Assembly (NCBI GenBank): GCA_030682715.1
Contig: JAUXNQ010000017.1
Span: forward strand, 1 to 64,000
Origin: Methylotenera sp.
Lineage (GTDB): Bacteria; Pseudomonadota; Gammaproteobacteria; Burkholderiales; Methylophilaceae
Length of the DNA: 64,000 nucleotides
Reading direction: 5' to 3'
Shown here: positions 1 to 64,000 of the stretch, in pieces
Numbering within the stretch: the stretch's first letter is position 1
How the letters are laid out: every line of letters begins with the position of its first letter
Position numbers and translations under genes: made by a program
The notes under the pieces: model-generated
What the model was told of the DNA's origin: nothing
What the model saw: the letters and a program-made list of their open reading frames with translations, nothing else
Databases searched by the model: none

Positions 1-2115
1 ATTACGGTACCAGCTGGCGTGACCAGCTTCACCGTGACCTACCCAACGACAGATGACACAATCGTTGAATCGACCGAAACCCTGACCCTCACAATCGAAG
101 GCGTAGTTGGCACAGGCAGCATCCTCGACAACGACAGGTTAAATGTAGCCCCTGTAAACACGTTGCAAAATTACACAACAGATGAAGATACCTCAGTCAA
201 ATTGACTGGCTTGTCAGTATCTGATGTTGATGCAGGTAATGGGCTTATTAGTGTCACATTGTCTGTCACAGCTGGCGCAATTGTTGCTACAAGTTTAAAT
301 AATGTAGCAGTGGCAGGTTCGGGTTCGACTTCGGTTGTGCTTACTGGCACGTTAACTAATATTAATGCATATTTGGCAGCATCAAATACACAGCCAACAT
401 ATGTTCCTTTGACCGATGCTAGTGGCACAGTGACGCTTACTATGACGACTAATGATGGCGGTAATACAGGTACTGGCGGACCATTAACTGATGTTGATAC
501 AGCAACGATTACAATTACTCCTGTTGCAGATGCAATACCAGGTAGCGACGTTTCTCTGGTGATCGGGCCTCAAATAGTCAATACCATTGATTTTAGTAAC
601 AATATTTCTAATCTAGATGGACAATCTCACACAACATTCCCAAGCGGTCTTATCTTGTCTACAGGGGACCCTACTAAGGTGTTTACTTGGTCTACTGGTA
701 GCCTTTTGGCAGTTAGAACTCCTGGCCAAAATGGGGATGGTCGAATTTCAGGTTCAGATCAAGTTCAATTAAGCTTCCCTTCAGGTCAGCAATATTTATC
801 GATGAAGGTTAAGAACGCAGCTGATGATACTATCATATTGAAAAGTAACCTAGAAGTAGGCGATTTGAACCTAGCTGGAGGCACTATTACTGGAGTGATC
901 ACATCTTCTTCTGGCCTCGCTATTAATGCTACTAATAATGCTACTAACTTAAGAGTTAGTTTGGAGCTAGAAGTTAATAACGGTGGCGTAGTTAGCACTG
1001 TTACAACCGCTGCTACCTACACCCCTGGTGGTAATTGGTCAGTTTCTTATGCTGGCGCTGGCGCTATTACTAAAGCTACTGTCGTCAGTATTATTGACGG
1101 GGATCTATTCAATCAAGGTGGTAATGCGTCAGCAAGTGTTACGTTCTCTATTAGCACTGATATGCAAAGTATTGCGATCTCACAGGATGTCGATAAGACA
1201 TTCTCTGCAGGCCAAAACAACAATGGTTTCCAAATTGAATACCTATCTCTTGATGGTGGTGGTGTGTTCAGCACTTATAGCTATCCAGTTGATTTGTATG
1301 CAGTAGTGCAAGACGTTGTAGGCACCCCTGAGACATTCACAGGCTTAGTGCTTAGTGACCTTCCTGCAGGGGCGCTCATCAGTGTGGTGACCAATGGTGT
1401 GTATACCGAAATTGCACCAAACGTTAATGGTGAGTATGATTTGTCGGCTTATGCTTCTCGCTTGAGTACTGATACTAGTGTGTCAGGTACGGACCAGATT
1501 TACATTGTAACCACAACTCCTTTACCAAGCGGTTTCTCACCAACGCTTACGATTGAGGTAAACGATGGTGGCGTAAGTACAGCTAAAACGATTCTTGGCG
1601 GCTCAGGTGCCAATATGCTAACTGGTGGTGCTGGAAATGACTATATAGATGGTGGTGCTGGTAATGATACAATTGTTGGTGGCGCGGGAAATGATAGAAT
1701 CCTTGGTGGAACTGGTAATGACACGATCATAGGTGGTTCTGGTAATGATACATTAACTGGTGGCTTAGGCGCAGACGTCTTTAAATGGTCGCTTGCTGAT
1801 GCAGGTACTGCTGGTTCCCCAGCTAAAGATGTTGTTACTGACTTTGATATGGTTGCTGCAAGCGATAAATTAGATTTGCGTGATTTGCTGCAAGGTGAAA
1901 ATAGTACTTCTTTAGAGAATTATTTACATTTTGAAAAAATTGGATCAGATACTGTTGTCCATATAAGTAGTGATGGCAGTTTTAATGGAACCAATATATC
2001 AACGGCTACAGTGCAAATAATCACTTTACAGAATGTTGATTTAGTAGGGTCTTATACTAATGATCAGCAAATTATTCAAAACCTCTTGGATAATCAGAAG
2101 TTAATTACAGATTAA
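1..2115 (+). CDS. C-terminal part of a large RTX-type secreted adhesin (5' end outside window)
   Basis: The frame is open to the left edge, so the start lies outside the window and about 704 residues are visible. The first ~47 residues read as the end of a Calx-beta domain (ending SILDND). A cadherin-like/VCBS-like beta stretch follows to about residue 180, then a beta-rich region without a name I can give. Seven RTX nonapeptides of the GGxGNDxxx type occupy about residues 533-595 and should bind calcium outside the cell. A C-terminal secretion region follows, with the DVFKW and VVTDF patterns of type I secretion targets. Such proteins are exported through an ABC transporter, an adaptor and a TolC channel; a TolC homologue is the next gene. 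The role is probably surface adhesion or biofilm formation, by family resemblance only. The first ~150 bases are GC-richer than the rest, as is common where repeated domains are copied. Confidence 0.88.
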   Translation: MTVPAGVTSFTVTYPTTDDTIVESTETLTLTIEGVVGTGSILDNDRLNVAPVNTLQNYTTDEDTSVKLTGLSVSDVDAGNGLISVTLSVTAGAIVATSLNNVAVAGSGSTSVVLTGTLTNINAYLAASNTQPTYVPLTDASGTVTLTMTTNDGGNTGTGGPLTDVDTATITITPVADAIPGSDVSLVIGPQIVNTIDFSNNISNLDGQSHTTFPSGLILSTGDPTKVFTWSTGSLLAVRTPGQNGDGRISGSDQVQLSFPSGQQYLSMKVKNAADDTIILKSNLEVGDLNLAGGTITGVITSSSGLAINATNNATNLRVSLELEVNNGGVVSTVTTAATYTPGGNWSVSYAGAGAITKATVVSIIDGDLFNQGGNASASVTFSISTDMQSIAISQDVDKTFSAGQNNNGFQIEYLSLDGGGVFSTYSYPVDLYAVVQDVVGTPETFTGLVLSDLPAGALISVVTNGVYTEIAPNVNGEYDLSAYASRLSTDTSVSGTDQIYIVTTTPLPSGFSPTLTIEVNDGGVSTAKTILGGSGANMLTGGAGNDYIDGGAGNDTIVGGAGNDRILGGTGNDTIIGGSGNDTLTGGLGADVFKWSLADAGTAGSPAKDVVTDFDMVAASDKLDLRDLLQGENSTSLENYLHFEKIGSDTVVHISSDGSFNGTNISTATVQIITLQNVDLVGSYTNDQQIIQNLLDNQKLITD

Positions 2116-2150
2116 TTTTACAAGTAATAGTTAAGTTACTTTTTACAATC

Positions 2151-2187
2151 AACCTCTGGTGGCAAGAAGCCTCCAGAGGTTTTTTTA
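2151..2187 (+). terminator. Rho-independent terminator after the RTX gene
   Basis: A 9-bp stem (AACCTCTGG at 2151-2159 with CCAGAGGTT at 2173-2181) and a 13-nt loop are followed by a run of T. It lies 35 bases after the RTX stop codon and separates that gene from the tolC-like gene. Confidence 0.85.
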
Positions 2188-2546
2188 TTTTAAGTTATTT
2201 TTGAAGATGATGTGTATGAGTGACACGCTAACGCCAAATTTTATTGACATTAGAATTCCATTTTATGTAAGTCTCGATATAGAAGATGTCTTACAATTTA
2301 AATGTATTGTAAAGTTTTGTAAATTAATTTAATATCCACTCAAATAATTAATTAATAAAAGTTTTTTTGTAAAACGTAAGAATTGTACGTATTTAAGATT
2401 TGTAGTTTTATGTTGTGGGTTGATTAAGATTGTATCGTTGATTTTTTTGGAATCTACAGGTTTTAATTTTGAAAATTAAAGTAGCTTCGTAAGCTTACAG
2501 TTGTAGAGTTCTAGGGATGTTTTTTTAAAGGATTAGGGGAAGTGTT
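2188..2546. other. AT-rich intergenic leader of the tolC-like gene
   Basis: About 360 bases without a convincing reading frame and very AT-rich. It must hold the promoter of the downstream channel gene, because a terminator closes the preceding unit. Several A/T tracts are present but I could not choose a convincing -35/-10 pair. A ribosome site (AGGGGAAG) lies just before the TTG start at 2547. Confidence 0.5.
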
Positions 2547-4025
2547 TTGAAAGAAAATTTTAAATATAAATCAACGGTATATTTTTTATTGATTGGTTTG
2601 GTGGCTCTTCAAACTAGCACATCTAGCATTGCAGATCCTTTAATTAGCTTAAAAGACATGGTGGAAAAAACCATTTCTTCAAATCCAGAAGTGCAAGCGA
2701 GATATCATAAGTTTTTAGAATCTGGGTACGAGCAAGAGGCTGTAAGGGGTGGATTTTTACCTAGAGCTGACATTGTTTCTACTTATAGAAAACAAGAGGA
2801 GGTTGTTAACAATAATTCAAATACGGCAATACCTCGTATGAATAATGAGTTGGTGTTGAGGCAAATGATATTTGATGGATTCGCTGTTAGTAGTGAGGTG
2901 AAACGTTTAGGTCATATTAGTCGTCTGCGTTATTTTGAGTTGTTAAGCGCAATGCAAAGCACAACCCAAGAATTTATGCGTGCTTATTTAGACTCGCTAC
3001 GATTTAGAGAATTAACGCAGTTTGCTAAAGACAATTATGTTATACACAAGCAATTATTTGATCGTATTCAAGAGCGAGTTAACGCAGGAGTTGCGCGCAA
3101 GGTAGATCTTGAGCAGGCAAGTGGTCGTTTAGCATTAGCAGAGGCAAATCTACTCACAGAAGTGACGAATTTGCATGATGTAACAGCAAGACTGCAAAGG
3201 CTATATGGTGATTTGCCACCTGATACGCTAGAAATCCCATCATTTCTAAATGCTGGTGTTGAGGCAAGTGCGGATGAGGCACTAAAGCTAGCATATAGAC
3301 AGAACCCAGACTTGTTGTCCACCATAGAAGACATCCAAGCAAAACAAAAAGAAATTAAAGCTAATGAATCTCGTTACTATCCTAGGTTAGATTTACAAGC
3401 GCGCAAGAATTTAGGCACAAGCTCAGACGGTCGTTTAAGTAATAGTGCTGCTGATGTTCTTGAGGTAACAATGAGTTTTAACTTATTTAATGGATTTTCG
3501 GACCAGAACTCTATCAAGACTGCTGCTCAGAGACTTAGTGGGGCTGAAGATATGAGAGATAAGGCTTGTATAGATACGAGGCAGCTTCTAGTAATTGCTT
3601 ATAATGATATTAATCAATTGAAGCAGCAAAGTGTTTTCAGAGCGCAACATAAAACTTCAATTGAGAATGCGCGAGAAGCATACAGAAAGCAGTATGACAT
3701 TGGTCAACGTACTTTGCTTGATTTGTTAGATTCTGAAAATGAATATTTCCAAGCTAAACGTAGCTTAGCAAATACTGAATATGATCTACAGATGGCTTAT
3801 GTAAGAACGTATGCTGGGCAGGGTGAGTTGCTAAATAAAATTGGCGCTTCACGTGGAAACATGCCAGAGTATCAACGTGAAGATTATTTAGATAATGAAA
3901 ATATTTGCAAGGTAGTTGTACCTGTACAAATACAGATTGATAAGGAGGCCTTATTAGCAGGCGCGAAACCGCTTTCGAATATTTACCCGACTTTAATTAA
4001 ACCTGATAATTCAGGAGTTAGATAA
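2547..4025 (+). CDS. TolC family outer membrane efflux/type I secretion channel
   Basis: The 492-residue protein begins with a Sec signal peptide (hydrophobic run YFLLIGLVAL, likely cleavage after SSIA near residue 29). Two repeated outer-membrane-efflux-protein halves with long helical, coiled-coil-prone segments follow, as in TolC. The second half contains LFNGFSDQ and the typical AREAYRKQYDIGQRTLLDLLDSENE. It would form a trimeric channel through outer membrane and periplasm. Immediately after an RTX adhesin gene it is probably the outer-membrane part of that protein's type I exporter. The ABC and adaptor genes are not in the window and may lie to the left. The start is TTG, preceded by AGGGGAAG at good spacing; no in-frame ATG fits the signal peptide better. 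A drug-efflux role cannot be excluded from sequence alone. Confidence 0.9.
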   Translation: MKENFKYKSTVYFLLIGLVALQTSTSSIADPLISLKDMVEKTISSNPEVQARYHKFLESGYEQEAVRGGFLPRADIVSTYRKQEEVVNNNSNTAIPRMNNELVLRQMIFDGFAVSSEVKRLGHISRLRYFELLSAMQSTTQEFMRAYLDSLRFRELTQFAKDNYVIHKQLFDRIQERVNAGVARKVDLEQASGRLALAEANLLTEVTNLHDVTARLQRLYGDLPPDTLEIPSFLNAGVEASADEALKLAYRQNPDLLSTIEDIQAKQKEIKANESRYYPRLDLQARKNLGTSSDGRLSNSAADVLEVTMSFNLFNGFSDQNSIKTAAQRLSGAEDMRDKACIDTRQLLVIAYNDINQLKQQSVFRAQHKTSIENAREAYRKQYDIGQRTLLDLLDSENEYFQAKRSLANTEYDLQMAYVRTYAGQGELLNKIGASRGNMPEYQREDYLDNENICKVVVPVQIQIDKEALLAGAKPLSNIYPTLIKPDNSGVR

Positions 4026-4103
4026 TTGAAGTTTTGATTTTATTGTGGACTTCTAAGTTTACTTTTAAAGTTAGCTAGTACCAATTTTATAGTTTGGCTA
4101 TTC

Positions 4104-4138
4104 ACGCCCTGTGATATTTATAGGGCGTTTTTATTTTC
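4104..4138 (+). terminator. Rho-independent terminator after the tolC-like gene
   Basis: Stem ACGCCCT (4104-4110) pairs with AGGGCGT (4122-4128) around an 11-nt loop and is followed by a T-rich run. It lies about 80 bases after the stop codon. Confidence 0.85.
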
Positions 4139-4348
4139 AATCGTACTTCATTCGTTTAGACAATAAAAGTTTTACTTGTTTTAGGCAGTTGTAGTACGCA
4201 GCTGAATTTTAAATAGTTAATAGCCTTTAATAATTTATTAGTTTTGTGTAACGTAAGGTGATTTTTTAGGAAAGCACCATTTGGTATTAGCTTTTAAAGC
4301 GTAACTTCATCAAAAATGAAAAATAATTAAAAAATGATGAAATATTTC

Positions 4349-4377
4349 TGCAATATTTTCAGTAATTGTTATAGAAT
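4349..4377 (+). promoter_or_regulatory. Possible promoter of tRNA-Leu
   Basis: TAGAAT at 4372-4377, in the context TATAGAAT, resembles a -10 element and lies 33 bases before the tRNA. The hexamer 17 bases upstream (TGCAAT) is a weak -35. The 270 bases between the terminator at 4138 and the tRNA hold no gene that I can see. Confidence 0.35.
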
Positions 4378-4409
4378 ACGCACCGTTGTTTGTTCTACAC
4401 CTTCCATCC

Positions 4410-4496
4410 GCCCGGGTGGTGAAATTGGTAGACACAAGAGACTTAAAATCTCTCGCGCGTAAGCGTGTGCCGGTTCGACTCCGGCCCCGGGCACCA
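4410..4496 (+). tRNA. tRNA-Leu(UAA)
   Basis: An 87-nt cloverleaf with the acceptor pair GCCCGGG/CCCGGGC, discriminator A and encoded CCA at 4494-4496. The anticodon stem AGAGA/TCTCT encloses the loop CTTAAAA, giving anticodon TAA at 4444-4446. The long variable arm typical of class II leucine tRNAs and the T-loop TTCGACT are present. Confidence 0.97.
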
Positions 4497-5038
4497 ATGC
4501 TTTATTTCAAAACTTAAGTCATAATTTAAAAACTTTCTCGTTTTTAATTGCTGATATGTATTAGTAATTTTCTGTTGATATCCTAGTTGTACAATTAAGT
4601 CACCTAGCTTTCATAACTATCGTTGTTGCCGAATATTTCCATGAAATGGGTTTAATGATGGCGTTTGTTGACTAGCGAATACAGCATTATTTTATTAACA
4701 TGCGATTCAGTTGATTTATTTGCTAAATGTACCGAGTTTGGTATTGTTACCACTCAATTAATGCCGTCGTTACTGCCTAAAATGATCTATGCATGTACTA
4801 TGTGTCTTTAAGATGAGTTGCATTGATCGTTCTGTCATTATTACTTGTTAATTGATGTTATGCCTGCTAGATAGAGGTGGGCGTTCCTTACAATTAGTGC
4901 TTTGAAGCCTTAATAATTAAGGATAAATATCTCGAGGATAAAAATGTTCTATCAGCTTATAATAATGATCTGGATATAAATCCTAAATGATTGATATTGT
5001 GGCAATAGCGCTTGAAAATATTGAATAGATAAGAAACG
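4497..5038. other. Intergenic region without recognised gene
   Basis: About 540 bases between tRNA-Leu and the diguanylate cyclase gene. All frames are short and interrupted. I see no terminator with a clear T-run, no repeat and no RNA structure that I recognise. It presumably contains the promoter of the downstream gene. Confidence 0.5.
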
Positions 5039-6874
5039 ATGGAACAAAAAAACACCCCTATTGAAGCTGCCCGCCAAACCTTAATACAGTTGATGCAGCG
5101 TAAGTTGCCACCCACTCCTGATAATTTCCGTAGTGTTTACGATGAAATTATGGGAATCAAATCGATTGATCAATCTGCAGAGCTTGGTAAAACACTTGAA
5201 AAAGTACTAAATCAGGCAGGCAAGCAAAAAACCAAATATATTGCAATTGCAAAGGCTATTAACCCGCTAATAGAAAAAGGGGATTGGCCTAAAATAGAAG
5301 AGCAGTTAACCAAGTTATTTCCATCAGCCGTGGCAGGGGCTGATGTGGAAGAAACAAATTGGTCTGTCGTGATTCGTAACTTACTTAAACAATTAGAGGT
5401 CAGCCACAAAGGTGTGACCCTAAGTCGGAAGAAAGAAGGGTTAAGTAAAGTTTTAGTTAACTTTGCTAGTGATTCTGATGTTTTAGCGCAAAAAATCCAA
5501 GCATTGATTAGCTCTTGGGGCTTAAGCGGCACAGCAGATGCTGTGGCGTCTTTAGATGCCGCAATAGAGGTGCCAACAACTGCTGGCACTGTACTGCCAG
5601 CTAGTAGTGATGTCCCACAGCCTGCAACCATCTCTGCTACTTCTGTTGGTGGCTCTACGCAATGGCGCGACATGCTGTTAAGAGCATTTGAGTTAGTGAT
5701 TATTCCTAATTTAGAAGCCGCCCCCGAGATGCATCAAAAAGCCGTGAATTTGCTGTCGCGTATGCAGAAAGCAAGTAATGAGCAAAGCTTAATCATATGT
5801 GCAGCTGATTTGAAATCAATTTTACTCTCGCTGGAGATGCAGCGAGATCAGCAGAGCCGCATCCACGAATCATTGTTGCAGCTTCTTCGCTTAGTGCTTT
5901 CTAGCATGGGTGAGATGGTGCAAACTGAAGATCAGTGGTTGTACGCACAAACAATAGTGATTAGTGACATTGTTTCTAGGCCAGTCAGTCTTAATACACT
6001 ATACGATGCTGAAAGTAGTTTAAAAGAGCTGGTTTATAAACAAGCTCAGATTAAACCTGCACTCACGGAAGCAAAAGACACCTTAAAGAAGATGGTGACT
6101 ACTTTTGTGGATAGACTGGTGGAAATGACGGAAAGTACAAGCGATTATCACGATAAGATTGAAGCGTATCAACAGAAAATTGCAACGACCGATAACATTG
6201 GTGAGTTGAATGTTTTACTCAATAGCATCCTTGACGATACACGCTCTATTGGGCTCACTGTGCAGCGGACTCGAGATGAGTTTGCTAGTAGTCAGAAGCA
6301 GGCCCTTGCCGCAGAAATGCGCATTCAGGAGCTCACTGCTGAGCTTGATTATATTGGGCAAGTGGCCCATCAGGATTATTTAACTGGTGCATTAAATAGA
6401 CGCGGTATGGATGAGGCAATAGAGCGAGAGTTTAATCGCGCAGACCGTCACAATACTACGTTATGTATTGCGATGTTGGATATTGATCACTTCAAAAAGC
6501 TGAACGACACATTAGGTCATGCGACTGGTGATGAGGCATTGACGCATTTGGTTAAAGTGCTTAAAGATGTGTTGCGGACGACTGATGTATTAGCGCGTTA
6601 CGGTGGTGAGGAGTTCATTATTATCTTACCTGATACGCCACAAGATGAAGCTGTGAAAATCATCACACGAGTCCAGCGTGAGCTTACTAAAAACTTCTTT
6701 ATGCATAATAGCGAGCGAGTACTCATTACATTTAGTGCTGGTGTCGCAGAGCGTGCATTGAACGAGGCGCCAGAAGCTTTAATTCCGCGTGCCGATGCAG
6801 CATTGTATAAAGCGAAACATAGTGGAAGAAATCAAGTGGTTGCTGCCGATACATTGCCAGAATCACTTGTTTAG
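5039..6874 (+). CDS. Soluble diguanylate cyclase (C-terminal GGDEF domain)
   Basis: The 611-residue protein has a C-terminal GGDEF domain, about residues 445-605, that makes cyclic di-GMP from two GTP. The active-site motif is GGEEF at 522-526. An RxxD inhibitory site (R513, D516) lies six residues upstream, as in feedback-inhibited cyclases. NRRGMDEAIEREFNRADRHN and DIDHFKKLND are typical for the family. The first ~440 residues are mostly helical, with a coiled-coil-like stretch near 340-445. They contain no transmembrane segment and no sensor domain I can name. The start TPIEAARQTLIQLMQRKLPPTPDNF resembles an N-terminal helical module seen in other betaproteobacterial GGDEF proteins (recollection, not checked). 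It is a single gene facing the DUF779/aldehyde dehydrogenase unit. The ATG has only a weak ribosome site. Confidence 0.92.
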   Translation: MEQKNTPIEAARQTLIQLMQRKLPPTPDNFRSVYDEIMGIKSIDQSAELGKTLEKVLNQAGKQKTKYIAIAKAINPLIEKGDWPKIEEQLTKLFPSAVAGADVEETNWSVVIRNLLKQLEVSHKGVTLSRKKEGLSKVLVNFASDSDVLAQKIQALISSWGLSGTADAVASLDAAIEVPTTAGTVLPASSDVPQPATISATSVGGSTQWRDMLLRAFELVIIPNLEAAPEMHQKAVNLLSRMQKASNEQSLIICAADLKSILLSLEMQRDQQSRIHESLLQLLRLVLSSMGEMVQTEDQWLYAQTIVISDIVSRPVSLNTLYDAESSLKELVYKQAQIKPALTEAKDTLKKMVTTFVDRLVEMTESTSDYHDKIEAYQQKIATTDNIGELNVLLNSILDDTRSIGLTVQRTRDEFASSQKQALAAEMRIQELTAELDYIGQVAHQDYLTGALNRRGMDEAIEREFNRADRHNTTLCIAMLDIDHFKKLNDTLGHATGDEALTHLVKVLKDVLRTTDVLARYGGEEFIIILPDTPQDEAVKIITRVQRELTKNFFMHNSERVLITFSAGVAERALNEAPEALIPRADAALYKAKHSGRNQVVAADTLPESLV

Positions 6875-6896
6875 TTTTTAAAAGATTACTGAAGAT

Positions 6897-7271
6897 TTAG
6901 TAACCAAAACGCACAGCTGCTGGCAGGTTTTTAAGCTCTTCGTCGTTGTACAATCGGCCGCGTGTGATAAAAGACATGCCTGACCCACAATCTAAAGAAA
7001 ATGAGCCGCTAGAGCCAGGGACTGCATCTAGTATCGTATGCGTATTTTCTGCAAACGAAAAATGGCTATCCCCCATATAAAAAACAGCGCCCGATATCTC
7101 GCCAAGTACAACATCAGATGGGCTAGGTTTAAATTCATTGGCGGGCATACACAATGGCCCGCTTCCTTCACAGCAACCACCCGATTGAAAGAATATAATT
7201 AGGCCATGAGCAAGTGTGAGCTGTTGAATCAGTGCAATTGCCGAAGGTGTTGCAGAGACGCGTTCAGTCAT
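6897..7271 (-). CDS. DUF779 family protein, partner of aldehyde dehydrogenase
   Basis: A 124-residue protein with the cysteine-rich signature FQSGGCCEGSGPLCMP and the pattern VLLGEISGAVFYM typical of DUF779 (here DVVLGEISGAVFYMGDSHF). The biochemical function is unknown. Genes of this family are often found next to NAD-dependent aldehyde dehydrogenases, and here it lies 113 bases downstream of one on the same strand. A ribosome site GAGGG precedes the ATG. The paired cysteines suggest metal or redox binding, which is inference. A terminator-like hairpin stands between the dehydrogenase stop and this start, so the gene is probably expressed by partial read-through or from its own weak promoter. 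Its 3' end faces the diguanylate cyclase gene with 22 bases between. Confidence 0.9.
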   Translation of the reverse strand: MTERVSATPSAIALIQQLTLAHGLIIFFQSGGCCEGSGPLCMPANEFKPSPSDVVLGEISGAVFYMGDSHFSFAENTHTILDAVPGSSGSFSLDCGSGMSFITRGRLYNDEELKNLPAAVRFGY

Positions 7272-7283
7272 ATTTAAACCCTC

Positions 7284-7311
7284 AAAAAAAGAGGCGGGGT
7301 TAGCCGCCTCT
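7284..7311 (-). terminator. Terminator-like hairpin between aldehyde dehydrogenase and DUF779
   Basis: On the minus strand an 8-bp stem AGAGGCGG/CCGCCTCT with a 6-nt loop is followed directly by seven U residues (A-run at 7284-7290 on the plus strand). It lies 13 bases before the DUF779 start, so it may act as an attenuator within the operon. Confidence 0.75.
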
Positions 7312-7384
7312 CTGTTTTAACTATTTAGAATCTCCGCATTTAAAATTGCAGAAATTCTAAAAAGATTAGCGATAAATCTAAATA

Positions 7385-8905
7385 TTAGAAGAAACCTAAT
7401 TTTTTAGCGTTATAGCTTACTAAAAGATTCTTAGTTTGTTGGTAGTGATCTAACATCATTTTGTGTGTTTCACGGCCAATGCCAGATTCTTTATATCCAC
7501 CAAATGCTGCATGCGCAGGGTAGGCATGGTAGCAGTTCGTCCAAACACGACCAGCTTTAATGCCACGACCCATACGGTAAGCGCGGCTACCATCACGGGA
7601 CCATACGCCAGAACCAAGGCCAAACACGGTATCGTTAGCAATTGCTAATGCTTCAGCTTCATCTTTAAAGGTTGTTACAGCTAGCACTGGACCAAAAATT
7701 TCTTCTTGGAACACGCGCATTTTGTTGTGACCTTTAAGTAAGGTTGGCTGAATGTAATAACCGTCAGCAAATGCGCCGCTCAATACATTACGCTCACCAC
7801 CAATTAACACTTGTGCACCTTCTTGTTTACCAATGTCCATGTAAGACATGATTTTGTTAAGTTGGTCTTGAGATGCTTGCGCACCAATCATGGTGTTAGG
7901 GTCTAGTGGGTTGCCTTGCTTAATGGCTGCAACACGTGGAAGCACACGCTCCATGAATTTTTCATACACGGATTCTTGAATCAATGCACGTGATGGACTA
8001 GTACAAACCTCACCTTGGTTGAATGCAAATAGCACTAAACCTTCCACTGCTTTATCAAAGAAGTCATCATCGGCAAGCGCAATGTCTTCAAAGAAGATGT
8101 TAGGTGATTTGCCACCTAGTTCAAGTGTTGCTGGAATCAAATTGCCAGCAGCAGCTTGCGCAATGACGCGACCTGTAGCGGTAGAGCCTGTGAATGCAAT
8201 TTTAGCGATACGGCGGCTATTAGCTAGTGGGGCACCTACGTCTCTACCGTAGCCATTGACGATGTTAATCACGCCTGGAGGTAAAATGTCCGCAATCAGT
8301 TCCATCAAAATTAGAATGCTGATTGGTGTGAATTCAGCAGGTTTCATTACCACACAGTTACCTGCAGCAACTGCTGGCGCTAGTTTCCATGCCGCCATCA
8401 GAATAGGGAAGTTCCAAGGAATAATCTGGCCAACAACACCGAGCGGTTCATGGAAATGATAGGCAACTGTATTTTCATCAATTTCACTTAGGCTACCTTC
8501 TTGCGCACGCAAGCAACCAGCAAAATAGCGGAAGTGGTCAATGGCTAATGGAATATCAGCATTGAGTGTTTCGCGAATCGGTTTGCCGTTGTCAATTGTT
8601 TCAGCAGTTGCAAGTAGTTCTAGGTTAGCTTCTAAACGATCAGCAATTTTTAATAGCAAATTGGCACGTTGAGCAGGTGCTGTACGTCCCCAGCTGTCTG
8701 CTGCCGCATGTGCAGCATCTAATGCGAGTTCCACATCTTCAGCACTAGAGCGGGCTGCCTGTGTGTATGTTTTGCCTGTGATTGGTGTAATGACATCAAA
8801 ATATTCACCTTTAACTGGAGCAACCCACTTACCACCAATAAAATTATCATATTTAGCTTTGTAAGGTATTTTTACGCCAAGACCTTTTAATAAATCTAAA
8901 CTCAT
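7385..8905 (-). CDS. NAD-dependent aldehyde dehydrogenase, ExaC/acetaldehyde dehydrogenase type
   Basis: The 506-residue length matches the ExaC/AldB-type acetaldehyde dehydrogenases. It oxidises aldehydes to acids with NAD(P). The visible active site includes Asn165 in PWNFP, general base Glu262 in LELGGK and catalytic Cys301 in [20 protein letters not shown] and [17 protein letters not shown] complete the family pattern. The enzyme is cytoplasmic. In methylotrophs such enzymes handle aldehydes from alcohol oxidation; the natural substrate cannot be read from the sequence. It is the first gene of a two-gene minus-strand unit with DUF779. Its promoter must lie in the 410-base region shared with the divergent adenylate cyclase gene. 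The ATG at 8905 is the only sensible start. Confidence 0.95.
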
Positions 8906-9316
8906 GCCAACTCCTATAGTTTTTCTATCGTTAATATAGTGATTCCTGTTGTTAAGCCGCTATTATTTATCAATAAACTTTGTTGTTGTTATAAATGCTT
9001 AAAGTGCTTGTAAATAAAAGGGTTTCGTAAACACTGCCACCTCAAAACAATAACCCTAAGGCGCTTGCAAATCAAGCATTAGTCGATAGCATTTATAAAA
9101 TTAATGAATTTATTGAGATAAGAATCTGTGATTCTATACTTGTAATATTTGACTTCTTAATTTCGGTATTTTGCTTTAACTTGTGTATGACGCACTATTT
9201 GATTTATGGTTTCAAAGTAATTTAACTTGTTGATTGATTTAAAAATAGAAAAACTGACTTGCTTAAGTTATAGTGTAATTATCGATTTTACAAAAATTGC
9301 ATTTTAATGTTCAAAT
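8906..9316. other. Divergent regulatory region, aldehyde dehydrogenase / adenylate cyclase
   Basis: 410 AT-rich bases between divergent genes, without a reading frame. Two related 12-mers, GTGCTTGTAAAT near 9006 and GCGCTTGCAAAT near 9061, form a spaced direct repeat that could be a regulator site. This is a weak observation. No clear sigma-54 or sigma-70 promoter was identified. Confidence 0.4.
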
Positions 9317-10576
9317 ATGCCAGCTAATGTAGCAAACTCATCTATATTTGCACGATTTGCATTTGCACGTGATTATTTGGATGGTTTATTTAATCTAAGC
9401 TCTTTAGGCTTAGCTAAAGCTATCTTATTAATATTAGTTGTTGCTGAAACGCTGGTAAGTTTTTTTTGGATATACACTTTATCTGGTCTTGGTGAGGGTT
9501 ATGCTGTTATTGTGGCAGTGCCATATTTTTATCTCATTATTTCCTACTTTGGTTTATTTATTTTTTATCATTCTAAACGTTTTGAGTACTTCACCTTTAC
9601 ACAGCTAACCATGCTACTAGTGATGCCTTTTTTTATGCAATGGGCGATTGGTGGGTTTGAGGCTTCTAGTGGTGTTGCAATCTGGGCTATTTTGTCACCA
9701 GTCGGCGCACTGATGATTTTAGGTACGCGCCAGTCAACCCCATGGTTCTTGCTTTTTATAGGGTTGGCATTTCTCTCTTGGGAAATGAATAATTACTTTG
9801 CTATTAATGCAATGCCTATTCCAAACGGTGTTAAAAATACTTTTTTCTTGATGAATATCACAGGAACAGCCGCAATCTTGTATGGTGTTTTACGTTTTTT
9901 TCAAGCGCAAAAAGAACGCATTATGCATTCTCTTGAAATTGAGCAGGCAAGGTCAGAGACGCTCTTGCTGAATATTCTGCCAGCACCCATAGCAGATAGA
10001 CTGAAAGCGCATGATATGCGCATTGCTGATCATTATGAAAGTGTGACGGTGATGTTTGCTGATTTGATTAATTTTACGCAAATATCAGACAAAATGTCGC
10101 CTACGCAGTTAATTGATTTGCTTTCACAGATATTTTTGCGGTTTGATCAGTTAGCAGATAAATATCAAGTCGAAAAAATTAAAACAATAGGGGATGCTTA
10201 CATGGTAGTGTCTGGAGCGCCTGTTATATGTCAAGACCATGCTCACCGTGTTATGGGCATGGCACTGGAAATGCAAGTAGTACTTAAAGAGCTATCAGAA
10301 AAAACAGGGGTAAATCTAGGTATGAGGATTGGCATCAATAGCGGATCAGTGGTTGCTGGTGTGATTGGTAGCAGTAAGTTTAGCTATGATTTATGGGGTG
10401 ACACCGTCAATATGGCGAGCCGTATGGAGGAAACAAGCCTGCCTAACAAGATTCAAGTTTCTAAAGAGACAAAAAACCTATTAGCACATGATTATCAGTT
10501 TTCGTTACGCACAGGCGTAGAAGTTAAAGGCAAAGGCGTTCTTGATACGTTTATTTTGGAAGACCAAGCTAATTAA
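9317..10576 (+). CDS. Membrane-bound class III adenylate cyclase
   Basis: The 419-residue protein has about six hydrophobic segments between residues 32 and 195, a short linker helix, and a class III nucleotide cyclase domain (about 241-416). Catalytic residues are visible: metal-binding Asp249 (FADL) and Asp293 (TIGD), adenine-selecting Lys287 and Asp358 (YDLWGD), and transition-state Asn365 and Arg369 (NMASRME). The Lys/Asp pair favours ATP over GTP, so the product should be cAMP. The layout resembles the six-helix half-size cyclases such as mycobacterial Rv1625c. What the membrane part senses is unknown. The gene stands alone, upstream of tRNA-Ser and divergent from the aldehyde dehydrogenase gene. 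No recognisable ribosome site precedes the ATG. Confidence 0.92.
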   Translation: MPANVANSSIFARFAFARDYLDGLFNLSSLGLAKAILLILVVAETLVSFFWIYTLSGLGEGYAVIVAVPYFYLIISYFGLFIFYHSKRFEYFTFTQLTMLLVMPFFMQWAIGGFEASSGVAIWAILSPVGALMILGTRQSTPWFLLFIGLAFLSWEMNNYFAINAMPIPNGVKNTFFLMNITGTAAILYGVLRFFQAQKERIMHSLEIEQARSETLLLNILPAPIADRLKAHDMRIADHYESVTVMFADLINFTQISDKMSPTQLIDLLSQIFLRFDQLADKYQVEKIKTIGDAYMVVSGAPVICQDHAHRVMGMALEMQVVLKELSEKTGVNLGMRIGINSGSVVAGVIGSSKFSYDLWGDTVNMASRMEETSLPNKIQVSKETKNLLAHDYQFSLRTGVEVKGKGVLDTFILEDQAN

Positions 10577-10625
10577 TCTGGGAATAAAAAAGCACGACCA
10601 AATAGGCTTTTACGTTAAATTGCAC

Positions 10626-10631
10626 TATAAT
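10626..10631 (+). promoter_or_regulatory. -10 element of tRNA-Ser promoter
   Basis: A perfect TATAAT lies 12 bases before the tRNA 5' end plus a short leader. The hexamer 17 bases upstream (TAGGCT) is a poor -35, so the promoter assignment rests on the -10 alone. Confidence 0.5.
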
Positions 10632-10643
10632 TCGCCCCCTAAC

Positions 10644-10733
10644 GGAAGAGTGGATGAGCGGTTTAAGTCACCACCCTGGAAAGGTGGCATAGGGGTAACC
10701 TTATCGCGAGTTCGAATCTCGCCTCTTCCGCCA
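10644..10733 (+). tRNA. tRNA-Ser(GGA)
   Basis: A 90-nt class II tRNA. The acceptor stem GGAAGAG/CTCTTCC is followed by discriminator G and encoded CCA at 10731-10733. The anticodon stem CCACC/GGTGG encloses CTGGAAA, giving anticodon GGA at 10678-10680. A long variable arm and the T-loop TTCGAAT are present. Confidence 0.97.
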
Positions 10734-11113
10734 GTCTGACTATTTCCATAAAATCAATAAGTTTGGTAATTTTCGCCTTTTGTTTTTACCATATATAGTT
10801 ATCACACCAAAGCAGTGAAAATTAACGCTATAAATTGCCATATTTGTTTAACGTAACGGGTTATTACTACCGACAATGTTGAATTGCCGACAAAATTAGC
10901 AAGTAGCAACAAGGAAAGCATTAGCTGAGCCAGTGTTTGTGCTCTAGCTTATTGATTAGGCACCAATTAAACCGAATAACCATTCGTACAAGCCTGTCGA
11001 AGCACATGAGTTTTCACATTTCGTCTACTACAGGCTTAAGTGTGGGTGCTGCTTTGTAGTGACGACTTACTAAAAGCTCAATGTGAACGGATTTATTGAC
11101 AATCAGTGCAGAA
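10734..11113. other. Intergenic region without gene; one REP-like fragment
   Basis: About 380 bases without coding potential. Near 10981-11010 the string TTCGTACAAGCCTGTCGAAG resembles a degenerate copy of the TTCG..CTGTCGAAG intergenic repeats common in Gram-negative genomes. The match is from memory and weak. No terminator with a clear T-run was found. Confidence 0.4.
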
Positions 11114-11722
11114 TCAATCAGCGGGTTGAATTGCCTTAAGTATCAGCGGTTTTAAAGCTTCTGGTAGTTGTATTTTTCCAGACAAGGCAAATTCATGCGC
11201 ACGTGGCGACATCTTTTTCCATGTTTTTCTAATGATTTTTATCCATTTTTCTTCGTCATACTCAGGGTGGTTAGTAGCAAAAGCAAACATATAATATTCG
11301 ATAAATACCAAGCCTACTACGTCTTCTGTCAACTGTGTCTCAGGGTTAACTTTTAAACCTTTTTTACCGATAATCGCTTGCACGCGTTCAATGGTGTCAT
11401 CGTCATAGCCCACTGATTTCATTAACTTTCCAGCGGTTTTGGCGTGAAACTTATACAAGCCTGTGCGCCATTGCAAATAGCCTTGCCTATCCATAGGAAA
11501 GTCACTACGAGGACTCTTCCATCGCTGGATATGCTGTGCATGCACAGCCAATTTTACCGCCTCAGATGCTTCTGGTGCATAGATTTCTTGCATCTCAGTC
11601 ATGCGTTGCGCGTAGAGTAATTCTTTCGGATATTCCTTGCCGTTTGATACTTCTATATTGGGGTCTTCTGCGTTGGCATTGTCAAAAGCGGCAATGGCTG
11701 ATAGGTAGCGTTGTTGTGTCAT
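11114..11722 (-). CDS. DUF4202 family protein
   Basis: About 202 residues. The protein matches the DUF4202 pattern: a helical, HD-like fold with LAVHAQHIQRWKSPRSDFPMDRQGY near the N-terminus, then YKFHAKTAG and a conserved C-terminal stretch VFIEYYMFAF...HPEYDEEKW. Histidines in HAQH and FHAK could bind metal, but no activity is established for the family. I chose the ATG at 11722 (MTQQRYLSAI), which has AAGAAA upstream. An in-frame TTG at 11743 would add seven residues and has no ribosome site. The gene stands alone on the minus strand, between the tRNA-Ser spacer and a decayed insertion element. Soluble; no signal peptide or membrane segment. Confidence 0.82.
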   Translation of the reverse strand: MTQQRYLSAIAAFDNANAEDPNIEVSNGKEYPKELLYAQRMTEMQEIYAPEASEAVKLAVHAQHIQRWKSPRSDFPMDRQGYLQWRTGLYKFHAKTAGKLMKSVGYDDDTIERVQAIIGKKGLKVNPETQLTEDVVGLVFIEYYMFAFATNHPEYDEEKWIKIIRKTWKKMSPRAHEFALSGKIQLPEALKPLILKAIQPAD

Positions 11723-11848
11723 AGGTGTTTCTTGTTTATTCAATTATATTTAGTTATGTAGCTTTAATGGAGCATAGCGGAATCAATGTTTGGTTGTAAA
11801 CCCTCGACTTAATTTAATAAGGCAATCCCTGGATCTGCTTGGTGACTT

Positions 11849-12417
11849 ACCAAGGTTTGACCTATAGGTTGGTCATCTTGAAACTTCCACCTTTACCAAA
11901 ATAAGGAATTTCAAAATGAAGGAATATCAAAGTTTTAGTCATACGAGGTTGGATTGTAAGTTTTATGTTTTATTTATACCAAAGTGTCGTATGAAATTGA
12001 TTTATGGGGTACTTCGCAAGTATCTCGGTGAAATATTTCGAGAGATCACCCAGCATAGAGAATGTAAGGTAGTAGAAGGGTATTTGATGAAGGATTACGT
12101 GCATATCTACTTAAGTGTGCCGCAAACTATTCAGTCTCAAATGTGGTTGGGTAACTCAAAGGAAAGAGCGCTATATCGATAGCCCGCCATTTTGGTGGTC
12201 AACGAAATTTCACTTGGGAAGTGTTTTGGACTTGCGGCTACTTTGTTTTGACGGTGGTACTAGATGAGAAAATGGTTCGAGATTACATACGTCATCAAGA
12301 AAATGAAGACGATAGATACGATCAGATGAAGTTAGGGATTTAACCGCTCTTAGGCGGCTCATGGATTACCAGGGCCTTTGAGGCGCTCATCAGTAAACCT
12401 CTAGCTTTTCTGGGGGT
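11849..12417 (+). mobile_element. Degenerate IS200-type insertion element
   Basis: The broken transposase (11916-12343) is flanked by subterminal hairpins as expected for IS200/IS605 elements. On the left, ACCAA (11849-11853) pairs with TTGGT (11869-11873). On the right, ACCTCTAG (12397-12404) pairs with CTGGGGGT (12410-12417), using some G-U pairs. Exact ends are not defined, because IS200 elements make no target duplication. Confidence 0.6.
11916..12343 (+). pseudogene. tnpA: IS200-family transposase (TnpA), frameshifted and with internal stop
   Basis: The first 75 codons clearly read as IS200 TnpA: KEYQSFSHTRLDCKFYVLFI, IPKCR, and HxH-like DYVHIYLSVP (the catalytic HUH motif appears as VHI, so one histidine is lost). 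After SQ at about 12140 the frame shifts. The family sequence continues in another frame as VVG, a TAA stop at 12152-12154, then LKGKSAISIARHFGGQRNF and finally VRDYIRHQENEDDRYDQ to the stop at 12341-12343. A length change near 12141, a nonsense codon and the damaged HUH motif make it inactive. It stands on the plus strand between two minus-strand genes. The element is immobile unless helped in trans. Confidence 0.85.
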
Positions 12418-12482
12418 AATTTCATTGCATTGAGGCTTGCTTTATAGATGGGCGCGCCATTATAGCTTTGGGTGAGGCGGAA

Positions 12483-12722
12483 TTAGTGAGATTTTATAAT
12501 TATCAGTGTTATCTGCACTGACATTAGTGGGATTACCATTCCAAGCGACTTGGCACTTAGCAAATCAAACTGCCCTTGAGGTGCAAAAGTGGAAATGACG
12601 GGATCGTAATGTTTTAAGTCTAAAGCGTATTTAGTGAAGATATTAATGGCGATTGTCTCTTTTGCTACAAACCCGACAAATGCAATAGTTGAAATTGTTG
12701 TTAGAAAAGTGCAAATGCTCAC
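12483..12722 (-). CDS. Doubtful small membrane protein
   Basis: A 79-residue frame starting with GTG at 12722 and preceded by GGGGT, a possible ribosome site. Two hydrophobic stretches (about residues 5-25 and 60-77) would span the membrane. I recognise no family. It lies between the dead IS200 element and modE on the opposite strand, a decayed area, so it may be a gene remnant or chance frame. The strings FVGFVAKETIAINIF and FDLLSAKSLGMVIPLM look protein-like, which is the only reason for listing it. Confidence 0.25.
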   Translation of the reverse strand: MSICTFLTTISTIAFVGFVAKETIAINIFTKYALDLKHYDPVISTFAPQGQFDLLSAKSLGMVIPLMSVQITLIIIKSH

Positions 12723-12781
12723 AACACCCCGTATTTATTGATGTTTTATTTTTTGGCATGAAATCTGCTAACTATTTAACT

Positions 12782-12809
12782 ATCGATATATACTTGTTTA
12801 TATTACGAC
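12782..12809. promoter_or_regulatory. ModE box upstream of modE
   Basis: ATCGATATATA-N6-TATATTACGAC is close to the known ModE operator, an inverted ATCG.TATATA with a 6-base spacer. It ends 15 bases before the modE ATG and probably overlaps the transcription start. A TTGGCA hexamer at 12753-12758 is a possible -35. This suggests autoregulation by ModE with molybdate. Confidence 0.8.
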
Positions 12810-12824
12810 AAAACCTGGTGAATT

Positions 12825-13634
12825 ATGACTGAACAAAACAACTTCAAAGTGATGGGTTCATTATCACTTGGGTTAGATGCGCAAAACTTACTTACTGATA
12901 AGCGTATTGCTTTGCTGGAGAAGGTAGGCGAGTTCGGTTCTATTACACAAGCAGCTAAAGCGGTGAAGCTCAGTTATAAAGGCGCGTGGGATGCAGTGGA
13001 TGCCATGAACAGCATGTTTGGTGAGCCGTTGGTGATGACGATGACAGGTGGCAAGGGCGGTGGTGGAACGCAACTGACTGCAACTGGTGTTCGTATCGTT
13101 GATACTTATCGTGCGTTGCTACGTGAACATCAACGTTTTATGCAGGCTGCCAGTGTAGGCATTGAAAATTTCGACAATATCTATCAAATGATTCGGAGAT
13201 TATCTGTGAAAACGAGTGCAAGAAATCAATTTTTCGGCAAAGTAACAGCGATTAAACAAGGGCCGGTAAATGTGGAAGTGGAGCTAACGCTGACAGGTGG
13301 TGACAAAATTTACGCCGTGATCACGCATGATGGATTAAACGATTTAGATTTAGCGATTGGTAGCGACGCTTGGGCTTTAGTGAAAGCGAGTTGGGTGATT
13401 TTAGCTTTACCCGATGCTGCCCAACAACTAAGTGCGCGGAATCAATTACTAGGTACAGTCATACGCATTACTCATGGTGGTGTTAACGCAGAAGTAACGC
13501 TGCAATGCAGTGGCGGAAATACGATTAGTGTCACTTTGACAAATGAAAGCGTTGCCGCGCTTGATGTGAATATTGGCCTCCAAATGGTTGCTGTATTTAA
13601 AGCAAGTAGTGTTATTTTGGGCGTTACACATTAG
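12825..13634 (+). CDS. modE: Molybdate-responsive transcriptional regulator ModE
   Basis: 269 residues. The N-terminal ~115 residues form a LysR-like winged helix-turn-helix (LLEKVGEFGSITQAAKAVKLSYKGAWDAVDAMN) with the GGKGGGGTQLTATG wing. Two Mop/TOBE domains follow (about 124-190 and 197-266), each beginning SARNQ and each binding molybdate at a dimer interface. With oxyanion bound, ModE represses molybdate-uptake genes and may activate molybdoenzyme genes. The length agrees with full ModE (~262 residues). ModE boxes lie just upstream of this gene and of the downstream porin gene, so it controls itself and that gene by inference. It heads the molybdate locus that ends with modC. Confidence 0.96.
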   Translation: MTEQNNFKVMGSLSLGLDAQNLLTDKRIALLEKVGEFGSITQAAKAVKLSYKGAWDAVDAMNSMFGEPLVMTMTGGKGGGGTQLTATGVRIVDTYRALLREHQRFMQAASVGIENFDNIYQMIRRLSVKTSARNQFFGKVTAIKQGPVNVEVELTLTGGDKIYAVITHDGLNDLDLAIGSDAWALVKASWVILALPDAAQQLSARNQLLGTVIRITHGGVNAEVTLQCSGGNTISVTLTNESVAALDVNIGLQMVAVFKASSVILGVTH

Positions 13635-13645
13635 TTTTTTTACCT

Positions 13646-13673
13646 ATCGTAATATACGTTGGTATATAGCGAA
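13646..13673. promoter_or_regulatory. ModE box upstream of the porin gene
   Basis: ATCGTAATATA-N6-TATATAGCGAA, a second near-consensus ModE palindrome, lies only 12 bases after the modE stop and 30 bases before the porin ATG. It points to molybdate control of the outer-membrane protein and of whatever follows in the same transcript. Confidence 0.82.
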
Positions 13674-13702
13674 TATTTTATTTATACAAGTGGAGTTTGT
13701 GG

Positions 13703-15247
13703 ATGAAGAGTAAAAAAGTTATTTTCAAAAATACATTGTTGTTAGCAATGATGGGCACAAGTTTCTTTTGTACATCTCAAGAAGTAAAAGCCGCTAACAG
13801 CTATTACCAAGAACGCAAGAGTTATGGCACGCAGAAGGAGAGTGAGCCACCAAGGTACGTCAAACAGGCCAACAAAACTTGGCTAAAGGATTATGATGCT
13901 TTTAACGATGTTGACTGGCTAGATATAGGCTTGCAATACCGAATGCGTTATGAACATCGGGATAACGACTTTCGTCGTAATCAAGAGAACATAGATGACC
14001 CCATTCTCTTACGCACCAGAGCTTATGTTGGCATTAAAAATATTCTGGATCCATTACGTTTGGCGGTAGAGGTACAAGACTCACGGCGGAACAATGGTGA
14101 CTATAGTCGCTCGTTTGATACACGAGATGTTAATCAAGCCGATATTTTGCAAGGCTACTTAGAGCTCTACTTTAAAGACACCTTTTTGGGAAAAGACGAT
14201 TTAGGCAACGCCCGACCAGTTTCAATTCGCGCAGGACGTCACGCTTGGGAAGCCATTGGCAGAAGGCTTCTTGCTCGCAACGAGTGGCGGAATACGACCA
14301 ACACTTTTCAAGGGGTACGCAGCAACATTGGCGATAAAAATAATGATTGGCAACTAGAGCTCTTTGCAGTTAAACCCGTACAACGTTTCACCAAACAGTT
14401 GGATGAAGTTGATCATGCTCAGTATTTTTATGGTGCGATTGGAAATTGGCGCGCATGGTCAGATGTAGTGACCTTTGAACCTTATTATCTCCTGCTAAAA
14501 CAAGACGGTGACAAAGTTGAATATGACAGCAATGGCTATGCCGCTGCGGCCAATAACAAGATTGACCGAGAGATACACACAGCAGCGTTACGAGCTTATG
14601 GACTATTTGGTCAATCTGGATTTGATTACGACATTAACTACGCGAAACAATGGGGACATCAAGACCGCAAAAGCAGCAATGGGGCTTTTATTGCAGAACT
14701 AGACCACGAAGCTTACGCCTACAATGCCGAGATTGGTTATAGCTTTAAACATCCTTGGAAACCACGCTTCAGTGCTTTTTACGGATTTGCCAGTGGTGAC
14801 AACAACCCGAACGACCCTAAGAATCAACGCTTTGAACGGCTATTTGGCTTTGCCCGACCTTGGTCTAATAACGACTATATGCAAATGGAGAACATCAGCA
14901 CGCCTAAAGTGCGGTTAGAGTTTGATCCCCAACTCTCGTTGATGCAGGGTTTGAAAGTAGATACAGGTTTTAGCTGGTATCGCTTAGACAGTGCGACGGA
15001 TCGCTGGAATGCTGGTGCCAATTTAAGAGATACTACTGGTAATAGCGGGAAGGATTTAGGCAAGGAGTTTGATGTGAGAGTGCGCTTCCCAATTAACCCG
15101 CAAGTTGCTGTCAATATCGGCTATGCGCACTTTTGGGCGGGAGATTTTATCAAGAGCGCGACCCAAATTTCTTCTAATAAAAACGACCCAACAAGAGCGG
15201 ATTCTTCTGATTTCTTCTATACAGAAGTTACGTTGAATGGATTTTAG
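13703..15247 (+). CDS. Outer membrane beta-barrel porin, alginate-export family
   Basis: 514 residues from the ATG at 13703, which has GGAG seven bases upstream; an in-frame TTG six bases earlier is less likely. The Sec signal peptide ends near residue 31 (VKA-AN). The mature part has alternating aromatic/polar strands typical of a beta-barrel, with motifs WLDIGLQYRMRYEHRDND, RTRAYVGI, GYLELYF, RAGRHAWEAIGRRLLARNEW and a C-terminal strand ending in F. These match the alginate_exp (AlgE-like) porin family, which includes many anion channels unrelated to alginate. No alginate genes are present. Its position between modE and modA, with its own ModE box, suggests a channel for molybdate or a related anion across the outer membrane; that is inference. 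GC content is like the surrounding genome, unlike modABC. Confidence 0.85.
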   Translation: MKSKKVIFKNTLLLAMMGTSFFCTSQEVKAANSYYQERKSYGTQKESEPPRYVKQANKTWLKDYDAFNDVDWLDIGLQYRMRYEHRDNDFRRNQENIDDPILLRTRAYVGIKNILDPLRLAVEVQDSRRNNGDYSRSFDTRDVNQADILQGYLELYFKDTFLGKDDLGNARPVSIRAGRHAWEAIGRRLLARNEWRNTTNTFQGVRSNIGDKNNDWQLELFAVKPVQRFTKQLDEVDHAQYFYGAIGNWRAWSDVVTFEPYYLLLKQDGDKVEYDSNGYAAAANNKIDREIHTAALRAYGLFGQSGFDYDINYAKQWGHQDRKSSNGAFIAELDHEAYAYNAEIGYSFKHPWKPRFSAFYGFASGDNNPNDPKNQRFERLFGFARPWSNNDYMQMENISTPKVRLEFDPQLSLMQGLKVDTGFSWYRLDSATDRWNAGANLRDTTGNSGKDLGKEFDVRVRFPINPQVAVNIGYAHFWAGDFIKSATQISSNKNDPTRADSSDFFYTEVTLNGF

Positions 15248-15300
15248 GGTTTAGAACGCTAGGAGCAAGTAATGAGGAAAAATCCATGCCCTATAGTTAA

Positions 15301-15390
15301 GAGCGCAGCTCAGCATTGGCAGAATTACTGTCCTATCTCAAGAGCAATGCAGCTAAAACTGTCATCCGTTCATATGGCTATGAATTTTAA
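15301..15390 (+). pseudogene. modA: Fossil C-terminus of an older modA
   Basis: The open triplets up to TAA at 15388-15390 translate to SSALAELLSYLKSNAAKTVI followed by RSYGYEF. This is the usual C-terminal helix and GY ending of periplasmic molybdate-binding ModA (compare [13 protein letters not shown]...KYGF in the intact copy just downstream). A stop codon at 15298-15300 closes the frame upstream, so only about 29 codons survive. The fragment is AT-rich like the host, whereas the intact modABC is not. It therefore looks like the tail of the original modA, replaced by an acquired set. Position and homology are visible; the history is inferred. Confidence 0.7.
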
Positions 15391-15408
15391 TTTAAAAGAA
15401 GAATTGTC

Positions 15409-16164
15409 ATGAAACTACTCAAAATGCTGTTATTTGTCTTTACTGTTTTATTGAGTCTATCTGCCCATGCGGAAAAAATTACGGTAGCCGCTGCTGCTGA
15501 CCTTAAGTTTGCCATGGATGAAATAGTCACAGCTTTCAAAAAAAATAATATCAGTGACGAGGTGGAGGTTATTTATGGCTCGTCTGGCAAGTTCAATACG
15601 CAAATTCAGCAGGGTGCTCCTTATGATTTGTATTTTTCGGCAGATATCGCTTTTCCACGAGCGCTTGCCAAGGCTGGGTTGGCTGCTTCCGAGATCAAGC
15701 CTTATGCTGTTGGCCGTATCGTATTATGGAGCGCCAGTATGGATGCCTCTAAAATGACGCTGGAAAGCTTGCTAGATGGAAAAATTGCTCACATCGCTAT
15801 TGCCAACCCCAAGCACGCGCCTTATGGCAAGCGCGCGGAGGAGGCTTTGCGATCGACCAATCTTTGGGGCAAGGTTGAGACTAAACTGGTGTATGGAGAA
15901 AACATTGCTCATACGGCACAGTTCATACAGACTGGCAATGCTCAGGTTGGCATCATTGCTTTGTCGCTTGCAGTTAACCCAGAGCTGGCAAAAAAGGGGA
16001 GTTATTGGCTGATTCCAGACAAGTTGCACCAGCCGCTGGAACAGGGTTTTGTGATCACCAAACGCGCTGAAAATAACGCACTTGCTAAACGTTTTGCCGA
16101 TTACATGGGTAGTCAATCTGTGCGCACTTTGATGACGAAGTACGGCTTTGTGTTGCCAGAGTAA
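15409..16164 (+). CDS. modA: Molybdate ABC transporter, periplasmic substrate-binding protein
   Basis: 251 residues with a signal peptide cleaved after SAHA (about residue 21). The mature protein starts [17 protein letters not shown] and contains [24 protein letters not shown], both diagnostic for ModA; the serines and the tyrosine-containing loop bind the oxyanion. It captures molybdate (possibly tungstate) in the periplasm and hands it to ModB. It precedes ynfA, modB and modC on the same strand. There is no ModE box in the 160 bases upstream, so it is probably co-transcribed with the porin gene. Base composition and codon use are more GC-rich than modE and the porin, which suggests acquisition. 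Confidence 0.94.
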
Positions 16165-16208
16165 ACTGTTATACACTGAAATTTTTACCCTACTTTAAGG
16201 TGTTAAAC

Positions 16209-16550
16209 ATGCTGGAAATTAAGACTGTTATCCTGTTTCTCGTCACGGCGGTAGCGGAAATTTTAGGTTGTTATTTACCCTATGTCTGGCTGAAGCAGGG
16301 AGGAAGTGTCTGGTTGCTTGTTCCCGCGGCGTTAAGTCTGGCGTTATTCGCATGGTTGCTTACTCTGCACCCAACTGCTGCGGGACGTATTTATGCGGCT
16401 TATGGTGGCGCTTATATTTTTGTCGCTATTTTGTGGCTGTGGATGATCGAGGGCATCAGACCGACAACTTGGGATGTTACTGGCGCACTAGTAGCGTTGC
16501 TGGGCATGGCGATTATTATATTTGCGCCAGAACAAGGGCCGAGCGTTTGA
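16209..16550 (+). CDS. ynfA: YnfA family (UPF0060) small membrane protein
   Basis: 113 residues from the ATG at 16209, which has TAAGG eight bases upstream; an in-frame GTG at 16200 is less likely. Four transmembrane helices fill the protein. The conserved stretches [28 protein letters not shown] and [16 protein letters not shown] define the UPF0060/YnfA family, distantly related to small multidrug transporters. The role is uncertain; efflux has been proposed for some members. Its place between modA and modB is unusual, and it probably came with the GC-richer mod block. No link with molybdate transport is established. Confidence 0.92.
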
Positions 16551-16591
16551 TATAAAAAGCGAATTCAAATGATGAAAAGAAAATACAAATT

Positions 16592-17269
16592 ATGTTAAGC
16601 GACGGCGACTTACAAGCGATATGGCTGACCTTACGGTTGGCTGGCATCGTTACTTTAATTTTGCTACTCATCGGCACGCCGATTGCATGGTGGCTGGCGC
16701 GTACTCGCGCATGGTGGAAAGCGCCAGTGGGTGCGGTCGTGGCATTGCCGTTAGTGTTACCACCTTCGGTACTCGGTTTTTACCTGTTGCTGGCGATGGG
16801 TCCGAACGGACCCGTGGGGGCATTCACACAATCCATAGGTTTTGGCACTTTGCCGTTCACGTTCTGGGGGCTGGTGGTGGCTTCGGTATTCTATTCGCTG
16901 CCGTTTATGGTGCAACCCCTACAAACAGCATTTGAAGCGGTCGGCGACCGTCCCTTGGAAGTAGCTGCTACCTTGCGCGCATCGCCCATAGATGCTTTTT
17001 TCACCGTTGCGGTACCGTTGGCGCTCCCTGGCTTTTTGTCTGCGTCCATCTTGACGTTTGCGCATACCGTGGGCGAGTTCGGCGTAGTGCTGATGATAGG
17101 TGGCAACATCCCTGGGCAAACCCGCGTGGCCTCGGTACAGATTTACGACCATGTAGAAGCATTGGAATATATGCACGCACATCAACTTGCGGCGGTCATG
17201 CTGGTGTTCTCCTTTGTGGTGTTGCTGGTGCTGTACGTGTGGAGGCCTAGCTCAAAGAAGGGGGCATAA
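16592..17269 (+). CDS. modB: Molybdate ABC transporter permease ModB
   Basis: 225 residues with about five transmembrane helices. The EAA-loop for contact with the ATPase is LEVAATLRASPIDAFFTVAV, and the family ending AHTVGEFGVVLMIGGNIPG is present. It forms the inner-membrane pore of the ModABC importer. It begins with ATG, with only a weak ribosome site (GAAAAGAAAA). The composition is markedly GC-rich (by eye about 57%) against an AT-rich host. Its last codons carry AAAGAAGGGGG, which would have served as ribosome site for an adjacent modC; an inverted-repeat element now separates the two genes. Confidence 0.94.
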   Translation: MLSDGDLQAIWLTLRLAGIVTLILLLIGTPIAWWLARTRAWWKAPVGAVVALPLVLPPSVLGFYLLLAMGPNGPVGAFTQSIGFGTLPFTFWGLVVASVFYSLPFMVQPLQTAFEAVGDRPLEVAATLRASPIDAFFTVAVPLALPGFLSASILTFAHTVGEFGVVLMIGGNIPGQTRVASVQIYDHVEALEYMHAHQLAAVMLVFSFVVLLVLYVWRPSSKKGA

Positions 17270-17270
17270 T

Positions 17271-17426
17271 ATGAAAGACCTTTGCAAAAGTACTTCTTGC
17301 GGCGAATTGCTGCGTTGCGCGGTACTCGCAACCTCGCTGTACACCTCGTACTATCTCGGTTTCTGCGTTCCGCGCGCCTTGCACTTCATCCACAATAAGC
17401 ACTTTTGCAAAGGTCTTTATGAGTAA
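17271..17426 (+). CDS. 51-residue leader ORF spanning the inserted element, overlapping modC start
   Basis: Starts with ATG one base after the modB TAA, with AAAGAAGGGGG as ribosome site. It runs through the whole 145-bp inverted-repeat element without a stop and ends at TAA 17424-17426. The modC ATG (17419-17421) lies inside its last codons, in a different frame. The peptide (MKDLCKSTSCGELL...) resembles nothing I know and is probably not functional as a protein. Its translation may deliver ribosomes to modC by termination-reinitiation. The frame is real in sequence; use is inferred. Confidence 0.5.
   Translation: MKDLCKSTSCGELLRCAVLATSLYTSYYLGFCVPRALHFIHNKHFCKGLYE
17274..17418. mobile_element. 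145-bp MITE-like element between modB and modC
   Basis: Perfect 18-bp terminal inverted repeats, AAAGACCTTTGCAAAAGT at 17274-17291 and its complement at 17401-17418, flank a GC-rich centre. ATG occurs directly on both sides (17271-17273 and 17419-17421), consistent with a 3-bp target duplication. The ends resemble IS5-group terminal repeats containing GACCTTTGCAAA (from memory). There is no transposase, so it is a non-autonomous element. Confidence 0.8.
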
Positions 17427-18489
17427 TTTCAAGGCAAAGTTTCATGTTGAATGGCCTGGCTTTACGCTCGATGTTGATCTCAATCTGCCTGAGCGTGGCG
17501 TGACTGCGCTGTTTGGTCATTCTGGTTCTGGCAAGACTACGTTGTTACGCTGCATTGCTGGATTGGAGCGTGCAAAACAAGGTTATCTTTCGTTCAAAGG
17601 GGAGGTGTGGCAGGACGAAACCACTTGGCTACCCACGCATCAGCGACCCTTAGGTTATGTGTTTCAGGAGGCTAGTTTGTTTTCGCATTTGTCCGTACTT
17701 GGCAATCTGCGCTACGGCCTGAAGCGTACATCGGATATTCGCAACCCCGCTCTTGATCAAGCAGTAGAATTATTGGGTATCGGACATCTACTGGACAGAA
17801 AACCAGCCCACCTATCTGGTGGCGAGCGACAACGCGTCGGCATTGCGCGTGCACTGGCAGTTGCTCCACGCATTTTGCTCATGGATGAGCCGCTGGCGGC
17901 GCTTGATCTCAAACGCAAGCAGGAAATTTTGCCTTATCTTGAGCGTCTGCATGACGAACTTGATATCCCAGTGCTTTACGTCAGCCATTCCCCTGATGAA
18001 GTTGCTCGGCTGGCTGATCACATTGTCGTGATGGATGGGGGTAAGGTTGTTACCCGTGGACCTCTGGTTGAGACTATGGCGCGTCTTGATCTACCCATCC
18101 GACTAGGCCAAGATGCAGGCGTGGTGCTGGATGCTATCGTGGCGGAGCGTGACGAGACATGGCATCTTGCACGTGTAGAGTTCGCAGGTGGTAGCCTGTG
18201 GACGCGCGATCATCACTTGGCTGTAGGTCACCGAGTCCGTGTGCGCATTCAGGCGAGTGATGTGAGCCTTGCCACGCAACCACAAGAACACAGTAGCATT
18301 CTTAATCTTCTCTCTGGTGTCGTGGATGCCATCTCTGATGATGAGCATCCAGGTTTAGCGCTGGTACGGGTTCGAGTTGGAGAGTCTAACCTGATTGCCA
18401 GACTAACTAAGCGATCTGTGACAGCATTGGCAATTGTTCCTGGGCTGCCAATCTGGGTGCAGGTGAAATCTGTGGCGCTGATGGAGTAA
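17419..18489 (+). CDS. modC: Molybdate ABC transporter ATP-binding protein ModC
   Basis: 356 residues. ABC ATPase domain with Walker A GHSGSGKT (33-40), signature LSGGERQR (132-139), Walker B ILLMDE (152-157) and H-loop VSHSPDE. A C-terminal Mop/TOBE domain (about 290-354) binds molybdate and can shut the transporter when the metal is plentiful. The ATG comes immediately after the right inverted repeat of the inserted element, and no normal ribosome site precedes it (the upstream bases are GCAAAGGTCTTT; AAAGG is close). Translation probably depends on the overlapping leader ORF or on AAAGG at short spacing. GC-rich like modB. Confidence 0.95.
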   Translation: MSNFKAKFHVEWPGFTLDVDLNLPERGVTALFGHSGSGKTTLLRCIAGLERAKQGYLSFKGEVWQDETTWLPTHQRPLGYVFQEASLFSHLSVLGNLRYGLKRTSDIRNPALDQAVELLGIGHLLDRKPAHLSGGERQRVGIARALAVAPRILLMDEPLAALDLKRKQEILPYLERLHDELDIPVLYVSHSPDEVARLADHIVVMDGGKVVTRGPLVETMARLDLPIRLGQDAGVVLDAIVAERDETWHLARVEFAGGSLWTRDHHLAVGHRVRVRIQASDVSLATQPQEHSSILNLLSGVVDAISDDEHPGLALVRVRVGESNLIARLTKRSVTALAIVPGLPIWVQVKSVALME

Positions 18490-18647
18490 GCGTGATGCGT
18501 TTACAGTATCGGTCAGCGTCTACAAACATTGCGCTGGGAGTTGCTGAAAGAGACAGATATTTACAACAAGGCTGATAAGTAGTTTCAGTAGTGGTGTATT
18601 TTGGATAATATGGTTTGGTATGAAATATTGTGAATAAAAGCAGAGCA

Positions 18648-19130
18648 ATGACAGAGATTGAAAGATTAAAAGCTGGCGCAATTAACGGGTGCTACCAAGC
18701 ACTTTCATTTAAGCAGCCTTTTGCATGGTTGATTACGAACGGTTATTTGATGGTGGATGATCGTACATGGGGGACCACGTATCGGGGCCCTATATTAATT
18801 CATGCAAGCAAAGGTTTGTATGATGTTTACTATGATTATCTAAAAGTGAATACCGACATTCCATTGCCAGCTAAAGAGAACTTGGAATTTGGCGGTGTTG
18901 TTGGCGTCGCAGATTTGGTCATCTGTAGCCGACCAGATGAACTGCCTGAGACGGTAAGCCGTTTACACCGTGCTCAGTTTAAAGGTGTTAATAGCAGGCA
19001 CTACGGGTTTTTATTTGAACAGCCTAGACCGTTGCCATTGATGCCATGTGCTGGCAAGCTTGGGATTTTTGAGCTAGATATCGAGGCGCTATTAAATGCG
19101 CCACCTGCCGCGCAGGCCGAGTTGTTTTAG
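18648..19130 (+). CDS. ASCH domain-containing protein
   Basis: 160 residues from the ATG at 18648; an in-frame GTG at 18630 would add six residues. The ASCH fold, a PUA-like beta-barrel that may bind RNA or modified nucleotides, is shown by ALSFKQPFAWLITNG, the strand RGPILIHASKG and the central FGGVVGVADLVIC. Related small proteins have been described as RNA-binding or N4-acetylcytidine amidohydrolases; the activity here is unknown. Soluble, with no signal peptide. It lies 160 bases after modC and 240 bases before cysK. Its base use is host-like, so it is not part of the acquired mod block. Confidence 0.85.
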   Translation: MTEIERLKAGAINGCYQALSFKQPFAWLITNGYLMVDDRTWGTTYRGPILIHASKGLYDVYYDYLKVNTDIPLPAKENLEFGGVVGVADLVICSRPDELPETVSRLHRAQFKGVNSRHYGFLFEQPRPLPLMPCAGKLGIFELDIEALLNAPPAAQAELF

Positions 19131-19370
19131 CTACAGGTCTTTCTTTAGTTAAGTGTAGATTTCAATGCTTAATGATGTAATTGGTGAACAGTGAAATGCA
19201 TTACGCTTAGAATGTATCAAACCTACGTTGTGGTTTTTATTAATTCTTTTATGTTGTAATCAAATACCCATTAATTATTTTTAGTTGCCACGGTAAATTG
19301 GTAGACTACACTTTTATAAGTAGCAACTAGGTGTCGATTGATAGGCTAGTTAATCGGAAAAGGAATTCAC

Positions 19371-20348
19371 ATGGCAAATTGGTTTGAAGATAATGCTCAA
19401 TCTATTGGCAATACACCGCTGGTTAAATTAAATAGAGTGACAGATGGTGCGGCTGCAACAGTGCTCGCCAAGATAGAAGGGCGTAACCCAGCTTACTCTG
19501 TGAAGTGTCGTATCGGTGCTGCGATGATATGGGATGCAGAACAACGAGGGCTGTTAGGCCCAGGCAAAGAGATTATTGAACCCACAAGTGGAAACACTGG
19601 CATTGCCTTAGCCTTTGTGGCTGCGGCGAGAGGGATTCCGTTAACACTTACAATGCCTGAAACTATGAGCATTGAGCGACGTAAACTACTAGTGGCTTAT
19701 GGTGCAAAACTTATACTGACTGAGGGTGCAAAAGGTATGAGCGGTGCTATTGCCAAAGCCGAGGAAATTGCAGCGTCTGACCCTAACCGCTATGTGTTAC
19801 TGCAACAATTTAAAAACCCAGCGAATCCAGCGATTCATGAAAAAACCACAGGACCAGAAATCTGGGAGGCAACTGATGGAAAAATCGACATTTTAGTTTC
19901 AGGCGTAGGCACGGGTGGTACCATCACTGGCATATCTCGCTATATTAAAAACACACAAGGTAAGGCGATTACTTCAGTTGCAGTAGAGCCAACATCTAGT
20001 CCTGTTCTGAGCCAAAAGCGGGCAGGTGAAGAGCTTAAACCTGCACCACACAAAATACAGGGCATAGGCGCTGGTTTTGTGCCAGAAATATTAGATATGT
20101 CATTGGTGGATGAAATCGCTCAAGTGACGAATGACGAGGCTGTACTTTATGCCCAGCGATTAGCGAAGGAAGAGGGCATTCTTGCAGGTATTTCTTGTGG
20201 AGCAGCAGTTGCGGCGGCTGTGCGCTATGCAAAACGACCAGAAAACTCAGCTAAGACTATCGTTGTGATATTGCCAGACTCAGGTGAGCGCTATTTGAGC
20301 TCTATACTGTTTGATGGCCTATTTGATGAGAAGGGTATTGCGCTGTAG
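19371..20348 (+). CDS. cysK: Cysteine synthase A (O-acetylserine sulfhydrylase)
   Basis: 325 residues, close to CysK. It makes cysteine from O-acetylserine and sulfide with pyridoxal phosphate. The PLP lysine is Lys45 in [11 protein letters not shown]. The substrate loop is EPTSGNTG, and the phosphate-binding glycine loop is [10 protein letters not shown]. The C-terminal part contains [14 protein letters not shown]. The CysK-type [11 protein letters not shown] context favours CysK over CysM. A good ribosome site (AAAGGAA) precedes the ATG. In the 240 bases upstream, TAGTTGC at 19282-19288 and GCAACTA at 19323-19329 form a long-loop inverted repeat that could be a regulator site. It stands alone in its strand context, before the parE promoter region. 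Confidence 0.95.
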
Positions 20349-20908
20349 AAAAAGCAAGGTTTGCGATGTTGTTGAGGCTTATGGCGCTGTAATTGTACGC
20401 TCAACTATAGATACGTGCGAGATACGTGCGTGTCTGTGAAATAAGCGTATGTTGAGCACTTGTTGATGCTACCCCATACTTAGGGGGTGGGAGATGGGCG
20501 CTCAACAAAAACGCTATACATAACCGAACTATCACCATTTCTTTTCTTTAAATACATATTCAATTGTTGGCTTCAGTTATAGTATTGCTTGCTTAAATTT
20601 GCTTCTATTCTTAGTTTTCTAAATGTTCCAGCTACTTAGCGTTACTATCCCCATGCATCCCACAATGTTATCCACAGAAATTGTGGAGTCTTGTGATGTT
20701 GGGTATAAGCTGGAATAACGTTCTAAATCGAATAGGTTGGTTTAAATGGAATAGCTGATAGCGCCAGCTTACTTACGTGTAACGCTAATTTTTAATAGAA
20801 TTTATCATTAAATCTATCGTAAAAAAGTTAATTAGTTTTATAAAATAACGTCAGATAAATTACACTTGAAATATCAAACTTGAAATATCAATGTTAAAGG
20901 TTAGATTG
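20349..20908. other. Intergenic region upstream of parE with hairpin, DnaA box and tandem repeat
   Basis: About 560 bases without a gene. AGCGT and GTTGAGC (20444-20457) pair with GCTCAAC and ACGCT (20500-20515) around an inner ACCCC/GGGGT pair, a 72-base cruciform-like structure. A perfect DnaA box TTATCCACA lies at 20668-20676. The 14-mer ACTTGAAATATCAA is repeated in tandem at 20864-20891, just before the parE start. Confidence 0.6.
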
Positions 20909-22894
20909 ATGGCAGAAAAAGAATACGACGCAGATTCGGTAAAGGTACTTAGAGGATTAGAGCCCGTGCGTGCCAGACCTGGTATGTACACCCGAACTGA
21001 CTCACCTACACATATTGTTCAAGAAGTGATAGATAACGCGGCTGATGAAGCGTTAGGTGGCCATGCTACCAGTATTGATGTCACCATTTTTAAGGATGGT
21101 GCGGTTGAGGTGTCAGATAATGGTCGCGGTATTCCTGTAGAGATTCCTAAAGGTGAAACACAGCCAGCGGTTGAGCTTGTATTTGTGCAATTGCACGCAG
21201 GTGGTAAGTTTGATAAAGAAGATGAAAATAGCTCGTATCGTTTTTCTGGAGGCTTGCATGGCGTAGGTGTATCTGTCACCAATGCACTATCTACACGATT
21301 AGAGGTGAAAGTTAAGCGTGATGGCAAGGTTCATGGTCTTGTTTTTGAAAATGGCAATTGCATAGAGCCTTTAAAAGAAGTCGGGAAGTGTCTTAAGCGC
21401 GACACAGGCACGACGGTAAAGTGTTGGCCTGATCCTAAATACTTTGATTCGCCAAAAGTATCCATTCAGCAGTTAGAACACCTGATTAAATCAAAAGCCG
21501 TATTGTTGCGCGGTGTTAGCGTGACACTTTCTATTGAAGGTGCTGATGGTTTTGAAGAGCGTTCATGGACTTATGCGGATGGCTTACCGCAATATTTGGA
21601 TGAGCTGATCGGTGAGCGCGAAGTGGTGGATGATGAAGTGCCTATCCCAATTATCTCCGGTGAGTTTTATCATCATGACAACACAGATGGCATTTCGAAA
21701 GGTGAGGGCGCGATATGGGCATTATCTTTCGGTGCTGGTGGCGGGCGAGGTGAGTCCTATGTGAACCTGATTCCTACACTCTCTGGCGGCACGCACGAGG
21801 CTGGTATGCGTAATGGGGTGTTTGAGGCGGTTAAATCGTTCATGGAGCATCACAGCATGATGCAACGTGGTGTAAAAGTCTCATCGGAAGATGTTTGGAA
21901 TAACGTTTATTATGTATTGGCGGCTAAAGTTTTAGATCCTCAATTTCAGGGGCAGACTAAAGAAAAGCTGACGAATCGTGATGCTATGAAAATGGTGGCT
22001 TCTGCAATTAAGCCGATGATGGAAAATTGGCTGACACAGAATGTAGATCATGCCAAACGTATTTCTGACTTAGTTAACCGTACGGCAGCTGCTCGTAATA
22101 AATCCACACAAAAAATCGAGAAACGTAAAACCACGGGTATTAATCTGATGCCAGCAAAGCTCACTGACTGTGAAGCGGCGGGCACGATGGAAGCTGAGTT
22201 GTTTTTGGTGGAAGGTGACTCTGCTGGTGGTAGTGCAAAGATGGGCAGAAACAATGAGTTTCAATCTTTATTGCCGTTGCGCGGTAAGGTCTTAAATACA
22301 TGGGAAGTGGATGCTGGGCACATCTTTGCTAACTCTGAGGTACACGACATTTTTGTCGCGCTAGGTATTGAGCCGCATACGCTAAAAGACAACCCTGACT
22401 TCTCTGGTTTACGCTACGGTAAATTGTGCATATTGTCTGATGCTGATGTAGATGGCTCGCACATTCAGGTGTTGCTGCTGACGATGTTACTAAGACATGC
22501 ACCTAAGTTGATTGAGCGTGGGCATGTGTATATCTCGCAACCCCCGTTGTATCGTATTGATGTGCCAGCACATGGCAAAAATAAGCCTTTGCGTAAAATC
22601 TACGTGTCAGATGATGCTGAAAAAATGTCGATGATAGAAAAGCTAAAACGTGAGGGTATTGCTGAAGAAAGACTAAGCATTCAACGTTTTAAAGGTTTGG
22701 GTGAAATGAACCCTGAGCAGCTGTGGGAAACCACACTTTGCCCTGATACACGACGTTTGATACAAGTGCGATTGCCAGAGGGCGAGGTTAGTGGTGCACT
22801 TAAAATGTTCGATATGCTGATGGCAAAAAATGAATCAGCTGCACGGAAAGAGTGGATGGAACGTCGCGGTAATGATGTGGAGGCGGATGTTTAA
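20909..22894 (+). CDS. parE: DNA topoisomerase IV subunit B
   Basis: 661 residues from the ATG at 20909, with AAAGG upstream. An in-frame ATG at 20891 inside the tandem repeat is less likely, since [20 protein letters not shown] matches the usual N-terminus. The GHKL ATPase domain shows [21 protein letters not shown] and [15 protein letters not shown]. The TOPRIM domain shows [12 protein letters not shown] and DADVDGSHI. With ParC it decatenates daughter chromosomes. [14 protein letters not shown] and the shorter length favour ParE over GyrB, and the neighbour is parC, overlapping by one base (TAATG). Confidence 0.95.
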
Positions 22895-25179
22895 TGGATA
22901 CAGGTATGTTAGAAAATAATAACGAAGAAAATGCAGTACCCATTGGCGAGTATGCAGAGGAAGCTTATTTAGCTTATGCTGTATCTGTGGTGAAGGGCCG
23001 TGCTTTACCTTCTGTAGAAGACGGCCAGAAACCAGTGCAACGCCGCATTTTATATGCGATGAAGGAAATGGGCTTAGTCGCTGGCGTTAAGCCCGTGAAG
23101 TCTGCTCGCGTGGTTGGTAACGTGTTAGGTATGTACCACCCACATGGTGATAGCTCAGCTTATGAAGCCGCCGTTCGTTTGGCGCAAGACTTTACCTTAC
23201 GCTACCCACTGATTGACGGACAAGGTAATTTTGGCTCACGTGACGGTGATGGCGCTGCCGCGATGCGATATACCGAAATGCGACTATCGCCAATTGCAGA
23301 TTTACTGCTGTCTGAAATTGATCGAGGCACTGTAGATTTTCAGAATAACTACGATGGCGCTTTTCAAGAGCCAGTGCTGTTGCCAGCACGGTTACCGATG
23401 ATGCTATTAAATGGCGCATCTGGTATTGCCGTAGGGATGGCGACTGAAATGGTGCCACATAATATGCGCGAGATTGCAAACGCTGTGTTGCATATTATGG
23501 AGAATCCAAACTGTACCACTGCGGATTTCATGCAGCATGTGCCTGGTCCTGATTTTCCTGGGGGTGGCCAGTTAATTACGCAAACGGCAGATATTCTTTC
23601 TACGTATGAAACAGGTCGTGGCTCATTAAGGCTGCGTGCGCGATGGATAGTAGAGCCAATGGCACGTGGTCAGTGGCGTATTATTATTCATGAGCTTCCA
23701 CACGGCGTTTCTGTAGAAACAATACAGGATGAGATACTCGCTATCTCGAACCCGAAGCCGAAAAAAGATAAAAAGACGATTGATCAAGACCAATTACTGG
23801 TGAAGCAATCTGCATTGAGCATGATTGATACAGTAAAAAGTGAAGGTAAAAAAGATGTTCGGCTGATTATCGAACCTAAGACCAGCAAGGTGTCTAGTGA
23901 TGAATTGATGGCCTTTCTGTTGCTGCATACCAGCATGGAAGTGTCATGCCCAGTTAATATGGTGATGATTGGTACCGATGGGCGCCCTGCACAAAAAGGC
24001 ATGATTGCTATTCTTAAAGAGTGGATTGCATTCCGTCTTAACGTGGTGCGCAGGCGTTGCCAATTTGATTTAGATAAGATTAATAAGCGCATCCATATTT
24101 TAGAGGGGCGCATGATCGCCTTTTTGCATATCGATGAAGTGATTAAAGTCATTCGTAATTCAGATGAGCCTAAAGCAGATTTGATTGCCGCATTTCAGTT
24201 AAGTGAGATACAAGCGGAAGATATTTTGGAAATTCGCTTGCGCCAGTTGGCTAGGTTGGAAGGCTTTAAGATTGAGAAAGAGTTGAAAGACTTGCGCGAA
24301 GAAGCGGATGGATTACAAACGATTTTAGGCAGCGATACCAAGTTACGCAGATTGACCGCAAAAGAAATTAAGCAAGATGCTGAGAAATATGGTGATGATC
24401 GACGTACTTTGATTGAGCCAGTTGAACGTGCGCAGGGTGGACAAAAAGCCTTTGTGGTTGATGAGCCAGTGACGATATTAATCTCTAAAAATGGTTGGAT
24501 TAGGGCAAGGCAAGGCCATGGTATTGAGCGTGACTCTATCGCTTGGAAAGCTGGTGATGGCGAGTTTGCAGTGATAGAAACGCGCACGGTGCTGCCAATA
24601 GTGTTGCTGGATACAAGTGGCAGATGTTACGCATTTGATGCATCCACAGTGCCTGGCGGCAAAGGCGATGGTATACCAATCAGCTCAATCATCGAGGTGC
24701 AGAATGGCGCTAAATTAGTCCATGCGCTTTCAGGTAAAGATGATGATAGATACTTATTCGCTACGTCTAATAGCTACGGGTTTATTGCACCGTTGAAAGG
24801 TTTAGTAGCAAGACCGAAAGCGGGTAAGGCTTTTATGAAGCCAGAAGATAAATCGACCATTTTGCAACCGATTAAACTGGATGAGCGTACGCATCTTGCG
24901 GTGACTTCATCAGAGAACAAGCTGCTGGTTTTCCCTTTGGGTGAAGTGAATGAATATCCAAATGGTGGTAAGGGTGTGCGAATAATGGATATCCCAGACA
25001 AGGTATCGTTATCCCGTATCGAGCTGAGCGATGGGCAGTCAGCCGCTGTTGTAGTGAAAAACAAAACTAAGATAATTGATGGTGAAGTTTTGTCTAAGTA
25101 TTTATCGAAACGCGCTAGAAAAGGCTTTTCCGTGCTAGATAGCAAGCCCGTCATCAAAAAACAGGAAGGGTTATTTTAG
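22894..25179 (+). CDS. parC: DNA topoisomerase IV subunit A
   Basis: 761 residues. The breakage-reunion domain contains the active-site tyrosine in [11 protein letters not shown] and the quinolone-region sequence [11 protein letters not shown] (serine present, i.e. no classical resistance change visible). A C-terminal beta-pinwheel domain (about 500-740) is of the shorter ParC type, without the GyrA box. It cuts and rejoins DNA as a ParC2-ParE2 complex. Its ATG shares one base with the parE stop codon, so the two are translationally coupled. The pairing with parE makes ParC rather than GyrA the safe call. Confidence 0.95.
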
Positions 25180-25269
25180 ATTTAATCTGGTGCTGTGAGG
25201 GTGACAATAATTTTGTACAGTAGCATGGCTCATGAGAATAATTCAGGAGCTTTGGATAGTAGCGTAAGT

Positions 25270-25350
25270 TGTAGGAGCGCAATTCATTGCGCGAATGCTG
25301 TGTCACAAACAACAATCTACATTAATCCGAACAATGAATTGCGCTCCAAA
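25270..25350. repeat. Pair of inverted REP-like sequences
   Basis: TTGTAGGAGCGCAATTCATT at 25269-25288 continues GCGCGAATG. It carries the internal palindrome GCGCAATTCATTGCGC and the GTAGGAGCG...GCGAATG head of classical REP elements. A second copy runs in the opposite direction at 25332-25347, so 16 bases (GGAGCGCAATTCATTG) are perfectly inverted. It lies between the convergent parC and YeeE/YedE genes, a typical REP location. Confidence 0.75.
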
Positions 25351-25391
25351 CCATGCCTCTGTTTTTGGGAATAGCAATAATAGGCACGCGA

Positions 25392-25814
25392 TTATTTTCT
25401 TAACTTTTCGTATAAATTGTCATGGATCAACATACCCAATAACATGGCAACGACAAAAATAAGGGCTTCTTTATATCCAGCACCTAAAGCAACGATTGCT
25501 GGCCCTGGACAGAACCCTGCAAGCGCCCACCCTGCGCCAAATAAGAAACTGCCGATAATCAGTTCTTTATTAACATGCGATTTCCCTGGTAAGTGAATGG
25601 GCTCATTGAATAGCGTTGTGTTTGTTTTTTCAGCTTTTCTAAAGCCAAAAAATCCAACCAATATAGCGCCTACCATTACAAAGGCTAGGCTAGGGTCCCA
25701 ATTGCCTGTGATGTCTAAAAAACCAATTACTTTAGATGGGTTAGTCATCCCTGACAAAATAAGGCCTATGCCAAAGATAATGCCTGCAATCAATGTCATC
25801 ATATTTTTCATCAT
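25392..25814 (-). CDS. YeeE/YedE-type membrane protein, C-terminal half-transporter
   Basis: 140 residues with four hydrophobic helices. GIIFGIGLILSGMTNPSKVIGFLD and LFGAGWALAGFCPGPAIV are the signature of the YeeE/YedE (DUF6691) family that moves sulfur species such as thiosulfate across the inner membrane. The conserved cysteine in GFCPGP is thought to handle sulfur. It follows the other half-protein by 17 bases in the minus-strand unit led by the persulfide dioxygenase. The split into two half-length proteins is common in BigR-controlled operons. Several near ATGs exist at the start (MMKNMM); the first is used here without strong support. Confidence 0.88.
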   Translation of the reverse strand: MMKNMMTLIAGIIFGIGLILSGMTNPSKVIGFLDITGNWDPSLAFVMVGAILVGFFGFRKAEKTNTTLFNEPIHLPGKSHVNKELIIGSFLFGAGWALAGFCPGPAIVALGAGYKEALIFVVAMLLGMLIHDNLYEKLRK

Positions 25815-25831
25815 TTAGATTATTTCCATTT

Positions 25832-26257
25832 TTAAATTACATGAATCAATACATAGGTAACGACAAACCCTGAAAATATAAAACTCATGGTGGCTAGTAG
25901 CGAACGCAAAGATAATCTACTTAAGCCACATATGCCATGCCCACTCGTACAACCTGAGCCCATTCTGGTACCAAATCCTACTAATAGCCCTGCGATAACC
26001 AGTGTAGAGTAAGAGGCAGAAATCTCTGATACAGGTAAAGGTGTAAATAGCGCATAGAGAGTACTTGAGATAAGTAAGCCTGCAATAAACAGTACTCTCC
26101 ATAAATAGTGCTCTTTTGGCGTGTTCTTAAATTGCATTAAACCAGCAACAATACCGCTGATGCCTGCAATTTTCCCGCTTGATATAATCAGGATGGATGC
26201 AGACAACCCTATAAGTAAGCCACCGATTAGAGATTGTATGGGGGTGAAATTTTCCAT
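25832..26257 (-). CDS. YeeE/YedE-type membrane protein, N-terminal half-transporter
   Basis: 141 residues from the ATG at 26257, which has AAGGA eight bases upstream; an upstream in-frame ATG at 26320 would overlap the previous gene. It has four hydrophobic helices. The motif LLVGFGTRMGSGCTSGHGICGLSRLS is the first-half signature of YeeE/YedE sulfur transporters, with the conserved cysteines in SGCTSGHGICG. Together with the next gene it should make one transporter for reduced sulfur compounds. Four bases separate it from the persulfide dioxygenase stop, so the three genes are an operon. Confidence 0.9.
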   Translation of the reverse strand: MENFTPIQSLIGGLLIGLSASILIISSGKIAGISGIVAGLMQFKNTPKEHYLWRVLFIAGLLISSTLYALFTPLPVSEISASYSTLVIAGLLVGFGTRMGSGCTSGHGICGLSRLSLRSLLATMSFIFSGFVVTYVLIHVI

Positions 26258-26261
26258 CGCT

Positions 26262-26957
26262 TTATCCTTGCTGTGGCTCAGGTACGCCACATTTACGGTT
26301 TGCTGGCACTGCAATATCAATCATTTTAGGTTTAGGTAAATTTAAGTTTTCCATAATATCAATAAACGCTTCTCTCGATTGATTGGCTAAACGTGGATTA
26401 ATGAGTTTTTCTTGGGCGATACAACTAACGCGCTTACCATTGTAATCATGACCTGGATAGACTAATGTTTCATCTGCCAAAGTAAAAAGACTGCTGGTGA
26501 TACAGTCGTAAAGTTTACCAGCATCTCCACCTTGAAAGTCGGTTCTGCCGCAGCCATTAATCATCAAGCTATCACCAGTAAACAGGCGATCTTTCCATAA
26601 AAAACTCATGCTACCAGCAGTGTGGCCTGGTGTCGCAATGACCTTTATTTGTTCATCACCAAAAGTAATGACATCACTATCTTTTAGCTGAATATCTGCA
26701 GTTTCTGCACCGCAGTCTATGCTAACGGCTGTTTTTGCCATTGTGATCGATTTTAGTTTTCCGCCACCTGTAATATGGTCGGCATGCACATGCGTTTCTA
26801 ATGAGTAAACTAAGGTCAATTGATGCTTATTGATCACTTGAAGGTACTCATCAATATTGTCGGTAACAGGGTCAATTAAGACTGCTTGTTTACTAGTTAA
26901 GTCAGCGATTAGGTATGTAAGTGTAGATGAGGCTTCATCATAAAATTGCTTAAACAT
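26262..26957 (-). CDS. ETHE1-like persulfide dioxygenase (metallo-beta-lactamase fold)
   Basis: 231 residues with the metal site THVHADH (His56, His58, Asp60, His61), ATPGHTAGS and FTGDSLMINGCGRTDFQGGDA. The GCGRTDFQ segment is the hallmark of ETHE1-type enzymes, which use one iron and oxygen to oxidise glutathione persulfide to sulfite. It heads a minus-strand operon with two YeeE/YedE halves and is divergent from a BigR-type repressor gene. In several alpha- and betaproteobacteria this domain is fused to a DUF442 domain (Blh); here the DUF442 protein is separate and encoded on the other strand. Sulfite produced could leave through the TauE protein. Confidence 0.92.
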   Translation of the reverse strand: MFKQFYDEASSTLTYLIADLTSKQAVLIDPVTDNIDEYLQVINKHQLTLVYSLETHVHADHITGGGKLKSITMAKTAVSIDCGAETADIQLKDSDVITFGDEQIKVIATPGHTAGSMSFLWKDRLFTGDSLMINGCGRTDFQGGDAGKLYDCITSSLFTLADETLVYPGHDYNGKRVSCIAQEKLINPRLANQSREAFIDIMENLNLPKPKMIDIAVPANRKCGVPEPQQG

Positions 26958-26994
26958 GATATTCCTTTCAAAAGGTGTTGTTACATTGTAACTT

Positions 26995-27020
26995 AATATT
27001 ATATAATTAAATATAATATT
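26995..27020. promoter_or_regulatory. AT-rich palindromic operator between persulfide dioxygenase and repressor genes
   Basis: AATATTATA (26995-27003) and its perfect complement TATAATATT (27012-27020) flank an 8-base centre, in the 82-bp divergent gap. Both arms contain -10-like hexamers (TATAAT on each strand). A repressor bound here would block both promoters at once. BigR/SqrR operators are likewise AT-rich palindromes. Confidence 0.7.
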
Positions 27021-27039
27021 TTAAAATAGAGTTTAAAAG

Positions 27040-27360
27040 ATGCAAATACAAGAGGTTAATTTTGAAAAGTTAAGAGCCTCTGCCGAGGTAGCAACGAGTT
27101 TATTAAAAGTGATGGCCAACAGTGATCGTCTCATGCTTTTGTGTCAGCTGTCGCAAGGTGAAAAGTCAGTAAGTGAGTTAGAGGAAATACTTGGGATTAA
27201 ACAGCCAACCTTATCACAACAGCTGACCGTGTTAAGAAATGCTGAGTTAGTAAACACACGTCGAGAAGGCAAGTGTATTTATTACATGATATCCAGCACA
27301 TCAGCATTAGCGATTATGAACGTGCTGTACCAAGAACTTTGTATGAAATCAGGAGATTAA
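27040..27360 (+). CDS. ArsR-family persulfide-responsive repressor, BigR/SqrR type
   Basis: 106 residues. Winged helix with LLKVMANSDRLMLLCQLSQG and the recognition helix KQPTLSQQLTVLRNAELV. Cysteines at 35 and 101 are 66 residues apart, exactly as in BigR (42/108) and SqrR (41/107), where persulfides bridge them and release the protein from DNA. A third cysteine (79) is extra. The metal-binding motif of true ArsR is absent. It is divergent from the persulfide dioxygenase operon and followed after two bases by the DUF442 gene. It very likely represses both directions and lifts when sulfide or polysulfide appears. Confidence 0.93.
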   Translation: MQIQEVNFEKLRASAEVATSLLKVMANSDRLMLLCQLSQGEKSVSELEEILGIKQPTLSQQLTVLRNAELVNTRREGKCIYYMISSTSALAIMNVLYQELCMKSGD

Positions 27361-27362
27361 AA

Positions 27363-27710
27363 ATGACATTAACCATCAATCAATTAAATAATGATTTTAG
27401 TTATACCAGCCAAATTAAGTTGGATGATATTTCAGAAATTGCCAGTTTAGGTTTTAAAACAATTATTAACAATCGTCCAAATAATGAAGGCGGTGTTGAG
27501 CAGCCAAAAAGTGAGGCTTTAGAAGCGATTGCGCTTAGCCATGGAGTTACTTATGTCCATATTCCAGTAATTCCAAACAATATTCAACCTCAGCAGATAG
27601 AGGCATTTAGAGAAGCTTATGCAAAAGCACCAAAGCCAATATTAGGTTTTTGCAAAACAGGCAATCGTGCATCAACGATGTGTAAGCTAGCATTAGAAAA
27701 TCATGATTGA
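27363..27710 (+). CDS. DUF442 / beta-lactamase-hydrolase-like phosphatase-fold protein
   Basis: 115 residues with AGGAG before the ATG. The fold is that of dual-specificity phosphatases. The signature loop is FCKTGNRAS, with Cys97 and Arg102 (C-x4-R). The N-terminal half contains GFKTIINNRPNNE, typical of DUF442. In BigR operons this domain is thought to act as a rhodanese-like sulfur transferase feeding the persulfide dioxygenase. It overlaps the TauE gene by eight bases (ATGATTGA), so the two are coupled. Its partner ETHE1 domain is encoded divergently rather than fused. Confidence 0.9.
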   Translation: MTLTINQLNNDFSYTSQIKLDDISEIASLGFKTIINNRPNNEGGVEQPKSEALEAIALSHGVTYVHIPVIPNNIQPQQIEAFREAYAKAPKPILGFCKTGNRASTMCKLALENHD

Positions 27711-28530
27711 TCCTAATCTAACTGCAATCATACTAGGTTTATTAATCGGATTTCTAATGGCCATCACTGGTGCTGGAGGCGCTATCTTATCGCTCCCATT
27801 ATTAATGTATTTTTTTAATCTGGGGATAAAAGACGCTGCGCCGATTGCACTTTTAGCAGTTTCTGTAGCAGCAGGGCTAGCTGCTATCATCGGATTAAAG
27901 CAGGGCGTTGTTAGATACAAGGCGGCAACACTTCTGGCTGTCATGGGCATTATAATGGCGCCAATAGGTGTTTTTCTTGCACAAAGAATACCTTCTCTCT
28001 GGTTGCAGCTGTTGTTTACTTTAGTACTATTTTATGTCGGCTGGCAGGCATTAATCACTGCTAAGAGTTCTGGCCACTTACAAGATACTTTGTTTACAGG
28101 CCATTCAACACCATGCGAAGTTAACCCAGCAACATCTAGGCTGTTTTGGACTGCATCTTGTACAAAGCGATTATTGTTAACTGGGTCTGTCGCTGGTTTT
28201 TTATCAGGGTTACTAGGTGTTGGTGGTGGGTTTGTAGTGATGCCTAGTCTATTAAAGATTAGTAACCTAGAACATCGGATGGTGGTTGCAACATCATTAA
28301 CAATGACAGCCTTAGTTTCATTGGTAGGTGTAATTTCTTATGCGAGCTATTCAGGCTTATATTGGGATATTGCCATCCCATTTGTATTAGCTGCATTTGT
28401 CGGTAGTTTGATTGGCAGATTATTTTCACAAAAAATTTCAATTTTCACATCTAGGCTTACGTTTGGATTAATTAGTTTATTCATTGCACTCATCATGTTA
28501 ACCACGCTAATCACTGGTTTTTTAGATTAA
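27703..28530 (+). CDS. TauE/SafE family sulfite (or related anion) exporter
   Basis: 275 residues with about eight transmembrane helices arranged as two repeats. The first contains LLIGFLMAITGAGGAILSLPLL; the second contains GFLSGLLGVGGGFVVMPSLL. Both glycine-rich turns define the TauE/SafE family. It exports sulfite or organosulfonates from the cytoplasm. In this operon the substrate is most likely sulfite made by the persulfide dioxygenase (inference from context). It starts inside the end of the DUF442 gene and is the last gene of the rightward unit. No clear terminator follows. Confidence 0.92.
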   Translation: MIDPNLTAIILGLLIGFLMAITGAGGAILSLPLLMYFFNLGIKDAAPIALLAVSVAAGLAAIIGLKQGVVRYKAATLLAVMGIIMAPIGVFLAQRIPSLWLQLLFTLVLFYVGWQALITAKSSGHLQDTLFTGHSTPCEVNPATSRLFWTASCTKRLLLTGSVAGFLSGLLGVGGGFVVMPSLLKISNLEHRMVVATSLTMTALVSLVGVISYASYSGLYWDIAIPFVLAAFVGSLIGRLFSQKISIFTSRLTFGLISLFIALIMLTTLITGFLD

Positions 28531-29101
28531 TATGTGATTGTTAAGCTTAGGCAGTTTTATTTGCTTTGCTATATGTCTTAGCGTAACAGATTAGCTAATC
28601 TCTAATCAGTAATTAAGTTGCTGGCCAAGTACTTACAAATAAATTACCAAATATTGATCTCCAATATTGCGCTATCTTAGGCGTGTGAGGTTAACTATGT
28701 GTCAGTTTCTCTCTAATCTTTGTAACTTTTTAACATTTAAAATGTACTCCACAAAATCTGTGGATAACTCTGTGATTACTTGTGGTTATTATCTGTAACT
28801 TACCAATTTATAAGGGTTTTTTGAAATAGCTCAAACTTTGCACTATAAATTTATTCTATATAAATCAAGGTGTTATGTTTTTAGTGTTGATTTATATAGG
28901 TTTTTTTGGCACTTAATGTTTAATATTAAAATAGTGTGTATAAGTCAACCAGTTTCTTGAAAAAATTAGCCATTTTTGATGATTTTTTGCTTGCAATTTG
29001 TAAATGAATTATTGCACTTTGTATATTTTAAGCGCGTCGTAGCCTTGATCGCTACATCATTTAGTTTTAGTTTGAATGTAATTTTTACGTATGAGTGTTA
29101 T
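28531..29101. other. Intergenic region without gene; single DnaA-box sequence
   Basis: About 570 AT-rich bases between tauE and the rne terminator. TGTGGATAA at 28759-28767 is a perfect DnaA box on the minus strand, and TGTGGTTAT follows about 20 bases later as a weaker copy. No reading frame and no clear RNA structure were seen. Not an origin on this evidence: no dnaA/dnaN and no box cluster. Confidence 0.45.
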
Positions 29102-29139
29102 AAAAGCATAAAGCCCGATTAATCGGGCTTTATGCTTTA
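29102..29139 (-). terminator. Terminator of rne (bidirectional palindrome)
   Basis: A perfect 18-bp inverted repeat with arms 29103-29120 and 29121-29138 and core AAGCCCGATT/AATCGGGCTT. It has A- and T-runs on both sides and lies 32 bases after the rne stop. It could also end leftover transcription from tauE. Confidence 0.88.
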
Positions 29140-29170
29140 AAACTACAAAATGATTTAAGGTAACAAAGAG

Positions 29171-31924
29171 TTATTTATTCTGAGTTTCTACCATCACTAA
29201 AGGCTCAATGCCAGCCTCTTCTTTTTTCTCTTTTTGCCAAGAAGCAGGTTTACGAGCGCTACGTTTTTCAGCTTCAACAGGTGCTATTACTTTAGCTGTA
29301 TCTGCTTTTGTTTCAACCAGTTGTAAGCCTGAATCTGTTAGGTCGATTTTTTTCGGCTCAGCTTTCGCTTTGCGTGGACGAGCTGGACGTTTTTTCTCAG
29401 TTTTACTTTCGGTAACTTCAGCAACATTTCCATCTACAGCTGAGCTTTCACCAGTTGCTGCATCTTTGTTGTTAGATGCAGCTTTATTGGCGGTATTTCT
29501 TTGTGGTTTAGATTTTTTAGCCTCTTTTCCCACTGGTGCAGATTCTGTTGTTGTGGTTTCTACCTTATTGACCGCAGTAGCTGGTGCGCTATCCTGAGCA
29601 GGTTCTTTTGCTTTAGTTTCTGTTAATTCTACAGGTGCCTGAGCTACAGGGGCTTTATCAGTAGCCACGTTTGCAGGTGCTGTGCTGGTTTTAGTCACTA
29701 CGTTATTGCTTGTAGTTGCTACAGTTGGCTCAGTACTTGTTGCTACATTAGCTACTTCAACCGAGTTTGTTGATGAAGTTGTGTTGATCTCATCATTTGG
29801 CACAAACGTACGGGTGTTATCGCGTGGAGCATTTTCATCGCGGTCACGACGATTGCGACGGTTATTACGATTACGGCGGCTGCTGCTGCGTTCACCACGT
29901 TGTTCTGTAGAATCATTTGCAGAAACTTCACCTGCAACGACTGGTGCAACGTTACGTGTTGACTCTTGGTTTTTGTTGTCATTGCGTGCTTGCTGTGGCT
30001 TTTGCTGACGTGGTTCTTGTGGTTTAGCCTCAGATTGGCGCGGTTCTTGTGCAGGACGAGCGTCTTGTGATTTTTGCTCAGCATTTTTAGGCGCACGTTC
30101 TTGGGTTGTATTTTTATCACCACGTTCGTTACGGTTACGCTCGTTACGGTTGCGATTACGTTCGTTACGATTGCGGTTGTTACGAGGATGCTCACGACGT
30201 GCATCATTAGATTTTTCAGCAGCATTTTCAGCTTCTGACTTTTCACCTAAACCAAAGAATTTTTTGATTTTCGCAAATAGCGATACTTTAGGTTCAACCT
30301 TTTCAACTGACATCGGTGCTGGTGCAGTTGGTGTAATGCCTTTAACCGCAGCAACAGGTTTTACCGCTTTTGCTTCTTCAGCAGCGTTAGTGATGTAAGT
30401 TGTTTCCGAAGGTAGTTCTACCATTTGGTAGCTTGCTTTGCTGGTATCTTCGTTAACGTCATCATGTTTGATACGAATAATATTGTAATTCGGAGTTTCA
30501 AGATGGATGTTTGGAATCAACACAACTTCTACACCCATGCGCTCTTCAATCTTATGGATATCAGCACGTTTTTCATTGAGTAAGAATGTGGCCACTTCAA
30601 CTGGCAATTGCACTTGAATAATTGCGCTGTTTTCTTTCATCGCATCTTCTTGTGTGATGCGTAAGATATGTAGCGCAGTTGATTCAATACCGCGGATATG
30701 TCCAGTGCCGTGGCAACGTGGGCAAGGGATATGGTTAGTTTCGCCTAGGCTAGGGCGTAGACGTTGACGTGATAGTTCAAGTAAGCCAAAGCGTGAAATC
30801 TTGCCTGTTTGTACACGAGCACGGTCTGCATGTAATGCATCACGTAATGCGTTTTCAACTTCACGTTGATTACGTTGATTCTCCATGTCAATAAAGTCAA
30901 TTACTACCAAGCCACCTAAGTCACGCAAGCGTAATTGACGAGCAACTTCTTCAGCAGCTTCTAGATTGGTGTTGAATGCAGTATTTTCAATATCACTACC
31001 ACGTGTTGCACGGCCAGAGTTAACGTCTACAGAAACTAAAGCTTCTGTATGGTCAATCACAATCGCGCCACCTGATGGCAAGCGCACTTCACGTGCAAAT
31101 GCTGACTCAATTTGATGTTCAATCTGGAAGCGAGTGAATAGTGGAATCTCGTCTTGGTATAACTTAACACGTGTCACATTGCTTGGCATCACGTGGTTCA
31201 TAAACTGTACGGCTTGTTCGTGAATGTCTGGCGTGTCGATTAAAATCTCACCAATATCTGAGCTAAAGTAATCACGGATTGCGCGAATCACTAAGCTACC
31301 TTCTTGGTAGATTAAGTAAGCACCTGGTTGCATGGCAGAAGCGCCGTCAATCGCAGACCATAACTGTGTGAGGTAGTTTAAATCCCATTGTAACTCTTCT
31401 GCGTTGCGGCCAATACCAGCGGTACGCGCGATGATGCTCATGCCTTTTGGTACTTCAAGCTGTGCTAAAACGTCACGTAGTTCGTCGCGGTCTTCGCCTT
31501 CAATACGACGTGACACACCGCCGCCACGTGGGTTGTTTGGCATTAACACCAAATAACGACCAGCTAGAGAAATGAATGTTGTGAGTGCCGCACCTTTGTT
31601 GCCACGCTCGTCTTTATCTACTTGAACGATTAATTCTTGACCTTCTTTTAAAGCGTCCTGAATGCGCGCACGGCCATCAGCCCCTTCTTTGTAGTAGCTA
31701 CGAGCGACTTCTTTAAATGGTAAAAAGCCGTGGCGGTCTTGACCGTAATCCACAAATGCGGCTTCTAACGAAGGCTCGATGCGAGTAATCACACCTTTGT
31801 AAATATTGCTTTTACGTTGTTCTTTACCAGCGTGTTCGATATCTAAATCGATGAGTTTTTGCCCATCTACAATCGCAACGCGTAACTCTTCAGATTGCGT
31901 TGCATTAAATAACATGCGTTTCAT
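29171..31924 (-). CDS. rne: Ribonuclease E
   Basis: 917 residues. The catalytic half begins MKRMLFNATQSEELRVAIVDG and carries the S1 domain (about 37-120), the DNase I-like site with VVIDFIDM, and the Zn-link CPRCHGTG starting at Cys401. It makes tetramers, cuts single-stranded AU-rich RNA and matures rRNA and tRNA. From about residue 520 the protein is low-complexity: Arg/Asn/Glu-rich repeats (RNRNERNRNRNERN) and a Lys/Ala/Pro/Glu tail that bind RNA and degradosome partners. It is divergent from rluC, as in other proteobacteria. The ~795-base upstream gap likely contains a long 5' leader with hairpins, which in E. coli serves autoregulation. Confidence 0.96.
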   Translation of the reverse strand: MKRMLFNATQSEELRVAIVDGQKLIDLDIEHAGKEQRKSNIYKGVITRIEPSLEAAFVDYGQDRHGFLPFKEVARSYYKEGADGRARIQDALKEGQELIVQVDKDERGNKGAALTTFISLAGRYLVLMPNNPRGGGVSRRIEGEDRDELRDVLAQLEVPKGMSIIARTAGIGRNAEELQWDLNYLTQLWSAIDGASAMQPGAYLIYQEGSLVIRAIRDYFSSDIGEILIDTPDIHEQAVQFMNHVMPSNVTRVKLYQDEIPLFTRFQIEHQIESAFAREVRLPSGGAIVIDHTEALVSVDVNSGRATRGSDIENTAFNTNLEAAEEVARQLRLRDLGGLVVIDFIDMENQRNQREVENALRDALHADRARVQTGKISRFGLLELSRQRLRPSLGETNHIPCPRCHGTGHIRGIESTALHILRITQEDAMKENSAIIQVQLPVEVATFLLNEKRADIHKIEERMGVEVVLIPNIHLETPNYNIIRIKHDDVNEDTSKASYQMVELPSETTYITNAAEEAKAVKPVAAVKGITPTAPAPMSVEKVEPKVSLFAKIKKFFGLGEKSEAENAAEKSNDARREHPRNNRNRNERNRNRNERNRNERGDKNTTQERAPKNAEQKSQDARPAQEPRQSEAKPQEPRQQKPQQARNDNKNQESTRNVAPVVAGEVSANDSTEQRGERSSSRRNRNNRRNRRDRDENAPRDNTRTFVPNDEINTTSSTNSVEVANVATSTEPTVATTSNNVVTKTSTAPANVATDKAPVAQAPVELTETKAKEPAQDSAPATAVNKVETTTTESAPVGKEAKKSKPQRNTANKAASNNKDAATGESSAVDGNVAEVTESKTEKKRPARPRKAKAEPKKIDLTDSGLQLVETKADTAKVIAPVEAEKRSARKPASWQKEKKEEAGIEPLVMVETQNK

Positions 31925-32719
31925 TGTTTGCTCCTAAGCGTAGCAAGGCGGGCAGACACAATGCATAAAGTCATGCAATGCTTAAAAGCTGTATTTAAAG
32001 TGAAAGTGGTGAATAGATACTAAAAACGACACGATGTGTCAGATGAATTAAGCCTTTGAATCAAGCTCATAGTGTAATGATGAGCTAGAGGCTTTAACGA
32101 TTTGCAATGTAACAATGGTGCAAATTAACGAAGTCTTATTAAAAGACATGGGCGGATAACCGTACTTTGGGTACTACTTTCACCCTACACATATAGATTC
32201 ATCAATTCGGTCAATTAGACTGCGTCAGATTGAATCGTCTAGTTTTATTGTTTTGGCAGATGTTAATCATGCCAAAACATGTTTATTTATTCGTTAAAGC
32301 AAATTTATTGTTAAATTTATGCTTAAATGTGGCCAAGTATTCTGCCAGATGCAGCTTAAATTCGTTAAAATTCTATCTTTAGTAAATTCTAATTTGTCTA
32401 AATTATTTAATGGCTTATGAGCTGATTAAATAATGTGCCAAATTTAACTTTTCACTTTAAGTCGCGCTTTATGTTTATTTGTCTGCGGCGGCTTGAGCGC
32501 TAATTTTTACTTACCGCTACTTTATAATGTGGCGAGCGGTGTTAACCAAGTATTTAGTTGTCACTATTATTAACAAACACATCAAGTACAAGTAATTGTC
32601 TTGATTAGATGTATTTATATTCAATAATTGTATTCTTATCAAGAATTTAACTGTGATTTAATTTGTTAAATTCATAAGAATTCGCAGAGTATAAGCTACA
32701 TCAACCATTTAAGCAAAGC
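31925..32719. other. Long divergent gap rne/rluC, probable structured rne 5' leader
   Basis: About 795 bases without a gene. Near the rne side there are stacked hairpins: AAGCCT and AGCTCAT (32050-32070) pair with ATGAGCT and AGGCTT (32080-32094), and ATTTGCA (32100-32106) pairs with TGCAAAT (32119-32125). Such structure would lie in the rne mRNA leader, where E. coli RNase E senses its own level. The half near rluC is AT-rich and unremarkable. Confidence 0.55.
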
Positions 32720-33742
32720 ATGAACAATTTAATTACACATGAGCAAGGCAATCCAGTAACGACTGTGAGCGAGTCTGCTGCTGCATTTTTAACAGTAGAT
32801 GAGGCAAGTGAGGGTCAGCGCGTAGATAACTTTCTGACCAAAACATTAAAGGGAGTTCCTAAAAGCCACGTTTACCGCATTTTGCGTAGTGGAGAAGTGC
32901 GTGTCAATAAAAAGCGTATCAATGCAGATTTTCGCTTAAGTTTGGGTGATGTAGTCAGAGTGCCGCCTACGCGCTCAACAGTGGTTGAGAAAACAGAATC
33001 TGCCACGCCCGTGACCTCAAAATTTGAACAAGCCATCATTTATGAAGATGATGCCATGCTAGTCATTGATAAGGCGGCTGGTTTTGCTGTGCATGGCGGT
33101 AGTGGTATTAGTCGTGGCGTGATTGAGCAACTACGCCTAGAGCGCCCACGCGCTAAATTCTTGGAGTTGGTGCATCGTTTAGATAGAGAAACATCAGGTG
33201 TATTGATGTTGGCTAAAAAAAGAAGCGCGTTAGTAGCATTGCATGAGGCAATTCGTAACAATCAAACCGACAAACGCTATTTGATGTTGGTGCTAGGTGA
33301 GTGGCTGGAGCCAAAAAAACGTGTTGTGCTGGATTTACAGAAATATGTGCTGCCTAACGGCGAGCGCCGCGTGAATGTGGTGACTGATGTTTCAAAAGAT
33401 AAGTTTGGTGAGCGCCAAACTTCAGAAACCATCTTTAGATTACTTAAGAATATTAACAGTCTATCAGTGGGTAAATTCAGCTTGTTAGAAGCACAGTTGG
33501 TGACTGGTAGAACACATCAATTGCGCGTACAGCTATCACATTTGGGTTTTCCGATTGTTGGTGATGATAAATATGGTGATTTTGCTTTAAATAAAGCGTT
33601 AGTCAAGCACGGCCTTAAGCGCATGTTCTTACATTCATCGGTGACTAAGATTCGCCATCCTTTAACTGCTGAGAAGCTAGAATTAATTGCACCAATGCCG
33701 CCAGAGTTAAATAAATTTTTACTAAAGTTAGAGAAAGAGTAA
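32720..33742 (+). CDS. rluC: 23S rRNA pseudouridine synthase RluC
   Basis: 340 residues. An N-terminal S4 RNA-binding domain (about 34-95; GQRVDNFLTKTLKGVPKSHVYR) precedes the RluA-type pseudouridine synthase domain. The catalytic aspartate is Asp155 in VHRLDRETSG. The C-terminal part contains TGRTHQLRVQLSHLGFPIVGDDKYG. It converts uridines 955, 2504 and 2580 of 23S rRNA in E. coli. Its position divergent from rne is conserved in proteobacteria and supports RluC over RluD. The ATG at 32720 has weak ribosome-site support. It is followed after six bases by the phosphatase gene. Confidence 0.93.
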   Translation: MNNLITHEQGNPVTTVSESAAAFLTVDEASEGQRVDNFLTKTLKGVPKSHVYRILRSGEVRVNKKRINADFRLSLGDVVRVPPTRSTVVEKTESATPVTSKFEQAIIYEDDAMLVIDKAAGFAVHGGSGISRGVIEQLRLERPRAKFLELVHRLDRETSGVLMLAKKRSALVALHEAIRNNQTDKRYLMLVLGEWLEPKKRVVLDLQKYVLPNGERRVNVVTDVSKDKFGERQTSETIFRLLKNINSLSVGKFSLLEAQLVTGRTHQLRVQLSHLGFPIVGDDKYGDFALNKALVKHGLKRMFLHSSVTKIRHPLTAEKLELIAPMPPELNKFLLKLEKE

Positions 33743-33748
33743 TTTGTA

Positions 33749-34405
33749 ATGCCAAAGAAGTTTGATTTAATTGTATGGGATTGGGATGGTACCTTAGCCG
33801 ATTCTACAGGGATGATTGTTAACGCCATTTTAAAAGCAGCAGAGCAGGTAGGTTTGCCTGCAATCACACGTGAAGCTGCGAGCAGTATTATTGGTCTTGG
33901 TTTACGTGAGTCTATCCATGCGTTATATGGAGATATTCCAGTGACACAGGCTCAGGCGCTCGCTACGCAATATAACGCTAATTATTATGCTGAAGAGAGC
34001 GAGATTCTCTTGTTTTCTGGGGCTGCAGACACCATTGTTGAATTAAATAAACGTGGTTTTAAATTAGCGGTGGCAACGGGTAAAGGACGTAGAGGGCTTA
34101 ACTTAGCGTTAGAGCATTGTGGTTTAGGTCGGCAGTTTCATGCCACGCGCACTGTGGATGAGTGTTTTTCAAAGCCGCACCCCCAAATGCTGGATGAGCT
34201 GATGGATCACTTAGTCGTATTGCCTGAGCGTACTTTGATGATTGGTGATACCAATTATGATTTACAGATGGCCAAAAATGCAGGGGTGAGAGCAATCGGT
34301 GTAACTTATGGTGCTCAGCCTGCAGAGCAATGGCAGCATTTGAATCCGATTGAACAATTTGATGATTTTTCTAACTTGAGTCAATGGTTGTTAACGCACG
34401 CTTAG
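33749..34405 (+). CDS. HAD-family hydrolase, phosphoglycolate phosphatase-like
   Basis: 218 residues. HAD motif I is VWDWDGTLADS (Asp11, Asp13), motif II LAVATGKGRRG and motif IV MIGDTNYDLQMAKNAG, with a helical cap between residues 15 and 85. It resembles Gph and other HAD subfamily IA phosphatases that clear small phosphorylated metabolites. The exact substrate cannot be told. The first motif reads WDWDGT rather than the common FDLDGT, as in many copies located next to rluC. It is the second gene of the rluC-phosphatase-Rieske-sppA run. Confidence 0.88.
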   Translation: MPKKFDLIVWDWDGTLADSTGMIVNAILKAAEQVGLPAITREAASSIIGLGLRESIHALYGDIPVTQAQALATQYNANYYAEESEILLFSGAADTIVELNKRGFKLAVATGKGRRGLNLALEHCGLGRQFHATRTVDECFSKPHPQMLDELMDHLVVLPERTLMIGDTNYDLQMAKNAGVRAIGVTYGAQPAEQWQHLNPIEQFDDFSNLSQWLLTHA

Positions 34406-34417
34406 GAAGTCGGCACG

Positions 34418-34780
34418 ATGCATATTGAACAGGATACGATTGTGATTGAAAGTTCAGCCGTGCAGGAAGGCGGCAAGGGCGTCAGGTTTCCATTGCCAGC
34501 ACTAGGTGAGTTTGTCACAGGGTTTGTGGTGAGATTTAATCAATTGCCTTATGCGTATGTGAATCAATGCGCACATGTGTCTGTTGAGTTAGACTGGACC
34601 GAAGGCGAGTTCTTTACTCCGCAGGGCGATTATTTAATATGTGCCACCCACGGTGCACACTATCGTCCAGACAATGGTTTCTGTGTCATGGGGCCATGTA
34701 AAGGAAAAAGCTTGAAACCTGTTGAATTGATTGAACAAAATCAAAAAATCATTATCAATACAGCGTCTATTTCTAAATAA
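34418..34780 (+). CDS. Rieske [2Fe-2S] domain protein
   Basis: 120 residues. The Rieske cluster ligands are Cys51 and His53 (CAH) and Cys75 and His78 (CATH), followed by GxxF-like NGFCVMGPCKG. There is no signal peptide or membrane anchor, so it is a soluble cytoplasmic ferredoxin-like protein, unlike the bc1 Rieske subunit. The function is unknown. It may be an electron carrier for an unlinked oxygenase. GGAAG precedes the ATG by a good distance. The position between the HAD phosphatase and sppA is a common betaproteobacterial arrangement as I recall it. Confidence 0.9.
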   Translation: MHIEQDTIVIESSAVQEGGKGVRFPLPALGEFVTGFVVRFNQLPYAYVNQCAHVSVELDWTEGEFFTPQGDYLICATHGAHYRPDNGFCVMGPCKGKSLKPVELIEQNQKIIINTASISK

Positions 34781-34803
34781 AATAAAACACAAGAGAGTTG
34801 AAA

Positions 34804-35814
34804 ATGACTGAGCAGAATCAACAAACGATAGACACCAATACAGGTGCTAAGCCAGCCGTTGCAGAAGATGCTGCTTGGCAACGTAATGTTATTGAGAAGT
34901 TGGCAACAGCAGCACTGAGTGAACAAAAAACAGCACGTCGCTGGGGCACATTTTTCAAAGGATTGACCTTTAGTTACCTACTTATTCTATTACTTATGTT
35001 ATTGGGAGTGTTTGGTGCTGATAAGAAAAAATTTGATGCACATACTGCCTTAATTGAAATTAATGGCGTTATTCAAGCAGGTGGCGAAGTCACTGCGGAT
35101 GCTGTGATGGCAAGTTTGAAAGATGCTTACGAGAGTAAGGGGACGAAAGGGATTATTTTAAGAATCAACAGTCCAGGCGGTAGCCCAGTACAAGCTGGGA
35201 TTATCAACGATGAAATCAGACGTCAGAAAAAGCTACACCCTAAGATTCCTGTATATGCAGTGGTTGAAGATATTTGCGCATCGGGTGGGTATTATATTGC
35301 CGCCGCAGCCGATAAAATTTATGTGGATAAAGCGAGTATTGTTGGGTCAATTGGCGTTCTAATGGATGGTTACGGCTTCACTGAAACAATGAAAAAGGTA
35401 GGCGTTGAGCGCAGACTTATGACAGCAGGTGAAAATAAAGCCATGTTGGATCCGTTCTCGCCAGTCAATCCTAGGCATCAAGAGTTAGCACAAGCAATGC
35501 TAGATGAAATTCATGAGCAATTTAAAACAGTGGTACGTCAGGGTAGAGGTGCGCGTTTGAAAGAAACACCAGATACGTTCAGTGGTTTATTCTGGAGTGG
35601 TGAACAAAGCATCAAAATCGGTTTGGCTGATGCAGTAGGTAGTGCCGATTATGTTGCGCGGGAAATCATCAAGCAGGAAGAAATTGTAGATTTTACCTAT
35701 CAAGATGATTTGGTAAGCCGCATTGCTAAACGTATTGGCGCTAGTGTGAGCAATACAATAGGCGAAGTGATCTCAAAACAACTTGTTGATTCAGGTGAAG
35801 TTAGATTGCGTTAA
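34804..35814 (+). CDS. sppA: Signal peptide peptidase SppA-type membrane protease (S49 family)
   Basis: 336 residues from the ATG at 34804 (AGAGAG upstream); a TTG six bases earlier is unlikely. One transmembrane helix at about 56-71 anchors the protein with its catalytic part outside. The serine-lysine dyad is Ser160 in ASGGYY and Lys212 in GENKAMLDPFSP, 52 residues apart as in the short Bacillus-type SppA. The short form has a single S49 domain and works as an oligomer. It degrades cleaved signal peptides and possibly other membrane peptides. Its stop overlaps that of the convergent ppk2 by four bases. Confidence 0.93.
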   Translation: MTEQNQQTIDTNTGAKPAVAEDAAWQRNVIEKLATAALSEQKTARRWGTFFKGLTFSYLLILLLMLLGVFGADKKKFDAHTALIEINGVIQAGGEVTADAVMASLKDAYESKGTKGIILRINSPGGSPVQAGIINDEIRRQKKLHPKIPVYAVVEDICASGGYYIAAAADKIYVDKASIVGSIGVLMDGYGFTETMKKVGVERRLMTAGENKAMLDPFSPVNPRHQELAQAMLDEIHEQFKTVVRQGRGARLKETPDTFSGLFWSGEQSIKIGLADAVGSADYVAREIIKQEEIVDFTYQDDLVSRIAKRIGASVSNTIGEVISKQLVDSGEVRLR

Positions 35815-36620
35815 TCAATCACAATGGATTTGAACGCCTCTGGTACTGGAGGGTAGTTCAAATCCATTTTTTTGAGTGTATTGAGTAGCAGTCTTGAAAC
35901 AAGCAGGTTTCGGTTGGTTTTTGAGTCGGCGGGGACAATATGCCAAGGTGCATGTTCGGTAGATGTTGCCCTAATTGCTTGCTCATAGGCATCCGTATAA
36001 TCTGGCCATAGCTTGCGTTCTTCTAGATCACCTGGATTGAATTTCCAAGTTTTATTCGGTTTATCCAAGCGCTCTTGTAGGCGCTTTTTTTGTTCCTGCT
36101 TTGAGATATGTAAGAAACACTTAATGATGGTCGTGCCAGTTTCTGTCAGTAAGCGTTCAAAATCATTGATTTGAGCGTATCTACGTTTACACTCTGCTTC
36201 ATCAATCCAGTTGTGTACTTTAACGATGAGTACGTCTTCATAATGGCTACGATTTAAAATGACTAGCTCGCCAGCTTTAGGCACCTGTTGATGAACGCGC
36301 CATAGGTAATCATGTGCAAGTTCTTCGCTACTAGGCGCTTTGAAACTAGCCAGCCGAATGCCTAAAGGGTCTGTTTCCTTGAACACGTGCCGTACTGTTC
36401 CGTCTTTGCCGCTAGTGTCCATGCCTTGTAAAACGAGCAGTACTTTTCGTTTACCTTCAGCATGCAAAATATCCTGTAGCGTATTAATCTCGGTTGCCAA
36501 TGCATAGAGAGCAGCTTCGTTTTCCTCTTTGCTTCCGATGCGCTCGGTCTTGTCTTTAGCATCAAAATCTTTGAGCGAGAATTTTTTAGAGATCACGCGA
36601 TATTTATCAAGGTTTGCCAT
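35811..36620 (-). CDS. ppk2: Polyphosphate kinase 2 family protein
   Basis: 269 residues. Walker A is VLQGMDTSGKDG, the lid-like region is LASFKAPSSEELAHDYLWR, and Walker B is ILNRSHYEDVL. These identify PPK2, which transfers phosphate between polyphosphate and nucleotides. GTVRHVFKETDPLGIR and the overall length fit class III enzymes, which can phosphorylate both AMP and ADP; the class call is tentative. Cytoplasmic. A terminator separates it from pgi upstream, so it has its own promoter in the ~65 bases before the ATG. It is convergent and overlapping at the 3' end with sppA. Confidence 0.9.
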   Translation of the reverse strand: MANLDKYRVISKKFSLKDFDAKDKTERIGSKEENEAALYALATEINTLQDILHAEGKRKVLLVLQGMDTSGKDGTVRHVFKETDPLGIRLASFKAPSSEELAHDYLWRVHQQVPKAGELVILNRSHYEDVLIVKVHNWIDEAECKRRYAQINDFERLLTETGTTIIKCFLHISKQEQKKRLQERLDKPNKTWKFNPGDLEERKLWPDYTDAYEQAIRATSTEHAPWHIVPADSKTNRNLLVSRLLLNTLKKMDLNYPPVPEAFKSIVID

Positions 36621-36683
36621 AATGTTCTCGAATAGTATGCTTAAGTATGTTGGATGTTTAAACGGGCTTAATTCTGGATAACA

Positions 36684-36715
36684 AAAAGCCCAACGACATA
36701 TGTCGTTGGGCTTTT
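36684..36715 (-). terminator. Terminator after pgi
   Basis: A perfect 16-bp inverted repeat centred at 36699/36700, core GCCCAACGACAT/ATGTCGTTGGGC, with A- and T-runs at both ends. It lies about 70 bases after the pgi stop and before the ppk2 promoter. Confidence 0.88.
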
Positions 36716-36786
36716 ATCATAGCAAATAAAACCAAACTAAAGTCAGCATTAATCCATTTTTAATGAAATGAATTAGTCGAGTTTGC

Positions 36787-38445
36787 TTAGTCTGGTTTAA
36801 GGGCTTTAGTGTAATTAATCAAACCGTTGGTTGAGCTATCGTAATTACCTACCACTTCATCATTAGTGAGTTGTGGCAAAATTTGCTGTGCAATTTGTTT
36901 GCCGTATTCAACGCCCCATTGATCGTAGCTGTTGATATCCCAAATAATGCCTTGTACGAAGATTTTATGTTCGTATAGTGCAATCAGTTTACCCAATGTG
37001 TTTGGTGTTAACTTATCAAACAGAATTGAGGTAGTAGGGCGATTACCTTCAAATGTTTTGTGTGGTAATAGTTGTTCTAACGCTTCACCTGATAAACCTT
37101 GTTTCTCGAGCTCTACACGAGCCTGCTCTGTCGTTTTGCCTAACATCAGTGATTGTGTCTGAGCTAGGAAGTTTGCAAGCAAAATTTTGTGGTGCGCATA
37201 ACCATTGCTACTTACTTTGTAGTGACTATGTACTGGAATCAAAAAGTCAGCAGGTACAATTTGTGTACCTTGGTGTATCAGTTGATAAAACGCATGCTGA
37301 CCATTCGTGCCTGCCTCACCCCAAACCACAGGGCCAGTTTTGTAAGATACGCGGCTACCATCGCGGCAAATAAACTTACCATTACTTTCCATATCTGCTT
37401 GCTGCAAATACGCTGGGAAGCGAGATAGGCCTTGGTCATAAGGTAAAATGGCTTGTGAATCTACATGGAAGAAGTTGTTATACCAAACGCCAACTAAGGC
37501 CATGATGACAGGCATGTTTTGTTCTAATGGGGCATTTTTAAAATGCTCATCCATTTCAAAAGCGCCTGTGAGCAGGTCTTCAAAGTTATCCATGCCGACA
37601 TAAAGCGCAATAGATAAGCCGATAGCAGACCACAGGGAATAGCGACCGCCGACCCAATCCCAGAATGCAAACATGTTGGCAGTATCGATACCGAAATCTT
37701 GTACTGCTTTTGCATTGGTAGAAAGCGCTACAAAGTGTTTAGGTACATGCGCCTCATCTTTTGCTGCTTTTAAAAACCATGCACGTGCAGAATGTGCATT
37801 GGTCATCGTTTCTTGCGTGGTGAATGTTTTTGAAGCCACAATGAAAAGCGTAGTTTCTGGGTTGCAAACATTCAGTGCGCGCATCAGGTGTGCGCCGTCA
37901 ATGTTAGACACAAAATGTACTTTTAGCTCCGGGCTTGCATATGGTGTTAATGCATCGCATACCATGACTGGGCCAAGGTCTGAGCCCCCAATACCAATAT
38001 TAACAATATCAGTAATGCGTTTGCCTGAATAGCCTAGCCAAGTGCCATTTCTTACTTTGTCAGAGAATTGGCGCATTTGGGCTAATACTGCATTAACATC
38101 AGGCATGACATCCTGACCATCTACCATCACTGGTGTATTGGCACGATTGCGAAGCGCTGTGTGTAATACCGCTCTATTTTCGGTGATGTTGATTTTTTCA
38201 CCAGCAAACATTTTATCGCGCCAGTCTTCAACTTTTGCTTCACGTGCCATTTGGAATAGCAATGGTAGCGTTTCGTCCGTGATGCGATGTTTTGAATAAT
38301 CGAGCAGTATGTCAGAAAATTTAAGGCTATATTTACTGAAGCGGTCAGCATCATTAGCGAACATGTCGCGCATATGGATTGATGCTATTTTTTGTTGATG
38401 TTGACAAAGTAGTTGCCATACAGGGTGTTTGTTGAGTCTAGCCAT
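36787..38445 (-). CDS. pgi: Glucose-6-phosphate isomerase
   Basis: 552 residues, the usual bacterial long form. Signature sequences are [14 protein letters not shown] and [22 protein letters not shown] (containing the catalytic glutamate), plus FVSNIDGAH and the C-terminal [20 protein letters not shown]. It interconverts glucose-6-phosphate and fructose-6-phosphate, linking the hexose phosphate cycle (ribulose monophosphate pathway in methylotrophs) with glycogen. It follows glgB after 27 bases and is the last gene of that minus-strand operon, ended by a strong terminator. Confidence 0.97.
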
Positions 38446-38472
38446 TTGTTTTAGTACTTTATTTTCAATAGG

Positions 38473-40695
38473 TTATTGTATTTTTAAAACTATACCAGCT
38501 AATGGTGGCAATGTGATGACAAGGGATTGACTATGATGCATCCATGGGATGTTTTCTGTATGCAGACCTGCACCATTGCCCTTGTTACTGCCACCGTAGC
38601 AACTTGCGTCGCTGTTAAATATTTCTGAATAACTACCAGCTTGTGGAACACCAATACGGTATTCATTACGTAACACAGGCGTAAAATTCAACACTATTAT
38701 AACAAAACTATTGTCTAATCCACGTCTTACGTAACTGATAATTGATTGTTCTGTATCATGGCAATCAATCCACTCAAAACCCTGTACTTCAAAATCTAGT
38801 GTGTGCAGCGCGTTTACTTCTTTATAAATGCGGTTCAGGTCTTTATGTAGCTGTTGAATGCCTTGATGCCATTGGCTTCCTGCATGACTGTCATTTAGTA
38901 AATGCCAGTCTAAGCTGCTGTTGACGTTCCATTCGCGACCTTGCCCAAATTCATTACCCATAAAGTTGAGTTTCTTACCTGGGGTAGTCATTTGATAGGT
39001 AGCTAATAAACGTAAGTTTGCGAACTTTTGCCAAGAGTCACCTGGCATTTTATCGAGCAAAGATTTTTTACCATGCACGACTTCATCATGTGAGAACGGC
39101 AACACAAAGTTCTCAGAATACGCGTACAGTTGCCCGAAAGTTAGTTTGTCATGGTAGTAGCGTCGATGTACAGGGTCATTTTCGATATAGGATAATGTGT
39201 CATTCATCCAGCCCATATTCCATTTCATGCTGAAACCAAGCCCACCTAGATATACTGGGCGAGATACCATGGGCCATGCGGTTGATTCTTCTGCAATCGT
39301 TAATACGCCTGCAAAATCCTCACCTACCATGATGTTAAGCTGTTTTAAGAAATCAATGACATCTAGGTTTTCTCTACCACCAAATTTGTTGGGTAACCAT
39401 TCACCAGGGTTACGTGAGTAATCAAGATAAAGCATAGAAGCGACTGCATCTACGCGCAGGCCATCAATATGGAACTCTTGAAGCCAGAAGTATGCGTTGC
39501 TAATTAAAAAGTTACGGACTTCATTTCGGCCGTAATTGAAAATATAAGTGCCCCAGTCTTGGTGCTCGCCTAGGCGTGGGTCTTCGTGCTCATATAGTGC
39601 AGTGCCATCAAAGCGCGCTAGCGCCCAATCATCTTTAGGGAAATGTCCTGGTACCCAGTCTAGTATTACACCGATATTAGCTTGATGGAACGCATCGATT
39701 AAAAAGCGCAAATCATCAGGTGAGCCAAATCTGTTAGTCACGCCAAAGTAGCCAGTGGTTTGATATCCCCATGATTCATTGAGTGGATGTTCTGAGATAG
39801 GTAATAGCTCAACGTGCGTATAGCCCATTGCTGCTACGTGCGGTACCAGCGTTTTAGCTAACTCCCGATAAGTTAAGAAATGTCCTTTGTCATTGCGCTG
39901 CCATGAGCCTAGGTGCACTTCGTAGCAATTGAACGGCGCATGTAGCCAATCACGTTTTTTGCGTGCTTCTAACCATTGCTTATCTTCCCACTGGTAGCTA
40001 GTAGTGCAGATTTTAGTTGCTGTACCAGGTCGTGGTTCAAACTCAAAACCGTAAGGATCTGTTTTAACTAGAATATTGCCCGTATGGCGATTTCTGATTT
40101 CAAACTTATAGGTGTCATTTGTTGTTAGGTTAGGGATGAAAATATCCCACACGCCACTTGAGCCGTGTGTACGCATCGAGTGAACGCGACCATCCCAGTT
40201 ATTAAAGCTACCAATAACACTCACGCGCTCAGCGTTTGGCGCCCAAACTGCAAAACGTACGCCAGCGATATTATCTTGCGTGATGCACTGTGCGCCGAGT
40301 GTTTTATATGCAAGTTTTAAGCGACCTTCACCAAATAAATAAAGCTCATCTTGAGTGATGCTAGCGCCAAAACTATAAGCATCATAAGTTTCGTAAGTTT
40401 TGCCGCAAGCTGTCACCTGAATTAAGCATGGTGTTGCAATTGCATTTTCGTAGGTGAGTTCAAATAGACCGTCAGGATGTGTTTTTTCTAAATCTATCCA
40501 TGATTTCCCAACTTTCAATTTAACACTGGAAGCATCAGGTAAAAATGTACGATAAGCATTAAATTGATGGTCGTCAATCTGTAATGCATGTTGACCCAAA
40601 AAGCTAAAAGGGTCGTGATGACGCGCCTCTAATATACGGTGAACGGCATTGGTGTGAGTTTTAGATGATGCCTGAGTTGATTTAGATTTTACCAA
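38473..40695 (-). CDS. glgB: 1,4-alpha-glucan branching enzyme
   Basis: 740 residues. N-terminal carbohydrate-binding modules (CBM48, about 15-220, with VRFAVWAPNAERVSVIGSFN) come first. The GH13 barrel follows, with YTHVELLPISEHP, GLRVDAVASMLYLDY (nucleophile Asp), TIAEESTAWP (acid Glu) and PFSHDEVVHGK. It moves alpha-1,4 chains to alpha-1,6 branch points in glycogen. Full length as in E. coli GlgB (728). It heads the glgB-pgi operon and is divergent from glgC, with 181 bases between. The N-terminal KSTQASSKTHTNAVHRIL is slightly extended and probably unstructured. Confidence 0.96.
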   Translation of the reverse strand: MVKSKSTQASSKTHTNAVHRILEARHHDPFSFLGQHALQIDDHQFNAYRTFLPDASSVKLKVGKSWIDLEKTHPDGLFELTYENAIATPCLIQVTACGKTYETYDAYSFGASITQDELYLFGEGRLKLAYKTLGAQCITQDNIAGVRFAVWAPNAERVSVIGSFNNWDGRVHSMRTHGSSGVWDIFIPNLTTNDTYKFEIRNRHTGNILVKTDPYGFEFEPRPGTATKICTTSYQWEDKQWLEARKKRDWLHAPFNCYEVHLGSWQRNDKGHFLTYRELAKTLVPHVAAMGYTHVELLPISEHPLNESWGYQTTGYFGVTNRFGSPDDLRFLIDAFHQANIGVILDWVPGHFPKDDWALARFDGTALYEHEDPRLGEHQDWGTYIFNYGRNEVRNFLISNAYFWLQEFHIDGLRVDAVASMLYLDYSRNPGEWLPNKFGGRENLDVIDFLKQLNIMVGEDFAGVLTIAEESTAWPMVSRPVYLGGLGFSMKWNMGWMNDTLSYIENDPVHRRYYHDKLTFGQLYAYSENFVLPFSHDEVVHGKKSLLDKMPGDSWQKFANLRLLATYQMTTPGKKLNFMGNEFGQGREWNVNSSLDWHLLNDSHAGSQWHQGIQQLHKDLNRIYKEVNALHTLDFEVQGFEWIDCHDTEQSIISYVRRGLDNSFVIIVLNFTPVLRNEYRIGVPQAGSYSEIFNSDASCYGGSNKGNGAGLHTENIPWMHHSQSLVITLPPLAGIVLKIQ

Positions 40696-40876
40696 AATAT
40701 CACTTCCCTAATAATTTTAAGGTTTTTAGCTTTTATTTGTGTTCTTTGCGCTATATTTAGCTAGATTATAGTGCTTTAAGCTGATTATAATGTAAACAAC
40801 AGCAGTCGTACGTAAAATAAGCTAGAGAGCCCAGCTAGCGCAATTTAAGTAACTATACAAACTTCAGGAGGGCATC

Positions 40877-42169
40877 ATGTCGCAAATTCGACAAGCGGAC
40901 CAAAATTCAGATCGTTTTATTAGTACCTTAACCAAAAATACCGTCGCAATGATTTTAGCGGGTGGTCGAGGCAGTCGTTTAAAAAGCTTAACTGACTGGC
41001 GTGCAAAGCCTGCTGTACAGTTTGGTGGAAAGTTTAGAATTATTGATTTTCCACTATCCAATTGCGTTAATTCTGGCATTCGCCGTATTAATGTTGCCAC
41101 ACAATATAAAGCCCAAAGCTTGATACAGCATATTCAACGTGGTTGGGGTTTCTTGCGTGGTGAATTCAATGAATACGTTAATATTATACCAGCCCAGCAG
41201 AGGATATCAGAAGAGTGGTATAAAGGTACAGCAGATGCTGTTTACCAAAATATAGATATTCTGCGTGAAAGTGGTGCGGAATATGTGCTGATTCTGGCTG
41301 GTGACCATATTTATAAAATGGATTACGGCAAAATGTTGGCGACACATGTGCGTAGCAATGCTGATATGACGGTTGCATGCATTAATGTGCCGTTAGAAGA
41401 TGCCAAGGGCTTTGGTGTGTTAGCCGTAGATGGTACCGATAGAGTGGTGGAGTTTGCTGAGAAGCCAGCTAACCCAAAACATATGCCTGATGACCCAACT
41501 AAAGCTTTTGCGAGCATGGGCATTTACGTGTTCAACGCAAAGTTTCTATATGAGCAACTGATTCGTGATGCGGGAGATTCTAAATCTAGCCACGATTTTG
41601 GTGGCGATATTATTCCTTATATCATCAAAAAATATAAAATTCAGGCACATCGATTCACCGATAGTTGTGTAGGCGCCCAAAATGGAAACTACTATTGGCG
41701 TGATGTTGGCACGATTGATGCATATTGGGAAGCGAACATGGAATTAACTAAAGTGATTCCTGAGCTTAACTTATACGATAGAGAATGGCCTATCTGGACT
41801 TATCAAGAACAGTTGCCACCAGCTAAGTTTGTATTTAGAGATGAGGGGCGTACAGGTAAAGCGACTGACTCCCTTGTTTCTGGTGGATGTTTAATTAGTG
41901 GTGCTTGTGTTACTAATACGGTGTTGTTCTCAGATGTGCGTGTACATAGTTATGCCAATATCGATGGATCTGTCATTTTGCCCAAAGCAACCATTAATCG
42001 TAGTGTCATTCTTAAAAATGTTGTCGTAGATCGTGGCTGTGTGATTCCTGAAGGAATGCAAATTGGGGTAGACCTAGCCTTGGATGCGGAACGTTTTTAT
42101 GTGTCAGAAAAAGGCATTGTGTTAGTGACACCAGACATGTTGGGCCAAGATTTGTATCGTGTGGTATAA
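40877..42169 (+). CDS. glgC: Glucose-1-phosphate adenylyltransferase
   Basis: 430 residues with an excellent ribosome site (AGGAGGGCATC) before the ATG. The nucleotidyltransferase domain has [40 protein letters not shown]. The substrate loop VEFAEKP and a C-terminal left-handed beta-helix domain (about 300-425) follow. It makes ADP-glucose from ATP and glucose-1-phosphate, the committed glycogen step, and is usually allosterically controlled. Divergent from glgB. It starts the rightward glycogen run glgC-GH57-malQ-glk. A TATAAT at 40786-40791 is a likely -10 for this gene. Confidence 0.97.
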
Positions 42170-42324
42170 AAGATTTATTGTTGATCTGTCTTAATTTTTT
42201 GCTTATTTTTTTGTTGATGCGTCTAAAGATAGCGTTTGTTTACTTTAGTTAAGTTTGCTAATGATTCGCTGTGTTGATGAAGTGATTGTTGTTTTAATTC
42301 TAATTGTTTAAGGTTTCTGCTGAA

Positions 42325-44058
42325 GTGAATACTGCTCGTCCAAAGTTATATCTGAACCTCTACTGGCACATGCATCAGCCAGATTACCGTGATCTTGCAA
42401 CGAATGAATATGTGCTTCCATGGACATATTTACATGCCATTAAAGATTACAGTGATATGGCATACCACCTTGAAGTGAACCCTAAAGCGCGCGTGAGTTT
42501 TAACTTCGTACCTATTTTGCTAGAGCAGTTAGACGATTATGCTCAGCAATTTAAACAAAACACGATTCGTGATCCGTTACTTGCATTGCTGGCGAAGGAG
42601 AATCTTACTGACATTGTTAATAAAGAGTGTCATTTGATTGTGCAGAGTTGCTTTAAAAGCCATCATGAAAAAATGCTAAGTCCTTTTCCACATTACCAGC
42701 GCTTGTTGCATATGTATCAGCTGGTAGAGCCGATGATGACGAATGATCAGTTTCACTATTTGTCAGCACAATATAAAGCGGATTTGTTGGTTTGGTATCA
42801 TTTGGCTTGGTGCGGTGAGAGTTTACGCCGTACAAGCCCAGTCATACAAGCGTTGATGGCTAAAGGGGTGTTATTTACCTACGAAGAGCGTTTGCAATTG
42901 TATGATGTGATTGCAGAAACTATTTCTGATTTGATACCACGATATAAAGCCTTAATGCAAAGTGGGCAAATCGAGATTTCTACTACGCCGTACTATCATC
43001 CGATACTCCCTTTACTTTTAGATTTTAAATCCACATTAGATGCCATGCCTGACGCGCCACTGCCTGAAAGCAAAGGATATGCTGGCGGACAAAACCGATC
43101 TATTTCTCATATTGTTTCTGCTAAAAAGGCACATGAGCATTATTTTGGTGCGACACCGCGTGGTATGTGGCCAGCAGAAGGAGCTGTTTCTCATGCAGCA
43201 CTATCCTTAATGGCTGAACATCATTTAGATTGGGCGGCAACAGGGCAGGGCGTGTTAGCTAACAGCTTATTAAAGTCACAATTAAGTGTAGAAAATAAGC
43301 ATGACTACCTATATCAGCCTTACCGTATCACTAATGGTAAAAATGATATTTTATGTTTCTTCAGGGATGACCAGCTATCAGACAAAATAGGTTTTGAATA
43401 TGCAAAAATGCATTCACATGATGCGGTCAATGATTTTGTTCAAACCTTAGAGCATATTCAAGCTAGCAATAGTCATAGTACATCCAAGATAGTGAGTATT
43501 ATTTTAGATGGTGAAAATGCTTGGGAGTATTTTCCATATAATGGATTTTATTTCCTGAGTGAGTTGTATGAGGCATTGGCAAATCACCCTGATATTGTCA
43601 TGACTACTTTTAGTGACATTGTTGATATGTATCAATCTCCTAACGCAGAAAATGAGGGATTATCTGCGCCCGTGTTGCCACAGATTGCAGCAGGTAGCTG
43701 GGTATATGGCACTTTCAGTACTTGGATAGGTAGTAAAGATAAAAATTTGGCTTGGGATTTGCTCTGTGCTGCTAAAAAGACATATGACAAAGTAATAGAG
43801 AGAAACTCTCTCAGTGCTCAACAATTTGAGGCCGCAGAGCGGCAATTAGCTATTTGTGAAGGTTCTGATTGGTTCTGGTGGTTTGGGGATTACAACTCAT
43901 CTGACAGTGTTGCTAGCTTTGACCAACTTTATCGCCGTAATTTAATTAACTTATACACGCTGCTTGGCGAACCAATACCCGATGCGCTGTATCATAAGAT
44001 CAGCGCTGGTGGTGGGAACGCAGATAACGCTGGCACAATGAGACGTGGACAGGAATAA
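42325..44058 (+). CDS. Glycoside hydrolase family 57 protein
   Basis: About 577 residues from GTG at 42325 (AAGG upstream). A TTG at 42304 is the only earlier in-frame option, because a stop codon stands directly before it. GH57 motifs in order: HMHQP (15-19), GQIEISTTPYYHPILPL, the catalytic glutamate in WPAEGAVS (about Glu285) and the catalytic aspartate in ILDGENAWEYF (about Asp395). Members act on alpha-1,4-glucans as amylases, glucanotransferases or branching enzymes; which one cannot be told. Located between glgC and malQ, it surely works on glycogen or maltodextrins. No signal peptide, so cytoplasmic. The unusual start codon may mean low translation. Confidence 0.9.
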   Translation: MNTARPKLYLNLYWHMHQPDYRDLATNEYVLPWTYLHAIKDYSDMAYHLEVNPKARVSFNFVPILLEQLDDYAQQFKQNTIRDPLLALLAKENLTDIVNKECHLIVQSCFKSHHEKMLSPFPHYQRLLHMYQLVEPMMTNDQFHYLSAQYKADLLVWYHLAWCGESLRRTSPVIQALMAKGVLFTYEERLQLYDVIAETISDLIPRYKALMQSGQIEISTTPYYHPILPLLLDFKSTLDAMPDAPLPESKGYAGGQNRSISHIVSAKKAHEHYFGATPRGMWPAEGAVSHAALSLMAEHHLDWAATGQGVLANSLLKSQLSVENKHDYLYQPYRITNGKNDILCFFRDDQLSDKIGFEYAKMHSHDAVNDFVQTLEHIQASNSHSTSKIVSIILDGENAWEYFPYNGFYFLSELYEALANHPDIVMTTFSDIVDMYQSPNAENEGLSAPVLPQIAAGSWVYGTFSTWIGSKDKNLAWDLLCAAKKTYDKVIERNSLSAQQFEAAERQLAICEGSDWFWWFGDYNSSDSVASFDQLYRRNLINLYTLLGEPIPDALYHKISAGGGNADNAGTMRRGQE

Positions 44059-44105
44059 ACAGTATTGTCTAAGTTTCAATGCCCTTAATAATTAAGTAGG
44101 TATTT

Positions 44106-45608
44106 ATGACATTACAAACTCAAACATCACTTTTAAATCAGCGCAAGGCTGGTGTGTTACTGCATATCAGTTCTTTACCAAGTAATTTTTATACGGGTGA
44201 TTTAGGGGTTGAGTCTTATCGGTTCATAGATTTTTTGCATGAAATAGGCGCTGGCGTTTGGCAGACACTGCCGATCAACATGCCGCATGCAGACAACTCA
44301 CCTTACCAATGCCTATCTGCACACGCGGGCAATCCAGATTTTATTAGTCTGGAATCATTGCAGTTACAAGGGCTACTCACAAAAGAAGATTGTACGGGAT
44401 TATTTACCAGTAAATTAGATTTACTAAATAAGGCCTATCTTAACTTCAGTCAACAATCTGAAAACGTTCCTGAACATAAGAAACTTAATCAAACTTTTGC
44501 GTGCTTTTGTAAAAAACAGGCGAGTTGGTTAGATGATTTTTCATTGTTTCTTACTTTGCGACATCATTTTAATGAGGCTGGCTGGAGTAATTGGCCTGAG
44601 CTTTACAAGAGCCGTGATAAGAAAACACTCAAAGAAGCACGAGTGCAGTTAGCACACGAGATTGCAGTCGTTAAATTTACGCAGTTTGTATTTTTTAGCC
44701 AATGGATTGCCCTTAAAAAGTATGCCACTGAAAAAAATGTCGCATTATTTGGTGATATTCCGATATTTGTCGCTTATGACAGTGCAGACGTGTGGGCGCA
44801 TTCTGATTTGTTCAAACTTAATGCAGATAAATCCGTGAGCGTCGTGGCGGGTGTGCCACCAGATTATTTTTCTGAGACTGGTCAGCGTTGGGGAAATCCA
44901 CATTACAACTGGGATGCAATGCAGGGTGATGGCTTTAGTTGGTGGATATCTCGCATGGCGACGCAAAGTGAGTTGTTCGATATTGTACGTATCGACCACT
45001 TTAGGGGGTTGGAGGCGGCATGGGAGATTCCTGCATCAGAGGAAACTGCGATCAATGGTGAGTGGGTGACAGCACCTGGTGATGCTTTGCTTGCAGCGAT
45101 TAAGCAAGCATTGCCTGAAATTAACCTAGTTGCTGAAGACCTGGGTATTATCACGGTAGAAGTTGATGAGTTGAGAAATAAATATCATTTGCCGGGTATG
45201 AAGATTTTGCATTTTGCGTTTAGTGGCGCAAGTGATAATCCATATTTACCAGAGAATATTTCTGAGAATAGCGTGGTGTACACAGGGACACATGATAATG
45301 ATACGACCTTAAGTTGGTATAACTGTTTGGACGATTATCAGCGCGAAAACCTGCATGCGTATTTAACCGCGGCTCACGCAGAGGGGTATGAATTGAAGAT
45401 ACCGAATGACTTGATTGAGATGGCGCTGGCGAGCAAGGCACTTTTAGCGATTATTCCGATGCAGGATATTTTACAATTGAATGGCCAGCATCGTATGAAT
45501 ACACCAGGCACTGTGACAGGGAATTGGCACTGGCGTTTTAGCTGGCAGCAGTTATCGTCAGCGCAAAAAGAGTCGATTCGTACTGCTATTTCGCGTACTG
45601 GGCGTTAG
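44106..45608 (+). CDS. malQ: 4-alpha-glucanotransferase (amylomaltase)
   Basis: 500 residues, the compact GH77 type. Motifs: RKAGVLLHISSLPSNF, SPYQCLSAHAGNPDFISL, the nucleophile region FDIVRIDHFRGLEAAWEIP, acid/base NLVAEDLGIIT and YTGTHDNDTT. It transfers alpha-1,4-glucan segments between maltodextrins and releases glucose, which the downstream glucokinase phosphorylates. It lies 47 bases after the GH57 gene and eight bases before glk, in the glycogen-use operon. The ATG at 44106 has only a moderate ribosome site (TAAGTAGGT). Confidence 0.96.
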   Translation: MTLQTQTSLLNQRKAGVLLHISSLPSNFYTGDLGVESYRFIDFLHEIGAGVWQTLPINMPHADNSPYQCLSAHAGNPDFISLESLQLQGLLTKEDCTGLFTSKLDLLNKAYLNFSQQSENVPEHKKLNQTFACFCKKQASWLDDFSLFLTLRHHFNEAGWSNWPELYKSRDKKTLKEARVQLAHEIAVVKFTQFVFFSQWIALKKYATEKNVALFGDIPIFVAYDSADVWAHSDLFKLNADKSVSVVAGVPPDYFSETGQRWGNPHYNWDAMQGDGFSWWISRMATQSELFDIVRIDHFRGLEAAWEIPASEETAINGEWVTAPGDALLAAIKQALPEINLVAEDLGIITVEVDELRNKYHLPGMKILHFAFSGASDNPYLPENISENSVVYTGTHDNDTTLSWYNCLDDYQRENLHAYLTAAHAEGYELKIPNDLIEMALASKALLAIIPMQDILQLNGQHRMNTPGTVTGNWHWRFSWQQLSSAQKESIRTAISRTGR

Positions 45609-45616
45609 TAAGGCCG

Positions 45617-46570
45617 ATGCCTATGCTAATTGGGATTGATGTTGGTGGTACTAACCTACGTTTAGGGGTAGTCGATGTTGCAAGCTCAGATGAATCAATC
45701 AAACCGCGCTTAATCGAAGAAATACGATTTCAGGCGGACTTTTCTAGTTTCTGTAAATTACATCAAAATTTACCAACACTTGCGTGGGAAAAGATACTCG
45801 AGACTATTGCAAATGCAATTATTGTGGTGCGAGACCAATATCCCGAAGTATCTGCTGTTGGTATTGGTTTTCCTGGGTTCATTGATCCTCATACGCAAGT
45901 GATTTCACAATCGCCAAATTTACCAGGCTTGCAAGATGTTGATTTAAGCGCAGATTTGCGTGCACTAATTGGTTTGCCTGTTATTACTGAGAACGACGCG
46001 CTTGCTGCAGCTTACGGTGAGTATGTGATGCACCCATCTCAGGCAAGTAGTTTGATCTATTTGGGATTAGGCACAGGTGTGGGTGGCGGTTTGATTTTGA
46101 ACGGTAAGCCATTTCAAGGTCAGCATGGAGTGGCGATGGAAGTAGGGCATATTACGGTTCAGCCCAATGGCAGGCTGTGTGGTTGTGGCAACCTGGGTTG
46201 TTTGGAGCAATATGCTTCTGCCAGCGGTGTTGCGATTAGCTATTTCGAGGCAACAAATCAGCAATGTACTGCGGCAGAAATCGCATCACGTGCAAAAGCT
46301 GGTGATAAAGCTGCAATAGCCGCATATCAGCTCGCTGGCACTTCGCTTGCGCAAGCATTGGTGCACATATTAAAAGTGATTGATGTTGCAAATGTAGTCA
46401 TCGGTGGCGGCATGAGCGCTGGTTGGCCACTGATGCAACAGGTTTTTCAGCAACAATTGCAACGAGATTTAATCCCTGCTTTACGCGGCAAGGTCAAAGT
46501 AAGTATTTCCAATATGGGTGACCAAGCTGGCATTATTGGTGCTGCGCTACTCTCAAAATTTGCAAGGTAA
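45617..46570 (+). CDS. Glucokinase of the ROK family
   Basis: 317 residues; a second ATG two codons later (45623) is equally possible with the AAGG at about 45610. Phosphate-binding motif IGIDVGGTNLRLG, ENDALAAAYGE with the catalytic aspartate, and the ROK zinc motif GRLCGCGNLGCLEQYASASG are all present. It phosphorylates glucose with ATP. It follows malQ closely, which supports glucose as substrate over other hexoses. Last gene of the glgC-GH57-malQ-glk run; a large inverted repeat lies 30 bases downstream. Confidence 0.93.
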   Translation: MPMLIGIDVGGTNLRLGVVDVASSDESIKPRLIEEIRFQADFSSFCKLHQNLPTLAWEKILETIANAIIVVRDQYPEVSAVGIGFPGFIDPHTQVISQSPNLPGLQDVDLSADLRALIGLPVITENDALAAAYGEYVMHPSQASSLIYLGLGTGVGGGLILNGKPFQGQHGVAMEVGHITVQPNGRLCGCGNLGCLEQYASASGVAISYFEATNQQCTAAEIASRAKAGDKAAIAAYQLAGTSLAQALVHILKVIDVANVVIGGGMSAGWPLMQQVFQQQLQRDLIPALRGKVKVSISNMGDQAGIIGAALLSKFAR

Positions 46571-46599
46571 TTCAAGGACAACCTAAAAACCGCAGTTCA

Positions 46600-46730
46600 A
46601 GCCACAGAGAACACCGAGTTCACAGAGAACACCTAGCATGGAGTACAATTCTATCCTCACCCAATGAGTGATTGGCGACTATTCGCAAATGCATTGTTTT
46701 TCCTCTGTGAACTCGGTGTTCTCTGTGGCT
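46600..46730. repeat. 131-bp element with perfect 28-bp inverted repeats
   Basis: Arms 46600-46627 and 46703-46730 are perfect complements, beginning AGCCACAGAGAACACCGAGT and ending in TCTGTGGCT, with a 75-base centre. CACAGAGAACACC also recurs directly within the left side. The CACAGAGAACAC theme is a widespread intergenic repeat motif (from memory). It lies exactly at the border between the native glycogen operon and the GC-richer ODP/GGDEF-EAL block. The remaining spacer to 46885 holds no gene. Confidence 0.85.
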
Positions 46731-46885
46731 AGCTGCTTTTTATAGGCTTATAGAAGTGCCCTCAGTATTATTCTTATCGAGAGCAAGTGGGTGCTTGCAC
46801 ATACCGTGTAAATCAACTATATTTTCATCATTGAAAAATAACCATTTTATTAAAATGGCTTTTTTCTGGTGTTATGGAGAAAGTA

Positions 46886-47659
46886 ATGCGCAATATTAAG
46901 CTGTTCGACTCTGAAACGCACAAGTTCATTCTGCTTAATGAAAGCGAGCCTGGGGAGGAGGACGGTATCCGTTCCAATCAGTATCTGATCGTGCATGAAG
47001 ATGCTGGTGTGTTGCTGGATCCAGGTGGTTTCGGGGTGATGCCGCGTGTACTGGCCGAGATGCTGCGTTATCTTTCGCCCGATAAAATTCGCGGAATTTT
47101 TCTCTCGCATCAAGATCCCGACATTGTCGGCGGCATTTCTACCTGGCTGGAACTGATCAAGGCGCCAGTATATGTTTCCCGTATCTGGATGCGATTCCTG
47201 CCGCACTATGGCCTGAAGGATATGTCACAATTTGTTGGCGTGCCAGATATAGGTATGGATTGCGAGGTGATGCCAGGCTTTATGCTCAAGATCGTCCCCG
47301 CACATTTCCTGCATTCTGAAGGGCAGATCAATGTCTATGATCCTGTGTCGAAAATCCTGTTTACTGGCGATATTGGCGCTGCCATGCTGCCCATGGACAA
47401 CAACGATGCCTACGTGGATGATTTCAAAAACCATCTACCGTTTATTACTGGTTTCCACCGCCGCTACATGTGTTCCAATAAGGCTATTCGCTGCTGGTTG
47501 GACACGATCGCCGGACTGGAAATCGACATGATTGCCCCGCAACATGGACCCATTTACCGGGGAGCGGCGGTGCATGAATTTTTAGACTGGCTACGCGACT
47601 TACAATGTGGTATTGACCTGATGCAAAGTGGCGGTCGTTTCCCCACTGAATTCGCGTGA
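46886..47659 (+). CDS. Metallo-beta-lactamase fold di-iron protein (ODP/flavodiiron-like)
   Basis: 257 residues from the ATG at 46886, with GGAG seven bases upstream; the ATG at 46874 adds four residues. The iron-site pattern of flavodiiron and oxygen-binding di-iron (ODP) proteins is visible: His75-x-Asp77-x-Asp79 in SHQDPDIVGG, His140/His143 in PAHFLHSEG, Asp162 in FTGDIG and His220 in PQHGPIYRG. The flavodoxin domain of true flavodiiron oxidoreductases is absent. ODP proteins bind O2 or NO and are linked to signalling proteins. The stop codon overlaps the GTG start of the GGDEF-EAL gene, so the two are made together. GC-richer than surroundings, hence probably acquired. Confidence 0.85.
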   Translation: MRNIKLFDSETHKFILLNESEPGEEDGIRSNQYLIVHEDAGVLLDPGGFGVMPRVLAEMLRYLSPDKIRGIFLSHQDPDIVGGISTWLELIKAPVYVSRIWMRFLPHYGLKDMSQFVGVPDIGMDCEVMPGFMLKIVPAHFLHSEGQINVYDPVSKILFTGDIGAAMLPMDNNDAYVDDFKNHLPFITGFHRRYMCSNKAIRCWLDTIAGLEIDMIAPQHGPIYRGAAVHEFLDWLRDLQCGIDLMQSGGRFPTEFA

Positions 47660-49809
47660 CTGGCATGCTGCCCAATAATTTGGAGAATGTGCGCCAGCGA
47701 GTGATAGACCGCCTCGCGGCACTGATGGAAAGTCAGACGCGTACCAAGACGTTTGGGGCTAACCTGAATGCGTTGGTGAAGGAAGTTCATAATGAAGTGA
47801 TTGCCGACCTGCGCAGCATTGTGAAAAATGCGGACATGCCAGAGCTGACTGAGCGCCTAGAAAGAGCCGTGGAAACTTGTGAGCGTCTGGATACCACTCT
47901 CGGCCTCCTGCTCGACGAAAGGCAGCGGCAATGGTACCGAAACGGCAATTATGTACAGTCGCTGATGGGGGAATTCCACAGCACGTTGACGGATCTTTCC
48001 GCTACGTTGATTGAAAAGGACTTGTTCGAGCGCCAGAGCAGGGTGCTTGAACGCATTATTCTATCGCATGAGCATGTTGCGCAGTGGAAGGAGTTTGTAC
48101 AGGAAATCCTCGCCGATTTTCATGCCATTTTTCCATTCAATTTTTTCTATATTGTGTTTGCCGAGGAACATGACCTCTCGCTTTTCCTCTATTACCTCGG
48201 TAACTATTCGGATGATTTAAAGAAAACGGCGCGCGACATGTTGTCAAAGCAGATGATTGCCAGCTTGAATCTGCCTGTCGACACGACGTTAAATGTTGAG
48301 GAGTTTGTCATCAGCGGTAGTGGGGAAATAGACAACATCGATGCAGTCCGTATGATCACGGTAGCGGTGCCTGAACACACCCCAAAACTGGCAGGACTAT
48401 TGGGTGTGGCGTATGTCTCCAGTGGTGAGTTGAGTCCGCAGGAGGAAAGCGTAGTGCGCTCAATCCTCTCAGTGATGGTGATGGTGGTTGGTTCTAGCAA
48501 GTTGCTATCGCGTACGCTGTCCGAACTGGAATATTATGCCATGCATGATCCGTTAACTGGCATTTACAACCGTCGCCAATTCAATAACATGCTGGAATAT
48601 GAAATCGGTCGCTCAGAGCGGCACCACCATGAATTTTCCCTGCTGTTGCTTGATCTGGATGACTTCAAAGATATTAACGATTCCTATGGTCACCAGACTG
48701 GTGATGATGCCCTGTGCGGTGTAGCAGAAATTCTGCGTGAGCACATCCGTAAGGGTGACCTTGCTGCCCGCATTGGTGGTGATGAGTTCGCTGTTATTTT
48801 GATGGAAACTGGCCGTGATGGTGCTACTACCGTGGCGGAGGCACTCGGTAAGTCGTTGCGTGAGCGCGTCTTTACCGCCCCAGACTGCAAGCACTTTCAC
48901 TTGACTGTCTCGATCGGCATCGCCACCTATCCAATCGATGCGCAGAATGAATCTGATCTGCAGGCTGGAGCGGACGTTGCGATGTATCGAGCTAAGGATA
49001 TGGGTAAGGATAGTGCTTGTACATTGGATGCGCTGGAGGGACGGGTCGAGGCCAGCCGCAATACGCGTGACAATGCAGAAAAGCTGCGTGAAGCATTGCA
49101 TCATGACCGCATCATCCCGTATTACCACAGTATTGTTGACTGCAGGACTGGTGATTTGTTTGCCTGCGAAACGCTGGCGCGGCTTATTGAGCCAAGCGGC
49201 GAAATTGTCTCTGCTGGAATGTTCATCGAGACCATTGAAAAGTACGGCATGGGACGCGAACTGGACCGCATCATCATCAGCAAGGCTTTTCAGGCGAAGC
49301 GTGAGCAAATGATATCGAACTCGCCCAGCATCAAATTGTTTCTCAATTTGTCTGCGCAGGAAATTCAGGGGCGTGGCATCCTAGGGTATGCCGAGGAGTT
49401 GTGCAATACGCTGCAGATTCCGCCAGAATGCATCGTGTTTGAAATCCTAGAGCGCGATGCTATCGGTGATATGACCAATATGCGCAAGTTTCTTACCAAG
49501 CTGCGTGAGAAGGGTTTTGCCTTTGCGCTGGACGATTTTGGCAGCGGCTACAATTCGTTTCATTATCTGCGTGAGCTACGTTTTGAATATGTCAAAATCG
49601 ATGGCGCTTTCGTGCGCAACATTCTTAATTCCAAGATCGACTACGCCTTAGTGCACAACCTTTCCCAGTTATGCCAGGACATCGGTATCTACACTGTGGC
49701 GGAATTCGTTGAAAATCAGGCTATTTTTGATGCAATTAAAGAGATGGGCATCAATTATGCTCAGGGGTTTCATATTGGCTTGCCAACGCTTGGTATGCCT
49801 CAGAAGTAA
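47656..49809 (+). CDS. GGDEF-EAL bifunctional cyclic di-GMP enzyme
   Basis: 717 residues from the GTG that overlaps the previous stop (GTGA); an ATG at 47665 is the alternative. The first ~170 residues are helical. A GAF-like region follows (about 150-290), then a GGDEF domain with GGDEF at 374-378 and an RxxD inhibitory site six residues ahead (RKGD). The EAL domain starts with ETL at 505-507 and keeps FLNLSAQE, FEILERD, LDDFGSGYNSF, VKIDGAFV, VAEFVEN and YAQGFHIG. Both domains appear catalytically complete, so it could make and break c-di-GMP. No membrane segment. Its input is probably the di-iron protein encoded just before it. GC-rich relative to the host. Confidence 0.93.
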   Translation: MTGMLPNNLENVRQRVIDRLAALMESQTRTKTFGANLNALVKEVHNEVIADLRSIVKNADMPELTERLERAVETCERLDTTLGLLLDERQRQWYRNGNYVQSLMGEFHSTLTDLSATLIEKDLFERQSRVLERIILSHEHVAQWKEFVQEILADFHAIFPFNFFYIVFAEEHDLSLFLYYLGNYSDDLKKTARDMLSKQMIASLNLPVDTTLNVEEFVISGSGEIDNIDAVRMITVAVPEHTPKLAGLLGVAYVSSGELSPQEESVVRSILSVMVMVVGSSKLLSRTLSELEYYAMHDPLTGIYNRRQFNNMLEYEIGRSERHHHEFSLLLLDLDDFKDINDSYGHQTGDDALCGVAEILREHIRKGDLAARIGGDEFAVILMETGRDGATTVAEALGKSLRERVFTAPDCKHFHLTVSIGIATYPIDAQNESDLQAGADVAMYRAKDMGKDSACTLDALEGRVEASRNTRDNAEKLREALHHDRIIPYYHSIVDCRTGDLFACETLARLIEPSGEIVSAGMFIETIEKYGMGRELDRIIISKAFQAKREQMISNSPSIKLFLNLSAQEIQGRGILGYAEELCNTLQIPPECIVFEILERDAIGDMTNMRKFLTKLREKGFAFALDDFGSGYNSFHYLRELRFEYVKIDGAFVRNILNSKIDYALVHNLSQLCQDIGIYTVAEFVENQAIFDAIKEMGINYAQGFHIGLPTLGMPQK

Positions 49810-49840
49810 GATTAAGCTTCTGTGCATGAAATACGGTGCT

Positions 49841-50929
49841 TTAAAAAGCATGATCTGGTAAGTGGCATGAGAGCGCCCAGCGTGCGTGCTCCCTGACCAA
49901 ATCATTCTCATGGAAGGCATGTTGTTCGAGGGCATTAATAATTTCAGTTGTAGTTTCTGCGTTACCCAAACCAACGGCGATATTTCTTAGCCATTGTGTA
50001 TAGCCAATACGATAGATAGCACTACCTGCCATTTTTAATTTGAACTCGTCTTCTGTCCAGTTAAAGCAGTCAATCAGACTAACGTCATCTAAACCATGTT
50101 TCACAGAAAAGTCTGACTCTTTAGTGATTTCTGCAAATTTATTCCATGGGCAATAAAGTTGACAGTCATCGCAGCCATATACACGGTTGCCAATTAAAGG
50201 GCGATACTCCACTGGAATGCTGTTTTTTAGCTCAATGGTCAGGTAAGAGATGCAGCGTCTGGCATCTACTTCATAAGGCGCGGTAATGGCCTGTGTAGGG
50301 CATACTTCTATACATTTGCTACAACTACCGCAGTGGTTGCTCGCTGGCTCATCAATGGGTAATGGTAAATTAGTATATATCTCGCCGAGAAAGAACCAAG
50401 AGCCACTATTTTTGTCGATGAGTAATGTGTGCTTTCCGCGCCATCCAATACCCGCTTTTTCAGCCAAGGCAACTTCAAGTACTGGTGCGCTATCTGTAAA
50501 AGCGCGGTATTCGAATTGGCTCAACTGGTAATGGTGTAGTTCACTTTGAATTTTTTCACATAACTTTTGTAATTTATTACGAATAACTTTATGGTAATCA
50601 CGTCCGAGTGCGTAGCGTGAAATAAAAGCCTTCTGATTATTTTGTAAAATTGACTCACTATTTTTAGCCTGAGGTGGCAAGTAATCAAACCGTGCCGAAA
50701 TAATACGTTGGGTATTTGGGATTAATTCATTTGGCCGAGTTCGTTTAACGCCATGTTTTGCCATATAATCCATATCACCATGAAAACCTTTTTCAATCCA
50801 ATCTTGATGTTTAGATTCTGCAGTTTGCAGGTTGGTGTCTGTAATGCCGATTTGATTAAAGCCAAGTTCAAGCCCCCAGTTTTTAATGGCATGGCTCAAA
50901 TCGCTCAAGTTTTTAGTAGAATTGCTCAT
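49841..50929 (-). CDS. queG: Epoxyqueuosine reductase
   Basis: About 362 residues from the ATG at 50929 (MSNSTKNLSDL), which matches the E. coli QueG N-terminus (IKNWGLELGFNQIGITD). The open frame continues upstream but without family similarity. Two [4Fe-4S] sites are visible in CGSCSKCIEVCPTQAI and CDDCQLYCPWNKF. The enzyme is cobalamin-dependent and performs the last step of queuosine synthesis in tRNA. A HEAT-like C-terminal segment (EHAFHENDLVREHARWAL) is present. It is divergent from tsaE, and the two start codons overlap by two bases. It is convergent with the GGDEF-EAL gene with 31 bases between. Confidence 0.95.
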   Translation of the reverse strand: MSNSTKNLSDLSHAIKNWGLELGFNQIGITDTNLQTAESKHQDWIEKGFHGDMDYMAKHGVKRTRPNELIPNTQRIISARFDYLPPQAKNSESILQNNQKAFISRYALGRDYHKVIRNKLQKLCEKIQSELHHYQLSQFEYRAFTDSAPVLEVALAEKAGIGWRGKHTLLIDKNSGSWFFLGEIYTNLPLPIDEPASNHCGSCSKCIEVCPTQAITAPYEVDARRCISYLTIELKNSIPVEYRPLIGNRVYGCDDCQLYCPWNKFAEITKESDFSVKHGLDDVSLIDCFNWTEDEFKLKMAGSAIYRIGYTQWLRNIAVGLGNAETTTEIINALEQHAFHENDLVREHARWALSCHLPDHAF

Positions 50930-51416
50930 GGATAATAATTTTACACTTGAATTGGTGGATGAGGCGGCAACGCTCGCTTTTGGATCTGCTTTAGGTGAAG
51001 CAATCATCCCTAATCTCACTATTTATTTACATGGCGATCTTGGCGCAGGCAAAACTACTTTAGTTAGAGGCTTACTGCGCGGACTTGGATTTAGTGGTAA
51101 GGTTAAAAGTCCGACGTATACATTAGTTGAGCCTTATGAAAATCTGATGACAAAAAACGGTGCATTAAATCTTTATCATTTTGATTTATATCGTTTTAAT
51201 GATGAGGAAGAGTGGGAGACTGCTGGTTTTAGAGATTATTTTAATGCGGCAAGTGTTTGCTTAATTGAGTGGCCAGAAAAAGCAGCGCATATATTGCCGA
51301 CACCAGATGTTGATATTCACTTTATGATTAAGCCCTCTGGACGCGATGTGCACATTGATGGCCATACTTTAACAGCCCAAGCTTTCGTAAAAACTATTAA
51401 AGAACTTTGCAACTAA
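50928..51416 (+). CDS. tsaE: tRNA threonylcarbamoyladenosine synthesis ATPase
   Basis: 162 residues from ATG 50928. The P-loop is GDLGAGKTT, then GKVKSPTYTLVEPYE and the DLYRFNDEEEWETAGFRDYF stretch characteristic of TsaE (YjeE). It works with TsaB and TsaD to make t6A37 in tRNAs. The start codon shares two bases with that of divergent queG, leaving no room for an intergenic promoter; an earlier in-frame ATG at 50886 would overlap queG further. Its stop overlaps the amiC ATG (TAATG). The order tsaE-amiC-...-mutL-miaA is a classic proteobacterial arrangement, here interrupted by other genes. Confidence 0.95.
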   Translation: MDNNFTLELVDEAATLAFGSALGEAIIPNLTIYLHGDLGAGKTTLVRGLLRGLGFSGKVKSPTYTLVEPYENLMTKNGALNLYHFDLYRFNDEEEWETAGFRDYFNAASVCLIEWPEKAAHILPTPDVDIHFMIKPSGRDVHIDGHTLTAQAFVKTIKELCN

Positions 51417-52855
51417 TGTCAATCACTAAATACTGTTTCTCTAAATTGCTGTCTATCACAATCTTGCTGAGTTGTTTGTTGCTCACTGCAACAGCCCAGG
51501 CAAATACGGTGACTGCCGTACGTATTTGGCCCGCTGATATTTATACAAGAATTACGATAGAAGCCGAGAAACCCATTCTTTATAAAATGACGACCTTAAA
51601 AGATCCTGAGCGCGTCGTGGTTGATATTGAAGACATTGACTTAAATGTAGTAATTAAAGCATTGAGTGAGAAGGTTTCAGAAAACGACCCCTATATTTCT
51701 AAAATTCGGGTAGCTAATTTCAAGCCTAAAGTCGTGCGCTTAGTGGTGGATTTAAAGTCTGAAGTTAAACCAGCCATATTTACTTTACCACCAGCAGGCG
51801 ATTATAAACATCGTTTAGTGTTAGATATTTATCCCACTAAAGATCCGCTAATGGCAATGCTTGATGAGCGTGATAACCCAGAGCAAGTCGCTGATTTGTC
51901 TGCTACGAGTAAAGGCTCGCAAGTAGTTACCTTGCCACCATCAACTGATGCGCCTGTCACCATCGCTTCTGATAGTAATTCTGCGAATGTACTGAAAATA
52001 GACGAAAACGCCAATGTAATTGGAAATACAGGCAATGTGAGTGAGGCTGCCCAGCCAGCAAGCCAAACGTCAGCTACAGCTGCGCCACAATCAGAGGTTG
52101 CCAAAGAAAAATTGCAGAATAAGCCATTAACTAAAGGTTTACGCCAAATTACTATTGCGATTGACCCTGGACATGGTGGCGAAGACCCTGGCGCAATTGG
52201 TGCTACGGGCAGCCGTGAAAAAGAAATTACTTTGTTAATTGCCAAGAAACTAAAGGCAAAAATCGATGAAGAACCTAATATGCGCGCAGTGCTCACCCGT
52301 GATGGTGATTACTTTATACCTTTGCATATGCGTGTTCTTAAGGCCAGAAAGTTACAAGCAGATTTATTTATTTCCATTCACGCTGATGCGTTCACTAACC
52401 CAGCTGCGCACGGCTCATCTGTATTTGCATTGTCTGAAAAAGGTGCCACAAGTGCGAGTGCACGTTATTTGGCAAACAAGGAAAATCAATCTGACTTAAT
52501 AGGCGGCGTGAGCTTAAATGTAAAAGATCCGTTGCTTGCCAGAACTTTATTAGATTTGTCTCAAACTGCAACGATTAACGATAGCTTGAAACTTGGTAAA
52601 GTGGTACTAGGTAATATCGGTGAGATTAATAAATTACATAAGAATCATGTGGAGCAGGCTGGTTTTGCAGTTTTAAAATCACCAGATATTCCTTCTATTC
52701 TTGTTGAAACTGCATTTATTAGCAACCCTGAAGAAGAGCGTAAGCTTAATGATGGTGTGTATCAAGATAAATTGGTCATGTCGATTCTTACAGGCATAAA
52801 AAAATATTTTTCAACCAATCCCGCACTCGCTAGAACAAAAGTTGCGTTTGATTAG
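51416..52855 (+). CDS. amiC: N-acetylmuramoyl-L-alanine amidase (AmiC type)
   Basis: 479 residues from the ATG overlapping the tsaE stop. Sec-type signal peptide with cleavage after AQA (about residue 29). The AMIN domain (about 32-135) targets the septum. A Ser/Thr/Ala-rich linker leads to the amidase_3 domain (about 245-475), with zinc ligands in IDPGHGGEDPG, the glutamate in REKEITL and SIHADAF, plus the catalytic glutamate in ILVETAFISN. It cuts the amide bond between glycan and peptide during daughter-cell separation. Start by overlap suggests coupling with tsaE. Confidence 0.95.
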   Translation: MSITKYCFSKLLSITILLSCLLLTATAQANTVTAVRIWPADIYTRITIEAEKPILYKMTTLKDPERVVVDIEDIDLNVVIKALSEKVSENDPYISKIRVANFKPKVVRLVVDLKSEVKPAIFTLPPAGDYKHRLVLDIYPTKDPLMAMLDERDNPEQVADLSATSKGSQVVTLPPSTDAPVTIASDSNSANVLKIDENANVIGNTGNVSEAAQPASQTSATAAPQSEVAKEKLQNKPLTKGLRQITIAIDPGHGGEDPGAIGATGSREKEITLLIAKKLKAKIDEEPNMRAVLTRDGDYFIPLHMRVLKARKLQADLFISIHADAFTNPAAHGSSVFALSEKGATSASARYLANKENQSDLIGGVSLNVKDPLLARTLLDLSQTATINDSLKLGKVVLGNIGEINKLHKNHVEQAGFAVLKSPDIPSILVETAFISNPEEERKLNDGVYQDKLVMSILTGIKKYFSTNPALARTKVAFD

Positions 52856-52919
52856 TTTAAGTACTAACCTTGATATAAATCTACGTAAAGAATTGGCACT
52901 ACTTTAAAAGGGGGGCGCT

Positions 52920-54281
52920 ATGGAACTCACATTTTTAGGTGCAACAGGCACGGTCACTGGTTCAAAGTATCTGTTGAAAAGTGGCACAAAACATATCTTG
53001 ATTGATTGTGGTTTGTTTCAAGGGCTAAAGCAGTTGCGATTAAAAAACTGGTCGAAGTTGCCTATTAATCCAGCAAAAATTGATGCGGTTGTGCTAACTC
53101 ATGCACATATTGATCACAGCGGTTATTTACCTCTGCTGGTTAAAAATGGTTTTTCGGGCAAAGTTTATTGCAGTGAAGGCACTGCCGATTTGTGCAAAAT
53201 CATGTTGCCAGACTCAGCGCATTTGCAAGAGGAAGAAGCGGAGTATGCAAATCGCCGTGGTTTCTCTAAGCATCATCCTGCGCTGCCCTTATATACCAAA
53301 GAGGATGCCGAAAATGCACTCGCGTTGCTTACTCCAGTCAGTTTTGAGCAGGATGTGGATTTGGGGGATGGTTTAACACTCAGGCTTTCACCAAGTGGTC
53401 ATATTTTGGGGTCTGCGTTTGTGCGCATTCATAATCAAAAGACTTCCGTCCTATTTTCAGGCGATATCGGGCGTGAGAACGATATTTTGATGAAACCTCC
53501 CGTTCGAATCAAGCAAGCAGACTATTTGCTAATTGAATCTACTTACGGCAATCGTTTGCATCAAAATGATGATCCCAAAATTAAATTAGCGGCAATTATT
53601 AATAAGACGGTGAAGCACAAGGGAGTGGTTGTCATCCCAGTCTTTGCTGTAGGTAGAGCGCAAGAGTTACTGTATTACATTCACTTATTGAAAAACTCAG
53701 GTGCGATTGCAGAAGATATTCCTGTCTATTTAAATAGTCCAATGGCTGTAGATGCCACTGAAATTTTTAATCTTTATCATGGTGAGCATCGCTTGAGTGC
53801 TGACCAGTGTCGTGCGTTATTTCACACTGCGCATATGGTTAATAGTATTGAGCAATCAAAAGCGCTTAATGAAGCCAAAGGCCCGATGATTATTTTATCA
53901 GCCAGCGGTATGGCTTCTGGTGGGCGGGTTGTTCATCATTTAAAAGCTTTCGCACCTAAACCTAATAACACCATTTTGTTTGTCGGGTTTCAAGCAGCGG
54001 GGACCAGAGGCGCTGCGATGTTAGATGGTGCAGAGAGCATTAAAATTCATGGTGAATATATTCCTGTACGCGCCAGTGTTGAGTTGATTTCTAATCTTTC
54101 TGCACATGCTGATTATTCGGAAATATTGGATTGGTTAGGTGGTTTTGAAACGCCACCTAAGAAAACCTTCATCGTACATGGAGAGCCTGTCGCCGCAGAT
54201 TCAATGCGGCGCCATATCGAAGAGAAATTGCATTGGCAAGTAGAGGTTCCTGAGTACCTGGAAACGGTGACGCTAGACTAA
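52920..54281 (+). CDS. Beta-CASP metallo-beta-lactamase RNase-like protein
   Basis: 453 residues with ribosome site AAAGGGGG. The metal-binding motif is LTHAHIDHSGYLPLL, with SGDIGREND and SAHADYSEIL, plus the beta-CASP insert (ILSASGMASGGRVVHHLK) and the C-terminal TFIVHGEP. It belongs to COG1236 exonucleases/endonucleases of RNA processing (CPSF-73-like; Thermus TTHA0252 is a studied relative). It probably processes or degrades RNA with two zinc ions. Convergent with the SUV3-like helicase gene (51 bases between), so both flanking genes concern RNA. Confidence 0.92.
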   Translation: MELTFLGATGTVTGSKYLLKSGTKHILIDCGLFQGLKQLRLKNWSKLPINPAKIDAVVLTHAHIDHSGYLPLLVKNGFSGKVYCSEGTADLCKIMLPDSAHLQEEEAEYANRRGFSKHHPALPLYTKEDAENALALLTPVSFEQDVDLGDGLTLRLSPSGHILGSAFVRIHNQKTSVLFSGDIGRENDILMKPPVRIKQADYLLIESTYGNRLHQNDDPKIKLAAIINKTVKHKGVVVIPVFAVGRAQELLYYIHLLKNSGAIAEDIPVYLNSPMAVDATEIFNLYHGEHRLSADQCRALFHTAHMVNSIEQSKALNEAKGPMIILSASGMASGGRVVHHLKAFAPKPNNTILFVGFQAAGTRGAAMLDGAESIKIHGEYIPVRASVELISNLSAHADYSEILDWLGGFETPPKKTFIVHGEPVAADSMRRHIEEKLHWQVEVPEYLETVTLD

Positions 54282-54332
54282 CTTAATGATTAACCTGTTA
54301 AATTGACTGTACAAATTGACAGTATTAGCAAG

Positions 54333-55871
54333 TCAGAATCTTCTTTTTGTCATGATGTGATCAACTTCTCTGCTAGTGTCGCCATACCCAGCCTGCGTGA
54401 GCAATGCGCGTTCTATGTAACGACTTACTTTTCTGCGTAGGTTAGGAACCTCTGCACCTTTTGGGAAATATTGTGGAAATTTGAAACTTAACCAAGCATA
54501 CAAGCTTAGATTGTGGCTAAGTAGCTCCGCTTCTTCCAGATGTTTTGGGTTTTGCGCGTCTAGCCAGCTTGGTGCAGGTGGCAAATATCTGGTAGTAGAT
54601 TCTGACACACTTTTTAGGCACATCAGGTAATAGTCTTTTTCGAACGCAACATTAAGTGAAATAGGCGCACATACGAAGATATACTTGTCTTTTAAAGACA
54701 TTTTAGGTGCATGTTCGTCAATGAGCATTGCCTGTGCAATTTGTGTATTTAGTGATGCTTGTTCAAAAAGAGGGTGTTGAAACTGAGCTCTTTCTTGGTG
54801 ATAAATGAGTACTTCAGCAATTTTATTCGTATGCAGTAAGTGTGCAACGCTACTGATCTGCATTAAATTAATGCAGACGGGGAGTTTGCTTAAATCAGAA
54901 GTGTCATCGGTTGATAACATATGTTCAATATGAATAAGCTCGTCATTTTCAAGCACATTGACATAGCCCGTTTCATATATACCAAACCTTCCTGCACGCC
55001 CTGCAATCTGCCGTACCTCGGTCATGTTAAGTAGTCGTGATGCTACGCCATCAAACTTATGAATATTTGAGAATATCACGCGGCGTATCGGTAAGTTTAA
55101 GCCCATGCCAATTGCATCGGTTGCCACTAAGATATCTGCTTGACCAGCGTTAAAGCGTTCGGATTCCGTTCGCCGTACCTCTGGGGATAAAGCGCCGTAA
55201 ATACTCGCCACACTGAAGCCCCACTGGCGAAATCTAGCTGAAAAAGTAAGTACATCTTTGCGGCTGAATGCAATGATTGCATCGCCTTTTTGTAGCCTAG
55301 GTTTAAGCTTCTGACGGCTGTAATGCTTTCCACACATACTTTCATGTTCTAACACCAGTGGTGTCTTGCGCGCTAAATGTGTGATGTCATAAGTTTCGTT
55401 AAGTGACTCAATGGTTGCAATGCAAGGTGATGTAACAGCGGTTGAGCCGCAAATAAAAACTGTTGAAGCGGGTGCACCTACTAGTGCTGCTGTCCATGCG
55501 GCGCCACGGTCTGGATCTTGTAGCATTTGAATTTCATCAATGACTGCCACATCAACTGCTTTGTTAGCGTTCATCATTTCAATGGTGGATGCCGTATGTT
55601 TGGCACCTTCCATGATGACGCGCTCCTCACCAGTAATAAGGTTGCACGGGACTCCAGATGCTACCAGTCTGTCGCGAATCTCCATTGCAAGTAACCTAAG
55701 CGGTGCTAGATACACGCCAGATTCTGCTTGTTCTAATGCCTGTAATGCCTGATAGGTTTTGCCCGAGTTGGTAGGGCCAAGATAAAAGTGATGATGCCGC
55801 TTAAGCATACGAGCAAGGGGAAAGCTGTCTGTATAGCTTCTCGGCGTTAAATCTTGGCTGGTTAGTTTCAT
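54333..55871 (-). CDS. SUV3-like superfamily 2 RNA helicase
   Basis: 512 residues. Motif I GPTNSGKT, Ia YLAPLRLLAMEI, II as DEIQM (the DExQ box diagnostic for SUV3), III GSTAV, then helicase C-terminal DILVATDAIGMGLNLPIRRVIF and QIAGRAGRFG. The SUV3 C-terminal region begins near 350. Mitochondrial Suv3 unwinds RNA for PNPase. Bacterial members occur mostly in alpha- and some betaproteobacteria and are little studied. The gene is alone on the minus strand and convergent with the beta-CASP RNase gene. A role in RNA turnover is inferred. Confidence 0.9.
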   Translation of the reverse strand: MKLTSQDLTPRSYTDSFPLARMLKRHHHFYLGPTNSGKTYQALQALEQAESGVYLAPLRLLAMEIRDRLVASGVPCNLITGEERVIMEGAKHTASTIEMMNANKAVDVAVIDEIQMLQDPDRGAAWTAALVGAPASTVFICGSTAVTSPCIATIESLNETYDITHLARKTPLVLEHESMCGKHYSRQKLKPRLQKGDAIIAFSRKDVLTFSARFRQWGFSVASIYGALSPEVRRTESERFNAGQADILVATDAIGMGLNLPIRRVIFSNIHKFDGVASRLLNMTEVRQIAGRAGRFGIYETGYVNVLENDELIHIEHMLSTDDTSDLSKLPVCINLMQISSVAHLLHTNKIAEVLIYHQERAQFQHPLFEQASLNTQIAQAMLIDEHAPKMSLKDKYIFVCAPISLNVAFEKDYYLMCLKSVSESTTRYLPPAPSWLDAQNPKHLEEAELLSHNLSLYAWLSFKFPQYFPKGAEVPNLRRKVSRYIERALLTQAGYGDTSREVDHIMTKRRF

Positions 55872-56166
55872 GCTGATGTGAATTTATATCAAAACAATTA
55901 AAACACCAACATGATTATTTAGAAGTAAAGTGGTGGCATGATGTGGTTTGAATGAAGCTAGTTTTAAATCTAGGTTGAATTGTACTGTTGGTAATTTAAC
56001 TGCGCTATCTTGTGTTAGTTGGCAGACGTAATTTATTTAGTTTCACCTGATGCTCAGTTGTGAATCGTATGCTTTATATCTAAATAATCCATGTCGATAA
56101 GTATTAGATAAATCATAAGATACAAAGCAAGGTAAAATATCACCATTAAAAAATCATTAAATTTTT

Positions 56167-58011
56167 ATGGCAACTATACGTTTACTTCCAGACCAGCTCA
56201 TTAGCCAAATCGCCGCAGGTGAAGTGGTCGAACGTCCTGCATCTGCTTTGAAAGAGTTGTTAGAAAATAGTCTGGATGCGGGTAGCACTGATATTCAAGT
56301 CTCTTTGTTGCAAGGAGGCATTAAGCAAATGCGTGTCACAGATAATGGCGCTGGCGTTGCTAAAGAGGATTTGATGCTCGCGCTAACTCGCCATGCTACT
56401 AGTAAAATAGCAAGCCTTGAGGATTTAGAGTCGGTCGCTAGCTTGGGTTTTCGTGGTGAGGCTTTGGCGAGCATTGCTTCAATCTCTCGTACACAGTTAT
56501 TAAGCCGTCAATTTGATAGTAAGCATGCATGGCGTATTGCATCTGAAGGCAGTGATGTTTCTGCGATTGAGCCCGCAGCGTTGGATGCGGGCACAGTGAT
56601 TGAAGTGTCTGATTTGTATTTCAACACCCCTGCGCGTCGTAAGTTTTTAAAAACAGAGGCTACCGAGTTTGGCCATTGTGAAGAGATGTTTACGCGGATT
56701 GCGCTTTCACGCCCTGATGTTGGTTTAATGTTGCAGCACAATGGACGAGCTCTAAGTCGCTTGGCAATTGTTCAGCCTGAAAGAAGATTTTCTGAGGTTT
56801 TAGGGAGTGAGTTTGTTGCAGAGTCCATTAGTGTGGATGAGTCAGTTGCTGGGTTGCGCTTATGGGGGATGGCAGCAAAACCGACCTTTAATCGCAATAG
56901 TCGAGACACGCAGTATGTTTACGTAAATGGTCGATTTGTGCGAGATAAAGTGATTTCTCATGCGATAAGGCAAGCTTATCAGGACGTATTGCATCACGAT
57001 AGGCATCCTGCTTTCGTGTTATTTTTGGAGCTGGACCCGAATCTGGTGGATGTTAATGTCCATCCTGCCAAAACTGAAGTTAGATTTAGAGATAGTCAGT
57101 CTATCCATCGATTTGTATTTCACTCGCTCAACAAAGCACTGGCGATTCCAACGGGTGTTTCTAATTCAGTTACTGCAAATCAGGCACAATATAATCCGTT
57201 TAGCCCACAGGCTTCGCATAATGGCTTTTCGAATACAGGTTCTTCTAATCCAGTTTTATATCCGACTCACCAATCTCAAATTAACTTAAGTGCTCATGAA
57301 GGCCCAAGTTTTTATGAGTCAATGTTTGGCGGTAATCAGAATCAGGCGTCCAATGCTACTTCCGCGTTTACTAGTTTAGTACCTGACAATTTAGCTAGTA
57401 AAGAAGCACTACATGACTACCCACTTGGCTTTGCGGTTGGTCAAGTGCATGGTGTATACGTACTTGCTCAAAATAAAGATGGCTTGGTGGTCGTTGATAT
57501 GCATGCCGCACATGAGCGGATTATGTATGAGAAATTAAAGAATTCATTAGATAACAACACTGTACAGATGCAGCCATTATTGTTGCCAGTTAGTTTTAAT
57601 GCGGACAAGCTTGAGGTGGCGGCTGTACAAGAAGCTTTGGCAAGTAATCATGCAACGCTCCAGCAACTAGGGTTTGATATTGCAATACTGTCACCAACGA
57701 CACTTGCTGTGCGTGCTGTGCCAACCATGTTGCAAGATGCTGATGCAGTAACTTTAGCGCGAGACGTGTTACGTGATCTTCGGGAGTATGGCGCAAGCAG
57801 AGTGCTGACTGAACGTAGAAATGAGCTACTTGGTACCATGGCATGCCACGCAGCGGTACGTGCTAATCGTTCTCTAACTATTCCAGAAATGAATGCTTTG
57901 CTGCGAGATATGGAAGCAACCGAACGTTCAGGCCAGTGTAATCATGGTCGACCTACTTGGTTTCAGGTGAGTATGTCAGATTTAGATAAAATGTTCATGC
58001 GGGGCAAATGA
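56167..58011 (+). CDS. mutL: DNA mismatch repair protein MutL
   Basis: 614 residues, near the E. coli length. The GHKL ATPase N-terminus has LISQIAAGEVVERPASALKEL, ENSLDAG, VTDNGAGV and LGFRGEALASIASI. A linker of low conservation (about 340-420; Ser/Asn/Gln-rich) leads to the dimerisation domain with VVVDMHAAHERI and MACHAAVRANRSL. The endonuclease motif DQHA(x)2E(x)4E is not present, as in methyl-directed systems, although MHAAHERI is its degenerate equivalent. It couples MutS to downstream repair. The ~295-base gap before it is AT-rich and holds its promoter. Confidence 0.96.
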   Translation: MATIRLLPDQLISQIAAGEVVERPASALKELLENSLDAGSTDIQVSLLQGGIKQMRVTDNGAGVAKEDLMLALTRHATSKIASLEDLESVASLGFRGEALASIASISRTQLLSRQFDSKHAWRIASEGSDVSAIEPAALDAGTVIEVSDLYFNTPARRKFLKTEATEFGHCEEMFTRIALSRPDVGLMLQHNGRALSRLAIVQPERRFSEVLGSEFVAESISVDESVAGLRLWGMAAKPTFNRNSRDTQYVYVNGRFVRDKVISHAIRQAYQDVLHHDRHPAFVLFLELDPNLVDVNVHPAKTEVRFRDSQSIHRFVFHSLNKALAIPTGVSNSVTANQAQYNPFSPQASHNGFSNTGSSNPVLYPTHQSQINLSAHEGPSFYESMFGGNQNQASNATSAFTSLVPDNLASKEALHDYPLGFAVGQVHGVYVLAQNKDGLVVVDMHAAHERIMYEKLKNSLDNNTVQMQPLLLPVSFNADKLEVAAVQEALASNHATLQQLGFDIAILSPTTLAVRAVPTMLQDADAVTLARDVLRDLREYGASRVLTERRNELLGTMACHAAVRANRSLTIPEMNALLRDMEATERSGQCNHGRPTWFQVSMSDLDKMFMRGK

Positions 58012-58065
58012 TAACCCCAATCTGCCATCACTAGTGCTGTGTAGATTGATGGATACAGTTATGAG

Positions 58066-59766
58066 TTAATTTACTCTTTTAAATTTCTTTTCAAGCCAGC
58101 GCCAAACCAAACTGTTTGGTACTTCAATCCCATCAATAATATAAGTCAATGTCTTCGTATTATTTAATATTGTCGGTAATATTGATTTAGCCTCGGGGCT
58201 ACCACAGAACAAGATGCGGTCACCTGCTTTTAAGCGGGTGGCGGGGTCTGGCACAAGGCTAGGTGCATTGTTACGTAATAGTAAAATTGGTACCAGATTC
58301 AGCTGATCTTCCCTATTCGCTGGATCTTGCATTAGGTGCTGTAAGGTGACATTTAAACCCAATTTAATGAGTTCTATGATGGCAGGGCTATTTTCTTCAT
58401 CAATTTTAACCGCCCAAGTTTCAGGCACTGTTTCACCCATGGTCATCACTAATTGACTAATTAGTTTATTTGCCCAGTCGTTGGTTTGGTTGCGTGCCAA
58501 GCTTAGAAATTGAGCCAGTAAAGGTGAAATCATGTGCGCTAAGCATTCATGCGCGATAATTTCCGTGGGTTGCATGGTAATGTCTGCATTGAACTGCTTA
58601 AATAATCGACCGTTGTGACGTCTGTTTTTGCGTATCACTACAAAAAGTTTTGGATTTAATTCAAATGCAGTCATGACAATCGACAGATTATTAGTATCGT
58701 TGTCTGTCCCTGCAACGATACCCACAGCATTCGTGATGTCAGCTTCAAGCAAGGTTTTTGCTTCAGTGCCGCTACCAACAATGCAATCATTACATCCTGT
58801 CATTTCTGGCATAGCCTCAATAATCGTGGTTGTAATGTTTTCGCGTTCTAAATTTTGTACGACCGACTTACCAAATCGACCAAAGCCACAAACTACCCAC
58901 ATGCCTTTGGGTGGAGTTTCAGGCGGGGGCAATGTATCACCTGGGACGCCAGTTAGCCATTCATGTAATAAGTAAGTGCCCAATGCGTGTACACGCATCG
59001 CAAGTTGGTCGCCAAATAGTGTGTAGGGGTTGATAATATGGTCCGTACCAAATGAAGCCATGTTGGCAGCAATATCATCACGTTCTGCACGAGCAATGAC
59101 AAGTAATTCAGGGTTCATTAGCTTTACGGCAACAGCTACCGCAAGGTTAACATTGTCGTCATCGGTAAGCGTGATGACACCACTACATAGTGGATGCAGT
59201 ACGCCAGCTCTTTCCAGATTTTCTGGAAGAATTGCATCTGCACATAAAGATGGAATGATGTTTCTAGTGTCGGTTAATTCTAGTTCGTTGAGACGGTCTT
59301 GCTGAGGCTCAATAATCACTACACGCATGCCTTTTTCATCCAAGGCTTTTGCTAATAAGCTAGACGACTGACCATAGCTACAAAGGATATAAAAAGGTTC
59401 TTGTAGCTGCCGTACTTTATTGGCAAACCCTTCGGTAGTAACTGCTAGGCGAAGTCCTGTATCTTGCAACAAAGTAATAATCTTACCGACAGCATAAAAC
59501 CACGGAATAACAGTAAGGTATATCGAAAATGTTAGCCATAAGCGTTGCGCTTTACTGTAAGCGTAGGGGATTTCACCAAAACCAATGGTGGTGGCAGTGT
59601 AGCTGATGACATATAAAGCATCAAAGATGCTCATCTTCCAAGGCTGACCTTTGTCGTCAACCCCAGGCATTAATGTTAAGCCGATAATTGCAATGGCAAA
59701 GCTAACAATAATTAAAATCAGTGGGCGCCTTAAGCGACGTAATATTAAAAACAGTATGCTATCCAT
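58066..59766 (-). CDS. Ion channel with two RCK/TrkA-N NAD-binding domains
   Basis: 566 residues. Two transmembrane helices (about 14-33 and 75-98) surround a pore loop SYTATTIGFGEIPYAY, whose TIGFGE resembles the K+ selectivity filter TVGYGD. Two TrkA-N Rossmann domains follow (about 128-250, FYILCSYGQSS; and about 287-420, MWVVCGFGRFGKS), then a C-terminal TrkA-C-like part (RLKAGDRILFCGSP). It is probably a ligand-gated potassium channel or putative monovalent cation channel of the Kch/MthK kind. The filter is non-canonical, so ion choice is uncertain. It follows the DUF6394 gene by 29 bases on the same strand. Confidence 0.88.
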   Translation of the reverse strand: MDSILFLILRRLRRPLILIIVSFAIAIIGLTLMPGVDDKGQPWKMSIFDALYVISYTATTIGFGEIPYAYSKAQRLWLTFSIYLTVIPWFYAVGKIITLLQDTGLRLAVTTEGFANKVRQLQEPFYILCSYGQSSSLLAKALDEKGMRVVIIEPQQDRLNELELTDTRNIIPSLCADAILPENLERAGVLHPLCSGVITLTDDDNVNLAVAVAVKLMNPELLVIARAERDDIAANMASFGTDHIINPYTLFGDQLAMRVHALGTYLLHEWLTGVPGDTLPPPETPPKGMWVVCGFGRFGKSVVQNLERENITTTIIEAMPEMTGCNDCIVGSGTEAKTLLEADITNAVGIVAGTDNDTNNLSIVMTAFELNPKLFVVIRKNRRHNGRLFKQFNADITMQPTEIIAHECLAHMISPLLAQFLSLARNQTNDWANKLISQLVMTMGETVPETWAVKIDEENSPAIIELIKLGLNVTLQHLMQDPANREDQLNLVPILLLRNNAPSLVPDPATRLKAGDRILFCGSPEAKSILPTILNNTKTLTYIIDGIEVPNSLVWRWLEKKFKRVN

Positions 59767-59795
59767 GCTGATTAACCTAATGAGCTAATTTGTAA

Positions 59796-60170
59796 CTAAC
59801 GTTTTTGGCTGATGGTTTCAGAAATTAACAGTACCACTGAAATGATATTAGCCATTAATGCACCGCCTGATAAGGAAACGATATATACCGTCAGGCTGGC
59901 TTCGTCGTAATTGCCACTCAATGCTGCCCATAGAATAGCAGCGGTAATCAGTTGTAAATCTGCAGCCAAGCTGGTGGATAGCAATATCGCACCTACGTGT
60001 GTACGATCACCAAATTTAAGGACGGTTGCAATTAGGCTAACGATAATCGCTGCGTATAACTCGTAAACATGGTGATGACTAGGGTTATCAATATCACCAA
60101 TGAAAAACCCGAAATTCAATGTCATTGCAAGTACGATGAAAAAACCAAAGACAACTTTTTCTAAATTCAT
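59796..60170 (-). CDS. DUF6394 family membrane protein
   Basis: 124 residues from ATG 60170 (AGGAT upstream); an earlier in-frame ATG would add six residues. Four hydrophobic helices. MNLEKVVFGFFIVLAMTLNF at the start and FGDRTHVGAILLSTSLAADL in the middle fit DUF6394 as I recall it. Function unknown. It is immediately upstream of the RCK channel gene in a two-gene unit, so it may be an auxiliary subunit or sensor (inference). A histidine-rich extracytoplasmic loop (NPSHHHVYE) between the first two helices could sense metal or pH. Confidence 0.78.
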   Translation of the reverse strand: MNLEKVVFGFFIVLAMTLNFGFFIGDIDNPSHHHVYELYAAIIVSLIATVLKFGDRTHVGAILLSTSLAADLQLITAAILWAALSGNYDEASLTVYIVSLSGGALMANIISVVLLISETISQKR

Positions 60171-60381
60171 GGATAATCCTATCAACAAATGGCGTGCAGA
60201 ATATATACTAATTTAGCGCTAGATCATCAAATGACAGCAATAAATGAATATATGACATTAACGGTATTATACAGATTCCATCTGAATCTGATTGCAAGAA
60301 GTAATGGCCTATAAGGGTTATTGCTATATTTAACTAAAGATACTCCATCTCAGGGAGGTATCTTAATTAAGAATATATTGA

Positions 60382-61332
60382 ATGAATCAAACCACATTGC
60401 CACCAGCTATTTTTTTAATGGGGCCAACCGCCAGCGGTAAGACCAATTTGGCAGTGAGTCTATATAAAAAACTGCCGATAGAATTGATCAGTGTAGATTC
60501 TGCACTAGTTTATCAAGAAATGAATATAGGTACGGCAAAGCCAAGTGCTGAAGTATTGGCAGAGGCGCCACATGCTTTGATTGATGTTATTCCACCCACT
60601 GAAGTTTACTCAGCCTCTCAGTTTAGAAATGACGCATTAAGGTTAATGGCTGATATCACAGCACGTGGAAAAATCCCATTGTTGGTGGGTGGAACAATGC
60701 TTTATTTTAAAGCGCTAGAGGAAGGCTTAAGCCAATTGCCTGAAGCGGATGCGGAAGTTAGGCAACAAATTGAACAAGAAGCATTAGAAGCTGGCTGGCC
60801 AGCCATGCATGCAAAACTAGCATTGATAGACCCTGAAAGTGCTGCACGTTTACAGCCTAACGATGTGCAAAGAATAGAGCGTGCTTTAGAGGTTTACCGA
60901 ATCACTGGGCGATCCATGACGTCACTGCATCAAGCAACAAGTGGTGTTGCCTTGCCGTATCGATTACTCAAGATTGCGCTGGTGCCGAGTGATCGTAAAG
61001 TGTTGCATGAGCGAATTGCTGTCAGGTTTGAACAAATGCTAACGGATGGATTTATTGGTGAAGTGAAGGCGTTAGTGAAAAAACACCCTGGATTGACGCC
61101 TGATAGTACTTCAATGCGCTGCGTAGGTTATCGTCAAGCTTTGGAGTATTTGGCGGGCATGTATAGTGAAGCTGAACTACGCGATAGAGGTGTTTTTGCA
61201 ACGCGTCAGTTAGCAAAGCGTCAGCTGACATGGTTACGCGGTATGGAAAATATACAACAAGTAGATTGTTTAAATACACTGATGCGTGAGGAAGTGTTGA
61301 ATACTGTTACCGCATTTATTAAAGGACAATGA
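60382..61332 (+). CDS. miaA: tRNA dimethylallyltransferase
   Basis: 316 residues. P-loop [29 protein letters not shown], the [14 protein letters not shown] stretch and the tRNA-binding [14 protein letters not shown] are all characteristic. It adds a dimethylallyl group to A37 of tRNAs reading UNN codons, including the tRNA-Leu(UAA) and possibly others in this window. The family neighbour mutL is 2.4 kb upstream. No convincing ribosome site precedes the ATG at 60382. The next gene overlaps its stop (ATGATG). Confidence 0.96.
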
Positions 61333-61919
61333 TGAAAAACTTTGTTAAAGAAAACTTGGTGTTAGTCGTAGGGCTGACTTTCCCTATATTGTTGATTCTT
61401 ATTTTCTTTGCATCGAATGTGATTCCAAAGTTAATGAGTCCACCACCACAGTATGAAATGTTGTTTACCACCAAGCAATATGATTATCAGAATAAGTCAG
61501 GCTACTTGATTGATTTTTTAGTTAAAAACCAGAAGTTAATGGTTAAAGTTAGCAAGAGTGAGGGCAAAGACATCAATTATGATTTAACGCGATTGATGGC
61601 TTACGATGCCAAGACAGACACAGTGCGTGAAATTACAGTGGATATTTCTAAAGCCGCTGCATCCGCAGTTGATGGTGTTGCAGTATTGCAAGAAACGGAA
61701 AATATGATGATTGATACGGCAATGGTCTCACAAGACGGTTATAGTCTAGATGGCCCCAGTTATGGTGGGGGTGGTATGGTCGGTGGGTTGTTTGGTGCTG
61801 GCTATCGCGATAGTGGCTTTAGGCTTAGAAAAGGAAGTATTGGTTATAAAATCCCTAATACACAACAGCATTATTACTATAACCAAGTGAGATTTGTTGG
61901 TTGGGTCATCAAAAAATAA
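61329..61919 (+). CDS. Single-pass membrane protein of unknown function
   Basis: 196 residues beginning at overlapping ATGATG with the miaA stop; the second ATG (61332) is also possible. One N-terminal transmembrane helix (about 9-31, [18 protein letters not shown]) anchors a probably periplasmic domain. That domain has a beta-rich part (about 40-125) and a Gly-rich stretch [20 protein letters not shown] near 143-162. I recognise no family. It is coupled to miaA upstream and separated from the DUF2157 gene by nine bases, so a membrane function shared with that protein is possible. Codon use is host-like. Confidence 0.75.
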
Positions 61920-61928
61920 GGAGCTGTA

Positions 61929-62858
61929 ATGTCACTTAAAGATGATGCTTTGCAAGATATCGTTTCACTAGCGAAACATAATCAAATCACCTTAGCTGAG
62001 ATTGCACAGGCGCTCAATGCATCGTTACAGCAACCAAACAAGGAGCCATCGGGAGTGCTGTCCAAGTTGTTTGGGTACATAGGCGGGATTTTCGTGTTTG
62101 CAGGAATCGGTGTTTTTATCTCAATGTATTGGGATGACTTTAGCTCAGCATCACGTGTGATTGTGACGCTAGGTACGGGCCTGACTGCTTTTGTGATGGG
62201 CTTGATTTGTTTGACTGATGCTAAATATGAGCGTGCTGCAACGCCATTATTTTTAATATCGTCGGTGTTGCAACCAACTGGCATTATGGTGATGTTGCAG
62301 GAGTACTCATCAGGTGGTGATGTGCGTCATGGCTTGTTGTTCATGGCTAGCTATATGCTGGTTCAGCAAGTGGCAGTTTTTTGGGAAAAACAGCGTACTG
62401 TGATGGCGTTTAGTGCAATATTGTTCGGATGCATCTTTTTTGCAAATTTATTTGATATCTGGGATGTGAATGAAAAGCTGATTGGTATGGTGATTGGTAG
62501 TGCTTTGTTGTGTATTGCGTATGCGATTAATCAATCTAAGCATATTGCGATTGCCCCGTTTTGGTACTTTGTGGGTGCGGTGTTGTTATTATGGTCAATA
62601 TTTGAATCTGTAGAAAATACCTTGTTGGAACCTTTGTACCTTGGTGCTACAGCTTTTATCATATTTCTAAGTACGTATGTGCGTAGTAGAATACTCTTAC
62701 TGGTAGGTACCATCACGATGTTGCTGTATATCGGATACTATACCGCAGAGCATTTTGCAAACACCGTGGGTTGGCCTATTGCTTTGGTGATGATAGGCAT
62801 TGCCTTAATTGGCCTGAGTGCAATGGCAGTACGCTTGAATAATCAATACATTAAGTAG
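61929..62858 (+). CDS. DUF2157-type multi-pass membrane protein
   Basis: 309 residues. A soluble N-terminal ~55 residues (LVSLAKHNQITLAEIAQAL-type) is followed by about nine or ten transmembrane helices, beginning YIGGIFVFAGIGVFISMYWD, which is characteristic for DUF2157. Function unknown for the family. AGGAG (61919-61923) gives a good ribosome site before the ATG. Last gene of the miaA unit, ended by an inverted repeat shared with convergent dapC. In other bacteria DUF2157 genes sit with DUF4401 and GDYXXLXY genes; neither is seen here. Confidence 0.82.
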   Translation: MSLKDDALQDIVSLAKHNQITLAEIAQALNASLQQPNKEPSGVLSKLFGYIGGIFVFAGIGVFISMYWDDFSSASRVIVTLGTGLTAFVMGLICLTDAKYERAATPLFLISSVLQPTGIMVMLQEYSSGGDVRHGLLFMASYMLVQQVAVFWEKQRTVMAFSAILFGCIFFANLFDIWDVNEKLIGMVIGSALLCIAYAINQSKHIAIAPFWYFVGAVLLLWSIFESVENTLLEPLYLGATAFIIFLSTYVRSRILLLVGTITMLLYIGYYTAEHFANTVGWPIALVMIGIALIGLSAMAVRLNNQYIK

Positions 62859-62881
62859 ATGTTAGCGCAAAATTAATTGCG

Positions 62882-62919
62882 ACAAGACCAATCTGCTTTA
62901 TACAGATTAGTCTTGTTGT
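62882..62919. terminator. Hairpin terminator between DUF2157 and dapC genes
   Basis: ACAAGACCAATCTG (62882-62895) pairs with CAGATTAGTCTTGT (62903-62916), with one mismatch in 14 and a 7-base loop. It is placed between two convergent genes. The T-run after it is short (TTGTT), so strength is uncertain. Confidence 0.6.
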
Positions 62920-62926
62920 TAGTCAC

Positions 62927-64000
62927 TTAGAAATGATTGCTAATTCGATTAGCGGCTTCAATGCATTCATCATAGGAGGCGACTAGCGCCATGCGGATGA
63001 AGTTTTTACCTGGATTAACACCGTGCGCATCGCGCGCTAAAAAGCTGCCAGGAAGCACTGTAATATTGAGGTCTCGGTATAATTTTACTGCAAAATCTGT
63101 ATCCGAAATGCTCGGATCATTAATCTTTGCCCATAGATAAAATGCGGCATCTGGCACTGCGACATCCAATACCTTAGTCAGCAATGGCGTTACATCTTTA
63201 AATTTCGCGGTGTACAACCTGCGGTTTTCAATCACATGTGCTTCATCATCCCATGCCGCAATAGAGGCCGCTTGAACCGCAGGGTTCATCGCGCAACCAT
63301 GATAAGTGCGGTAGAGCGTAAATGATTCAATAATTTTTTCATCGCCAGCGACAAAACCTGAACGCATGCCAGGTACGTTTGAGCGCTTCGAGAGCGAACT
63401 GAACACAACGAGATTTTTGTAGTCTCTCCCTAATAAGTGAGCGGCTTGCAATGCACCTAATGGCGGTGACTTTTCATCAAAATAAATTTCTGAGTAGCAC
63501 TCATCGGCTGCAATCACGAAGTTGTATTGGTCCGATAGGCTGAAAATAGTGCGCCATTGATCTAAACTTTTGACCTTGCCAGAAGGGTTGCCAGGACTGC
63601 AAATATATACCAGTTGTGTACGTGCTAATACATCGGTTGGCACGCTAGAAAAATCCATGACATGGTGATGGTTTGGATCTTGATGTGGCAGAGTATTAAG
63701 AAAGTAGGGGGTAGCACCAGCCAAAAACGCAGCACCTTCGTAAATTTGATAAAACGGATTGGGTGAAATGACAACAGGGTCGGGTTTTGTTTTATCAATA
63801 ATCACTTGAGCAAATGCAAATAATGCTTCGCGGCTACCAGTTACTGGCAAAATTGCCTTTTCAGGATTAAGGGCTGGCACTTGATAGCGGCGTGAAATCC
63901 AGTTGGAAATCGCACTTCTTAGCTCAATTGAGCCTATAGTCGTGGGATAATTAGCTAACCCAGCCAGGTGGTTGACTAATGCATCTTTAATTAACTGCGG
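62927..64000 (-). CDS. dapC: Succinyldiaminopimelate aminotransferase (5' end outside window)
   Basis: The frame is open to the right edge; about 357 C-terminal residues are present. It is a class I/II PLP aminotransferase with NYPTTIGSIELRSAISNWIS near the edge, PVTGSREALFAF, the aspartate contact AADECYSEIYF and the PLP lysine in SSLSKRSNVPGMRSGF. The last two, with KNLVVFSSLSKRSN, fit the DapC type of betaproteobacteria, which makes N-succinyl-LL-diaminopimelate for lysine and peptidoglycan. Related AlaC/AspC-type enzymes are the alternative. It is convergent with the DUF2157 gene. Confidence 0.88.
   Translation of the reverse strand, partial: PQLIKDALVNHLAGLANYPTTIGSIELRSAISNWISRRYQVPALNPEKAILPVTGSREALFAFAQVIIDKTKPDPVVISPNPFYQIYEGAAFLAGATPYFLNTLPHQDPNHHHVMDFSSVPTDVLARTQLVYICSPGNPSGKVKSLDQWRTIFSLSDQYNFVIAADECYSEIYFDEKSPPLGALQAAHLLGRDYKNLVVFSSLSKRSNVPGMRSGFVAGDEKIIESFTLYRTYHGCAMNPAVQAASIAAWDDEAHVIENRRLYTAKFKDVTPLLTKVLDVAVPDAAFYLWAKINDPSISDTDFAVKLYRDLNITVLPGSFLARDAHGVNPGKNFIRMALVASYDECIEAANRISNHF

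Follow-up and report, generated by a model that had tools for sequence, protein, structure and literature searches.

How might a gene in an operon survive a mobile element that inserts on its start codon? This question is raised by the modB-modC junction of Methylotenera sp. (genome G000; 2.45 Mb, 67 contigs), where a palindromic 143-bp element with perfect 17-bp terminal repeats lies between the two molybdate transporter genes. We analysed the junction within a 64,000-nt stretch of one contig (the window), together with element-free junctions and related copies of the element in other genomes. The features are listed in Table 1.

A MITE on the modC start codon

A first-pass annotation of the window had described 18-bp perfect inverted repeats around a 145-bp element flanked by ATG on both sides, and had taken it for a MITE inserted on the modC start codon. 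The inverted repeats and the ATG on each side are present in the sequence, and exact copies of GACCTTTGCAAAAGT within the window were found at the two element ends only. The length of the target duplication was set on 32 distinct related copies for which both flanks were available. An exact 5-bp duplication was present in 15 of these (0.03 expected from swapped flanks), a 5-bp duplication with at most one mismatch in 23 (1.3 expected), and an exact duplication longer than 5 bp in none of the 32. Since the duplication at modC is TATGA, the element proper is 143 bp. The mobile element therefore stands, but its proposed length of 145 bp and its ATG duplication do not: a 3-bp duplication was rejected because 5 bp fits the 32 copies far better. 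Likewise, the repeats are perfect over 17 bp, the 18th pair being part of the duplication.

Table 1 Features of the modB-modC junction, with positions in the window.
Feature	Position	Strand	Basis
modB, molybdate ABC transporter permease; stop TAA 17267-17269	16592-17269	+	TIGR02141, E 8.9e-72, above cut-off
Ancestral modC ribosome site AGAAGGGGG, now before the leader ORF	17256-17264	+	anti-SD duplex -10.8 kcal/mol
Left target duplication TATGA, with old start ATG 17271-17273	17270-17274	+	32 copies
Leader ORF of 51 codons across the whole element; stop TAA 17424-17426 inside modC	17271-17426	+	ORF list
Family-A MITE, 143 bp	17275-17417	+	95-97% identical near full-length relatives; empty site in G026
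Left terminal inverted repeat AAGACCTTTGCAAAAGT	17275-17291	+	inverted-repeat comparison
Right terminal inverted repeat ACTTTTGCAAAGGTCTT	17401-17417	+	inverted-repeat comparison
AAAGG in the right repeat, Shine-Dalgarno-like, 5 nt before modC ATG	17409-17413	+	duplex -3.4 kcal/mol
Right target duplication TATGA, with modC start ATG 17419-17421	17418-17422	+	32 copies
modC, molybdate ABC transporter ATPase	17419-18489	+	TIGR02142, E 1.1e-126, above cut-off

The insertion on the modC start codon was confirmed by an empty site. In genome G026, whose ModC is 96% identical to that of G000, the element is absent and the modB stop TGA is followed by one A and then by the modC ATG, which is the ancestral junction that the first-pass annotation had predicted. 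The same element-free arrangement of stop, one base and ATG was found in four further genomes (G169, G173, G179 and G207), with ModB 84-86% identical to that of G000. This junction comparison drew on 30 listed loci, with minus-strand loci left out. Copies near full length occur in G024, G007 and G009 (95-97% identical) and in G010 (84%). The proposed search for further copies and empty sites was thus rewarded with empty sites but not with a second full-length copy in G000, where the modC element is the sole full-length match. Searching plasmids with either the element or the IS end gave no match. The anatomy of the insertion and its empty site are direct observations, and the element is short and transposase-free, with terminal repeats, a target duplication, dispersed copies, an empty site and an end in common with an autonomous element. 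Taken singly, the insertion at modC is an ordinary MITE event.

The parent of the MITE is likely, judging from sequence, an IS5-type element in G000. The same end as in the MITE, AAGACCTTTGCAAAAG, was found at six contig ends of this genome, and at one of them it is followed by a 353-aa ORF which matched NF033581 (E 6.9e-64) and PF01609, both above cut-off, and which encodes an IS5-type DDE transposase. This parent IS is known from one end, as the contig stops before the second. A 5-bp duplication is not known to be typical of IS5 subgroups.

Other repeats were seen in passing. The element core (17301-17391) is common to MITEs with unrelated ends in G000 (loci L002-L019) and also matches G043, G056 and G060, which represent three other families of the order. 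Conversely, three 153-bp elements in G009 (L262, L263 and L264) have the ends of the modC element but do not match its core. Elsewhere in the window, positions 46600-46730 hold a 28-bp perfect inverted repeat with arms 75 nt apart, possibly a small mobile repeat. A YnfA/UPF0060 gene lies at 16200-16550, between modA and modB.

The leader ORF and putative ribosome sites of modC

As claimed in the first-pass annotation, a 51-codon ORF now stands behind the old ribosome site, crosses the element and ends over the new start, overlapping modC by 8 nt; the upstream stop thus lies over the downstream start, as in a coupled pair. The leader ORF matched nothing in NCBIfam or Pfam at a threshold of E 0.001. 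Its open frame is not special to the modC site. Of 17 core-bearing copies, 13 have the leader frame open, so the open leader is a family trait and gives no sign of adaptation at modC. The first forward frame is open in 14 of the 17, and the leader frame was open in a fraction of 0.495 of 5000 shuffles of the element interior and in 0.256 of shuffles of the whole element.

The anti-SD duplex of the old ribosome site (-10.8 kcal/mol) was taken over the 20 nt that precede the ATG of the leader, and at the same place G026 has AAGAAAGGAGC. With this site moved away, modC had been thought to have no ribosome site nearby. However, the right repeat ends in GCAAAGGTCTT, which puts AAAGG 5 nt ahead of the modC ATG, a geometry that recurs at five other genes. 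The modC duplex is -3.4 kcal/mol with the element versus -9.1 in G026; a duplex as weak as this, or weaker, was found for 25 of the 40 ORFs in the window. The element is not tuned to the modC site: most of its frames are open, and the AAAGG ends come with it wherever it has landed. A longer ModC starting inside the element was considered and rejected, the open modC frame containing no ATG, GTG or TTG before 17419. A simple consensus scan for a promoter in the element gave no promoter-like site at 16900-17600.

We then computed RNA folds. The element RNA folded to -61.8 kcal/mol versus -35.9 (sd 3.6) for shuffles, of which none of 200 was as low. In the computed structure AAAGG is paired in the stem formed by both repeats, with 17408-17412 fully paired and 17413 paired too. 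Opening the modC start region is predicted to cost 25.0 kcal/mol with the whole element and 7.3 when folding begins at 17345, in mid-element, compared with 11.7 in G026. The leader's own start region costs 19.1 kcal/mol to open, and the leader may therefore need modB termination beside it. At four of the other start codons abutted by this family (see below), the computed cost fell from 20.5, 25.2, 32.6 and 22.8 to 6.4-12.6 kcal/mol when only the right half was folded; at the 200-bp copy next to a creatininase-family gene it changed less, from 10.2 to 7.2.

Might the insertion simply silence or weaken modC, through the hairpin, RNA cleavage or a weak ribosome site? The strong hairpin and the loss in duplex strength relative to G026 would both agree with this. 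Moreover, G000 has a second molybdate locus (contig C37, L441, 2231-5133) whose products are ModA and ModB (both above cut-off), an ATPase resembling ModC that falls below the ModC cut-off, and a Mop-domain protein, so that silencing of modC could be survivable. However, modC is intact and without a sign of decay: dN/dS against G026 is 0.071 (modB, 0.061), and its amino-acid changes, two on the G000 side, seven on the G026 side and five placed on neither, are not in excess in G000. The insertion may be recent, and too young for decay to have set in. The same geometry at bioC and folP also speaks against silencing, which we regard as unlikely. The ribosome-binding-like sequence at the end and the open frame may instead be why modC still looks intact.

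Family-A ends at other start codons

Is the geometry at modC an isolated case? Among the matches listed per genome, we counted ATG starts outside family-A ends. There were 114 end-like places, of which 89 were kept (paired or exact) and 25 that were unpaired and inexact were dropped; a recount with more loci gave 118 places and again 89 kept. A set of 69 contig stretches selected for an ATG was held apart from the end, leader and duplication counts, and 58 of these lacked a second repeat in the 400 nt upstream. Among the matches listed, an ATG that opens an ORF of 90 aa or more lay 1-5 nt outside 6 of the 89 ends and 6-19 nt outside none of the 89. ORFs with GTG or TTG start 16 and 15 nt outside two ends (L114 and L270). 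Random intergenic points (n = 66,584), drawn from the window and 72 fetched loci, had such a start at 0-5 nt in 0.81% and at 6-19 nt in 2.3% of cases, which corresponds to 0.7 (0.7-1.5 depending on the null) and 2.0 expected among 89 ends. The probability of at least six was 9e-5, rising to 0.0003 with intergenic space defined by ATG ORFs only and to 0.004 for any DNA point. The probability of none at 6-19 nt was 0.13, 0.095 and 0.036, respectively, and not significant in two of the three nulls. A looser end rule gave 7 of 87 start-abutting ends among the matches listed; the seventh (L310, G007:C1) was set aside as probable chance, being unpaired, with one mismatch and an ORF that is transporter-like on reading.

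As a control we used family B, a second MITE family of these genomes, which has the same core and ends in TAAGGAAACRCGGAATAAGT without an outward AAAGG. One of its 94 ends had a start at 0-5 nt and three of 94 at 6-19 nt. Among the matches listed, the difference between the families (6/89 versus 1/94) is marginal (one-sided Fisher p 0.051), and the family-B ends were gathered by a looser rule than those of family A, one that allowed as many as three mismatches and required no pairing. In a separate observation, 13 of the 94 family-B ends (fetched loci L002-L380) fall 20-39 nt upstream of a gene start, a zone that holds 3.4% of random intergenic points and lies just upstream of ribosome-site positions.

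An excess of ends at start codons is also what would be seen if the transposase preferred such regions, in which case it would reflect target choice and not survival. We think this improbable, as ATG occurs in only one of the 15 exact duplications (the TATGA of the modC site) and as family B is without such an excess, although it is a different transposon.

The six start-abutted genes are modC, bioC, soxZ, folP, a creatininase-family gene and a beta-CASP metallo-hydrolase, and AAAGG lies 5-9 nt before the ATG at all six. BioC matched TIGR02072 and has an empty-site relative (L387); SoxZ was matched from model position 1; the folP product, dihydropteroate synthase, matched TIGR01496 above cut-off; the creatininase-family gene, cut by the contig end, was matched from model position 2; and all 29 orthologues among the matches listed place the metallo-hydrolase ATG at the same codon. 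Comparison of start positions with relatives covered modC, bioC and the metallo-hydrolase. A co-directional ORF stops 1-25 nt before the element at five of the six sites, compared with a stop within 40 nt at 15 of 58 other ends.

Leaders are common at these sites, which is an indirect sign of coupling. An ATG ORF enters the element at all six, versus 24 of the 58 other paired ends, and extends past the right end, or to no more than 30 nt short of it, at five of the six, versus 6 of 58. This excess is partly a matter of geometry, since an insertion at a start codon leaves a second copy of that codon on the left; the left junction has an ATG at four of the six sites and at 8 of the 58 others. 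In forward 143-bp copies the entering ORF crosses in five of six non-abutting cases. Reverse 143-bp copies were crossed in both start-abutting cases (soxZ and the metallo-hydrolase) and at none of 10 other entered ends, a contrast that is only suggestive.

These leaders invite a rival explanation, along the lines of the first-pass annotation, in which modC relies only on termination-reinitiation from the 51-codon leader and AAAGG is accidental. The start-stop overlap at modC is as this would have it, and so are the ATGA overlap at soxZ (G024) and the 1-nt gap between leader stop and start at the metallo-hydrolase (G010), both in those reverse copies. However, only at these three genes does the leader's stop codon begin no more than 5 nt from the A of the following ATG, while AAAGG is suitably placed at all six. 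The leader stops 22 nt before the element end at bioC and at the creatininase-family gene; at folP it stops 225 nt before the end and no leader crosses. Coupling as the sole mechanism therefore seems to us rather doubtful.

How such insertions might survive

We consider it somewhat probable that start-codon insertions of this family survive where the element end brings a ribosome site and translation of the leader opens the hairpin. At modC, an IS5-type MITE transposed onto the start codon, and because the TATGA duplication copied the ATG, modC kept its start. By sequence, the old strong ribosome site now starts the 51-codon leader through the element, with the right end bringing AAAGG to a normal distance before the modC ATG. 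In free RNA, the computed fold locks AAAGG in the hairpin of both ends. We infer that ribosomes done with modB would translate the leader and so remove the left repeat from the stem, freeing AAAGG and the ATG. Initiation at modC might then occur by reinitiation at the overlapping ATG, by new ribosomes on AAAGG, or by both. With open frames and AAAGG ends, in-operon insertions at start codons would be unusually well tolerated, as the excess of such insertions suggests.

Bacterial MITEs with hairpins and open frames have long been known, among them Correia/NEMIS, ERIC, RPE and YPAL, and the roles given to them in the relevant passages of PMC2229807 are an open frame that joins host proteins or a hairpin that acts on the mRNA. 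ERIC/IRU of enterobacteria is similar in being a short palindrome co-transcribed with its neighbours, with a long RNA hairpin, open frames and an mRNA effect tied to ribosomes; it differs in its ends and hosts and, as those passages describe it, acts on the stability of the upstream transcript and not by supplying a start or ribosome site (PMC2229807). Correia/NEMIS of Neisseria is likewise a MITE with terminal repeats, a duplication and an RNA hairpin, and its 107-bp form has open frames, but its ends are different and RNase III processing and putative promoters are what the same account ascribes to it (PMC2229807). Rickettsia palindromic elements are palindromic repeats with an open frame that allows a host gene to survive their insertion; according to that account they enter the host protein in frame, whereas the modC leader is separate and the host protein unchanged (PMC2229807). 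MITEAba12 of Acinetobacter is IS-derived and non-autonomous with short ORFs at its ends, but it is 113 bp long with stops in six frames, and the passages on it in PMC6382973 describe no ribosome-site role. In the portions of papers covered by an open-access literature search, we found nothing on element ends that give a ribosome site to a gene hit at its start codon.

What deserves to be followed up is that these insertions recur at start codons, each time with the same AAAGG at the element end. A more general reading, which we offer tentatively, is that family-A ends are portable translation-start adaptors, with AAAGG spaced for a start codon in or next to the duplication and hidden in the hairpin until the leader is translated. 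If this is true, the family settles in tight operon junctions and turns a stop-start pair into a three-step coupled cascade. Such insertions would give natural cases of new leader ORFs made in one step and of hairpin-gated ribosome sites. They would also offer a concrete way for a mobile element to hit an in-operon start codon without killing the gene, tying the sequence of a transposon end to the places where its insertions survive.
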